The notes under the pieces: model-generated
The model's input: the letters and a program-made list of their open reading frames with translations, nothing else
The model's database searches: none
What the model was told of the DNA's origin: nothing
Position numbers and translations under genes: made by a program
Shown: piece by piece, positions 1-64,000 of the stretch
Layout of the letters: each line of letters starts with the position of its first letter
Numbering within the stretch: position 1 is the stretch's first letter
DNA from: Thunnus maccoyii
Taxonomy: Eukaryota > Chordata > Actinopteri > Scombriformes > Scombridae
Direction: 5' to 3'
Assembly (NCBI RefSeq): GCF_910596095.1
Contig: NC_056540.1
Coordinates: forward strand, 14,067,001 to 14,131,000
DNA: 64,000 nt

Positions 1-880
1 TTAGAATAAAATCAAAGTACTTATTTACTTGGTATCCAGTATTTCATTCCCTCACATCACACATCTTGCAGAAGAAATCTTGTCTGTAAGAATCGGGGCA
101 TTACAGTAACATCACAAGGCTACGTTTTAAGTTAGCTGCTGCAACCTATCATGTTGTGTTCATTTTTGTACATATTTGATAAATGAGTAGGCGGTATTAG
201 CAGTAGGAGAGAGAGATAAGAAATTGCAAGTTTTTACCTCGAAATTAAGTTTATTTTTGGTACTCAGTGAGCTTCCTGTAACTTGTTAGATTATTTTTTT
301 ACCTGATGTTTACTACAAATAATGTCAGAAAGCTTGACTTCTTTCCCATTAGGTATGGCTGTTAAGTAACTATTAGGGTTTTAACTACAGTCTATTTTCT
401 ATAATGATAATAATAAGCCTTTTTTGATAAAAAGTAGTGCTTTATGTTGACCATGTTTTCGATTTATCAGTCTTGTAGTCTTTTATATTATGTATTGCAT
501 TGTGATTATATTTAAGGCTGTTAAACATGGCTGAATCCAACTGTAGTCATTTATCATGCAAGGAGCCCCTTTTAAATTAGCTGCTGGGTTCTGCCTTAAC
601 TCTTCACTCCTCCCATTTTTTGTACAATGTATATAGTTTCTATGCTAGAATACTACCTGGACCCAGATTTGCTGTTAAGTTTGATTAAATATATAAATTT
701 AGGGTTAGGAATTAACAATATATATATTATATTTTTTAAACTTTATATAAGCATATAATTTTAATAAAAGTTTATAAAACTAGATTTTGATGCAAGACCC
801 ACCTTATATCACTTGATATTGTGTTTTAGTTTTACATTTTAGAAGTGTTCTTAAAAAATATAGTATCTACCACACATGAA
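1..880. other. AT-rich spacer upstream of slu7
   Basis: No open frame of useful length, splice-bounded exon or recognisable repeat was seen. The stretch is AT-rich with short A/T runs. The human neighbour on this side of SLU7 is PTTG1, but no part of it could be identified here. Confidence 0.5.
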
Positions 881-899
881 GAAAATAACTACTGATGAG

Positions 900-1213
900 A
901 TAATGACGTCGCAGTTATGCAACAACTTGCTGCTGAGGAGGTAAATCGAGGTGAACAGTAACTGATCGATTAGGCAGCTGTGTCCGATAGATGTCGCACT
1001 TTCCGGCAGTGACGTCAAAGTCGTGATCTCTGCACCACAGAGGAAGAAAGAAAAGGGATGTGACGTAGCTGTGGTTGATCTAAAATGGCGACGGTCGCGT
1101 AGTCAAAACCAAAACACATTTGACGATCTTAAAAAAATCGTACGATTCTGCGAACGTTCCCGTTTTTACGAAGTTATCGTCAATCACTGTTTTCATTGTT
1201 GGATCTCATTAAG
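900..1213 (+). promoter_or_regulatory. slu7: slu7 promoter and noncoding first exon (predicted)
   Basis: A perfect palindromic CRE, TGACGTCA, lies at 1010-1017 and a related TGACGTCG at 903-910. An ETS-like TTCCGG sits at 1001-1006, and AAAATGGCGAC at 1083-1093 resembles the YY1 motif often found just downstream of housekeeping start sites. CpG content rises sharply here against AT-rich surroundings. A good donor (AAG|GTAACC) ends the likely noncoding exon at 1213; the matching acceptor is at 1744, eight bases before the slu7 ATG. The exact start site cannot be read from sequence alone. Confidence 0.55.
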
Positions 1214-1752
1214 GTAACCAGGTTGTCTATTAAATGAATTTATTAGAGATAACGAAATTTCTGTCACTTTTATGTTGCTCAAGTGGAAAACAGCTAGGCT
1301 AACTTAGCTAAAGTTACGTTAGCATGTTCGCCTTTTTCAGATTTTATAAGCAAAATAAAGGTTTCACAAATTTGAAACTGTGAGTTTAATGAGTCTCTGG
1401 AGTCTCCTTGTTAATCCAGTCCAGATTTTACAACTCTAATATAGAGGGTTCTGATCTGGACCTGGTCTAATGTGGTCTGGAGGGAGAAATATCAGTCGCC
1501 CTTTTCTGTCCTGTTTTCATAAGCAAAATAAAAGTTTCAGAAATCTGAAAGCGGGTTTAAGCAGCGTTCAGGCTTTAGCTTCAATGTCTAACACTCTTTC
1601 TTAAGTGCAAGTGGTCAAAAAACGGAGATAAAGCCGCTAAATACCATTATTTATTTTTCCCTAAACACTAAACCAGAAGCTAACTTCAGTGTTATACATG
1701 TCACTGTGTTAGACAGCTGTAATAATGTTTATTTCTGGTGGCAGGTTCAGTC

Positions 1753-4700
1753 ATGGCCGAGCAGCAAGCTAGCGCTAACGTTAACGCTAGCACGGAGGGG
1801 ATCGTGGGTCTGGATGAGCCCAAGAAGATGACCAGGGAGGACTGGAGGAAGAAGAAGGAGCTGGAGGAGCAGAGGAAGCTGGGAAACGCTCCAGCTGAGG
1901 TGGACGAGGAGGGAAAGTAAGTTCATGTCTGGACAGAAAGTGGCTCCTCCAAAGTATGCTCCTAACGCTGCAATTGCAGTACAATGTTTATATCTGGTCA
2001 TTTAAAAAGTCTAACTAGCAGAAGCCAGTGATGTAGTACTCTTTAAAGCATACTTGTGAGAGACAATGGTCAACATCAATGTAGTAGCGGCTGACTTTAA
2101 TTCCTTAGTATTGGTCAAACTCCTAAAACACTGTATACTACGATTCCCATAATGCAACCTGGTAGCATCTTTCATTAGTGCTTCCCTATCTGGTGAATGC
2201 TACATTCATGTCATATTAGAGTTAACGTACATACCAGATTTCGACTTGTTAGTAGTGTTCACATCAGCATCCACCCCATAATTAAGAAACTCTGATTTCT
2301 GGGGGTAAAAAAATCTGACTTGGTGCGTCATAACATGGAAATTCAGGAAAACCAGATCAACACGCATGCCTCACATCAACTAAAGTCCATCATTCAAGGA
2401 AACTGAACTGAATAAAAGAAGAAAACTGAATTTATTGGATATTGTTCTATATTTCTGATGCATTGTATTTTTAAGCCTCATACAACAACTGATATGAATG
2501 CTCCCAAGTCGCAAACATGGGAATCTTTCCCATCTCTACCATCCTTCCCATAGAGACAGAGCGCATTTAAGTCTCGCCCAGCCTGGAGGGGAAAACAATT
2601 CATCACTCTCCATTGACTTTGTATTGAGTTACAGTGCCTCCTTGTAACTTTTGTCTGCTGGCAAACAACAGAAAAATGCCTAAAAGCTGTTGTGTGGCGG
2701 GATGCACTAAAAACAGGTTAAAGAACCCAGAACTAAGTTTTTATAAGCTGTTGAAATGAAAAACTGAACCTTTAAGGGGACAAAAGTGGATGTTACAGGG
2801 CTGTGTGCCGTGTGGTGGAAGAGACAGATCTGACTTGAGCTACACAGACAGTCTGCAGCTCAAAAACCTCTGTAAAAATGACACATACACCTGGACACAC
2901 TGCTAGTCACAGAGAACACGCAGGTTGAAAGTAAAAACAGAACAGCTGTTTAATTGAAAGGTATGCAGTGTTTGTAATAGACGTTTAAATCACAGAATAG
3001 CTAATCTGCATTCAGCTGAAATGCTAACTGTAAAAAAAAGCCTGTGTTTACAAACTATAGTCACCATATCAGCTGTGAAAAGTGTCATGCCAGCCTGCCA
3101 TGTGGTGGAGTTTGCTATGCAGTTGTGCTATCTCTACATGATGTCAGCCCTTGTATTCTTGTATTGCATCTTAGCTTATACAACGTAACTGGTTTCAGCA
3201 TATACAATAAACTACCTTTTCCTCTCTGGTAGACATATGATGCAAAAATAATGCTTTGACATGCTGAAATCTAACGTTTTTAGCTAGCTGTTAATGTTTC
3301 AGCCCTTGGTTGCATATTATGGTGCTGATTGTTTTCCCCTCTGGTGGTTGTGGTTTTCAGAGTATGACACGTTGTGCTCTGTCTCTATATGATGTGAATG
3401 TGGCAAAATGTCCTACATGCTCCAATTTGTAGTCTCCAAGTCGATGCTTTGATAACATCATCAGGTTATTGTCTCTGACTTGACAGACAGTGCCACAGAA
3501 GACATTTAACAATAGTCTGAGTAGAACTGCTTATGTGTAAAACCGTTAACATGCCCCTTTACTGTCACATTTACAATGAAGCTACTGCCACTTCTTTTCT
3601 GCTTCTTCTCCTCTCCAGGGACATAAACCCTCACATCCCTCAGTATATTTCATCAGTGCCATGGTATATCGACCCGTCCAAAAGGCCCACACTGAAACAT
3701 CAGAGACCACAGGCTGAATGTCAGGAACAGTATTCATCCATCGGAGAGTGGTATAAGAGAGGAGTGCAAGAGGTGAGAGTGAATCAACAAATCACTTTCA
3801 TATATTCAAATCAAATGAACTTTAAAGTTAATAGCTTCATTTCGTTTTTTTCCAACAGAATACTGTTACCACTAAATTTCGTAAGGGCGCTTGTGAAAAC
3901 TGTGGCGCCATGACACACAAGAAGAAAGACTGCTTGGAGGTAAAATGGATAAATCAATCTTTCATCTATCAGAAGAGATTAACTGTCAACTATTTTCAAT
4001 CCTGTACATTAAAAGAATGTTATATCTGTATACATAAACGTCAACCTCTGACCTCTTAACCTTTCTCCCACCAGCGACCCAGAAAAGTCGGGGCAAAGTT
4101 CACAGGCACAGGCATAGCTCCAGATGAGCACAGTCAGGTCCAGCTCAGCTTGGACTATGATGGAAAGCGAGATCGCTGGAACGGGTACGATCCTGAGGAA
4201 CACCAGCGCATCGTGGAGGAGTACGCCAAAGTAGATCTGGTAAGCAGTCCAGTTGTAAATACAGCATTATTGAATGCTAATTTATTTGTGCACATTTTTT
4301 TTATCTGGTTGAAAGCTATGAAAGGTAAATAACAGTGCAGAGACGTTACTGGGATTTTCTGTTGCATTGATCTCCAATTTACCCAATTATTCTGATTTCT
4401 TATATTTGTTTGTCTCTTAGGCCAAAAGGACACTGAAGGCACAGAAGCTACAGGATGAGTTGGCTTCAGGAAAACTGGACCAAACTGTAAGTGTTCACTA
4501 ATGTCTGGACTATAAGAATGAATAGTATTGTTGTCCACTTTGAGAGATAAAAGGGAGATTTGATTCATGGAATCTTTCTCTGCAGGAGCGGGAACATGAT
4601 AGCGAGGACGAGGATGAAGATAAATACGCAGATGACATCGACATGCCCGGTCAGAACTTTGACTCCAAGAGACGAATCACCGTCAGGAATCTGCGTATCA

Positions 4701-7606
4701 GAGAAGACACAGCAAAAGTAAAGAGTCCGGGCATATTGCCTGTGTTCAACTACTATATTACTCTCAGCTTATTGTTTTTTTTTCTGTGGTGGAACATGTT
4801 TGATGAAGTGAGAGGCTACGGACTGTTACTAACACTGAATTTCTCATGTCTGTTTTTCACAGTACTTGAGGAATCTGGATCCAAATTCTGCCTACTATGA
4901 TCCAAAGACTCGAGCTATGAGAGAGAGCCCATATGCGAACACTGGCAAGAACTCCGACGAGTAAGTTACTGCTACTATATTTCCTGTGTTTCCTCGTGTC
5001 TCAAAAAAATTCTCAATAACTTACATGGACATAATTTCCCCCGCACTGTTTCGTTTGACAGAGTCGGGTACGCTGGAGACAACTTTGCTCGCTATTCTGG
5101 GGACACAATCACCATGGCTCAAACACAATGTAAGTCAGTCTCAGTTGTGGAAGTCAGATTTTCTTGATACTACAAATAGTATATTTTTACCACTGCAGTA
5201 ATAAGTGACTATGTTTTTAGCTTGGATCATTGTACAGTGAACAAAACAGACCAAATAGTTTCAGGGGTTGGAGCTGGTGTGTGCCAACAAAATAGATTAT
5301 AGATTATATATTATATAGAAAGATTAAAAGAAGACGTCAACAGTGAATACATCTTTTCTGTTCCTACATGTACTGTGACTAAGTGAACATCAGCAGCATT
5401 TAAATTAAAGGCTACACAGATATATTAAAGAATGTTAGGCCTGTTCACAGCAGTGGTCTCTAGTTTTATGTGTTTAAGTTATATCCTATAATTACTTTTA
5501 ATAGTATGAGATTTGGCTGCCTTAGCTAGCAGGCATGGTTAAAATAAACAGTTTTACTATCAAAGAGCCCTGAAGGTCCAAAAACACATTGCTCACATGT
5601 TTCTAATATTGAACATCAGGACTATACATACTATTTGAATTATGTGTCTTTGATAAATGCCATTTCTGCTGTGATACATAGTATGTTATGTACAGAGCAT
5701 TGATTGATAGCAGTTATGTCATACTGTGAGTAAGTGTTTTCACATGTTTGATAGGACCTCACAAATTACATCCAGTCCCAAATATGTATGTAGCATGTGT
5801 TTCAATGCGTTCTCTTGATAGTGTTTGCCTGGGAGGCCTATGAGAGAGGCTCTGAGGTGCATCTGCAGGCAGACCCCACCAAGCTGGAGCTGCTCCACCG
5901 GTCCTTCAAGGTCAAGAAGGAGGACTTCAAAGAGAAACAGAGGGAGAGCATCCTGGAGAAGGTACACAGCTAAAATTTCAGGCCACTGCACACCGTGTAT
6001 TAACAGAAATCTCGTCACCATGTCACATTGTGTGTGATGGGTCTAATAAAATCTCTGTAAGTCTGTAAGATATCAATTTTAAGACATATAATGTAGTGAA
6101 ATGAATGCCTGGTGAATGATCGTAACGATGTAAATAGACAAAAATGCAAGCAGAGATGTGTCACAACATCCATCTGCGCTGCTCTCATACTTTGGAAATG
6201 AAGCAAAACAATAAAAAATGACGCCATCAATGGTCAGCTAATGTATTCTGCGTCGTGCTAGTTTAATATCTAGTCATGGGTCATAGCAGCAGCCACACTG
6301 CGAGAGACTGGTCCTGAATTTGGACACTACCAGAATTTTGTTACATCTTTGCTCACCAAATGTCTCATAGTGTGATCTAGGATCACATTTTTGTGTTGAC
6401 TATGAAAATGTTTGTTACATTTCTCCCTCGATTTTCAGCTCTTTTCTAGCAGAGCCTAAAATCACACAGCATATTAGAGGCTTTAAGAGTGCATACTGGC
6501 TGATGACTTCACTTACCAAGTTTGTGCTTTTGTGTGTGTTAATCAGTATGGAGGTCAAGAACACTTGGATGCACCGCCGCGGGAGCTGCTGTTGGCCCAG
6601 ACGGAGGACTATGTGGAGTACTCTCGTCACGGCGCTGTACTGAAGGGTCTTGAGAAGGCCGTGGCGCGCTCCAAGTACGAGGAGGATGTGCTCATCAACA
6701 ACCACACTGTAAGGACGGCAGTGCATACCGTGAAAAAACTCCTGTGGGGAAAAAAAAATCACTTTTTGTTCATTTGTATTCTAATAAAATTCTCCCATCT
6801 AGTGTATTTGGGGCTCCTACTGGAAGGACGGCTTCTGGGGATACAAGTGCTGCCACTCCATGGTCAAACAGAGTTACTGCACAGGAGAGGCTGGAATTAG
6901 AATAGTAAGTCAATGTGCTGACAGTAATCAGGTATATCTGCTTGCTTTTGTAACTTTTTTGTTTGTAACCTACCTACTTGGTTTTTTTTTCTCTTCTTTA
7001 ATAACCTGAAGAACAACACGGACTGTGTTCCATTTGAGGAGGGACTGACGGAGCCGCAGGAGGAAGAACAACCCAAAACACTGCTGGAGGTAAGTGACGC
7101 TGTAGAAGAGCAGTTACTGATAATCAAAATGGCTGTGTGTTTTTTATCGTCAGTAACAAATGTGGCTCTCATTGTCTGTCCTTTTATGTCGATGTTCTCA
7201 ATCATCAGATGCATCAGGATAAGATGAAAGAGAAGAAGAAGAAAAAGAAGAGCAAAAAGAACAAGAAGCACAGCTCTGACAGCAGCGATTCAGAGGACGA
7301 AGAGAAGAAGAAGGAGAAGTTGAGGAAGGTAAAGTATTTTTCTCTTTAATTGGTTCTGCATTCCTTTGTTTGTAACCCTGGTGTGGTTGTTTTCTGTGAC
7401 TGACCTCCTCTTTTTTCTTGCTTCAGGCCCTGGAAGCAGAGGACAAGAGGGTGAAGCATGTGGAAGCAATAATGCAGCTGGATGAGAGGAAGAGGCCGTA
7501 CAGCAGCCTGCAGGAAGTGAAGGCGCCCACTGAGGAGGAGATGGAGGCCTTCCGCATGAAACGCAGCCGGCCAGATGATCCCATGGCTTCCTTCCTGGGA
7601 CAGTGA
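1753..7606 (+). CDS. slu7: Pre-mRNA-splicing factor SLU7
   Basis: SLU7 acts in the nucleus at the second catalytic step of splicing, helping choose the 3' splice site. Fourteen coding exons join in frame with GT-AG borders: 1753-1916, 3619-3772, 3859-3939, 4075-4239, 4421-4486, 4586-4717, 4863-4960, 5062-5129, 5822-5961, 6547-6708, 6803-6904, 7012-7089, 7209-7328, 7427-7606. The product is 569 aa (human about 586). The N-terminal block [20 protein letters not shown] is essentially the human sequence. A CCHC zinc knuckle, [14 protein letters not shown], has ligands C118, C121, H126 and C131. The middle carries [12 protein letters not shown] and an acidic [20 protein letters not shown] block. 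Residues 471-510 are lysine-rich then serine/acidic, and the end is [12 protein letters not shown]. The ATG at 1753 starts where the family's N-terminus aligns. No break was seen, so it looks functional. Confidence 0.97.
2137..2158 (+). promoter_or_regulatory. ZNF143/SBS-like motif in slu7 intron 1 of the coding part
   Basis: ACTACGATTCCCATAATGC closely resembles the vertebrate motif ACTACAATTCCCAGCATGC bound by ZNF143 (often with THAP11). It lies about 220 bases downstream of the first coding exon, within an intron. It could be a promoter-proximal element or part of a repeat; the sequence alone does not decide. Confidence 0.4.
2570..2890 (+). mobile_element. Degenerate THAP-domain fragment (likely DNA transposon or domesticated relative)
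   Basis: An ATG at 2676 opens a 27-codon frame beginning [19 protein letters not shown] and continuing SFYKLLK, which matches the start of a THAP zinc finger (C-X2-4-C followed by a LSF/YxLP-like stretch). It stops at TGA. A shifted frame just after it, containing [13 protein letters not shown], resembles the next part of the domain. There is no splice link to slu7. THAP domains occur in P-element-like transposases and in host genes; with so little left, which of these it came from cannot be told. Confidence 0.5.
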
Positions 7607-7967
7607 CCTCTCTTTATTCCTGCTTACTCCCAGAAACCTTTCCCAAGGACTCTACCAGAGCTGTCGCTCGGTGAAAAAAAAAATGTCTGAGACTCATTCA
7701 ACTAAACTTTGATCTCGTAAACTTGGAGCAGGAGCCTGTTGTTGTACAATATTTTGTTTGTCATTTTCTACACTTTTGGTTGCCACAGGACTACAGATGA
7801 CAGAGCATTGGACAATAGTGATGTGCGCTTTTCAGTTCCATGTAAGAAATATAAAAAGTAGTTTTCTTCTGTCTTGATGACCTTTAAACGCAACATGGAG
7901 CCGCCCTCAGTCTTGACAGTAATTGTAGGAACATAACTATTTTTTGTGGGATTAATGCATTTTTTTA

Positions 7968-7973
7968 AATAAA
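7968..7973 (+). terminator. slu7: slu7 polyadenylation signal
   Basis: AATAAA lies 362 bases after the slu7 stop and is followed by a GT-rich stretch (GTGTGTTGTGT), the usual arrangement for cleavage near 7990. Confidence 0.7.
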
Positions 7974-7989
7974 ATTGTTAAAAACTGTG

Positions 7990-9050
7990 TGTTGTGTAAA
8001 AAGTTTAAGATTGTTGTGTTTTATTGATTTATTTTACCGAGACAGTGCAAATTGATCAACAGCCAAAATGCTCATTTTCAAGTGTTTTCTCTTGACCAGA
8101 TGTAAAAGATCCCCTCCAGACAAGATTTAAGACAATGCTTTGAATAATATTTTTTGTCTGATGTGGTTTCTCCACAAAAACGTTCAGTTACCTCGCAAAT
8201 CCCTCCATGATCCAGCATGATGGATTTCTATGAATATGCAAATGTTTCTTTGTGGAGACAAGATGACTCCTAATTCATTGTAAAGTCCATTCTCAGTTTC
8301 CACATTACACTTGTGTAGGTTACATACTGGACTACAATTCGCTTCAAAACTGATGATGTCACAAATCATCTTGTACGTAAATGTCTTCAGCAGATGGACG
8401 AGTAAACAGTCTTTGCACATTTATCATTCTGCACAGTGAAGGCCAAACATCCAAAAGAAGTAACAATATGCAAAACACATATTAGAGTGGAGGAGGACTT
8501 TAAGTTAACCGTTTCATCTCAAGAAGCTCAAACATTGCAACAACTCCTTATGTTATTTCTGTTCACATGGTTTAAGTTAGAAATGAATACAGTAGATTGC
8601 TCAACACAAAGCACTGCCTCGTCCAGCAGCTGGAACATTTTTATTGGTCTCTCAGGTCTTGGCTCTGCATCACAGCAATAAACACAAACACATCTGGTCA
8701 TATTCATAGTGCATTTTATACACGGCTGCAGAACACCGTCCACTGATTTTGCACTTACTCACTTAGAAAAGTACTTTTGGGACTTTTTTAAAATCAAAAT
8801 GCACAAAGTTGCAGCCTATATAATATAATATAATCATATATATAACAAAAACTAGATGGCTTTGCTTATTCGGGTTTTTTTTTTTTTTTTTTTAATCATG
8901 TCTGTTGTATAACATCGTGTTTTTCCATGGTACAAGTTTTTTGGATGCATCACTGCTTCAGCGCGCGATACTGTTGCACTGACTTGAATTTAATGACATC
9001 ATGGTGAAAGTATTTTTTGGCAGAGCACTTGCTTAAACAGGGCGGATATT
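7990..9050. other. Intergenic spacer slu7 to c1qtnf2
   Basis: AT-rich sequence with a T run near 8875-8895 and an AT microsatellite near 8820-8850. Short open frames on both strands lack splice support or family resemblance. No gene seen. Confidence 0.5.
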
Positions 9051-9216
9051 ATGGACTATGATTCACTGGGATACACATTTCTTTGCAGCGCTTCTCTTGA
9101 AGAATGCGATGTCTCTCGATTATTGGAAAATCATGTAGGAAAGTTTGTGCATTCTCATGCAGAAAAAGGACTTGGAGAGTGCCGAAAAATGCCCATGCGT
9201 CATAACTTCTCAACTG
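9051..9216 (+). other. c1qtnf2: Possible upstream exon of c1qtnf2
   Basis: An open stretch starting with ATG at 9051 ends at a strong donor (CTG|GTGAGT) after 9216. Spliced to the acceptor at 9617 (TCCATAG|TG), it would run in frame into the c1qtnf2 signal peptide. Family members start at the signal peptide, so the simplest reading is a 5' UTR exon; an N-terminally extended isoform is possible but unsupported. Confidence 0.35.
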
Positions 9217-9625
9217 GTGAGTACTTTCTCTGCATTTTTAAAATATCTGATTCACTCTCTTTTGCAAAAACACGCTCTAAGCTGCATTCTTTGCTTTGAT
9301 TTAACCTGTGTGGAATTCATGTATCATTCATCATTCATGTATTCATATTTATCATGAAGCATGCAGTCATGACATAAACATGACCACACCATTTACTGAT
9401 AGCTGTTTATATGTTTTTTCATGGGATTCTGCAGTGTAAGACATGCACTCTACCACCACGGATGGCATATTTTGTTGTTGTTTTGTTGATAGATTTGCAT
9501 CATCTGATTGCGACAGACCCCCCCCCATCCCCCACCCAAGAAAGAAAATCTATCATTGTAATTATAATTACAACAATTATTGATAAACGATTCCCTTGTC
9601 CTCTCGTGACTCCATAGTGACCATC

Positions 9626-11326
9626 ATGCTCCAGATATGTGTGATCTTCAGTTTGCTGTCAGTCGTCCTCTCCCAGTCAACATATTCTGCACCCAAGAAA
9701 GGTCGTAACATCACTATCCACTCCTCCCAGCTGGTCTGTAGTTTGCCAGGCCCAGCAGGACCTGCAGGAAACCCGGGAGCCCCTGGCTCACCGGGGACCA
9801 TGGGGCCAATGGGGGCCCCAGGGAAGGATGGCCCAGATGGGAAAGATGGGGAGAAGGGAGAAAAGGGAGATAGAGGTACTTACTGACTGACTCTCTTCTG
9901 TTGTTATGTTAACCCTAAAGATCTGTTCTTGCCCTCTTTAAAACCACATGCTTCACATTTTTTCATTGTCTTTATACTTCATGACTTTTGCTAATTCAAT
10001 AAGAATTGAATGTTTCAGAAATCCGCTATAGAAAATGTTGTTTTACATCTGTTTGGGGTCTCAGAGAGCTGCAAATACATGGTTAAATGCAATGATAGTA
10101 TTTATTACACAGCAATACTTCTACTACCCAAATCTATCAAGTCTATTTGGATTTCTTTTTATTGGATTTTTATAACAGTTTTTTCATACGTGGTCTAACA
10201 ATCAATTAGAACTCTCTGGTGCCTAATTGACACTAAACAAACGTGTATTGGACAACATCCTTTATTTTTCTGTGAATGACTATTGGTAAGCAAAAAGAAT
10301 ATGTATTCTTTAGCTCATATAACATATAAAACATAAAACATTAGGAAAATACAATTCTTTATGGTCATTTCCGTGTATTGTCGCCCTCTACACAGTGTGT
10401 ATTATTATTTGTACACATACAGCAGTGACGTCTGTGGGACCCCAAACAATGAGAAAGTACAGCCAAGGTCAACAAAACACAAATGATGAATGTTAAATTG
10501 ATAAACACCAGAGCCTCTGTACATAACTAGCAGTAACAGGTTCCTGCAAATGATAAACTGTAACACATTAAGTCAGAGTCAGTCTTAGCTCTACTGAGTT
10601 TTTGTTTTTAATATTTGTGGTTATATTACACACAGATGTAAAATGTAAGTATTGTCATTCTTCATAATGTTACCTCTGTTGTCAGGTGATCCAGGGAGGA
10701 CCGGGAACCCAGGCAAGCCAGGTGTGAAAGGCCGTGAGGGTGTTATCGGCAAGGCTGGACCTCGGGGGCTGAGAGGGCTCCGTGGAAAAGCAGGGCTGGG
10801 TGGAAAAAGGGGGCAAAAAGGAGATGCGGGTGACACGGGCCAGCAAGGAGCTTCTGGAGGCTGCAATTGTGGCAGCCAAGCCCGTTCAGCTTTCTCTGTG
10901 GCTGTGACAAAGAGCTATCCTAAAGAACGCATGCCCATCCGCTTCAGCCGGATCCTGCTGAATGAGGGGAACCACTACAATGCCAGCAGTGGAAAGTTTG
11001 TCTGTGCTATCCCTGGGGTCTATTATTTCACTTATGATATCACACTGGCCAACAAGCACCTGGCCATCGGGCTGGTCCAAAACGGACAGTACAAGATTAA
11101 GACATTTGATGCAAATACAGGGAACAATGATGTGGCATCTGGTTCCACTGTTCTCCACCTGAAGCATTTAGACCAGGTCTGGCTGCAGATCTTCTACTCG
11201 GAGCAGAACGGACTCTTCTTTGACCCCTTCTGGACAGACAGCACCTTCACTGGCTTCCTTATCTACGCTGACCAGGACTATCTCAATGAGGCGGATAGAA
11301 AAGCTAATGCTGAAAGTGGCAGTTAA
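9626..11326 (+). CDS. c1qtnf2: Complement C1q/TNF-related protein 2 (CTRP2)
   Basis: A secreted, collagen-tailed trimeric protein of the adiponectin/CTRP family. Coding exons 9626-9875 and 10686-11326 join in phase 1 to give 296 aa (human 285). Residues 1-16 form a signal peptide ([16 protein letters not shown]). After [10 protein letters not shown], Gly-X-Y repeats run from about 42 to 141 across the splice junction without losing register. C143 and C145 (GGCNCGS) are placed for inter-chain disulfides. The C1q head, about 151-285, contains [40 protein letters not shown] and [16 protein letters not shown]. The closest paralogue is CTRP7, but [21 protein letters not shown] and the position beside ccnjl and slu7 point to CTRP2. 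The acidic tail after [10 protein letters not shown] is some ten residues longer than in human. Confidence 0.95.
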
Positions 11327-11786
11327 TACTTTAATCCTGAAATAAGTTTGTTTCCATAATTGATTTTATTTCATACCAAAATGTTTTGGAGATCAATTTT
11401 GGAAAAGATTGCTCAACAATGGCAGGCTTCAGGAATTTCCAGTATTTTAACAAGTCCTGACAGCAGGTGGCACCCAAATGAAAGAAAACATTCAACTGCA
11501 TTTGGGGAACTACTAAACAATGCTTGAGTGACTGAAAAGCCATAACTTTTGGCTGAAATATCATTCATGGTGCTATAATTCTCACAAAATATTTAAAAAA
11601 TTGATAATTGATACTTTCTTTCAACTTTTCATTCCCATATTTGGTTCTTTTAGAATCATGTACTGTACAGGAGCCACAAGGCGACCACCAGTTTTTACTC
11701 TTTTACAGAATATTTAGAACATTTTTTTGTACTTTTTTATGATAGTGTAATTTATACATTAAGCTTTTTTTTACATACTGTAGTGC

Positions 11787-11792
11787 ATTAAA
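11787..11792 (+). terminator. c1qtnf2: Possible c1qtnf2 polyadenylation signal
   Basis: ATTAAA lies 461 bases after the stop. It is the common variant signal; no better AATAAA was seen nearby. Confidence 0.4.
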
Positions 11793-12280
11793 AATCTGGC
11801 TTGACTCAACCAATAATGAGTGTTCTTAGCATGCATTACTACAATATTCCCAAATCAGGGTCTATGTACCACCAAGAGAGCTCATCAGATTCCCATAAAC
11901 TGAAGAAATTGTTAAATTTAACCATTAATTTATTTAATAGGATTGAAGATGAGAGGATGCATGATCAGAACGGGAAGAATGAACAAAAGAGGGAAAAATG
12001 ACATTTTCATTTTTCCCTCCACTGATTGTCATTTAATTGCACTCATAATGCACAAAGTACCAAGTAGCTGTCAAAAAGATGTAATGTAGTAGAAATTACA
12101 CTCTTTCCTTCTGAGTACCTCAAAAGTGTACTTTCCACCTCTCATCTACAGCGGCAACTTTCATATGCTGTTAAAGATGTTTTATGGGTAAATTAAACCT
12201 AAAAGTGACACCCCTCAGTAACAAGGGAAAAAACTATAAACACTGTAGTAATAACTAGTAATTCACACAAGGATTATTAT

Positions 12281-13044
12281 AAGTGGTGGAGGAAGTATAC
12301 AGATCTTTTACTTAAGTAAAAGTCTTGCATTCAAAATCCCACTTAAGTAAGAGTATTATCGGCAAAATATACTACTATAATATACTACTAAGTATCAAAA
12401 GTAAAAGTACATGTTCTGCAGAGAGAAAGACTATGACTGATATATTATTATCACATGATTAGATTGTTACAATAATGTGCTCAAACAAAGTGTAAACAGC
12501 ATTTACTTTTGTAGCTGGTTGAAGTGGAGCTAGCTTGTACACTTTAAAAATGGTTAGGTAGTTTGATCAAGTGGTTCCCAACCTAGAGGTTGGGACCCCT
12601 CACTCACAAAATTAATCTCTGGGGGATTGTGAGATTATTAATGGCATAGGAGAGACGAAAAAACAGAATTCTTCTTTGCAAATCTTTGCTGTTTTGTGAG
12701 ATATTGGATAATTTACTTCTTTGGCCTGAAATTGTTATTTAAATGAAACCATCTGAACAGTTAAGAGGGGGAGTAACTCTTTGGTGGAACTGCTAACACC
12801 ACCTGAAATATGACAAGATCACTGGTTTAATCTTTAACAATGCATTGTATATTATCCAATGTTTCTATGTACAATATGAATCTGTAACTGGCAACTAGAG
12901 CTGTTGAGCATATGTAATGGAGTATCTACAATAGTGGTGTAGTAGCCTAGAAGAAGAAGTAGAAAGTAGCATAAAATGAATATACTCAAGCAATTTACAA
13001 GTACCTATAAATTGTACATAATTACCGTATAATTTCCACCACTA
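12281..13044. mobile_element. hAT-like nonautonomous element with a second repeat nested inside
   Basis: The ends AAGTGGTGGAGGAAGTATAC and, read inverted, TAGTGGTGGAAATTATAC form imperfect terminal inverted repeats. Sub-terminal ACTTAAGTAAAAGT repeats and the right-hand AAAGTAGCATAAAATG are typical of a very common fish element. Flanking octamers ATTATTAT and AATAATAT agree at 6 of 8 positions, as a decayed hAT target duplication might. From about 12571, GTGGTTCCCAACCTAGAGG begins what I recognise as another widespread fish repeat inside the first. There is no coding capacity. Confidence 0.6.
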
Positions 13045-13084
13045 AATAATATAATATAATATAATATAATATAATATAATAATT
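13045..13084. repeat. (ATAAT)n microsatellite
   Basis: About seven and a half tandem copies of a pentamer directly abut the right end of the hAT-like element. Confidence 0.9.
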
Positions 13085-13119
13085 CACAAGTAGTAGGCTA
13101 TAAAACCCCCTGTCCAGGC

Positions 13120-13516
13120 TACTGGGTATTTGTAGTTCTGAGACTGACCTCTAACGGACTACAACTCCCAGGCTATAGGAGGGACCTTCACGTCGAAGCG
13201 CACGAGCCTCGCGCCGCAACAGCAGCAGCTGGTGCAGCCGAGGAGGCTACTTTGTTACAGCGGAGCTACCGGAGAGCAAACGGCTGAGGAAAAAATCGCT
13301 CGGAAAAGTGTAAACAGTTCGGAGAAAACGGCGCAACGAAACGCCTGTTGTCGGGATTTGGCGGTGGCAGCTGTTGAATGAACTTGTCAGAGGATTTGAA
13401 GTTTGTCTCATCGCCGAAAAAAAGAGGGCTTTCTCAAAGTTGAGCCGGAGAGGAGTTCTCTCATTCAGGATGTCGGACTGAGACAAAGGGGTCTGGGGGG
13501 CATTCCCGTCGGAGCG
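13120..13516 (+). promoter_or_regulatory. ccnjl: ccnjl promoter and noncoding first exon (predicted)
   Basis: An abrupt change from AT-rich repeat DNA to a CpG-rich block (GCGCACGAGCCTCGCGCCGC near 13200). ACTACAACTCCCAG at 13158-13171 matches the ZNF143/SBS motif typical of CpG promoters. A strong donor, GAGCG|GTGAGT, ends the probable noncoding exon at 13516; an acceptor at 14217 (CTCAGCAG) opens the exon holding the ATG. Confidence 0.6.
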
Positions 13517-14247
13517 GTGAGTGGCACAATTAATAACCAGCGAGATGAAAAGTTTCCCAGGTTGTTGTCCTGTGAGAGAGACGAGCTGTATCCGTGTGGA
13601 GACGTTTAGTTTTATCACGGCGGGCTGTTTTTTGTGTGTTTTTTAAACGAGTGTTTCTGAGCTCGGTGGGCAGTTAACTTGTGCAGCCTCACTGTTTGGC
13701 CGCTGTCTCGTGGTGCTGCAGACGCGTTTTGAATGACAAACTGTGGATTTTATGGTTATTTTGCCGACGCTGTGGGAAAAAAAACATGTCAAAAAGTGAC
13801 ATTAATGAAAGAGTGATTTGATTCATTTGACCTACAGCGTGGTCGAGCGGGCATTTAACTGAGCCATTTAATTCACCCAGCAGAGAAAATGGCCTATGCA
13901 GAGAGGGAGAGAGACATCTGCTGTGGGATTAGCAAGGTGCTCAAAAACTTTATCAAAACCAGTAGATTACTTAACAATATTTATATTATGAAAGAGCATT
14001 GTTTTTGTTGTCAATACAAACACACATCTCTAGTTTATTATATATCCAAAAAAATCAATTTTCATCAGGAAATTTGTGAATAACTTTAAGTCAACTTCAC
14101 GCTCCCCTTATCAAATGTTTTTTTAAGTAAATATAATGTGTATATTTTCTAGCTGTCCTCAGCACTTCATTAAATCTCTTGAACTGTGTGTTGTTTTGGG
14201 CTCATCTGCCTCAGCAGGTAAAACTTGATCCTTGAAGTCTCCTCTGG

Positions 14248-17200
14248 ATGGGAAAGATGGAGAGGGAGTTGCAATGGTGGAAAGGACAGCTAGCTGCAGA
14301 TATCCATCAATCCCTCCGCATCAAGGTGAGTCTGTCGTTAAAAACACTCCTTCACTGTGATAAGAAACTGTTTGTTTGTTTGATAGCAAGAGTCTAACCT
14401 GTTTTTAGACTGTGTGTTATACAAAACCTGAATCATACAATCTGTTTAACTTTTTATTCATCCAACAACCTGAAAATAGCAGTGTTGTATTGTGTAAAAT
14501 GTTTAAACAATGGACAGATAAATAAAGCTAAAATGGGGTGTTGGATAAATAATTAATTAGAGCTCCAATTACTAATTGATCAACCAATTAGTTAAGAAAG
14601 TTAATAAGCAACCATTTTAATAATTAATTAGTAGCTTGAGCAAGAATGACTATTTTCCTTTTCTCAGACGTGTCTTCTCTGTTTCTCTTGCTCTTCTATC
14701 TTAATAAATATATTTTTGTTTTGGACTGTTAGTTGGAGCGAACAAAGCTTTCTTAAAAAGTCACAATGGCCTCTGAAAACGAGAAAATAATCGTTAGTTG
14801 CAGCCTTACAATTAACTGATAAACAGAAAGAAATTGTGATGGACATTTTTCTCTACTTTCTGACATTTTCTGAGTTAAATGATGAGTTGAGAAATGATAA
14901 TAATTACAAGAAAATAATTGGCACATGTATCAATTATGAAAACAATCATTAGTTGCAGCCGTACAAATCAGACAATACAAACCAGCAGGACTGTGTTGAT
15001 ATTTGATAGCAGCGTCTTAGCATGTTATGTACCACACAGTGTATTGAAAGTTTGAAAGGAAATATAATTACATGCTCCTGTTGTCTATTTAAACATGATC
15101 TAAATTAGATTACATGGAGGAGTTAAGGCTCATTAATTGAGAATGTCTTAATTAACCTCGAAATGTGATCATATTTCTTGCCATGTGTCACTTTAATTGA
15201 GACATCTGTCACTCGACTGGCATCTTCGAGCTGGGACTCTCCTGCCAGCTTCACACTGAGGGAGAAGAATACAGATCAGGTTTTAGACATGAGGTGCTCG
15301 AATGTGCCGGAGATTGTACGCATGTGTAAACCGGAGACCGTAGATATCAGATTATGCATCGGATGTTTGTGAGCCTTGTAATGAGTCATTCACGTACGCA
15401 TACGGTTTGATTCAGTTTACTCACGCTGGACAGTGTGTGACTCAGAGTGAGCTGTCAGCACGCCTGAAAATCTGTATTCAGAGCTTGAAGCTAAACAACA
15501 CACCCACTCTTTTCACATATATACGATAATGAGAGAGAGAGAGAGGAACTGTCTGTCTAATGTTAGGCTTTGATCACCTTGTATCAGCATTTCTGGTTAA
15601 ATCCAAAGCAACAGGCTCACTACACAACGTACTCAGTCGTATAAAACATTTATCATGAATGCGGCAAAGGTACAAGATAGAAATAATCTGATACATAAAG
15701 TGAATTGAAGAAATGCTTCTCATTTTAATGGAAACACATAAGAGTTGATCATGTTTTTTAGTGACTTGTAGCTGAAAACATACTGTATATTTGTCTGAGA
15801 ACTGACTTCTAACAACAGTTCTTGCAGTATGTCTGCCAGACCTTTTAGAGCAGAGTTTTCCCAGATTCTAGATATCCTTTAATAGTGTAACTCATGATGC
15901 ATAAAGATACTGAAAGATTTTTGGCATTTTCCCAGAAAGACCATCTTTTTTCTCTTTCCCCGCATTTCCTGTCTCACTCCACTATCACTATTAAATGAAG
16001 GCATTCATTACAGTACATTTACTTCTCATGGTTACATCTGAGTGCCGCACTGTTCCACTGAAGACTGAAATCTTTGTACTTAAGGATCTAGAAATTCATA
16101 TCATAGTTCCTCTTATGTTATCCTGAAAGATAGTAAAGTCAATTAATAGGTTAGTGCACTGACAGAAAGTTAGGACAACAGTTGGGAAAACAAACAGTTT
16201 TAATAATCAAATAGTCATTTAAGTTATTCTTCAAGCAAAAAAGCTAAACATTTGCATTTCTCTTTTTACTTATTTTGAATGATTATAAACTGTCTACATT
16301 TAGATTTTAGTCTGTTAGTCAGACAACAAAGCAATCTGATAAGTCGCATTGGGCACTTCGACATTATGACAGACATTTTTCCATATTTTCTGACACTGAA
16401 AAACACGAATCTACCAAACAGTGTAACTAAAAACAATTGGCAGCTTAATTGATGATAAAAAATAATTGTTGCAGCTTTATAATTTTAAGATATCTACAAT
16501 GAGCAGATTGCTTTATATTTAACCCAAAATGCTCAAAGTCTTGGTGTTCGAAAACTTTTGTCGCCTGCATGTGTGTATTTTATGATATGGGTACGTTGAA
16601 ACCACAGTAAAATGCATAATGGGGGGAAGAATGGTGGAATTGGTACCAGAGCTGTGTGTAAAAAGGCCTTCACACAGTGTTTTCCTGCAAGGCGCCTGCT
16701 CCCCCACAGTTTCATCCAGCCTTAATGACGTTTGCTCCGGTGGTAATGCCCTGATGTGGGAGATAGCGGTGGTGTGTAGCATGTGGCAAATTATCAGACA
16801 TGCAAATCAGGCGGAGGCAGCTGTGGAATCCTTAATTACGGTGCGGGTCCCCCACAAAGGCACCTCTCCACCCCACACAAACCCCCCGGAGCCCCTGAGA
16901 CTCCAGCACCCCCCCCACCCCCCACCCCCACCGACCCCCCCACCCCACCCTTTTCACATCCACCCCTATTCTCCTGCTGCCCTTGTACCCCCAGACAGAC
17001 AGATGGACCAGAGGCAGGGGCTGAAGCAGTAGGCGGGTTGGATGGTATGGTTGGTTGTGGCACCGGGGGTGGAGCTGCTCTATGTGGATTTGGGAGGGGC
17101 GATACTGTTTATTTTTGGATTCCATTGAAGTGTCAGTCTGAGAATCAAGTGTTGTTTTAGTTGCGCTCAAAATAAATAAGAGACAGTCTGTGTAAACCTG

Positions 17201-20200
17201 ACAGTGTTGGTACATTTTGCGCTCACAGCAAATTGACTGTAGCTTGTATTTCTAAGAATTACTGATGAAACACTGAGCTTGAAAGCCACATTTGGACAGT
17301 TTAATCATGCACGCTACTCAATAACGGTCCTGACTTGATTTGGATGTTTTCTGTGTTTCTCATGTAAGAACTCCTCGCTATTTGAATTTAAGGAGCTTAA
17401 TCTACCAATCCTCAATCTCTTATCAAATCCAAATCAAAAGCCCTTGTTTTTACTCAGATTGACAGAGAGCAAAAAAAAAAACATTTTTGAAAACAAAAAC
17501 ATTTTCTGGTATAAGCAGCTTAAATCCAGAAGAAGTAGCCGTGCTGTGAGTTTGTACATCCAGTGCTTAAATGTTTTTCGTTTCTTACTCTGGGGTAGGT
17601 TTTGAAACTGGATCCTTGAAGCTCTCCTGTTTTCTGTAGCTGATTGGGAAGATACCCGAGGCTGATTCAATGCTAATGCCCCCTGAGTATCTTCCTTCCA
17701 CTTTGAAACACATGCAGCTAATTGAACATGAATAGGAGATGTGCTAGGGGTGAAACCTAATCCTATCTACCCATCAACCTCCACTGGAGGAACCGTGCCC
17801 CCCCTTTACCCCCCCCCCCCCCCCCCCCCCCCCCCACCACACACAGACTCACACACCAGCACCCTCAGCCCATCGCTCAAAGACATCTGCAGTGACCCAA
17901 ATTATCTCCTGTTCTCTGCAGCGATGGCGAATTAAATGGAATTGAAATGAGGCCGAAGCATAATCAAGAGTTTCTGATGTTAAATGGAGTTTGATTCGTG
18001 ATAAGAGTGTTTTGGACACACAGCTGTTAAACCCAGCCAGCAAGAGACATGCATGCCTCACTATTCTTATGCATATTCTTTACAACCCCTGTGCTTCTCC
18101 ACCGCTGCCTCCTGCCCACCCTGCTCCTCTCACCCCCCCCCCACACCGTCATTTACACCCCCCCCCTCACCCCTCTTCTCTTCTTCTTCTTCTCCTCCAG
18201 GAGCTGAAGCTACCGGTCTACCGGGCCCATTCTCCACAGATCGGCATGCGTCGGTACTTTGCAGACTTGTTGGCCATCCTGAGTAATCGCTACCAGCTAT
18301 GTCCCACAGCACGTCACCTGGCCGTCTACCTGCTGGACTTGTTCATGGATCACTATGATGTGGCCGTCAAGCAGCTCTATGTCATCGCCCTCTCCTGTCT
18401 GCTCCTAGCTAGTAAGTCCAATAACATATGTTTGTTTTGTGCTTTAGGTATTTTTTTTTTTTGCCTAACAGGAACATTTTATTAAAACCAACTCTAAATT
18501 TTGTGGTTTTTTAAGACTCTGAGGTCTTAAATTGATGTTTTGGAAACTGGATTTCCCACAGCAGAGCATAGAAAACAGAGGTATCCTCATCTAGATTAGT
18601 CACTCAATCTTCAAGAGTCAATTTACGGCAACTTCTGGGATTCATTTCGACTGAACTTGTAAATGTAGAAGAGCTACAGCGTAAATCGCCTTAGCTGAAA
18701 GAGATACTGCGGCTGTGGTTTATGCACAGATGGCTCAAGGTGAAATACTTCCTGCAACAAGGCTAATTTGAGTTACGCTCAGGAGACCATGATGTTGTTT
18801 TTTTTTCTTCTTCTTCCCGCTCCACTTTTCAGACTGATCTGATAGCCTGTAATGACAGTTTACTGCTAGCTGCGATGTTGCCATTGTTGTAGGATGACTG
18901 TTCCATTGTTTTAGGAGAAACCTGCTTTGACTGTCGGGGATTATGCTCTTGTCTACTGAACTTTGTGAATGTCTTTGATCCTGGCTGTAATAACATGTCT
19001 GGGGATGCTGCTGTTACCAAAGCCCCATGCAGTCAGTTAGAGATGAGCTAGTATCACACCTGCATAGGTCAAAATGTCCTTCAATCAAAGGTGTGAATGT
19101 TTTTTTTCTTCTTTTTTTTTTTTTGTTCACTGTCATTGAAGCCATGTGGTTTGTTGCTACAGTCGACCTACATTCCTCATATGAATCCATTTTAGCTTGA
19201 GATTAATTCTCTTATGGCACTTCTCCCTTTTCCATGTTTTCATACTTAAAGGATATGTGTAACGATATTCAATATTTTATTCTCAGCAAATCCCACAAAA
19301 AAAGCAACAGTTGATCCTATTAAAACATATTGTGTAGCTGAAGCTATCCAGAGACCTCCATTGTTGAGCTACATCTCTGCACCGGGTGACATTTTCCTTC
19401 ATTATGATGAACTCGGACACTGTAGTTTATTTTCAGTCGATCCCACAGACACTGTAGTGCTAACGGTAATAGCCACCAGAGCACCAACTGTGTAATCCGT
19501 GGCCTTTTTTAAAAAAATTAAAATTAAAACATCTCGATCCATTTTTAAAGATTGATGTCTTGGGCGAATGGGCTTGGTGCCGAGTGCCACAGACAGGTTT
19601 GGGAAGTTGGACACTACTGAGAGACAGACTGTCAAATTGTTGGTTTTGATGTCTTTTCTTTGATGGGAAAAATATAAAATAACACCAGTCTTATCCTTTA
19701 AATTGTTGTCTGACTGAAGGCATGCTTGGTGATAGTGCTGTGTAGATTGAAAACAAGTTAAAGCTTTGGATTTGAATTCCTAACTATCTCGTCGTCTCCA
19801 GACTGACGGCTGTTTGATGTTATTGTTTGCTTATAGTTGCTGCCTTTCTCAAGTCCGTCTACCTGTAGAAGTGAGTGAAGTGTCCAAAGTACTTTTCTGC
19901 CGTTAAATATAAAACCGTATCTTTGTGTGTGTGTTTCATGTAAAGCAGGTGTGTTACTCATTCTCCCCCTGCTGATGCATCGTGTAGGTTGCGTGGTAGT
20001 TATTAGTGTCTCTGTGTCTGTCTGGTGATTAACAGACTGTGAGGTTTTCGGTACATTAATGCAGCCCTTGGCAACATGGGTAATTAGACTAATGATGCCG
20101 TCAAAGTGGGAGTCTGGAGCAGGGCCCTCTCACTTGGGAGGGCTCGGCGTACGGTTGCGTATGTGTGTGCGTGTGTGTGCATGCATACTGACGCAAAAGC

Positions 20201-23200
20201 CATCTTTGCAATCAGAGTAGTCTCTGTGGTGGGATAAATTTGAATATGAGACTTGAAAGAGGTTTTTATTTAAAAGCAATCTCATGGGAATCCAAGAATA
20301 GCTTTGAGAGTTTGCTCATGGAGTGATATAAATATTATCAACCCAACCTGGACAGATGTTCGTCTTCTATTCTATCTATAATAGATTAATCAGCTTTTTA
20401 TTGAATCTTTTGATTGTGTCTTTCGGTTATTCAGGCTCTCCTCTCCGCTCTACTGCATCTGACTCCTCCAGGACTCCAGGGAGTCTCTGCCATGATTGAT
20501 GAAGGCTTGAAAGGGCGTTTGATTCAAAGTTGTCTCGGTTTTTTATCTGTCCTGAGGTGCTCTGGAATCTGGCCTAGTTATTGAACTGCCTCCCCCTGCA
20601 TGCCTTTGACAGGCATACACATTGTCTTTCTTTAAATTTTTCTGGCTTCCGCACTCAGTTAATTAATCGCTACCTCTTTTGTGCCTCTCAGCAGTCACTG
20701 CTTAATCCTGTTACTCCTTTGTGTGTGTGTGTTTGTGTGTGCATGTTTGTTAATGGATGAGCTCTTCTTCATTTGCAAGAGTAAGATTATGGTCAGTTTT
20801 CTAACCCACAGGGATTAAGTGTTATTGACTGTTGACCATTTGTTTAGAGGCCTAACTACAGCCCAATATTTCAGAAAAAAACAAAACAAAATCCTGGGAA
20901 GTTTTTCAGTGAAGTTTGTTCATGTATATACTTTATATTTCCATTTATTTTATTTAGAAATCAGTCAACATACCCAAACTTTATATTTCTATTGTGTTGC
21001 ACTCCATGAAGTCCTGCAGTGAGCACATCAGTCTTCCTGGCAGATCTTAGTCCCTGAAGTCAGAGCTCTGCATACATCAGCTGTTTGTTATGGTAAATGA
21101 CATCATTGATTTGTCTCCGCTGCTGCCAGCCAGTACAAGAATGTTACACATTCTGTAGTTGTCACAATGCTGTATTTATGCTGTATTTATAGCTTTTGTT
21201 ACGTTTGTTGCTTGGCTCTCGATTGTGATCCGTGGATGCTCTTGTAATCTATTTTTCGTGTTTCGACAGCAAGTTATGATTGACAATGAATTTCATCTAT
21301 TTTGTTCAGTGAACCTGATTCAGTGAAGGATCTGTTACAAAAAAAAAAGAGCATCCTGTGAAACACACAAGAAGCTCAGTCATATTGACGACACAGTGCA
21401 TTTACACAGGCCTCGGAGCCCGGGGGTGGGGAGGAACTGTGTGCTGAGGGGCACCTGCCATATGCTCTCCAAGTCAGGCCTCAAACAAAAGCCCGTCAAT
21501 GCAAGCAGGACAGCCAGCCAGACCCTTCCCAGAGAGGGGGAGGGGAGCAGAGACTGAGGGCTGGAGGTTGTGTGTGTGTGTGTGTGTATGTGTGTGTGAG
21601 TGTATGGTAGAGACTTGCCGTAAGCTAACATTGCTAAATGAGGAGATGGTCGCTGTGGCAACCTTGTGATAAACCTATGGATTTTTTCCCCCTAATCACC
21701 TCATTAAGATCCACATTCAAGTCTAATACATTAGAGAGTTTCCTTTTGAAGGGGCATTGCGTTACTGCCACATAGCAGTTTAACTGACCAGGTTCTGGTG
21801 GTGTCCTTTTACCTTTCGCTGCCGGCTCTGTTTCCTCCTCATTCTCTCACCTTGTCAGGGACAGGCAGAGCGAGCCAGTCCTGGGACAGGGCAGCCAGTA
21901 AAAGCAGCCCCACATCCCTGGGGGGTTGGGAAATGAGTGGAGCAGTACTTCAAAGGCAGGTCGGCTGCTGATGTTAAACAGGGTAGAAAGGGAGGGAGAG
22001 GTGGTGGCCTGCAAAATGGGACATGTTAGAACTGAACCACTCAGCAGGGTGCCCTGAAATGTAGATTAACAGAGAACCCACTTCCCTCTTTATCCCCCTC
22101 TCAGAGGTTTGACAATAATTCTGATGGAATTGTTGTCATGTGGGGCTCCCATAATTAAAGAAATGATGTAGGGCTGTATTAATGGGTTTGGAAAAGTTAA
22201 TGATATTCATTGTTATCAGATGCTACCAAAGCACACATTCACCTTTTTTCTTTATTTGAGAGCTGTTACTGAATTATAATCTACAAACTGTAAAACAGAA
22301 CTCTTGTTGTGCAATGCCTGAGGCTCTGTTTGCCCACACGCTCTCTGTGTTGGCCCTCATCATCCATAAGGCAATGCGCTTCACACCCTCAGTTGATGTA
22401 TCCCCCCCCCCCCAACAACATGCCACACACACATACTGTAGATATGCAGCGCCGGGTTTCTCCTCTCCTCCTCTCCCTGGTCACCCGGGCATTAGCATCA
22501 AGGGTCAAGGGTCGGCTCGGGCCTGCATTGTGAGAGCCGTCAGGGCCAGGGGTGGCAACACAGAGATTCTGTGATGGAGCTGTGACCAATTTCACACTCC
22601 CAATGAAAGATGAACCAGCAAATAAAAGGAGTTTAAAGAGCAGAGGAAATTCCTCCATGGCTGTCAAGTTGAAGAGAAAGAGCGAGAGAGAATGAAGAAG
22701 AAAATGAAGAATGCTCACAAGACCCTAAAAGTCTTTTTTCCCCTAAAATCTTTATTTGCAAGAAATAAGCAAAACTGATAAAAAATATCTTGGTAATACA
22801 TTAAAACACTTTTTTCCATCATTCATGTTGATGGATTCATTTGTAGTTCTGTTCCAATGTCACCATTTGTTATTTTTGTGATTTTTTTTTTTTTGTGTGT
22901 GTGTGTGTGTGTCCACACCCATTACTCTCTAAGGACTGTGAGTTGAGCACACCACTCCTTTCATTTAACCTGTGTCGAGGGCGCCATTTTCTCCCAAGTC
23001 CCTGTAATGCCTTTTTAATAGTAGTATAATAGTTTTTAAACTAAATATGTCACTTTTACAATTCCTTCAGAGAAATTACAGGGTTAAAGATGTCTATGTG
23101 ACGGCACTTTTTAAAGTGGAATTGTTATCTTAGGAATTATTTGAGGAGACACAGAATTGATTTAGTCACCTCACATTTCTTTGAGAGGGACTGAGAGAGA

Positions 23201-26200
23201 GCGAAATGGACATGAATTACATGATGCTGGTTAAATGGAGAGAAACAGAAATGGAGGATATTCTCTGTGTAAGAATACAGCTCTCAGGTTTCTAACAGCC
23301 CCTATCACTCAAAATCCCTCCCAACCCCCACCTCCTCCCTAAACAGCACACCTGGGAGGAGGCCCTGCATCCTCCCCTTACCTCTCCCTAACCCCTGACC
23401 TCTAACCCTTCCCTGTTTACTCGACCTTTTCTCATCGTCACCATCACCTGTGGGTGCTATGAGAAAGGATAGGTGTCCTGTAGTTGGAAGTCTATGGAGG
23501 GTTAGTTGGTGTAGATGAAAAGGAAGGCTGTTTTTTTTTTTTTTTTTGCATTATTGTGTCCCTTCACTGCTCGCTGACTTAAGATAGGATCATTTAGCTG
23601 CCTGCATTCCAGGTAGGCTGAACTCACAGACAAGGAATGCACCCCCTCTCAAAGGCCGAATTTAGGATGACAACGGCACTGTAGCAGAACAGTATAAGGG
23701 ACTGCGTTGTTCTTGGCATGTTACTATAGGTTTTAGTAATCGGTGTGAAAAATACAGTGTGAATCAGGAAGTCTAGTTTGTTGTATCTTATCAAATGTAA
23801 AGTCACAGCATGACTGTTCATACACTACTTCAAGGCAGGATTGTACAACTCCGTTTTCAGTAGGGGTGTAACAGGACTCAAATGTCATGGTTCATTTGAT
23901 ATGTACTTCGGTTTTTGGGGTCATGGTTGGTACGTTTTCAGTACATCAGAGAAAAAAAGAGAGGTAGAAAATAACATCTTGAAAAATGTAAACATCCAAC
24001 AATGGCTCATTGGCCAAAACTATTACTGAAACAGTTTAATTGTGCTGTAATGGAAAAGGAAAATAACTTTTCTGTTTCTTGCAAGGAGTCAAGACATCTG
24101 CTGACAGCTGTTTTATGCTGATTTATGGTCACTCAGAACTGACGACGTGTCCGACCACGTTAGAAATCAAAGTTGTTTATAGTTGTTCCGAACAGCTTCA
24201 CTCAAAGCCGACTGTCACGGAGAGGGAAGAGGGACAGTGAGAAGTGATATCTTTAAAATAAGGGGATGATGGCATGTATTACAATATTAATGATGGCAGC
24301 GACACTACATGAGCATGTGTAACCAGGGTAACCACGCTAACTTTGGCTAAGCCGGCTAGCATATGTCAATGAGCATGCTACATCTAGGTGGTGCACTGCC
24401 AAAATGTTCCAGGTGGAATTCAAGTGCTAGAATAACTGTTCCACATGTCAGAGTAAGTGGATTATTAAACTATTTTGACAGTAATTGTTTGGGTCAGGGA
24501 GCATGCCGAACATCCTGTACCGAACAGTTAGGGATGAATACACAAAGCACTACACCTCTAGTTTTCAGGGCTCTTTTGTCTTTAACCTCATGAGGTAAAT
24601 TGCAAAATAGAACAATACTATAAGGCATGCACACTAAAGGGTATTCAAAATTGGTGTGTGTGCGCTTTCATGTGTTTTATTGGCCAATGCAGTACGTTGT
24701 TTGGTGTTGAACCAAAGCATTTTTTAACATGACTGAAATTTGTCTGTAGCATCGAGTATCAAAAACTATCAAGTATCTGAAGTTGGCTTCACATTCTTGT
24801 TTACTTTTTAATTCATGAAACATTTCCTGATATAAATAATAGCTAACATTGCCTAAATGCAGGCAAAGATCTTGTACAGCTGTTTGTGTTTGGACATTAA
24901 ACACAAATGCTTTGAGAAATTTGGAATATTTTGTTTTAAAGCATATTTATATTCCTCAAACTGAAGTATTGAATAAAATTGTTTTGGTATCAGTAATAAA
25001 AAGTCATATTAGCACTACAGCGGAAACAATTTGTGGATTAGCCAATCGACATTTTGGTAATAGATTAATCATTTAAAGTAATTCTTTAAGCAAAAATACC
25101 AAAAATATATTCTTTCCAGCTTCAGGAAGTGATGGCTATTTTTAAAATATTTTTAATAATCATCAGATAAATGGTTAATTTAGATAATCATCAGTTGCAG
25201 CCCTAATAAACATTATTATCTAAAGATTTGTAATGATACCTGGTCCTGTTGCTTGATGATGTTGCATTGTGCTTCAGAAAAAGTAGAACCAGGATCAACT
25301 ACTACCTTGTGGTTTTTCCTGGAGCACCTCGGCGGTTGCACCCCTGCTGTGCCAACTCGTTGGAATGAATGAGACCTCTGTTTTGTGAGAGATAACAGAC
25401 ATACAGACTGTAATATATACAAGAGTCCGTTTTTTTTGTTTTTGTTTTTTTTTTTTTTACAGTAAGTCAAACCGGTTTGCGGCTTAAATCATAGTGTACT
25501 TCCTCTGAAGTCGCTTTGTTTTTTGTTTTCAAAGGTTTTCGGCATCCCATGTCTCTCATGTGCCTACTCACTCACAGTAGTAAACCAAAGGAGTAATCAC
25601 AGAGCACAATGAGGAGATTGACTTGCACTGTGTCTCTCTTAAGATCAAAGGGGCTGAGGCCGAGTGGAGATTGGGGGTATTGATGGCTTTTTATGGCAGC
25701 GTCTGTGTGGACATAGCAGTCTAGCAGCAGACACAGCCCTGGATCCAGAGGATATGAGGGTGAGAGAATGGGGCAAGTGTGGACTGGGTCCATGGAACAA
25801 GCCCCAGTGGGTGTAAACAGCCCTGTTTCACAGTGCTTCCTGTTCTGGTGGAGAGACGCCATTACTGCCTCTCTGCTAATTACCCCTCTGGCCTGTTGTG
25901 CTGCAGATCCCCCACACCCCTCCACTCAAGCTCTCTCAACCATTCCCTCTCTCTTCCTCCACCCCCCGCCCGCCCTGCTTAATGGTAGGTCGCAACATCA
26001 GTGGTAAAACTCGCACTCGGTTGGAAGACGGTCCACTCCCCTAGATGCGGGCATAAAGAGGTGAATGAGGTCCATCAAAGACTCCCACAATAGCTGTGGT
26101 ATAGCATGACAATTGTTGCTTGGAGTACTCACTGTATCCACTTCTAACTGCAGCTTGGAAAAGTCAATAAAGCCCGTATTTCTAATGTTTGGTTGCCATG

Positions 26201-29200
26201 GTTCTCGATTTGAGGCCAAGATTTACCCCACTAGAGGGTTGTTCAGAATCTCAGCTGGATGGATATTTTGACAAAGCCGATACATAACTTATTAATCCTA
26301 GCTCGTGGATGTAAAGCCAAGTAATTCCACAAAAGCGACTGAGTGGCACAGTGTGTTTGCGTTCGTGTGCTTGTTTGCATGTTTATATAAATTGTGAAAG
26401 GCGCTCTATGCTGATGCAAATGTATTTATGTAATTTGAAGTGTTTATTACAGTCCGTTATATAGTTGGACTCATGCTAACTGTACTTTCCACAAATCTGA
26501 TGAATCAAGAATAATCGTGGTGCCAGTCAGCTCCATTTTAAGCCTATCTTGTATGCCCCCATATTCCCACTTAAAGGCACAGGGTGTTTTTCAGAAGCCT
26601 GTATCAGAGTAACCTGACACCTCCGCCCTCATTCTTAAAGTTTGAGCAAAGGAGGCCTGTTGGACTCTTAGATTAAAGGCAGAAACACCCCTCTTCATTG
26701 GTCACACAGACCCCTGAGGCCTCAGGGCTGTTGCTATGGAAGGGAGGATGTCTTGAGTTGGGGAGGGGGCTCACCATAATGGCACTGCTGTAATGTCTGC
26801 TAGGATCTGGAGTGAGCGAGGGAGGGGGCGCAGAAATATCAGGGATCAAGCTGACTGGCTTTTTCATAGAAAGTGTCAGGCTTGTATAATCCACAGTAAG
26901 TGCCCTACACTCTGTATGCCAATAGTGATGCTTCCTAGGCTTGTTAGTGTAATAGCTTAGCTTTATGGCCAGATGTTCAGTAATAGTCAACTTAATTGCT
27001 AATGCTTAGCAGGCACTTGTTTTGTGAAAGCTGGAGTAAGGCTCTTAAAGGCTGACCATAAACCTGCTGCATGTGACTGTAGATGATCATATTCATCGTA
27101 ATACTGGTAAGAAAGCAGTTAGTAAACATTCTTTTGTAAAGATCGATCATCATGCCCCGTCAAGATGACTGGATTCAAGATTTTCTGCAGAAATATTGGG
27201 TTTCATTTGTTAAAACTAGTTAAAGTGAGAATTTAATGTTTTAATGCAGACATCATGAGCATTAAAACAAATGAAGCTCCACTTGTTAGCACATGTGATG
27301 TCAATGGCTATTCTTTCTGCTTAATCCATTAATCATTTGCTCTATAATATGTCTGAAAATGGTGAAGCACCATTTTATCTCGATATTTGACCCAAATTTG
27401 TTTGTTTTTTTTCATTTACATTTTCATCAGATAATGTGTTTTCACATTATTGTTCAAAATCTTTTTAAATCTCAAAATCCAAAAGATAAAGTGGAGAATG
27501 TTCAGCTGCTGTAATGCCACTTTCATCTTGTTAAAAACGCCCAATACAGTACAAAGAAAATCCTTGTTGTATTTAAATGTGAACTGTCATAGGAAGTTAA
27601 CTGTCTATGATGCACAAAATATGTTAAATATGTGTGTAATCTTTCTGTTATGAGGTGACGTCATGTCACTTCAAACTGTCAAGTGTGGCTGTCGAGTATG
27701 AAAGTGAAATTGCAGCTGATGGTGTTCTGTAACCTTGATGAATCTCTTTGTTTCTTTCCAGGTAAATTTGAGGAAAAGGAGGACCGGGTTCCCAAGCTGG
27801 AGCAGCTGAACTCTCTGGGCTTCATGTGTAGCCTGAACCTGGTTCTCAACAAGAGGGATCTGATCAAAATGGAGCTTCTGCTGCTGGAGACCTTTGGCTG
27901 GAATCTGTGCATGCCCACACCCGCCCACTTTATTGACTACTACCTCCATGCCTCGGTGCAGGAGGGCGACCTATACAACGGCTGGCCCCTGTCCTCCCTC
28001 TCCAAGACCAAGGCCTTCATGGACAAATACACTCACTACTTCCTGGAAGTCTCACTACAAGGTGGGTTTAGAGGAGGAAGGGGAACTGGACTTGGAGTTG
28101 GACATGACATGGTTAGCTTGTGATATGACTAAAAGTAGTTTCAAAGAATTTATGAACCTCTTGTCTCTGGGTTTTTATAGACCACGCCTTCCTGAGTTTC
28201 CGACCATCCCAGGTTGCCGCTGCGTGTGTGGCAGCATCTCGTATTTGCCTTCAGATCTCCCCGAGCTGGACGGCCTCTCTGCATCTCCTGACGGGCTACA
28301 CCTGGGACCACCTCACCCAGTGCATTGAACTCATGCTGCTGTAAGGGACACACCAACAAACACACACACATATGCTCAAGGAGAGAAAAACAAAAAACCT
28401 ATACTCAGACAAGCCTCTCAGGGTGTGGGGTTAGTGTTTTTGGTTGCCATGGTTTTGGATTACAAGAGAGCTTTTCTTTTAAATCACTAGAAGCTTATTT
28501 CGTTGAAGCTTATTTTGTTGAGTGTATCATCTGATGAAGCCTGTCTGTCTGATAATCCTAGCTGATAGCCGCAGTGCCGAGTATTTGAACAACCATAATT
28601 AGATTGCACATTTCTTGGTCAGCGGGGTGTGTTAATTTGTGTGCATCTGTGTAAGTGTAATTGTTTGCACATGTTCACTCTAATTGTGTGGGAGTTAAAA
28701 GGGGCGGTACAGACCTATCTACGCTCCTGTTGATGCATTTCTCTGAGCAGCCATTTTCTCCCGTATGCTGCTCTCACTCAAGTAGTCGCACGCTTGCCCT
28801 TGTGTTTTCAATTTCATCATTTTTTGATGCGGTAATGATTTGATATGTGTGCCTTTTTGTTCCACAGTGCTCATGACAACGATGTTAAGGAGGCCAACAA
28901 AACCAAATCCACCCCTCCGCACCGACCCTCCTCTCTGCAGTCTCAGCCGCAGACCTCTCACCTCTCTCCGGTGTCAGCCATCCAGAGACCAGCTTCCTCC
29001 TCCTCCTCCACCTCCACTACACCACAGCTGCTCTTTCAGCCCGACGGCTTCCCACACCTTTCCCAGCATTCCCCTTCCCTGTCCCAGCTGCAAGCGCTAG
29101 CCGACTCCCAGACTTTGGGGCCTGTGGTGAACATGTCTCAGGACTTTCTTCAGAGCCACAGGATGGGTCTGCTTACTGGGGCTCCTTCCATTACTCCTGG

Positions 29201-29390
29201 AGGTGGGTTCCCCTCCTACCCGAGCCTGACCTCTGGCCTCCAGCCAGGGGCTCGCGCGCTGCCGCTGCAGGGCCCCATTTCTGTGCAGATGGCCCTCGCG
29301 GGAGAACCACGCCACTGCCTGAGTATGGCTTACAGCGGTGGCTACTTGGGGGCCCATCACACTTTCACAGCCGGCTGCTTCGACAGGTGA
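14248..29390 (+). CDS. ccnjl: Cyclin-J-like protein
   Basis: A cyclin-box protein of the poorly understood cyclin J family, presumed to partner a cyclin-dependent kinase. Coding exons 14248-14325, 18201-18411, 27762-28061, 28181-28340 and 28868-29390 join in frame for 423 aa (human CCNJL about 435). The start reads [20 protein letters not shown]; the internal ATG at 14257 is an alternative start and fits cyclin J better. Residues about 27-150 form the N-terminal cyclin fold, with [38 protein letters not shown] and [20 protein letters not shown]. The second fold follows ([26 protein letters not shown]). After [11 protein letters not shown] comes a Ser/Pro/Gln-rich tail ending [18 protein letters not shown] and TFTAGCFDR, a conserved family ending. 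N-terminal wording is close to CCNJ itself; synteny with fabp6, c1qtnf2 and slu7 decides for ccnjl. Confidence 0.93.
14553..14966. repeat. Interspersed 'GTTGCAGCC' repeat, copy 1
   Basis: Contains the family marks: AATTGATCAACCAATTAG at the left, TTAATAATTAATTAG, and two TTAGTTGCAGCC ends (near 14805 and 14955), which suggests a tandem or double copy. Confidence 0.55.
16139..16488. repeat. Interspersed 'GTTGCAGC' repeat, copy 2
   Basis: Shows TCAATTAATAGGTTAG, AAGCAAAAAAGCTAAACATTTGC, TTTTCTGACACTGAAAAACA and the end AATAATTGTTGCAGC, in the same order as the other copies. Confidence 0.55.
17809..17835. repeat. 27-base C homopolymer
   Basis: An uninterrupted run of C followed by ACCACACACAGAC. 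Such runs are length-variable and prone to sequencing error, so the exact length should not be relied on. Confidence 0.9.
18125..18200 (+). promoter_or_regulatory. ccnjl: Very long polypyrimidine tract before ccnjl exon 2
   Basis: The acceptor CTCCTCCAG at 18192-18200 is preceded by some 75 bases that are almost all C and T, made of two C9/C8 runs and a TCTTCTTCTTCT stretch. It will act as an unusually long splice-acceptor tract. Confidence 0.6.
23861..24560. mobile_element. Nonautonomous hAT-like DNA transposon with perfect 8-bp target duplication
   Basis: The element begins TAGGGGTGTAAC and ends, read inverted, TAGAGGTGTAG, a short inverted repeat of the hAT type. It is flanked by identical octamers GTTTTCAG at 23853-23860 and 24561-24568; 8 bp is the hAT hallmark. 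The interior (GGTTCATTTGATATGTACTT and similar) has no transposase frame, so it was moved in trans. The intact duplication argues for a fairly young insertion within the ccnjl intron. Confidence 0.85.
25018..25207. repeat. Interspersed 'GTTGCAGCC' repeat, copy 3
   Basis: TAATAGATTAATCATTTAAAG, TTCTTTAAGCAAAAATACC, CCAGCTTCAGGAAGTGA and the end ATCATCAGTTGCAGCCCT follow the family order. Confidence 0.6.
27315..27500. repeat. Interspersed 'GTTGCAGCC' repeat, copy 4 (partial)
   Basis: Only the central part is left: CCATTAATCATTTGCTCTAT, TGTCTGAAAATGGTGAAGCA and CTCAAAATCCAAAAGATAA. Confidence 0.4.
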
Positions 29391-32130
29391 CGCCAGGAGA
29401 CGGAGAGGGAACAAAAACCCCTACGGGAGTTCACTGCCATGCTTCCGCCCCAGCTTACTACTCGGAAACATCCACTTACTGACCTCCTCTCTCTCTCCGT
29501 CGGCACTGCAACACCTTCAGCAAGTCCAACTCCCCCGGCCCTCTCACAGAGACGCCTCAAACGCAAGCAGAGGTCCAAAGGCAAGACAGACCCGGTGGAA
29601 GTCATCACACTGACATGACAAATGCTCCACAGACTTGTTTAAAATACTGAGGCATTGCAAAATGCTACTGCCATATTCCTAACTGATTTTATGAAATCTG
29701 TGTTATTACGACACTGTCATCACTGTGAATGAGATGAAAGCAGCAGTGTGATCTAACTCCCACCTCATTCAGTGCCTGTTCTCAGTTGTGTGAAAGCTGA
29801 GCCAATTTTAGAAGTACACAGAACACAAAGTATCTGTGATAAAGGATATCTTGCTGCTTGACATATTTTTCTCTAATCCCAAAAATTGAACACATTTTAG
29901 AGGTGGAAAAATTGGCTGGTATTGTTTCTTGAGCCATCATTTGAGCGAGAGACGGAAGAAGAAAAGGGCTTGTTGCTGATCTGGCAAGGAATAACGGGTT
30001 GCGTCTCCTGAATGTCAGTGAACATTGATCTAATGCCTGTAGTCTGTGTCAGGGCCCCTCTGGGAATTCCTCACTGTATAAGTCCTCAGAGGGGACGAAG
30101 AATTCATTGTTTTGCGCACAGCAGGTGAAGTCCGGAGCTCGAACACGCCTGCAGTGTGTAGCTTTTTTTTTTTTAAGTACAAATTCTCTCCCCTCTCTGT
30201 CCTCGTCATCTCTTCTCTCCCATCTCCAAAGTCGAGCCTCGTGGCGGAGCCTTACACACCCCGGGGAGGGGAACATGCGGCTCACTTCAGCCACAGGCTT
30301 TGTCATACTAAAGTTTTAATTTGTGTCTCCAGCTCCACTCAAAGAATTGAACACAAACTGATGTGACTGGACCAGCGTGGTGAAGGAGACGTGGAAGTCG
30401 GTTGTGTGTACTGTACATATGAATTGCTGCTGCCTTCTTATGAACTGTTGGTTCTGTGTCTGTGTTAATGATGTTTACATGAACCACTAAGTATCAGGGA
30501 CTTGAACAAGATTACTTGAATATGATGCCATTGAAACATGCCATAGCTTTTATTTATGATGACTAATTTTTTTCTTGTTCTTGATTTTTTTTTTTTTTTT
30601 AATTCATTTGTTTGATATAGAGTAGCTTTTTATACCAACTTAGAAACACACCATTGAATAACTATAGTTTTCTCTGTACATGTTCATAGAAACTGTATAT
30701 TCAGGCTCAGGTTTTAAGGCTGAAACTAGCAGCCTTCCCATCATTCTGTGCTATTATGCTTTAAGTAGATGCTAATGCTGCATCTGTGGGGTCTGAAATA
30801 CTCCCCTTCTTCATCACTGGACCATACTCTGCTTCCAACTCAGTTAACTGAATGCATGAATCAGTCTGTTTGCATCCTAGTGGAACAGCCTCATGGTCAC
30901 TGGTTACACACACAAACATCTGCAGCCAGTTTGTAATTGCTCTCCAGATTTCTAAAGCTGCAATTCCCAATCTCCTACTTCCTGTTTAAAGTCTAACCAC
31001 ATCCAGATTCTCAGTGCCAGTCATGAGGGCTGCACACTGGTTACCATGGTGATACCTTAAAACGACCATGGACACCAGCTCCTCGGATGTTGTTGACTGA
31101 AAGGAACGGTTTCTCAGTGTCGCGGAGTATTGTGAGCTTCTTCTGGAAGGAATTATTAATAACGGTTGCCGTTTCTCACATAAACCTTGATCTATGTTTA
31201 GTTTGAATGTTCTGACTTTACATTTCCAACCATTCTGCTGTGGACACCAGACATCGTACATGTCAGTGCCTCGTCCTCAGCAGCTGACAGGCTTGAACTG
31301 TGAACCATAATTTCATAGTCAGACATTTGTATTTCTCAGAAAACACTACATGAAGCTTTCTGAAACGGCGACACTAATATAATCACGTATCACCAAATGT
31401 TATACAGCTAGACATTTTCCCTCCACTGAAACAGACATGTTTATGTGCTTTTCAGTGACGAAGATACTATGCCTTTGTTTTGCTGTTTGTGTACAGTTTT
31501 GTTATATTTTTTACATTCCCTTTGTTTTCAGTGTATTTTAGTTAAAGCTTTTTTTTGTGATTTTCATGATGAATGCTGTTGGTGTGAAGTAGTTTTTTGT
31601 TTTGTTTTTTTATATAGAGGTCAACTTGCTCTTTCCTCATAATTCATGAGCAACTTCTCACTGAGGTGTCAAAGGTGCAATATGTTGTTTTTTCTGTTGA
31701 AACTGACCACAGCCATCACTGTCTCGTGTACACCACTGGTTCATCTTTTGTAACTTATTTTTTTTTTGATAATTGTGTGATTTGACTTGCTGTAGCTTGA
31801 TTTCCTCTAGAGGGCAGTGGGCTCTGAACACAATGAATATGTTGCATATTGCAGCCACCTCCTTTGAGTGATAGATATTACTGAATGCTTTTTGTCTTTC
31901 GCTAGAGTTTTACTGTGCTTTTTTTTTTTTTTTTTCCTCTCCCGGTAAAGGTGCTGATATTACTCACACCACACAACACTTGTCTAATGTGATAGTAATG
32001 AAATGACACCACAAACTTCCAATTTATATTTTTATATCCTTTTGTACCAATCTGTAGTCTTGCTTTATGTGACACCGATAAAAGGGATTCTTTTATCATG
32101 ATGTGCCACGGGAGAATAAACACACATGTG
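29391..32130 (+). other. ccnjl: ccnjl 3' UTR (predicted)
   Basis: From the stop to the first good AATAAA there is no competing gene, only AT-rich DNA with T runs (30577-30600, 31919-31935). A 2.7 kb 3' UTR is inferred; an earlier weaker signal may also be used. Confidence 0.5.
32115..32120 (+). terminator. ccnjl: Likely ccnjl polyadenylation signal
   Basis: AATAAA followed within 40 bases by GTGTCAGTGTGTTT, a GU-rich downstream element. Confidence 0.5.
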
Positions 32131-32139
32131 AACTGAGTT

Positions 32140-35100
32140 TTCGACTGTGTCAGTGTGTTTCTTCTTCTCAGGAAGCATGACTGAAGTGCCTGCAGCTCTT
32201 GGGAGAAATGATGGGCTCCACTGCATGTCTACTGTTGATTCAGAAGGATGATGTATGCAGATGAATGATGTAACAGAGATAAGATCAGCTGGTTTTATGC
32301 ACAATTCTCCAGCTGTGACCTCATGCTCTCAATGCATTAACACTGTATAGCACACAACCAAACTAAAGTACGCTTTGTATCTGAGGTCATATCAAAAGCA
32401 AATAATTTAATCTTTCATTCCCACACTGGTAACCATGGGTGGAATAATACATCCATGAGAAGAAATACTTCTCTGAATGCAGACAAAGTTACAGTTTCTC
32501 CTCTGCTCCTTAACTCCGCCTCCACAGCTCAGTCAGAGCTTTCTGTGTTTTCTTGACATTCTGATATATAGAAAACTATTCAGCGATGGTGTTCTCACAC
32601 ACACACACAACACATTATACTCCTATATAATGCTTGCAAATTGACCATCCTTCTTGTGCTGGACACAGCACAGTGGACTAAGAAAATGATTGAGCCGTAG
32701 CTCTGTTCTCTCAAACACAGAGTTTATTTAATCATGAAATTAAGAAGTTTTTGTCAATGTTTAAGCTTCAAGCCCTGAAACATATAATCATGTACAAATG
32801 CCTAATCATATCAGCTCACAGATCGTTAATTAGCATTAAGCTAAATAAGGAAAGACTTGAAAATAGAGCTGCACAACGTTCCTCCAAATGAGACTGATCA
32901 AAATGTAATTAATTCAGCATACAGATTAAAGAGCAATCAGTATTTTGGCTCATGCTATTTACATGATTTGTGTTGGGTTTTTTGTAACTGAACATTTGGT
33001 AAAAATGTGTGTTTAGATCTTGAGATTGTGTTTAGTGAGGATGTACTTGGGGATTTAAAGAGCTAAGTTGTCCATCTGTAAAGGCCGGTGAGAGAGAGGG
33101 GGGCAGTGCAGCAGTCAGAGCCGTCAGTTTGGTAACGGATCATTCTCACAGTCTCCTGTAAGCTTTTGTATGTTGGTCTAAAGAAGTTGCTGGCTGACTG
33201 AAATGTGCTCTCAAGAAAGAATTTGGGAAAAGGCTGAGGTGGGGTGCACACAGAGCTGCTCACATTGTGTTTATGGTGGATGTTTCTGTGCTTTAAGGTT
33301 ACAGTACATTTAATTAACAGTAATGCAGGAATCAGGGAACTCATATCAACATTAAAAGACGTAAGTTTACCAATGCAAGAAGCCAGTGGGCTATCAAAGA
33401 TTTTCTTTTCATGTACAGTATACTTAAACATCATTTTCTTGCATCCACTTGCTACATGACGTGTTCCTGTGATGCTTCAAAGCTGCACTATTAGTTGAGG
33501 TGACACTCCCTTTCAATATATTGTTAATTGTACACACTAAAATATTCTGTAATGATGTAAAATAATGTATTTTAGTGTAAATCTTTCTTCTCACCAGATA
33601 AACTTAGATGTAGATGGGATCAGAGGAAGACATTAGACATTTGTGTTGCTGTGAAAAACTCAACCTATGCAGACCTGGCCTTCCTAAAACACATAAACAA
33701 GTAAACAGTGTCTATTTGTGGTGAAATGACAGCATTGTGTCAGTTTTCAAGGGAAGTCATTAATGTGGAAATTAAGTGGCATCCAAATAATATCAATAAT
33801 AAAAACTAAAATCTGTCTTGTTTAATTTTGGTTGATGTCTGTGGTAAAAAAAGGCCATTAAAGTGGTTTTTAACACAATATGACCACACACAGTAAACAG
33901 TATCTGTGGTAGTTGTTCAGATGATGTTTCTATTATTCGCAGTTAAATACATGATCATGTTTTATCTTTATCATCATGACATTTATTTATTTTATCATCC
34001 ATTCCCCTCTCAGTGATCCAAAAGTAAAAACAGGCCTTTGAAAAAAGTCACAACATACAATGAGAGTCCAGTCTGTGTCATTTTACACATGACAGAAAAG
34101 TGACTTGTAACGTGTGATGTTACACTTATTATACAGTCCAACTCCATGACAGGAACCTTGTGATGTGATACCATATGCAGGATTTTTGTCATACAGCAGC
34201 AGATTCTTTGATGAGCATGTTTTCCATTTATCTCTTTTTCATGGTGAAATGTGGCATGTCAAATGTCCAGGAGGAGTGGGTGAATGTCAGCGAGACTGTC
34301 TGATGTCCAGATGGGTAACAGAGGGAGCAGAGTGTTGGAGTTTCACAAGAACACATAATAATAAACTTCTACTCATTAAATTTGTAACGTTGTTTCTCTC
34401 ATAAAGAGTCAAAAACGCTAAACTTTGTAATATTTTGTAAGATTAGTAACATCTGTATCCCAAAATGCTGATAGGACAGATGATTGATTATCATCAACAT
34501 TACTGAATAATTACAGCTTTACAGATGTGAGTTTTGTTGTCATATGCTGCAAAATTAGTCACACAATGAAACAGTAATTCTCTAGATCTTTTTTTAAAAT
34601 TGTTGCTTCCTCTTGCAAAAAGCAGAAAAACATGACTTTATGCAGTGAACTACATTAACCTGAATTCCTTTAAAGGAGCTCTTGTGTTTCATTGAAGAAT
34701 GAGGGCGCCTCTTAGTGGTCAATGCAGGGAAATGCAGGAGCAGAGCAGAAATGCACAGTGATAACATGAAAAAGACATTTAACAACTGTGAATATAGGTG
34801 AAAGGGACACTTTTCCTTCACTTCAGTGTTAACAACAGGTTTGGTGTCCAAAAAGCAGGTCAGAGGAAGTTAAGTGGATGTTTCTGAAGCCCGTGTTGCT
34901 TTGTCATTTCAAATGGAAGTGTGTGGACTGGCTTTGTGTATCTTTTTTATGATGAAATCATGGTGACTGCTTCACTTTTTCTTCTCTTTTTTTGCTGCAC
35001 TTTGCTCTTTAAATCAGGCAACTGGCAACAGTGACAACCGTCCAGTTCAACCAGTTTCAGGGTCCTGGTATTGTGCATGTCATGGGTCACTGGGACACAA

Positions 35101-38100
35101 CAGAGCCATTGTTTACATTATTAGTAACAACTGTGCTTCTCCTATTATGAAAATCGAAATGTCTGCTGTGAAAAAGGCCTGTTAACATTTTACAATATAC
35201 TGGAGTCTTTGCAATTCAAAACAACACCAAAAACCTACAACATTAAAAAGTAGCTGTTGAAAAAGTTGAATGAACACCTTTTAACAACAATATGTTTCAC
35301 AGAGGTAGTTTTTTGGATTGTTATAGTTTACGCAGGTGTTGACGATATTGTGTTTATGAAGCCAGAATCCCCTCAGGCACACTAGACGTTAATCAAATAT
35401 CTATTTAAATATATTCTACCACCTTGGCTAAGCCGAGGCTTGGCCCTGCTCAGATGTTGTGCCTGCAGCACTTCCTTTTTGCTTAGTAATGCTGACAAAA
35501 GACCGACATCCCCAGCAGACATTTGGTTTAATTTAGTGCATTTGCATTTTAAAGAATAAGACAAAGCAGAAATATGAAGTGAGAGACAAACAAGATATGC
35601 ATAAAATAATTGACTCATAGAGAGGCCTCCTCTGAGTTCAAGTAGATACAATAAAGTAAAGGAAAACAAGTCTAAACACTCCAGTGGTGGCTCAAGTAAA
35701 AACCGACTGATTCATAACCAATGGGAATGACTGACTTCACTTTGTTTCCTCCCTGGGTCAATGCAGTGAAAAAGGCCTGAGGTGGCTGAGTCATGTCTGT
35801 CAACACCTTCTTCCTTGTCGGTGTGAATGAAAGCAATTGGTGGCTACTGATCATCCCTGACAATCAATCAAGCTTATAATGGAGCTGTGAGACCTTCCAG
35901 TCTTTCACTGCAGCATTTGGTCTTCTAACGGCAGACTGCGTCATTGTAACGGGTACACAGGCAGGACTGTTGGTGTCATGACAGCAGGAGACGTGAGCAG
36001 GTTTTTATAGAAGAAGAGGAAATAAAAATCACAGATGGTAGTCGATCTGGCACGATGTGTCAGACTGTCTGATGTAGTTACACACTGTGGGGGATTTTCA
36101 GGGAATGTGTGGAGATAACCAAAAGTTTGTTTTTGATGTTTTAGAAGCTAATTCTACTTGTTTGTAGATCACTTTGTACTGTGAGTTTAAGATTTCTTTC
36201 AATTTTGTTGTAAAATCCAAAGTGATAGCTTACAGTGTGACAAAGTAATGGTGGGACAAGTTGCCACGAGGCCACAGTTAGTTAGTTAATATATAACCCT
36301 GCAGAGATGGAAGTAAAATTTTAATATGAGCAAGAGACACAATTCAAATAAGTGAAACGGGCCATAGTGAAAAGCGAGATACTGTTGTATAGTGGGTGAG
36401 GATAAAACCAAAGTTAGTTCATGATTTGGAATCATGTTACTGCCATGGTACCTCTTTGTTTAATCTACAAATCATAAGACACACAAGATATACAAACAAA
36501 CACTGTGTCCATACATACAGACTTGGCCCCTGATGTGTTTGGGTCATTATGGGTAATCATGGGTAATGACGTTTGATTTATACAATTATTATTTCACATT
36601 CTTTGGCATCTGCACAAACAGTGATGATAGATGACTATTAAAGCAATAGCTTGACATTTTGGGAAATATTAATTAGATGATTAATGTTTGTACTCAAAAT
36701 ATGAAACTGCAAATCAGCAGCCGGTTAGTTTAGCACAAACACTGGAAACAGCAAGCCTGGCCCTGTCCAAAGTAACAAAATCCTCCTTTCAACAACTCTA
36801 AAGCTCACTAATCAACATGTTAGTTTAATCTGTACAAAAAAAATGAAGTGTAAAAACTGCATTTTATGTTACCTCCGGCCTAATTTCCTTGATTTATTGG
36901 GTGAATTGTGCACTCAGTTTAACGTTGTGCCACAGAACTCTCTTCAGGAATATGTTAGAGTTCAAAAGTAACACAAAAATAATTCATGTGCTGTAAGTTT
37001 TTGATGGGTAAACCTAAATGTGTAAATGGGGATGGAAAAAATCCTGCTGTTAATTTGCTTATTAAGCTGCATGTCAGGAAAAACACTGACTGCAGACCTT
37101 CAGTTACAGGAGTATCTATTTAAAGATTGCAGTGAATTTGGCTAAACTGGTAAAAAAAACAGATATAAGCCCTGTCCAAACATTTGCATGATGGGATCAG
37201 AACGGAAACAGCATATAAAGTGGCCCGAGTCACTTATTTTGGTGGAATTACTAACAAGATGATTAGTAAGAAGATACAATGAACTGCTTCATTTAACGAG
37301 TGCTGAATAAGCCGCATTAAAGATGCAGCAATAAATCATTTCGTTTCAAGCACTCAACTGGCATCTGTTTGTGTCTGTGTAGATTTGTGTAATTGTCACA
37401 ATGTCGTACTGAAAGATATGTCTGCAGAAATGTGCCCACTGGCAAATGATTTCACGGTGTTAACAGGTAACTGATCATTCATCTGTTAACAATAATTCTC
37501 ATTCACGCTCTGGCACAGAATGAGGTAAGCTTTTTAAAACCTGTTTTCAAGATCATTTTGATGTAAAGCTCTGCCTGCAGCCACAGATGTTGCTTCCAAA
37601 CAAACCAAAATGGTTTAACAGATCAACGCTTATATCCTTTAGAGCTCTGTGTTCTCAATAAAGGGCTAAAAATAGAGTTTGCTAATAATAATAATGATAA
37701 TAATATGATTTTTTTCTCATGTATTGCAAGTATTTAAACGTTTAGATTATGACATGGAAAGTTCAAGTTAAGTTTAGCATTTTGAGTTTTACATTTTTTC
37801 TGTATTTTTTGTCGCCACAGCTAACTTTACATTTATAGTTTTTGGACACATTCTGCAAGCCATAAACCACAAACCATGAAAGGCATGATTATCCTTTCTG
37901 ACCAAAATGTTTTACATATCACTAAATATAACAGGGGACCTTTAAACAACAACATCCCACCTACAACAAAAAAAACGAACAAAGACCAGTTTCATTTTGA
38001 CCACCTACGATTGTACTGTTTATTCAAAAAGGCAGGCCTACTGCAATCCAAACCACATGAGCGAAAACAAAAGAAAAATCAAGTTATGGTTATATTCTTC

Positions 38101-38750
38101 TCCTCTCTCATGTTTAAAAAGAAATATTTTCTGCTTATTGGAGATCCGAATGACTGGAGGAAGAAAGGAGCTTTACATTTGTTCAGTAGAAATGAGCTGC
38201 GTGCGTCTGTGCCTTAATATCAGCTCATGTTTATGGATTCAAACTTTAACATTTAAAGAACTATAACATCTATCCTTAAACATTTATCTGTCTCATCTTC
38301 TTGTGAAATGGTGGTTTTTTTGTTGCACAGAAAGTATCAGCAGTAAAGACTATTAACAGAAACTGAAGACCGCATTTGAGAAGGAGACGACACTTGAGTT
38401 TCTTTTATCTTTAGGAGCAAGTAAGTAAGTAAACATGCTAACAATAAATTTAATGCATATATTTGTTCTTTTTACACATGGAGGAACATTAATACAGCAT
38501 CGATGGGTTGAAACAAGTGACACACATTAAATCACATTAACGATCAAACATTAACGCAGGCACAGGCAAACTGTGTCATCAGTGTTAATACAGTACATAG
38601 TGTTTCATCATTTCTATCAAGTTAAATGTCCTGTGAAGCCAAGACATGTTGCACTCGCTCCTCGTCACTTCCTCTTGCCTCAAAAATCATTATCAAGCAT
38701 TTTTATGTTGTTTTAATCTTCCTCTTTTCCGCTGAAGCGTGTTGGGTCTC
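32140..38750. other. Spacer between the convergent genes ccnjl and fabp6
   Basis: About 6.6 kb of AT-rich sequence. One short inverted-repeat element copy lies at 36640-36860. The remaining short frames show no family resemblance, no splice-bounded coding and no RNA gene that I could recognise. Confidence 0.5.
36640..36860. mobile_element. Short inverted-repeat element 'TTGACATTTTGGGAAAT', copy 1
   Basis: Starts AGCTTGACATTTTGGGAAAT and carries the internal marks GTTAGTTTAGCACAAACACT, CTGGCCCTGTCCAAAGTAAC and CTAAAGCTCACTAATCAACA. Right end is lost or diverged. Confidence 0.6.
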
Positions 38751-38756
38751 GCAGCG

Positions 38757-39480
38757 TTAGATCCTCTTGTTAACTCTTTTGAATGTCACACCCTTCTCTC
38801 CGGGAATTACGCAATTCTAGAGGACAAAAGAGAAGTTAAAAAGACAATTTAGGATAAATGATAACAAACTACGACTTCTATTCATGTTATTGAAGTTACA
38901 ATGAGGATTATTATTTAGTGAGTGGTTACTTCTCTTACCATTACAAGCTTATCATCAATGATCTCTGCTGTGAAGAGGTACTGAGGAAACTGTATTGAAA
39001 TCTTGCCGCCTTCCAAAGTGACAGGAGCCTATAAGGTCATAAGGACAAAAGGGTCACAGAGGAAAACATCCAATCAGCTGTAAGATATTTTCAAATCTTT
39101 ATTTTAACTCACCTTGAATTTGGAGCCCATCATTGTGTTCAGCTCACATTCCTGTCCTACGGTGAACTTATTGGACCAGGTCCAGTTGGGGATGGTTTGT
39201 GTCCAGGTGAAGTCGTTCCCATCCTGAAGCACCTCTGTTACCACTTTGTGGTCTGTCTTGGCGTTGAGAAGCCCTGCGGCAGAGCAAGCGACATTCCAAA
39301 AACAGACATTTGACAAGTTGAAGTTAAGCCAGTGACGCCTGATGAGTCACATTTATCTATTTTGTGATATTCATGGTTTTTGTGTATCAATAAAAAATAA
39401 TAAAACATGATACCAATTGCTTCCAGAAACTCCTCATAGTTTTCTTGAGTCTCCAGCTCATATTTCCCAGTGAAAGCCAT
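38757..39480 (-). CDS. fabp6: Fatty acid binding protein 6, ileal (gastrotropin)
   Basis: A small cytosolic lipid-binding barrel protein; in vertebrate ileum it carries bile acids. Four exons on the minus strand, 39414-39480, 39113-39273, 38939-39028 and 38757-38816, give 125 aa with the four-exon structure of the FABP family. The start MAFTGKYELETQENYEEFLE is close to human FABP6 (MAFTGKFEMESEKNYDEF). VVTEVLQDGNDFTWTQ and NKFTVGQECELNTM are FABP6-like rather than liver-type, and FKRVNKRI closes the barrel. GLLNAKTDHK replaces the usual helix-turn residues and PNWTW replaces a His/Gly-rich loop, so the pocket rim has diverged. A TATA box lies 36 bases upstream. Convergent with ccnjl, as in mammals. 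Confidence 0.9.
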
Positions 39481-39515
39481 GTTGGTGAAAGAGAAGAGAA
39501 GAAGTAAGGAGGGAG

Positions 39516-39521
39516 TTTATA
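39516..39521 (-). promoter_or_regulatory. fabp6: fabp6 TATA box
   Basis: On the minus strand CTTATAAACTCC stands 36 bases before the ATG, implying a very short 5' UTR. TATA boxes are usual in FABP genes. Confidence 0.65.
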
Positions 39522-39529
39522 AGACAAAT

Positions 39530-41330
39530 AGAGAAGAGGAGTGGCCTGCTGCTGAAACTCTTTCCGACCTTTATGAATCACTGCCAACCCTGACTCTTCT
39601 TCTCCTCCCACTCATACCAAAACATGTGCCAGTCACACTGTAAGTTGACAGATGTATGTCAAAAAATGACAGTGGTGTCGTCCAAGACAGTTTGTTGCAT
39701 TGTGTTTTGTGCTACAATGTTGTCATTCGGCAAAAATCCAAAGTATTTTCCCGTGTCTGTTAGCATCAGGTTTTTCCATCAGTTCTGTCATGCTACATGA
39801 AATTCAGTTACTTTGCAAGCTGGAACATGTACAGTGTAGAAAAAGACACTATGACCATCGCCCTTTAAACAGAGGTGATTGTAGGCATTTGATTTTCTTT
39901 TCTTCTTCTTCAATTTTCTCTGAGATTCAACACTTATTAAAAAATAAGATCCTTGACTGAAGTCAGCAGCTGTGGTTAAAACATGTGATGCCTCATGTTG
40001 GGAAAAGCCTGAAGAGGAACTGCTTCAAAAAAACAAACAAGACCAAATCAGCAGATAAGCATCAACCACCACAACACTGTATACAATGAATATTAACTAT
40101 CTGTTACAATTATGGCCTGTGGTCACTGAGAAATTTGTCAGAGCTTTGGACCAACAGTCCAAAATCCAAAAGATATTTAGTTTACTATCAAAACCTCCCA
40201 GCAAATATTCACATTTGGCTGCAATCTGTGAATTTTTGTCATTTTTACTTACAGACTTATTTAAAAGATGAATCGTTTTTCAAAATTGTTGTAGATTAAT
40301 TTTCTGTTGATCAACTAATCCGTCAATTGACTATTTCAGCTCTAATCTCTGAGAAGACTATTGATTGGTGAGACTGTGTGCCTGAAAGGTGCTGTAACAT
40401 GAAACATGGAGCTTTTCAACAGAACCACTTTTCTTTCAGCTGAAATGAGTCAAAGACATTGAAGGCACGAATTATTTAGGCACCAAATAATCAATTTATT
40501 GTTAACTACAGCCCTGAATCAGGATAAGTTGTACATCTAAGAATATCAATAAGTTGTAATTGATGTGCAGGTCATTCTTGTCCTGAGTGAACAATGCACT
40601 TACTTGTTTCTCTCAGCTAGTAGCAAGCAAGTTAACTTTATTTATACAGCATTTTTCAAAAGAGAGGTTACAAAGTGATTTACAGGAAGAGAAAAGGGAA
40701 AGAGGGAGGTAGAGAAGACCTAATATAAAACAAGGTGAAAAAAAGTTATAAAATCAAGAAAAAGCCAAAGTGTGAAGTGTCAAATGAAAGCTTTCTAGTT
40801 GCGGCTACAGTCCTACACAGCCCATAATCACTGTCACACTGTAGGATATTGAAATCTATGCAAATGTAGAAGACATTTGTGCAATTGGTTCTCATATTTT
40901 GAGTCTCATTAAATAATTATTGATCGATAACGCAAAAATGCTCAGTGGGTCAGCCACTCTTTAATCTTTTGTGCTGCATCAGACACATGTCTGCATGTGT
41001 TTAATTCAAAGTGAGAATGTGAGATTAATATCTTAAATACATTAAAGAGGTTCTGCACACTTAAACATGTTTTTTGAGCTATAAACTAAATTATATGGCT
41101 GTACTGTGATGAAACACATCAATGCTGGTGTTAATATTGACATTGACACCAAATTTATAAAAGTCATTTTCAATAATTATTTAAATTCAATCACTGTAAC
41201 AACATAAATATATAAAAACAAGAAATACATGAAGCCTGTGCCTGTAATACAGATATGAAGTGACCCTCAGCACCATGTTGTTGGGTTGACTGGAATGACT
41301 CAGCGAGAAATCAAGAGTGTTATTAAGCAG
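39530..41330. other. Spacer upstream of fabp6
   Basis: No gene seen. It holds one 'TTGCAGCC' family copy and, near 40620-40800, a stretch beginning AACTTTATTTATACAGCATT and followed by AAAGTGATTTACAGG that resembles a common fish interspersed repeat. Confidence 0.4.
40095..40345. repeat. Interspersed 'GTTGCAGCC' repeat, copy 5 (reduced)
   Basis: AACAGTCCAAAATCCAAAAG, GTTTACTATCAAAACC, AATATTCACATTTGGC and GATCAACTAATCCGTCAATT are family segments; the usual terminal GCAGCC is lost. Confidence 0.5.
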
Positions 41331-41339
41331 ATTGAAGGA

Positions 41340-41800
41340 AAGGTGGTGAGAGCAATGTGAGGAAGAGAGGAGAGGATGATGGTTTTACAGAGTTCAAAGT
41401 GGGAGAAATGAGTTGTGTAGGAAGGAACAGGAGAGATGAGACAATAATATCAAGACTTAGATTTGGACTAAACAGAGCACTATTCAAAACAAGTAAACAT
41501 AATACAGGCAGATGTGACTGCTGTTGGCAAGAAGAAACAGTCGAGCATGTTATGATGCACTGTCAGGAATTTGAGGCAGAAAGAAGGCATCGGATTCAAA
41601 ACCTCAGAAAGATAAAAGTACACTTTGAACTCAAGAAATGAGTGTTATCAAATTTGATTAAAGATACGAGAGTTTTTTTGTTTGTTTTTTTAATGAATTT
41701 TTAATGAATATTGTAAATACTAAACATTCTGATCCACATTCGCATGCACCAATTTGTTTTTTGCTAACTGCCAATAAACCTCAAAGAAGAAGAAGAAGAC
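41340..41800 (+). mobile_element. 3' fragment of a non-LTR retrotransposon (LINE)
   Basis: The frame at 41357-41641 contains ETIISRLRFGLNRALFKTSK, then CDCCWQEETVEHVMMHC. This zinc-finger-like ending with 'ETVEH...C' is characteristic of the C-terminus of LINE reverse transcriptase proteins. A short AT-rich 3' UTR follows, with CCAATAAACC and a terminal GAAGAAGAAGAAG tail. Everything upstream is missing, as expected for 5' truncation. The clade cannot be fixed from so little. Confidence 0.7.
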
Positions 41801-41889
41801 TGGAATGATCTTTGTATTTCCAACAACATTTGAAGGCACCATTTGTGTCTACCTGCAGGCACTTCAGATGACAGGCTTTCTGTCCTGAG

Positions 41890-42535
41890 GTGAAGTTTCA
41901 TGGTCGGGTGAAAGTATGACTGTTGTTAAGTAGGAGCGGACTATATAGCCTATTCTGGGGTGGTAGAATTGTGAGAAATGGCCTCCAAACATGCTTCATT
42001 AGACATGCTGACGGACCATGCTGAGGATCTATTTCCAGCTGAATTTTGCGTTTTGTGTGTTTGGGATCATTGTCATCCTCTCCTGCCAACCCTCTTGAGA
42101 CTGGAAGTCATCTTTTCATTCAGTATTTGGGTAAACAAACTTTCATTCATAGTGTCATCTATAAATGTCATCTCCCCTACACCTTTTGCCCTCACACAGC
42201 CCCACATCAGCACACTCCAACCTCCATGTTTCACGGTCGGCACTGTGCAGTCACTGTGGTAGCCCAAACACGCTGGACCCCATCTGATCCAAACAAATTT
42301 ATTTTGGTTTCATCTCACCAAAGAATGTGCCGCCAGTATTCATCAGGCTTCTCTTCATGTTCTTTGGCAAAATTGAATCTTGCAGTTTTGTGCTGTTTTG
42401 TGAGCGATGCTTTTCTTTCTGGATGTCGTCTGTTGAGACTGACTTCATACGCTGTCTGAGGTTTTGGCTTCTGTTCAGTAGCCTCTTGTACCCTCTCCCA
42501 TCTTTATGAAGTCTCACAATCTGGTCTCCTGTGCA
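41890..42535 (-). mobile_element. Tc1-like transposase remnant with internal deletion
   Basis: Minus-strand frames read in order: IVRLHKDGRGYKRLL (helix-turn-helix start), a block ending FFGEMKPK (out of frame for the WSDETK catalytic motif), HGGWSVLMWGCVRAKGVGEM, and DDNDPKHTKRKIQ, holding the second catalytic Asp. The sequence passes from the DNA-binding region almost directly to the first catalytic motif, so several hundred bases are missing. Frameshifts separate the blocks. It is a plain DNA transposon and clearly dead. Confidence 0.8.
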
Positions 42536-42539
42536 ATAT

Positions 42540-42800
42540 GCTCATATGCCATACTTGTTTACTTGTTTACTTGTGGCTAAATTGCATGCTGCTAACTATT
42601 TATTGTTTATTTGCACACTAATAACACCATGAGTACTATTTTGTATAATTATTTTGTTTTATATATTATATTGTACTTTATAGTAATCCTGACTTTTTGA
42701 CTGTTTTAATATCAGGGAGTTCCATCATAATTTCACTGTGTTGTCATCTTGCACAGCAGTAAAATGACAATAAAGCTTTCTTATCTTATTCTTCTCTTCT
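42540..42800 (+). mobile_element. Probable 3' tail of a second LINE
   Basis: TTTATTGTTTATTTGCACAC, a T/A-rich run, then GCAGTAAAATGACAATAAAG and the short tail CTTTCTTATCTTATTC. The 'gacaataaag' plus short tandem tail is a familiar LINE 3' end in fish. No coding sequence remains. Confidence 0.45.
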
Positions 42801-43058
42801 TACTTGTTCAGACAGATCATCACCATGTGGAGCCATGTTGCATTAGACACAACTCAAGCCAAAAACTGAGAAGGTTGCGGTGTTCTTTTATAACCTTGTT
42901 CAAGCAATTAGTCTTAACTGGAAGTCACAGATGTCCTCTCGTTTGTTTCACTGAGATTGTACGTTGAGGCCTGTAACATCTGACAACCACTATGACAATC
43001 TCAAGAACTTTTCTTTAAAAATCTAAAGTGTGAATCCTCTAATATGAATGCCCACCAG

Positions 43059-43288
43059 ATACACTTGAATACAGAAAGAAGTACAACATTCAAACAATTT
43101 TGGATGAACTCCTTACCGAGGGGGTTATTCAACATACAGCTTACAAAAAAATCAGGACTTGCTGTACCTCTGAGGAGAATATGAGGGAACTTCTTGATAT
43201 TCTGAAGAGTTGGAGGCAAAAAATGTTTTCTAGAATCGATGAGAAACTGGAGCTGCATCTTATTGAGGACATCAAGACAAATAAATAA
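43059..43288 (+). pseudogene. CARD-domain exon, NLRP1/ASC type (relic)
   Basis: After an acceptor-like CCCACCAG, an open frame reads TILDELLTEGVIQ, AYKKIRTCCTSEENMRELL and MFSRIDEKLELHLIEDI. This is the 3' two thirds of a caspase-recruitment domain of the kind that ends fish FIIND-CARD proteins (pattern ILDELLxxGVIxxxAYxxI, TSxxxMRELL, LIEDL). The frame is open to its stop, but the first helix lacks a clear beginning and no intact upstream exons were found. The typical GG-containing loop is shortened to SW. It may be the last exon of a vanished copy, or belong with the FIIND pieces downstream. Confidence 0.65.
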
Positions 43289-44657
43289 ATGTTATAGTGA
43301 TACCCAAAATGTTTTATACAATCACACCAGGAAAATATTTATAGTTCTGCTGTATCTCTTTAGTTTGTTAATGCAAATTGCCATTTTACACTATTTTATT
43401 TTTAATGTACTTTATGTTCATGTATGTTTTACTTGTACATAGTTAAAATGTTTTGTACTGTCATCTCTGTTTTGATCAGTGAGGCTAATTTATAAACTAA
43501 AAGATTAGTAAATAAATAAATTAAGTTGACGTTTCCTCCTGCCAGCTGGAGAAACAGATTGCAATGACCATGAGTAACTAATGACAGTTGTCCTTCACTA
43601 TTTAGATTAATTGCTCAGTCGGGGGAAGTGATGACTGATACAGCAGCCAGAAAACTTTCGGAAATGTCAGGATAAGTGTGAAAGTGAGAAGATCCTTAAC
43701 TGTCTGAAGCATCCTTACTGACTTGTGGACCCTGTGCCTCTCATTGTATCCTTGATTTTACATTTGAGACTTGTGAATTGATGATTACATTCAAAAATCA
43801 ATATTCAAATGAAGGTAATTTAAAAGTTTTCTGTATAAATAGAATTCAAGCTGTAAAAAAACCCCAGAAGGTCTTTTCATAATACTTACCTTATTTTTGA
43901 AGACATAGTCTTATCTGAAATTCTTAAAGGCGCTTTCATCCTGCTGTTACAAAAACATTAATTAAGAATCTAATTATGAATCATTACATTACAACATCAT
44001 TACAACTACATTAGATTAGACTTGATGATGAAGATGTTGAATGTTAAGATGCAACATAATCCCTGAGGATGACTGGACAACACTTGAACCTGAGGTGAAC
44101 TGTAGATGCACAAGTTGTTTTAATGTGCAGGTAAAAAAAAAAAAAAAAAAACCTTCAATACTGTCAAAATACAAATTTTCACAGAAGGAGAACTGAGATA
44201 TTTTTCAGTGTTGTTACCATTATTATGATCATGTTACATTTAACAGCAAATAAAAACAATAAATATGCTAAATGTATTTGTTTTTCCTTTCTCAAATTAG
44301 CCTACAGTCTGAAGCAGGTGACTCTCACTGAGTTCAGTGTCTCTGGCTTGTGCTTGGTTTGTGAGTAAAACGTCAGCTTCAAGTACCATTTTGGCTCTTG
44401 GGAGGAACACATGGAGAGACTGGAAACCATGTAATCCATGACTGGAGCTCCCCTACTGGACATAACCGTCATTGCTGGAAGTATTTCTGCCTCACTGGAT
44501 CTGCACAGGTAAGATAGCATGACGTAATAAAAAAAGAAGTGACAACTTTATTAATGTTTGATAGCAGGTCTGTAAAAACCTTGATGGACTCGTCTTTTGT
44601 GCAGTTAACAACCTTGATGTTCTGTACATAGATACCTGCGGAGATGTTGTGGAACAA

Positions 44658-45325
44658 CTAGAACTGCAAAATTTGACCATATCACTCCAGTCCTAATCTC
44701 CCTTCACTGGCTCCCAATCCAAGCCAGATGTGATTTTAAGGTGCTTCTCTTAGCTTATAAATCACTACATGGGTTTGCACCCTCATATCTTTCTGACCTC
44801 ATCACCCCTTATACTCCCCCTCATGCACTCCGATCACATGATATCTTACTGTTCCTAGAATCAAGAAAAAAATCAGTGGGCAGTTGAGTGTTCTCCTACC
44901 GAGCTCCCTGTCTCTGGAACCAGCTACCTCTTATAATCAGGGAAGCTACTTCTGTTGAAATCTTTAAATCTAGACTCAAAACATACTTATTCTTACAATC
45001 ATATGACCTGCCTTAACAACATTGACATGGGTTGACATAGTCTTTTCCCTCACCCCACTGAGGCACTAAGGAAACTGTCGCACTAAAATCTCGATTCCTG
45101 CTTTCAGTTGTAGTGATGTTTCACATGATGAGTTACTTCAGATGGTTTTCTGTGTTTTGGACCACTTTTAAATGTATCTTTTTTTTCCCTCCTTTTGTGT
45201 GTGTTGTCCCTCCTCGACTCTCTTAATATTGGTCGATTGTTTTAACATTGTTTGCTGCTGAAAAGTGTATTGAGACACCTTGGTGTGATTTTGCACTTTA
45301 AATAAAATAAACTTTACTTTAACAA
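44658..45325 (+). mobile_element. L2-type LINE 3' fragment inserted in the FIIND exon
   Basis: Translation gives HITPVLISLHWLPIQARCDF, LLLAYKSLHGFAPSYLSDL and APCLWNQLPL followed by FKSRLKTYLF: the well-known C-terminal end of fish L2/Maui-like reverse transcriptases. The 3' UTR ends with TTTAAATAAAATAAACTT. The 5' part is missing. AACAA at 44653-44657 and 45321-45325 may be a short target duplication. Confidence 0.8.
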
Positions 45326-46054
45326 GGTGACACCAACCCATGTCAAATTATCCCAGCCAATGTTCTCTCCATGAGGAGTCCTGATGAGAGTCAACCTTCC
45401 AGTAAAAAATTAACTGTGAAGTGTTAATATATAAGACCGACAAAGCATTCCTGACACTACATGTTCATCTGATCCCTTGTGATGCTGCTCTTCAACAGGT
45501 TATGACAAATCTTAATACCAACATATTGATTCATGCTTCAAAAGGCAGACAAAACTCTTGGCTACTGTAACCCCCGAAGCTTCATTGTGCTGAGAATAAC
45601 TCCCTCCATAGACGATAAAAAACAAGGAATTATCCAGCGGATACAAAATGATCCAAAAGCCATATCCAGAGAAGTCCCTGAAAATGTGCAATCATTTCAT
45701 CATCATAGCTGATATGGACAGTGCAGTACAGTTTTAATTTTATATGTTACTGTAGAAGAGTCTCATAGGCTTTTGAAATATATTAGGCCTTCATAGTGGC
45801 TAAAGTTGTTGAATGTAAAATAAAAAACCCCAACATTTTAATTATAATCTCAAACATAATTTGTTTTATAGCTGTCAGTATGGCCAGTAGCTTTTGCCAT
45901 GGAAATGTTTTTCAAAGATATCCTGTAATATCTAATATAACAGGGTTTTCAAAGACAATATTGCGCTGCTGACCATCTTCCAAAAGATATCAGAAACCAA
46001 GACCACACTGATCCACATTCTACTAAAACAAACTCTGGGGCATTAGAACTAAAG

Positions 46055-46310
46055 GTTGAATAGTTTGACATATTAGAAAACACGCTTCTTGCCAGAAGTT
46101 AGATGAGAAGATCAATATCATATCTCATATCTGCCTGTTAACTATGCAGCTACAGCCAGGAGACGGTTAACGTAACAGGAAACAGGGGAAACAGCCAACA
46201 TGGTTCTGTCCAAAGGCAACAAAATCCACCTCCTAACACCTCTAATACTCACTGATTACCAGGTTTCCTCTTTCTCTTTGGCTCCCTGCCTTAAGACCGC
46301 TTTGATCCAA
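46055..46310. mobile_element. Short inverted-repeat element 'TTGACATTTTGGGAAAT', copy 2
   Basis: AATAGTTTGACATATTAG, AACAGGGGAAACAGCCAACA and TGGTTCTGTCCAAAGGCAAC match the family internal region. It sits among the FIIND relic exons. Confidence 0.6.
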
Positions 46311-47577
46311 ATTAGGATATCAAAACATTTTTCTTTACCTTATTTGACAAATTAAGTATTAGTTTTCACTTTTTTCTAAATGAACCCTGGCACAAAGTCT
46401 AATTCTGCTTTTCTCCTTGATATTTCTCCCACAGAAGTTAAAGCTCATATATGAAAGTAGTGAACCAAATATCTTTGAAGTGTCTTCAAAGAAGTCTTTG
46501 AAAATCCAGAGAGTAACATCAAGCTCACATTAAAAATGAGTCTGGACCAGTGTGGACCTGTGCAGTTTGAAAAGGTCAGTGGTTATAAAACGATATTAAT
46601 ATTGTGTATCTACGCTACTTATGTGCCACAATTATTTAACTGAAACACCTTGTTAGGGAATAAAACTACAACATCACCAAAACTAAAAATGTCCATATTT
46701 TGTTTCTCTACATTTTATTTAAGATGACTATAAAACACTGGTGATATACAGGTGATGTATGAGAAGACACTGATGAGTATCTAGAAGTTTAAAGTGTCAT
46801 AAAATCTGGAGTAGATCTTCCATATACAGTTTACAAACCCGATGATCGTCTTGTTCATACATTTCTGAGATATCCTACTTGAGTATTTACCCAGCAGCGT
46901 GTCAGCATGCAGCTCACGTCTGAGTTGTTTCCCCTCGTCAGACTTTTTTTGGGGGGTATGCTATAATTTAAGTTAAATGGTTTAACACCACCAGACTTTA
47001 ATACATTGTAACACTGATGTTATTCTTCACACAACACTCACATTGTGAATAAACTGTAATATTAATCATTCAAATTTGCAACAAATAATGATATTAAGAC
47101 CTGCTAAGCTACTGTATGTTTACCTCTGGTATCTGGTAGCCATGCAGATATTTTCAGTTTTAAATACATATAAAACTGAAACTATCTGTATATATTTTCA
47201 GTTATGAGATATTTGATTTTTGCTGCCAAAGCAATGAAAAATGTAATTGTTTATTTGCTCATTTGGATCTATTTTGGTTTTATTTATTAGTATTTGTTGA
47301 GGATTAGGGGCCAAATTATTAACACGGGTGTATAAGGATGAAATTAAATTTGGTTCAATTCATTTTGTTTGAGTAAGAAAACCCATTTTGTTTAAAAATA
47401 GATCTCAGAGTCGTACTATAATGCTAAAGACATATTTATTTATGGTTTTACCTGTTAAAGTTAAGTAAGGAAACAATATGGGCTATATTAGTATTACAGT
47501 GTTACATAATATTTTTAATAGGCGTATTCATCTGTAACACCATGAACCACCTTAATTTTTTGACTTTATTTTTCTAG

Positions 47578-47849
47578 AAGCTATAGTGAGGCTGAAGTTT
47601 TAGGAGGGGGTGTACAACAAAGTCATTAGTCAGCTGCTGGATGACCTTTTGGAGGATGGTGTCTTGAATGATGGGGAGACATATTCAATACCACAGGAGA
47701 ACCCTGCCAGAGCGGGAAGGTCACGCTGCCTCATTGACACAGTAAGAAGAAAAGGATACAAAGCCAGCTGGAAGATGATTAATTACCTTCAAAGCAGAGA
47801 GCCCACACTTGATGCTGAGCTGCAGCTTCCCTCTGCTCTACCTGCTTAA
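47578..47849 (+). pseudogene. CARD-domain exon, caspase-1/NLRP type (relic)
   Basis: An acceptor TTTTTCTAG precedes a CARD: VISQLLDDLLEDGVLNDGE, ARAGRSRCLIDTVRRKGYKA and MINYLQSREPTLDAELQL, matching the pattern LLDxLLExxVLNxxE, ARxLIDTVRxKG, LxxxDPxL of fish caspase-1/NLRP CARDs. A TAG interrupts the frame just before the first recognised helix (RLKF then stop then EGV). It lies about 1 kb after the last FIIND piece in the same direction and is probably the terminal exon of that dead gene. It is of a different CARD type from the one at 43.1 kb. Confidence 0.7.
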
Positions 47850-49745
47850 CCAAATAAGTTCTGCTTCAGCAGAGCTGATCAGTGTTACTGAACCAGGAGA
47901 ATAATGACAATAATTTCAGTCCCTGTAATGTGCCTGAGCCAGGGAGACCTTTCTGCGCTTTTGTTCAGGTGTGACACTCTATAGTATATTGAAACTATAA
48001 TATAATTTATAAAATTAATAAAGAAATATAGTTTTGAACAGTCATAGCAGCTGTATTTTGTTTTTTCTTGCAGAATTCAAGGAAGAACGAAATACACACT
48101 CATCCCTGCTGCTGGTGCACTGACAGAAAACTGAAGAGTGAAGATTCTCATCATTCATCATATTATCATTATACAAAAGGACCAAGGGGCATTTGTAAAC
48201 TTAAAATCAGTGAATGTTATGTACACATATATAATGTATTTTGTATACAGTTTTTTTCTGTAATTTGTATTAGCAAATAAGTTTTGTAGGAATTGTAATG
48301 CTGCCTGGATTATGTTCTTGATGTTTTCCTGCAATACTCACCACTAGCAGGAGCATGGGTAAATGTTTTTATGTTAAAGAATATATTTAAAGCGAATCAA
48401 TCATAATATGAATGTTTTATATTAACGATCAATACAATGATTTAAGTGTAATGTGGAAGAGGTCTGCTCAGCTCAATGCATGTGGGTTTATTGGTTTTCA
48501 GGACTCTAATTTCATCAACATTGTTTCCGGATGCTCCTGTTTCCAAAACACAGCTGTTGTTTTTTAGTGACAAAGCTCTGATAAACTCACTTTAGTGTAC
48601 TGTACCTGCCCAGCACCAAACAGCAGACAGACAAAGAACATAGCGGAGCGTTAGCAGCTAGCCAGACATCAGGAGTAGGTGATCCAAAATAGAGGTAAAA
48701 AGAGAATGAATTTGATATTCATATATGTTGTGTTGACTAAAACATGACCCAGCATTAATGATAATGTTTCTGTGTCTGCTAATGTGTAAATAAGCTGCTA
48801 ACATGTTCACCCTGAGAACTTTATGAACTGGTAATACTGTATCTTGTAGACAGCACAAAGACTGATTTCTAGGACAAATATTAGTCCACATTTAGATTTG
48901 TTAAAAAGCACAGCGCCCAGCTATTTTGCAAAATTATTTTGCCTTTTTTAAATAAAAGAAAGTACAGTATATATACAGTATTTACACTGTGCTTGCTACT
49001 AAGGAAGCTACTTGTTACACTTGCGAGCACTGAAGCACCCACACTGACAAGAAAGAAGTGGCTGATACAGAGTTTCAACTCAAGTTGAATTTTTTAACAT
49101 CTTCATCTCATGTTGGACGCTTAGAGCAAATCTCTGGTGCCCACTCACATCTCTCCATTGACTTTTCCTACAATCATCCCACCTCTGAAACTGCTTTGTA
49201 GTTTGTCTGAATACATCTTAAGACTCTCTCACAAAGATGAGTTAATATGGTGTTAAATTCACCTTAAAACCTAAGAATGTCAGCAGTGGCAGCAACAGCT
49301 ACAATACAGCTATTTAGTAAAAATGATAACAGTAATTATTATTATGTATTTATTTTGTCCAAATGGGCACTTCAGCTAAACAGGGCAATTAAAAGGCGCA
49401 CTGGCCTGGTCCCACTTATCACTCAACCACGTGTTCCTCCTCACTGGTGAAGTGGATGTAGAGCAGAGCAACAGTTTCCATGACAACAACATGTTAATTC
49501 TTTGACACCTGCTAAAGATATCACAAGCCATATTTTCCTTTTTAAAATTAAATTGTTTATTTATGAGTGCAGTTAATCATTTCATCCATTTTACAATTAT
49601 GCAACCTACAGGAAGGTCTCCGCATTGTCTGACACTCCTCTTGGGATCTGACAAAGCAATCCCACCATAAGGTCCAGTTAGTAGCTGTTGCTTTTGATTG
49701 TATCTCACAATCTTCCTCAACAGAAAGAGTTTGCCCAGTTGTCAC
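47850..49745. other. Spacer after the immune-gene relic
   Basis: AT-rich. A good acceptor (TTTTTTCTTGCAG) at 48073 precedes a short frame (FKEERNTHSSLLLVH in one register) that could be a further decayed exon, but I cannot assign it. Nothing else recognised. Confidence 0.35.
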
Positions 49746-49749
49746 TATC

Positions 49750-50220
49750 GTGTTTCCATTAGATTCGCAAGAGAATTTTAAACAAACTTTTGAAAAAAGG
49801 GAAGGAAAATGGGAATTAAGTGTATTTCCATCAACTGGTTTGAAGTGAATAAACTAGGCTACGTCAGAAGATGTAAATGGGGGAGACAAAAGATCAGAAG
49901 ATGGTGGTATAGGCTTAAATAATCCACCAGTAACCAGAGTAGAAGAAGTAGATGTTGCCAACTGGAAACAAAACAAATAGTTATATTGCCTTGACGAGAG
50001 AAAAATGGAGAGAGATCTTCAGGAATTTGTTTCAATTGGGCAAGTTGTAAATGTTCTGAGTGAATGAGTTAAACATTCGCTACGTCATTTATGTGACAAA
50101 TGCATTTCCATTCCACAGAAGTTTTTTCATAAGTAGTAATACATACATATATAAAAGTGTTTTCAAATTTTCACATTTCCACTAAGCTTTTCTGATGCGA
50201 TAATAGGTTAATGGAAACAC
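49750..50220. mobile_element. MITE with GTGTTTCCATTA inverted ends
   Basis: The left end GTGTTTCCATTAGATTCGC is matched by the inverted right end GTGTTTCCATTAACCTATTATCGC in its first 12 bases and more loosely inside. Further 'ATTTCCAT' repeats occur near both ends. No coding capacity; superfamily not decided because the target duplication is unclear. Confidence 0.65.
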
Positions 50221-50390
50221 CGCTACTCAATTATAGATATTCAAATTTCCATTTTAGCTGATCTGGAGATCAAAAACTCAGAACAGCAACTGGATGGACC
50301 TTGTGGTGAGGTTTCTTTGTCAATTTCTGTTTAGACTGGACTTTCAAACCCTACTCTTAAAATGTTTAAATTAAATATAACATTGAATGA

Positions 50391-51512
50391 TCATCTTGAA
50401 ATAGTCTCTAAGGTAACAACAGTGTGTGTTTGCCTAAAAAAATGTGAGTATTCCAAACCTGCTCGTAAGTGCCTACCCAACGACCCACAACCCAACATGG
50501 TTACAAATGCATGACGATAGTTCTTGTTGAATAAGGCGTAGAGAAAAGGGTTCAGAGAAGAGTTAGCGTATCCAAGCCACATGGAGGCCTCCAGGACGAG
50601 GGGGTTGATGCTGTAGCCCTTCAGAGGGTGGACCACATTCACACAGAAGAAAGGAAGCCAACACAACAGAAAGACCCCCATGATCAGACCCAATGTCTTA
50701 GCAGCCTTCCTTTCCTTCTTCAGAGAATATCTTTCCACATGGACTCGTCTTGTGGGGTCAGTCCTCATGGAGCTCTGATTCATCTGAAGCTGCCCAGTAT
50801 GGTGCTCGATTGCATGAATCCACCTCGCTTGTCTCTGGGCAGCCATGAAAATCTTGCCATAGGCAAACAGCATGAAACCCGTGGGGATGAAGAAAGAGAT
50901 GGCTGAGGTTGCAAAGGCGTAGGGGATATGAAAGGAGGCCTGACAGGTCTGAGTATCCTGCTGTGTGACGCTGCTTTCCGCAGCAGGAGGCGACTGGGTG
51001 TACATGCCGAAGGAGACGCAAAGGCAAGAGATGATCAGAGGCAGGATCCAGCAGAGCAGCAGCAACAGGGCCACACGTTTGGGAGACATTCGGGAAAGAT
51101 AGTGCAGTGGGTCGCACACTGCTATGTATCGGTCCAGCGCCACACAGCTGAGATTAAAAATGGAGGATGTACAGAAAGACATGTCCAGCAAGAAGTGAGC
51201 TTGGCAGAAGCAATGCCCAAAGTACCAGCCGTCGATGGATCGCACCAGACTGAAAGGCATCACCAGCACAGCAACCAGGAAGTCAGCCACTGCCAGGGAA
51301 ACCACAAAAGCATTGGTGGGTGTCCGAAGGCTTTGGAAACGTGCCACTGCAGCCATGATCAAAAGATTTCCCATGATGGCAAAGATGGGGATGGGTAGGA
51401 GCAGACACAGTACACAAACTTTAATAGTATTGCTGTGAAATAGAGCCGAATCACTGCCGTCAGTAGTCAGGCTGTTGTTGTCTGAGGTGTTCACCCCTGG
51501 GATGTAAATCAT
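50391..51512 (-). CDS. Class A aminergic G-protein-coupled receptor (trace-amine/serotonin-like)
   Basis: A single-exon, uninterrupted 373-residue seven-helix receptor. Key positions: N49 (TM1), D77 in LAVADF (TM2), C103 and C190 for the extracellular disulfide, D110 in LLDMSFCTSS, the amine-binding Asp3.32, DRY at 127-129, T202/S203/S206 before P210 in TM5 (catecholamine-like serines), CWLPFF at 284-289, and NSSLNPFLY at 317-325. NTS at 8-10 is a likely N-glycosylation site. SLVRSIDGWYFG and ALDRYIAVCDPLHYLSRM resemble trace-amine receptors, but TM7 lacks their NSxxNPxxYxxxYxWF signature. KKERKAAKTLG in loop 3 is common to biogenic-amine receptors. It is probably Gs- or Gq-coupled by family, which I cannot tell. 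It lies 1.26 kb beyond the end of adra1b coding, same strand. Subtype and ligand unknown. Confidence 0.85.
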   Translation of the reverse strand: MIYIPGVNTSDNNSLTTDGSDSALFHSNTIKVCVLCLLLPIPIFAIMGNLLIMAAVARFQSLRTPTNAFVVSLAVADFLVAVLVMPFSLVRSIDGWYFGHCFCQAHFLLDMSFCTSSIFNLSCVALDRYIAVCDPLHYLSRMSPKRVALLLLLCWILPLIISCLCVSFGMYTQSPPAAESSVTQQDTQTCQASFHIPYAFATSAISFFIPTGFMLFAYGKIFMAAQRQARWIHAIEHHTGQLQMNQSSMRTDPTRRVHVERYSLKKERKAAKTLGLIMGVFLLCWLPFFCVNVVHPLKGYSINPLVLEASMWLGYANSSLNPFLYALFNKNYRHAFVTMLGCGSLGRHLRAGLEYSHFFRQTHTVVTLETISR

Positions 51513-52130
51513 GATGCAGCAAGAACTGAGCCATCAGACACTCAACATAAATCCAAGTGGTTCATTGCTTAGATGCCTTTCCCTTCATGTCTGCCTGGTT
51601 AATCTAAACCTGTATGATCGTTGTGTTCCTTCACCGTATGGGGCTGCATGTCCTGTGATGTGTACCACACTCTCTCTTTATTTGTCTGTTCGAGTGTGTG
51701 TGTGTGTGGGTGTGCTTATGACCAGTATTGATCCACGTCAAAACAAAGCCCATCAGGAGTAAATGATTAACTGGGATGTTCCAGGAGTCAGTGGGCCATG
51801 AGGTAAGTGGACAGGTAGATATATACAGTTTGTTGTCTTATGGTTGAGTTATGATCGCAAGTCCCCCTCTATATTAGCAATAAACCCTTGTATTTATCTC
51901 TGTTCATGGGTAATGTTCCTCTAAATTACAGATGAATGTTTGCGCTTTACCTCAGACACTCAAAACTCAGGACGCATCCTGCCTTTAAACAAATAACATT
52001 CACTGCTGATCTTTTATCATCAGTTTGACATTTTCATCTATGATAATGAATCACTTTCCATCTCAAAATATTCTTTCCACATCCAGAAAGTAGAGCGATT
52101 AAAGAGTCTGCCTCCAAGCAGCATCTGAGC
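51513..52130. other. Spacer between amine receptor and adra1b 3' end
   Basis: Upstream region of the single-exon receptor; no TATA box or other clear promoter motif recognised. A GT microsatellite lies at 51694-51712. Confidence 0.4.
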
Positions 52131-52259
52131 AACAAGTTTATTCATGTATCGAACACATTTCTAATATCCATATTCCAAACTTTTTTTTTTTGAAGATCAA
52201 AACATACAAACAAGATGATATCTGATTATTGTGCGCACAGCAGATAAACCAGGTTATAC

Positions 52260-52265
52260 TTTATT
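52260..52265 (-). terminator. adra1b: Likely adra1b polyadenylation signal
   Basis: AATAAA on the minus strand, 507 bases beyond the stop. A second AATAAA at 52137-52142 (minus) could be used instead. Confidence 0.45.
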
Positions 52266-52771
52266 TTCACAACATACCATGAAGATATCAAGTGATTTCA
52301 ACAGAAGGGTGATCGTTTTCTTATCACACATTTTACACAAGTCAGCTCCTTTGTCATGTTCAGTCTTTTTACACAGACTTTCAACTAAAAGGCTGTGTTG
52401 TGTACAGTTCTTTCCTTCATATTTCGTTTTTGTTCAATCAAAATGCATGCACTGGTGTCTTTCCAGTCTGTGATTTTGATCAAGTGTCTTGAGCTTCTCC
52501 CTAAAATCTTTTGTCTGACTGTCCATTGAAGGAAACCTTCTCGTCTATGTCAACCACAGATACAGTAACATAAGACAAAATACCTCGGATACAGCAGCAT
52601 AGTCAGTTATCATCATCATCTTACATTGACCACTAATGACAATGACAATCCACTGACTGATGAATGATCATGACATCATGTACAGTGAATGCAGCAAACC
52701 TGTGAAGTCCTACATCCACGTTGTGTTGATGACTTTAATCCCTATAGAGGGATGAATCAACAAGTCAAGAC

Positions 52772-55700
52772 TCACACCTTGTCATCAGGCATGATGCTGT
52801 CTTTGTTGGTGCCTCCCTTGTCTCTATTCTTCCCAAACGAGAAAGAAAAAATACCACCAGTAGTCTCCTCAGCTGGTTTCACTCCCTTTCCCTCCCCTCT
52901 CAGAGATACCTGCTGGCAGTCTGCGGCGCTGCCAGGCAGCAGGCTGGGTGTGGAGGGAGTCGGGGAGGTGGCCCCCCAGATATATAATGTTTCCCCCTCA
53001 GGGCAAGGTGCCAGACCCTTGGTTAGGTAGCTGGGGCTTGGACTGGCTGAGGACGGCAGAGTACGCTGACTGCCATTCAAGCAGCTGGAGTTGTGATCAG
53101 TGGAGCCTTTGCGTGAGTGTCCAGAGGAGCTGAAGTTGGAGGAACGGTAATTGTATGCCCTCCACCCGGGACGTTTACGCTGGTGACACTGGCATCGGAG
53201 GATCCGAATGAAGGCCAGCTTGAACTCACGGTTGTAGCAGGGGTAGATGATGGGGTTCAGGCAGCTGTTGAAGTAGCCCAGCCAGAAGATCACTTTGAAG
53301 AGGAGATCAGGAGGGCGCAGGTTCACATTAAAAGACCCTGGGAACAGGAGAGGTGAGAGAGAAAATATTAGATTCAGTGGTCAGTGGCTTTGTGAAGAAA
53401 CCTCAAAATCCCTCCAAGGAATAGTTCAACATTTTGGGAAATCTGCTTATTTCACTTTTACACTTTTTTGCTTAGAGTTAGATGGAAGCAAAACCTCTAA
53501 AGCTCACAAATAAACACACTGCATCATATTTGTTTAATATATACACAAACAGAGATTTTGTGTTGTAACAAACAGCGGCTGGGTGCAGTGACTTCCTGGA
53601 TTATCGCTGTGATGTTGCCCAGCAACAAGCAGAGACGCCAGAATCCACTTACCTCTGCTTTCAGTCTAAATGCTACACTTAGCTCTTCACATGTAACGCA
53701 CAGACATGAGAGACATATCAATCTTTTCATCTAACTCTTGGGAAAGAAGGCGAATGAGAGCATTTTCCAAAATGTCAAACTTTATCTTTAAACCTCACTG
53801 ACAGGCATTACAACATTTTTCATCTTCTCATTCAGTAACTTTGATATAAATTATAGTTGAGATCCCAAAGTTTTCAAAGATACCAAATATGTCAGGATGA
53901 ATTCTGGGAAATGTTGACGTATGATGATGCAGAAGACATCTAAAAATATTTCAGTTTGATGGAATTACCCTATAATAGATTATTTTTCCAACCTTAAGGT
54001 TACTAAGGAGGGGAAAGAGAGAACATAATTTGTTTATTTTGCCATAATTTGCCGATTTTAAATCTCATTTAGTGATGCACTCATCCAACTTTTCTCTCAT
54101 GATACTGATTCCGATAAATCAACTCAGGGTATTTTCTCATAGAAACAATCTGATACCAGCGCTCGCTCTCTCTCTCTTTTTTTTTTTTAACAAACACAAA
54201 GTATGAATCTCTCCCTGTGTGGGATTTGTTGAATCATATAAATGTAAGGTAACATGAGTTGCCAGCCTGTTGTGACTGAATGAATGACTGATGGTAACTG
54301 ATACTGGAAACATTGAATTATACTCATAACACAGATTGACTGAGAGTCTGTCCTTTAGATTTGGTGATCCTCTCTACATTTTACCCAATAGGTGGCAGTA
54401 TTGATTAAGAATAGTAAAGGGTTTTACAGTCAAGCCTAGAGAGGATGTCAATTCCACATCTTATTTGCCATTAAATAAAGACCTTGCATTAGGAAGGCCT
54501 TCAGCTAAAGTGCTCCCTTTTTCAAAAAACCCAATGCAGCCGCTTTTTCACAGTTCATTTGGAGCACTTTCATACAAATACAGAGGGACAGGGGGATGAC
54601 CCTGAATTCTCTTCTGGATAAATACACTGTGGGAGAGATGTGTTGCTTAGAGAAAAGAGTAGACATGTTACTGAAATGAAAGGGCAGCCTATTTTGCGAG
54701 AGGTTACTGAGGTTATATTACTTACATTACCACAGCTCCCTTTTTTGCACCTGCAGATAGTGTCAAGTAGCATGCACAGTTGCAAAACATTTATACAGGC
54801 AAACAGCTGAAGTTGTAAGTGCATGTGTGTGTTGACGGAGAAGGTGTGTTGTCAATAAGACTCAGCAAGACTTTTCCCACACCTATGAACATCATGTATG
54901 CTAATGAGAGAGTCAGGCCTGATTTGAATTGCATTAATCTACCCTTTTCTCCCACTGCAGCCAAGCTTAAACGGAGAAAGAATATCTTACAAGCTAATGA
55001 GGTGAGAAGGGGAAGCCTGAGGAATATAAACTGAGGAATTAATAAGCACAGCAAGTGTGAGATTAGTGTGAAAGAAAGACTTGGTGTGTTTGTATGTGGG
55101 CAGATGTGAGTAAAATTGTGTCTTTGCACCAACCCACATTCTTTAATGAATATCATGTTCCTGGAGAGGTCGTGGATACACTATAATCTCAGGCTTTCAA
55201 GTGTGAAATTACCTCTGGTAAGATATTACAGGCAGATGGACACCTCAGCTTGTCTCTCCATTAATATCAGATCAACAGCTTTTACAATTATTTTAAACGA
55301 TACAAGGTACATTATAATACATGACCAAGGGCTGAAATGACACAGGCTGGAGGGAGTTTCATCCACTTTGTTAGCTGAAAATAATCAAAAACATCAGTTT
55401 CAGTTTGATGTGTGGAAATACCTGCAGCCTTTATCATCACAGAGGGTCTATTTCGTCATTCAAGTTCCAGAGAAACACACACAGGCTTGTGCAGCTATCC
55501 TTATTGGGACATTGCATTGACCTCCACTTATTGTGGACAGACTAACACAAACCCTAACCTTAACAATAACCGAAATACTGAAAAAAGTCCCAATGAGGTA
55601 ACAAGAAAGTGCACGCGCACACACACACAAAGCTCCAGTCCGTGTGATGAAAATGATTGTGCAACAATATGAGGATATGTCACTTCCAACTTTCATTTAA

Positions 55701-57773
55701 CTAAGTGGCTCTTAAATGACAAGTGGAGAGACAGAGTGCCTGCAAGTGTGTGTGTGCGTGTGTGTGTGCGCGTGCTCTGATTGCCAGACTGTTAGATGAA
55801 ACTAGAGAATGCTGTCTGAATGTGTTTTGGCCTCCTGTATTGTAGATACAGTGGCAGTGGTATTTTCACATGCTATTTTCGCTTCTGGACGGCACTTAAA
55901 TGCGATTACATAACAGCGTGAGTTATGCTTGTGATTGGGATACAGAGTAGGGTGGAGGTTATTCTTTCATTTCTCTCTCCTTCCATCATCTTTTGGCTGT
56001 CTTTCTTGGTTGTTGGTTGAGTTAGTTGTAAATATTGACAACCTCACAAGTCAATTTTATCCTGTTTGGAGTTTTTCTTAGTCTGAGCCAAAACAAAAGA
56101 AAAGCAAATGAAAAAAAGAAACAAGCTGAGCTTACTGTAGCATTTATAAAGCTCTAACCATTAAATGTTTTGTATTTTTACATGATAAATGATAAACGAT
56201 ACTGAGGTCATTAAGTTTCAGTTGACTGATTAATCAACTATTTTATCTATTTTAATATTTATATATTTTTCAGTACTAGATAACTATAGTAGCAGTTTAT
56301 AATAAACAGTCATTTTAATGATAATATTCTTGATTAGAAAGCTGTCTGATACTGGCAAAGATCCAAAATGTCCTAACAATTTTGCAAAACATTTTTTATT
56401 ATTTTTGTTACAGCGTCCATAAGTATTTCTGTGCTCTGTGCTGGAGCTGAAATGAACATAATTTACAAAGAGTGAAAAATATGCCTGTTTGTTCCAACAA
56501 ACAGGCAGATATAATTTTACAATCATATAAAACAGAAAAGCAAATCCTAACATCGGACAAGTTGGAAAATGAGAGTGTTTACTTGAAAATTTATACATTT
56601 TCTGTCGTTTGATGAATCAATTAATTGACTAATTGTTATGTGTTACCTATATTCTGTTTTTTTTAACATAATGGACTTAAGAACATCTATGTTTGGGTGA
56701 AGAGGGTAAGGCATAATCGGTGGCAGTTGTGAGACTTTTTGAAGAGCATGGGCATGAGAACAGTTGGCATCGTTTGTTTGAACTCACTGCCTCTCGGGCA
56801 CTAAGTTTAGGTGCTTAAGAAAAACAATATCTACAAGGGCAAACACAGCTGTGTAGCTCTGCTTGCCTCCAAGGAAGGACTCCTAAACATCTGGATACCC
56901 CTTCAGAGACCAAAAGGTGGGAGACTGCCAGCATGTTCCTCTCCCTCTTTTCTATACAAGTAAGGATAAAAGTGTAGGAAAGACAGAAAGAAATCTGGTT
57001 AACAACAGATCTTCCTGTAGCCAGATATGGAACATGTTTGTGGATTTAATTTTTGTGTGAATGTGGCCCATTTTTGTCCCTTGAAGAGTGTTTGTGTTGA
57101 AAGGCTATAGTATAAACAGCAGAGGATGCGAGCGCTTGGCTGTAAGACAATGGTATATAGATAACCATGTGAGGGTTATTGCTGGTCTTGCTCCTTCTGT
57201 TAAGAGAAAAGTTTGCACCTCCTTCCTGAGGACAGGCGCAAACACACACGTGTACACACACACACAAACACCCACATACACAAACACACACATCTCACTA
57301 TGAAACACAGGAACATCTCAACAAAACAAAGCATCCTGTTATTCTCACTAATTGGAAGAAGCAATGCCTATTCTGTGCCACATAAAACACACACGCACAC
57401 ACACGCACACACATACATTCAGACAATCTGATCTCCCAAACCTCACACATCCTGTTTCATAACACACCCGGAAATATGATTAATATGTCTTGATCTAAAA
57501 GGACATAAGTGTTATTGCCCTTGCAAATTGCTTTCAATGAAACCATAGCATGAAGCTATTTTTGGAAAATTGGGTTGACGTCCCAGAGACACTCCCTTTC
57601 ACCCGTGCTGCCCTGTGGCCCCTTCAAGTCAGCTCTGCCACCTCCTTTCTTCTCCATTGCTCCGACACTTAACACCCTCATTATTTTTCCCCTTCAAAAA
57701 CCATTTCAATTACCCCCGGAGCGCCTGAGCCGGCCAGCTCAATGTAAAAATATCATCAACATACACAGACACA

Positions 57774-57833
<60 letters not shown>

Positions 57834-60800
57834 ACTTCCAAAAAAACCCACACATACACAAGGAAACAATTGGTTAACACCTTAAAGCGTTGGTTTCTAT
57901 AACAGTTGGGCACACTGCATGCACCACTTGCCTAATGTGAGCCCTTCACAGGACATTAGTGCCTGTGCTGAGTGTTAAAGAGCCGCGGGAGAATGTGTGC
58001 AATGAAATAACACGTGTATCCCCCAAGGACTGATGATTTCTCTTCGGTTGAGTTGGGAGATGAGAAAAAGAGCTCATTGAGACACCTAAATGTAGACATG
58101 TCCCTCATGTGCAATGTGTTAACCTCGTCAACTTAAGTGAAGTCCATGTTTCTCTTAAATTCTACAAGTTAAAAAAAACAAAAACGCTTGTAATAGTTAT
58201 ATATGATTATGTCTGCTTAGCTTCGTTTAGCTTTGTTGTTTTTTCAAGCAAAAATGCCAAAAGTTCACTGGAACCAGCTTCTCAAATGTGAGGATTTGCT
58301 GCTTTTACTATACTTACAACTGAGTAAGACTGTTGGTCAGATAAAAACAAGCAATCTGATCACCTTGGTTATTTTTTATTAACCAATCAATCAAGAAAAC
58401 TATTTGCAAACTAATATATAATGAAAATTTCCTGCACATTTGACTTTAGCTTTGTGTGCAGGTGTATTGAGATCTGCTTCCAACTGGAGTCTGATTCCTC
58501 TTGTGTGTTAAGCTGATTCGTCTTCTATTAGAACTGCAACGATTAGTCGATTGACAGAGAGTTAATTGCCAACTATTTTAATAATTGATTGCTGTGAAAG
58601 AAAAAAAAATACTTAAATGCTCTTGTTCTAGCTTCTTAAATGTGAATATTTTCTAGTTTCTTTAGTCTTCTATGACACTAACTGAATATCTTTGGATTGT
58701 GGACTAATGTGACAAAAATAAAAGTTGCAGCCTTATTTTACAGTCTATTGACTCTTTATTTGCTTTTTCTGATGTTTTGTTGAAACAATATTATGCTTAT
58801 ATTCTACATCTAACCTGAATTTCTTTAATTAATCAATGAATTTGATTGTTTATTTTTTGTCTGTTACATATTAAAGGCAAAATCAATGAAATAAAAAGTA
58901 TTCTAATCTAAGTTATCATTTTCTGACTGCTCTATAACATCAGATTGAAAAATGTAAATGTCTTGTGCATAATTCTCATAATAGACATACATTTTATTTT
59001 TGGAAACTAATCTGGACTTGAATTTAAAATAAAGTCTGTGTGTTTGTGTTTGAACAATGTTTAGCTGCTCAACACATTGTTTTCATGGAGTCCTGCTGGT
59101 GGGACAGGTACAGTTGGAGCAGTTTTTATAGTATCAAAGAAAAAATACTTTTTTATCATCAAAGATAAAACAGCATTTTTGTGCAATGTTGACTGCTTTC
59201 GTTGGTTGCCTCCCTAAAAAGCCTTTTTTGGTAAATTTCTGCTCTAGTTTCTGATTATTTCTGTATAATTGGGTTGTTGCAGTGTCATTTCTTCATAATG
59301 TGATATAAGAAAGTAACTTTAAGTTTATATATGTCACCCTTACTGACAAACAAGCTAAGTTAGTGCTCGGTGAGTATGTGTGTGAAATTTTGAGCTGCTT
59401 TTTGTCCAAGAAAGCTTGCCTGGAGTAACAGTAACTTAAAAATGTTGATGTAATGTTTATAATCCCGAAGTCTGTATACCTTACTTTGCTCCAAGTTAAA
59501 GGCGTAAAAGGAGACATGCTAATTCAAACCCTGAAAAGGAGAGACTCAAACTCTGGGACTTGTAGCTGCATATTTGCCATTTATGTACAAAAACAAAAAC
59601 AAGGTATTTACAGAATTTGAAACAAAAAGGTGAGATCAACTGTGAAAAAGGAGGTTCAGGAGGTTTTTAAACGACATATTGTCTGCAGTTAGGATTTAAA
59701 GGGTCAGAGGTCAGAGGGGTTCTGTATCATCTTTGTAGGTGTTTAATTCTCTAGAAATCAGTGTCACAATCACTCAAAAACCCACATGAATATACTTGCA
59801 TATATACACATAAACACACATAAATATTTCAGCACCCTTACACACACACACACACACACACACACGCGCGCAGACAGACAAAAAGACACGTGCCATGCAC
59901 CACCACCAGCGTATGCACACACACACTGACAGCCAGAAACCTCTGCATACATTATATCAGTGACTTTATGCAGAGGAAGGAGCAGGGTAATAACAAGTGT
60001 GAGACAGGAAATCCCACTCTGTGGGTGGAGGCTAATGAAGACTCACGGAGCAACACGAGGAGAACTCCGCTGCCCTGTCAGACTTTATGTAAGTTCAGAC
60101 ATGAGTCACAGAAGTGTGCAGAAGAACAAACTTAATTTGAAGAACAACAACATCTCCAAGAAATATCCCATTTTTAGACATAGAGGAGGGAGGGGAAGAG
60201 AGCAGTTTCTGTGTCCTGCTTTGATAAATTATATTATGGATTATATTATAATTGGATTATAGTGGTTGCATTATGTGAATTCCCCACCAGAAGACGGTTG
60301 GACGTGGTTTTTCTTTCACGCATCTTCCAGGCTAGTTAAAAATTAGCATGAAATTGCGCCGTATGACACTTTGTCAAAATATATCAGTATGCTACACCAG
60401 AGATTGTACACAGCAAAGTAGCCTCTGGGGGTTTCTTGGCAGTTTGTTGATTAGTATTACATAAACAGGCCCTTCCTGAATCTTCAGTCCCCTTTGTTCT
60501 CTGTAGTCTCTTAGATCTGACAATCTTTGGAAAATTACATTTGTTTTGTGCTTTTGGCGTCTAACTAGGAATGCCCCATGTGTAATGTGCGTATGTCCAT
60601 GTGAGGATGTGATGTGCTGCAGCTCGAAGCAAAGGGCAAAAACATTGTCCCATATGAGTATATGTATACGCACAAGGGCACACGCTGATAAACAAACACA
60701 TTCACATAAATATACAACCATAACCCACAGTGTCACAAGGGATCAATGGCAATCAGGGAACCGCTCAAACAGTCTAAAATACAGCAGCTCTGCTTGTTCA

Positions 60801-62814
60801 GACTCTGCTCAGTGAGCCCTTCTGCCTGCACTCCATTGTAAATAAAGACTTAGTGTTTTCTTAACCTCCTTGCCACCACACGGCCCACAGCGTGAGCATT
60901 TCACCTCAGAATATATTGTTTAATTTCCTCTGCAGTTTCTTGAAAAAGCATGACGGTGTGGTTGCCAGTCTCAGTGGCATCAGGGGGCCCTGACAGGCCC
61001 CACAGGCCTCTGGATCAACTGACCAGAGCAGATGGAGGCCACCTACTCTTCATTTGGCACACGTAAGGAGTGTATTTGTTGTGCACCAACAGATTAACTG
61101 AGACGCAGTGAATAATGCACAGATAACACTAATAATGTTTGGATATGCTTGTGGAGAATTTCTTCTCTGACTCCAAAAAACATGTTTTCTATCCCTCCTT
61201 ATGGGCCCTGAATTCAGAGACTACGTCAGTGTGGCAGTGAGGCTTTTGACATGAGGAGAATAAATGCTGCAGAATTGGAAAATTTGTACAAATATAAAGT
61301 CTGGCTCAGAAAATATGACGCAAACTAACTTAATTATATATAAAAGAGGCTGAGTATTTGTAGAAATAATACTGTTACTGCGCCCTAAATTAAATGCTGC
61401 AATAATATATGAGTGATGTTATTCTATATCCCTGCAGTTTAAAACGACCACCACAGTATATCAAAGCCCACTCATAGGTTTGGTGACAATTCAGAGCAGT
61501 AAATGCTACCCCAGAGACTTTTCCATTGCCAGCTATAGATATGATTTACAAGGCCTGCAGCTGCCTTTAACTGCCTCGCGTTAACTTACAGACATTTAGA
61601 TGAATGCAATATCTTCTCTGCAAGTCTCATTAACTAATTGAATATCATGAGGTTTTTTAAATTGGAGCCGGTTGTGAGAGAATGTTTGCAGTATTATATT
61701 TTTTGTTAATGGACAAACATAAGTTGCATTTATGACTTACATCATAAATGAAATGATCATAAGTCAACATCATAAGCCAATTTATGACCACATCAGGAAA
61801 TGAGCGCGAGGGAACAGTGTGAACTGACCCATTGAACCTACCTATGGGCAAGGCGAGGAAGAAGGGCAACCAACAAAGCGTAAACATGCCGACCACAACT
61901 CCCAAAGTTTTGGCCGCTTTCTTCTCCCGGGAGAATTTCAGAAGTTTCACCGTGAGGGAACTTCTCGCCTGGTGCGCGCGGCCCTTGCTGGTGCTGGACG
62001 TACCGGGCTCCTCCTGCACCTGAGATCCCTTGTGGATCCTCAGGGTCAGCTCGCCGGAGTTCATCCTCTCTCGCATCACCCCGGCCTCCAGGTTCTTAGT
62101 GGTCCGTTTGGCGACTATGTACACCCGGCAGTACATGGCCAGTATAACGACGAGAGGGATGTAGAAGGAGCCGAGGGAGGAGAAGAGCGCGTAAAAAGGC
62201 TCCTCGGTGATGGGGCAAACCGTGTCGTCCGGCGACGGCGGCTGCTTCCACCCGAGCAGCGGTCCAATGGAGATGACCACCGACAGCACCCACACCCCGA
62301 GCATGGCCAGCAGAGCCCGCTTCTCGGTCACGATGCCCGGGTACTGCAGAGGGTGGCTCACTCCGATGTAGCGGTCGATGGATATTACGCACAGGCTCAT
62401 GATGGACGCGGTGCAGCACAGCACATCCACCGCCGCCCAGATATCACAGAAGATCCTACCGAACACCCAGTAGTCTAGGATCTCCAGCGTGGCCGACACT
62501 GGCAGCACCGTAGTGCCCAGCAGCAGGTCGGCGATGGCCAGGTTGATGATGAAGTAGTTCGTCGGGGTCCGCAGGTGCCTGTTGCACACCACCGAGAGAA
62601 TGACGAGGATGTTGCCCGCGATGGCGAACACGATGAAAGCCCCCAGCACCAAGGCGAGCGGGATGGCTCGGGTAAGGGCCACTTCGCTGGGTTCCGTGTG
62701 GTTTCCCCCGGAGCTGTTGGTGAAGTTGACCTGGGATGACACACCCGGAGCCCCGTCGAGTTCCGAGGAACCATTTTTCCACAAGTTTGTGACATTGTCA
62801 GTGCTCAGACTCAT
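52772..62814 (-). CDS. adra1b: Alpha-1B adrenergic receptor
   Basis: Gq-coupled receptor for noradrenaline and adrenaline in the plasma membrane. Exon 1 is 61842-62814 and exon 2 is 52772-53337, joined in phase 1 after LPIG at the end of TM6, exactly where the ADRA1 family intron lies. Product 512 aa (human 520). The N-terminus has five N-glycosylation sequons (NVT, NGS, NFT, NSS, NHT). Key residues: D130 in [11 protein letters not shown] (Asp3.32), C123 and C200 disulfide, DRY 147-149, S212/S213/S216 before P220, [12 protein letters not shown] (293-304), CWLPFF, and [11 protein letters not shown] in exon 2. [18 protein letters not shown] and the tail [17 protein letters not shown] choose subtype 1B over 1A and 1D. 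The tail has CQC, a possible palmitoylation site. The intron translates to a spurious FNGSVHTV extension if splicing is ignored. Teleosts usually have two 1B copies; which one this is cannot be told. Confidence 0.95.
53418..53790. mobile_element. Short inverted-repeat element 'TTGACATTTTGGGAAAT', copy 3 (both ends present)
   Basis: Left end ATAGTTCAACATTTTGGGAA and the inverted right end AAAGTTTGACATTTTGGAAA form terminal repeats of about 25 bases. CCTCTAAAGCTCACAAATAA inside matches the other copies. It starts 81 bases upstream of adra1b exon 2 in the transcript sense, within the splice-acceptor region's flank. Confidence 0.7.
56205..56640. repeat. Interspersed 'GTTGCAGCC' repeat, copy 6
   Basis: GTTGACTGATTAATCAACTA at the left, AACAGAAAAGCAAATCC and CGTTTGATGAATCAATTAAT at the right. 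The ends form an imperfect inverted pair. Confidence 0.5.
57761..57829. repeat. (CA)n microsatellite
   Basis: A near-perfect run of about 25 CA units after ACACAGACACACAAACAC. The long frames on both strands here are translations of the repeat. Confidence 0.95.
58215..58420. repeat. Interspersed 'GTTGCAGCC' repeat, copy 7 (partial)
   Basis: CAAGCAAAAATGCCAAAAG, CCAGCTTCTCAAATGTGAGG, TTTGCTGCTTTTACTATA and ACCAATCAATCAAGAAAAC are family segments in the usual order. Confidence 0.55.
58528..58742. repeat. Interspersed 'GTTGCAGCC' repeat, copy 8 (best preserved)
   Basis: Runs from GAACTGCAACGATTAGTCGA to TAAAAGTTGCAGCCTTA. The end GTTGCAGCC is the reverse of the left CTGCAAC, so the element has short inverted ends. 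Internal CTAGCTTCTTAAATGTGAAT and CTAACTGAATATCTTTGG are diagnostic. Confidence 0.65.
59840..59871. repeat. (CA)n-(CG)n microsatellite
   Basis: About twelve CA units pass into CGCGCG, then CAGACAGACA. Confidence 0.9.
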
Positions 62815-64000
62815 TTTGACTCGAGAGGTCCTCCATAGCAGGCTTCAGATCACTTGTAACTGCAACTCACGAAAGAGCGTAAACAAACATAAATAAACCG
62901 CACAGATGGTCTTAAGTCCGCATGGTTTAATTGCGCGTTTGCAGTTTTGTCTCCAAATCGGTGCTGAGATGTTTCATCAGAGAAAAGAGTTTACTGTGCA
63001 GTCGTACAGTCCCCATGCAGTCCCGCTCCCACCACTCTCCTGAGGGCTCAGTGGAGAAGTGAGGGGGGCAGCAGTCATCTCCTGCCTCCTCTCCACCACA
63101 CACAGCTCTGCCATATACTGACCAAACATACCTAAACACGAGCCTATGAAGCGCGCATGACGCATCATTACACGAGGAGCCGTGACTCCACAGAAAACAT
63201 CTATTTGCTTCATTTTTATGCAACTTTGCGGGATGGAGCAGAGAGTTGCGTTTTCAGAGAAGCGCCTCTTTGTGTCTTGCATTTGTTTATCCTCACTGTG
63301 GGAGGGTGCTTAACTGGACAATTACAAGTGAAAGAAGTTCGTGCCAAAGCCACCTATTGTTGATTTTAAGTTAAGAGGTCTTATATGCTTTCATGGCAGT
63401 AAAAAGGAGAAAATGCAGCATATAAAATTAAAATCGTAGCCTCATTTGTTCCAGTGTAAATAAGCCTTGAAATTAATCAGTTTCCTTCTTTATGTGGTCC
63501 CCGAAAATATTCAGGATGCTCAGGCAGGCAGCTTAAAAGATTAAGCCTGGAAGGTCAAATTGATTAAGTTCAAAAGTAGATAATAAAATCACATACAATC
63601 CCTCTCTCCTACAACAGGTATTTCTTGTGAAATAGATTCCTATTTTGGTCAAACGCAGGAGTCCCTCAAAGTAATCTCAGTTTGCATGCGAGCTCAGTTC
63701 GTGAGGAGTGACTGATTTAATGGGCTGAGTTCAGACACATTCCTAAAATTGTGGTTCCTCCTGTTTAAGAGGTTTTAGGTTACTTATGATGCAACACTGA
63801 TGAAGGATAAATACAAGCAAAAGGTGCCTCAGAAGAAACCTGCCAAAGATTTGCAACCATTTATTGGACAGTAATTTACTATAAACACAAACTCCTACCT
63901 TTTAGGGATCTTTAAAACTCTGAGGGTGGTTTTAACTCATAAACCAGACGGAATGTTTGACATTTACAACCATTTAATACCAGATTTTACATTTGATATC
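62815..64000. other. adra1b: Upstream region of adra1b
   Basis: Presumed 5' UTR and promoter of adra1b (minus strand). CpG density is high in exon 1 and falls quickly after about 62940. No TATA box or strong named motif was recognised, and no further gene begins before the window ends. Confidence 0.4.

Follow-up and report, generated by a model that had tools for sequence, protein, structure and literature searches.

The window analysed here, a 64,000-nucleotide stretch of the Thunnus maccoyii genome, contains a confirmed fossil of a FIIND (ZU5-UPA) inflammasome sensor gene, and the locus probably represents a degraded segment of an inflammasome gene cluster rather than a single dead FIIND-CARD gene. 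In the proposed arrangement, the cluster would have run on the plus strand from the terminal CARD exon of one gene (CARD1) through the ZU5 and UPA exons of a FIIND gene to the exon for the N-terminal CARD of a caspase-1-like gene (CARD2). The three pieces may derive from one DNA stretch, in which CARD2 would once have belonged to a whole caspase gene. The features of the fossil, the underlying profile matches and one neighbouring reading frame are listed in Table 1.

Table 1. Features of the fossil locus and its surroundings (window positions).
Feature	Position	Strand	Evidence
CARD1, degenerate terminal CARD exon	43085–43288	+	Pfam PF00619, CARD tree; stop at 43286–43288
CARD profile match	43085–43249	+	Pfam PF00619, 1.5e-6
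Conserved-stretch remnant, probably an exon, just 5' of FIIND, followed by a GT donor	44069–44130	+	DNA match
ZU5 (FIIND) exon 1, LPHW retained	44301–44508	+	Pfam, paralog alignment
FIIND profile match, profile 19–71	44330–44491	+	Pfam, 3.1e-8
Intron between ZU5 exons, GT...AG retained	44509–44604	+	Position as in contig-10 and contig-22 paralogs
ZU5 exon 2 and first UPA strand, interrupted by a retroelement fragment	44605–45520	+	Pfam, paralog alignment
Retroelement fragment inside ZU5 exon 2, limits approximate	44660–45325	+	Interrupts paralog alignment; ORF 44618–44884
FIIND profile match, profile 74–128	45240–45395	+, second frame	Pfam, 7.8e-6
UPA-FIIND profile match, profile 1–47	45409–45537	+, third frame	Pfam, 3.1e-6
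Second UPA exon remnant	45609–45722	+	DNA match to contig-10 and contig-22 FIIND loci
Third UPA exon remnant, AG acceptor and GT donor kept	46435–46574	+	Paralog DNA match, alignment
CARD2, caspase-1-type CARD exon	47578–47853	+	Pfam, CARD tree, alignment
CARD profile match	47595–47825	+	Pfam, 5.4e-9
Aminergic receptor ORF, 380 residues, uninterrupted; not part of the fossil	50391–51533	-	Database match

A Pfam scan of positions 40001–49000 was run on six whole frames, with no pieces preselected and each stop represented by X. FIIND, UPA-FIIND and two CARD matches occur on the plus strand, where they are distributed over several frames with stops present. All five matches pass the curated cut-offs, the second FIIND match barely (26.0 versus 25.8 bits). 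FIIND, UPA and CARD are all absent from the three frames of the minus strand, where the matches consist of a transposase HTH at 4.4e-4, which is under its own cut-off, and one other at 0.21. The chosen FIIND and CARD pieces score singly as in the whole-frame scan, except for the three later UPA pieces, which give no Pfam match when each is searched alone. NACHT and LRR profiles are absent from the plus frames of 40001–51500, and loss of the corresponding exons is possible.

The FIIND-UPA pieces were also joined in order and compared by phmmer, in a query whose third UPA piece ended in a non-coding frame (GPVQFEK). The joined query matches NLRP1 (1.4e-13 and 1.8e-12; top match, entry 6x6c) and CARD8 (1.2e-11), and the scores are alike, with nothing that favours CARD8. 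The alignment to NLRP1 and CARD8 extends through the F-S cleavage site. The first-pass annotation of this DNA had described plus-strand segments of ZU5, UPA and CARD, in that order and interrupted by stops and frame changes, and had attributed them to a dead NLRP1/CARD8-like FIIND-CARD gene. The unselected scan reproduces that order, and the profile search proposed there, performed on the six-frame translation, returns FIIND, UPA-FIIND and CARD above the curated cut-offs. The NLRP1/CARD8 kinship is borne out by the Pfam profiles, phmmer and paralog alignment, and the death of the gene by its stops, indels and retroelement insertion relative to the paralogs.

Paralogs were compared within one genome, a 782-Mb assembly of 54 contigs. 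The genome contains at least 67 FIIND exon matches, many of which form pairs of one exon covering approximately profile positions 4–82 and another covering approximately 79–130. The fossil is the sole FIIND match on its own contig among the matches listed. Across the 46 loci compared, the window ZU5 and UPA exons align in order with the contig-10 and contig-22 copies at ∼68–86% DNA identity, and the splice sites, introns and some intron-edge bases are common to the window and these paralogs. The conserved stretch just 5' of the FIIND exons matches all five fetched contig-10 copies of the same FIIND type, and its donor aligns as well. In the FIIND first-exon tree, the window groups with five contig-10 rows (four from the 9.0–9.34 Mb array and one at 3.29 Mb) and two contig-22 rows at 98/95, separate from the remaining FIIND rows. 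This tree has 30 rows, of which 26 are distinct (L007/L019, L008/L020 and L002/L048 are duplicate places), and its bootstrap is unsettled. The window rows have long branches in both trees (CARD and FIIND), and the two trees are built on 64 and 87 columns. Because paralogs with open frames carry identical introns, the fossil is a dead DNA-level copy and not a retrocopy.

No open reading frame spans the FIIND domain, which is broken by stops, indels and the retroelement insertion. The first ZU5 exon contains two in-frame TAA codons relative to the paralogs. Of eight aligned rows, the window alone has 4 extra bases and 11 missing bases in ZU5 and 11 extra bases in UPA; a 13-base gap in UPA is shared with the contig-22 copies. 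The element in ZU5 exon 2, which we take from its peptide to be a non-LTR retrotransposon fragment, gave no profile match. The F-S cleavage dipeptide is kept at 45363–45368 (MFSP, 45360–45371) and is followed shortly by a TGA. MFSP and LPHW align with NLRP1 and CARD8 and with the paralogs. As judged from the broken frame, the locus cannot possess autocleavage activity, although the F-S dipeptide and the conserved histidine remain. Changes at codon positions 1/2/3 number 27/9/22 on the window branch and 5/8/28 on the contig-10 branch, over 549 gap-free sites at which at least four of the five contig-10 rows agree and both contig-22 rows agree. The two branches differ in third versus first and second positions (Fisher p 0.004). 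The contig-10 branch has the pattern of a gene under selection, and the window branch lacks the third-position bias of its relatives. The window branch also departs from evenness (p 0.007), with position 1 above position 3 and position 2 low.

The locus holds two CARDs, of which CARD1 is absent from the first-pass annotation. The opening 16 profile positions of CARD1 (43085–43285) are unrecognisable, and its best match among solved structures is NLRP1 at 0.46. In the CARD tree, CARD1 groups with eight CARDs from contigs 10, 13 and 22 and one contig-7 CARD at 97/96. CARD1-like exons lie behind the contig-22 FIIND genes, where the two CARDs retrieved from beside sister FIIND genes both belong to the CARD1 type, and also occur in the contig-10 array.

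CARD2 differs in its relatives. It matches 23 places, itself included, with its nearest CARDs on contig 6 (57, 56 and 56%) and contig 11 (53–55%) and weaker ones on contigs 21, 9, 4 and 2. None of the 22 other matches is on contig 10 or 22, and hence no repeat of this neighbourhood is seen. In the CARD tree, CARD2 forms a group with all six caspase-cluster CARDs (100/99) that excludes ten CARDs located downstream of FIIND exons. The tree leaves out repeats and near-copies (L039, L009, L046, L048, part of L019, L015, L018, L002, L006 and L003), and L049 and L050 postdate it. At the DNA level (1e-3), CARD2 matches the six caspase-cluster loci and none of the others among the 46 compared. Against solved CARDs, CARD2 matches ICEBERG (1.2e-6) and caspase-1 (2.5e-5) ahead of CARD8 (0.013), in a search headed by repetitive designed proteins. 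The CARD2 exon end is in register with the caspase exons. A caspase-domain piece from L043, in a result obtained with the first query piece (c1) only, has counterparts beside five of the six caspase-cluster loci including L043 itself, namely behind each of the three CARDs on contig 11 and behind two of the three on contig 6; the exception is L040, in which the piece was not found within its own 1.5 kb. On these similarities, CARD2 is classed as a caspase-type CARD of the N-terminal kind present in caspase-1. A CARD prodomain is described for sea bass caspase-1 (PMC3511578). CARD2 itself has an internal TAG and a TAA at 47847–47849, and it lacks a GT where the donor would align.

Two of the alternative origins can be set aside. 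Chance resemblance in noncoding DNA might be suspected from short pieces that are weak singly and from the three later UPA pieces that lack a Pfam match, but it was rejected as having next to no probability, given five ordered, above-cut-off profile matches on a single strand and the DNA identity that several of the FIIND and UPA exons share with their paralogs. Equally negligible is a processed retrocopy of a FIIND mRNA, which was rejected on the retained introns: the intron between the ZU5 exons occupies the paralog position with its splice sites, and splice sites are also present at other exon edges.

The two remaining alternatives concern how CARD2 came to lie behind UPA. A single dead FIIND-CARD gene, comprising ZU5-UPA and its own C-terminal CARD at 47604–47849, was the first-pass reading. 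It would fit the common strand, the correct order, an intron of ∼1 kb with donor, acceptor and matching phases, and the broadly similar CARDs borne by FIIND loci on contigs 21, 9, 4, 2 and 10 (2.24 Mb). The single-module reading is nevertheless not supported, because the CARD behind UPA is of the caspase kind, within the caspase-cluster CARDs and outside the FIIND-following ones both in the tree and by DNA match, and the CARD kind of the fossil's FIIND clade lies upstream. An own C-terminal CARD behind UPA in the style of NLRP1 and CARD8 was thus not found (CARD tree, 100/99), and a single gene is unlikely. Exon shuffling that brought a caspase-1 CARD exon into a FIIND gene, which died later, is quite unlikely too. 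Such a chimera would agree with the passage from the last UPA exon to CARD2, both in phase 1, and with the sequences around CARD2, as none of the six caspase-cluster loci matches above shuffles on its 5' side and no caspase-domain Pfam match occurs downstream through 51500. (A phase-0 reading of the last UPA exon, GPVQFEK, which would have barred a CARD2 splice, was dropped because the open contig-10 frames give phase 1.) However, the match to L040 extends behind CARD2, beyond the exon alone, with a score of 44 versus a maximum of 34 in 40 single-letter shuffles, the scheme used for each flank; the other five caspase-cluster loci stay within shuffles on this side. The terminating TAA of CARD2 also corresponds to sense codons in the aligned L041–L043 exons, although L040 shares the TAA letters there in a frame that stops earlier. 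A decayed cluster piece remains the preferred reading. Counting against it, a caspase domain was found neither behind CARD2 by Pfam through 51500 nor in the window by tblastn of caspase pieces, and L040, the nearest intron match, itself shows no caspase piece within its 1.5 kb. The genome has at least 73 CARD matches in 782 Mb, two of which lie within this ∼5 kb beside FIIND, and an even spread would predict ∼0.0005 per 5 kb, a figure that serves as a guide only, as CARD exons cluster in the genome. Two CARDs in 5 kb next to FIIND are hardly due to chance, and the pieces are therefore most likely the remains of one cluster stretch.

The left side of the window contains Slu7, a C1q/collagen gene and a cyclin N-terminal exon. 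A FABP-family first exon at 39241–39516 on the minus strand has weak matches to liver FABP and gastrotropin (best 4.8e-5), with Pfam slightly below its cut-off, and plausibly belongs to fabp6. The minus-strand ORF at 61660–62844 matches alpha-1A (1.5e-116) and alpha-1B (2.9e-115) adrenergic receptors and clearly represents adra1, of either subtype. The fossil had been placed between fabp6 and adra1b; the adra1 flank stands and fabp6 is plausible, but the alpha-1B subtype is not distinguished. The aminergic ORF, whose best match is 5-HT4 followed by dopamine D1A, separates the fossil from the adrenergic receptor gene and is missing from the first-pass annotation. To our knowledge, the mammalian counterpart of the fabp6–adra1b interval has no FIIND-CARD gene. 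Among the matches listed in a search of literature titles and abstract openings, mostly outside subscription journals, neither this interval nor fish FIIND fossils were found.

The contig-10 relatives of the fossil are associated with PYD exons. Among the matches listed, 11 of the 12 FIIND first exons in the contig-10 array have a same-strand PYD 3.8–7.4 kb downstream. The PYD exon follows UPA and lacks an ATG ahead of the domain in all four copies read, and a TGA directly follows the domain in the three copies with the end read (L026, L028 and L031). The PYD frame also ends in TGA in L022 and L025, is open in L020 and is cut off in L033. A contig-10 FIIND-UPA-PYD-CARD gene, considered from positions, was unsupported, since a TGA closes the PYD frame of L026, L028 and L031. 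In the two contig-24 copies read, an ATG precedes the PYD in both, and one is without a TGA after it. The fossil may, tentatively, be an outlying dead member of a candidate UPA-PYD FIIND family that lost its PYD. If so, UPA-PYD sensors would act by direct recruitment of ASC or of fish caspases that bear a PYD.

FIIND proteins release their C-terminal part once the N-terminal part is lost. By analogy with NLRP1 and CARD8, the living FIIND ancestor of the fossil would have cut itself at the F-S bond between ZU5 and UPA, its N-terminal part restraining the C-terminal part until N-terminal loss freed it, and the freed part would have seeded a caspase-activating filament. FIIND proteins self-cleave at the ZU5/UPA boundary, after which the liberated C-terminal part of NLRP1 and CARD8 activates caspase-1 via its end domain (PMC3210808, PMC9978379). 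Fish NLRP1 is presented as NACHT, LRR, FIIND and CARD in PMC9978379 and PMC12436146, and some fish NLRPs end in FIIND-CARD according to one survey (PMC11508797). The fossil adds a further, dead member to this known family. The locus points to a joint turnover, within one fish, of FIIND sensors, terminal CARDs and CARDs of the caspase-1 type, with remains left outside the present arrays. It also cautions that correctly ordered domains in a fossil may stem from several genes. The more useful lead comes from the relatives still alive on contig 10, in which PYD exons take the place of the CARD of NLRP1 and CARD8.

The fossil shares the ZU5-UPA order, the F-S dipeptide and the LPH motif with the FIIND family (PF13553/PF23679; NLRP1 and CARD8). 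Unlike NLRP1 and CARD8, it is dead, lacks a NACHT or LRR profile in 40001–51500 and has no own end domain identified behind UPA. With teleost caspase-1 it has the CARD exon kind of CARD2 in common, but the peptidase domain is absent behind CARD2. Its closest FIIND relatives are in the contig-10 array (8.98–9.35 Mb), with identical introns; that array has PYD exons around FIIND, whereas no PYD was found in the window in the Pfam scans (six frames of 40001–49000 and plus frames to 51500). The contig-22 FIIND-CARD genes belong to the same FIIND clade and carry CARDs of the CARD1 kind, but their CARD lies downstream of FIIND and that of the window lies upstream.

The closest FIIND relatives of the window fossil are found in a tandem array in the T. 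maccoyii genome assembly, which comprises at least 12 FIIND first exons together with numerous PYD and CARD exons. Among the matches listed, 11 of the 12 FIINDs in this array are followed 3.8–7.4 kb downstream by a PYD exon on the same strand. No ATG precedes the domain in any of the four PYD exons read for this feature, and a TGA directly follows it in all three copies read for the stop. The array possibly includes FIIND genes with PYD as the terminal domain. On contig 21, six copies combine a complete FIIND (profile positions 2–128) and a CARD in a single intronless open frame of 557–697 residues, and these copies may derive from a retrocopy.

Features in the window and in the T. maccoyii genome assembly
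Feature	Location	Strand	Remark
Tandem FIIND array	contig 10, 8.98–9.35 Mb		L012–L018, L026, L028, L031, L033
FIIND + CARD single-frame copies	contig 21, 3.169–3.214 Mb		L001–L006 (n = 6)
Shortened CARD1-type CARD	contig 22, L036 8717–9109
CARD closest to CARD2	contig 6, 20.80 Mb		L040
CARD and FIIND first exon	contig 7, 34.39 Mb	same for both	L038
Aminergic receptor ORF, uninterrupted	window 50391–51533	−	compared with solved relatives
Tc3-type transposase helix-turn-helix match	window 42357–42440	−	weak (4.4e-4), under cut-off

Within the window, 5-HT4 and dopamine D1A are the top solved relatives of the receptor ORF, which neighbours adra1. The transposase match is perhaps a Tc1-like transposon remnant adjoining CARD1, the degenerate CARD upstream of the fossil FIIND. 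A shortened CARD of the CARD1 type is also observed on contig 22, where its open frame continues from upstream sequence that we take, from its appearance, to be retroelement-like.

Among the matches listed, the CARD closest to CARD2, the caspase-1-type CARD exon downstream of the fossil UPA exons, is that of L040. It is followed by a stop, and no caspase piece was found within 1.5 kb of it. A second CARD (L042) lies 5.4 kb downstream and is then followed by caspase exons. L040 can be read either as a CARD-only gene or as a dead caspase start. At L038, a CARD is located ∼1.3 kb upstream of a FIIND first exon, an arrangement opposite to the domain order in NLRP1.
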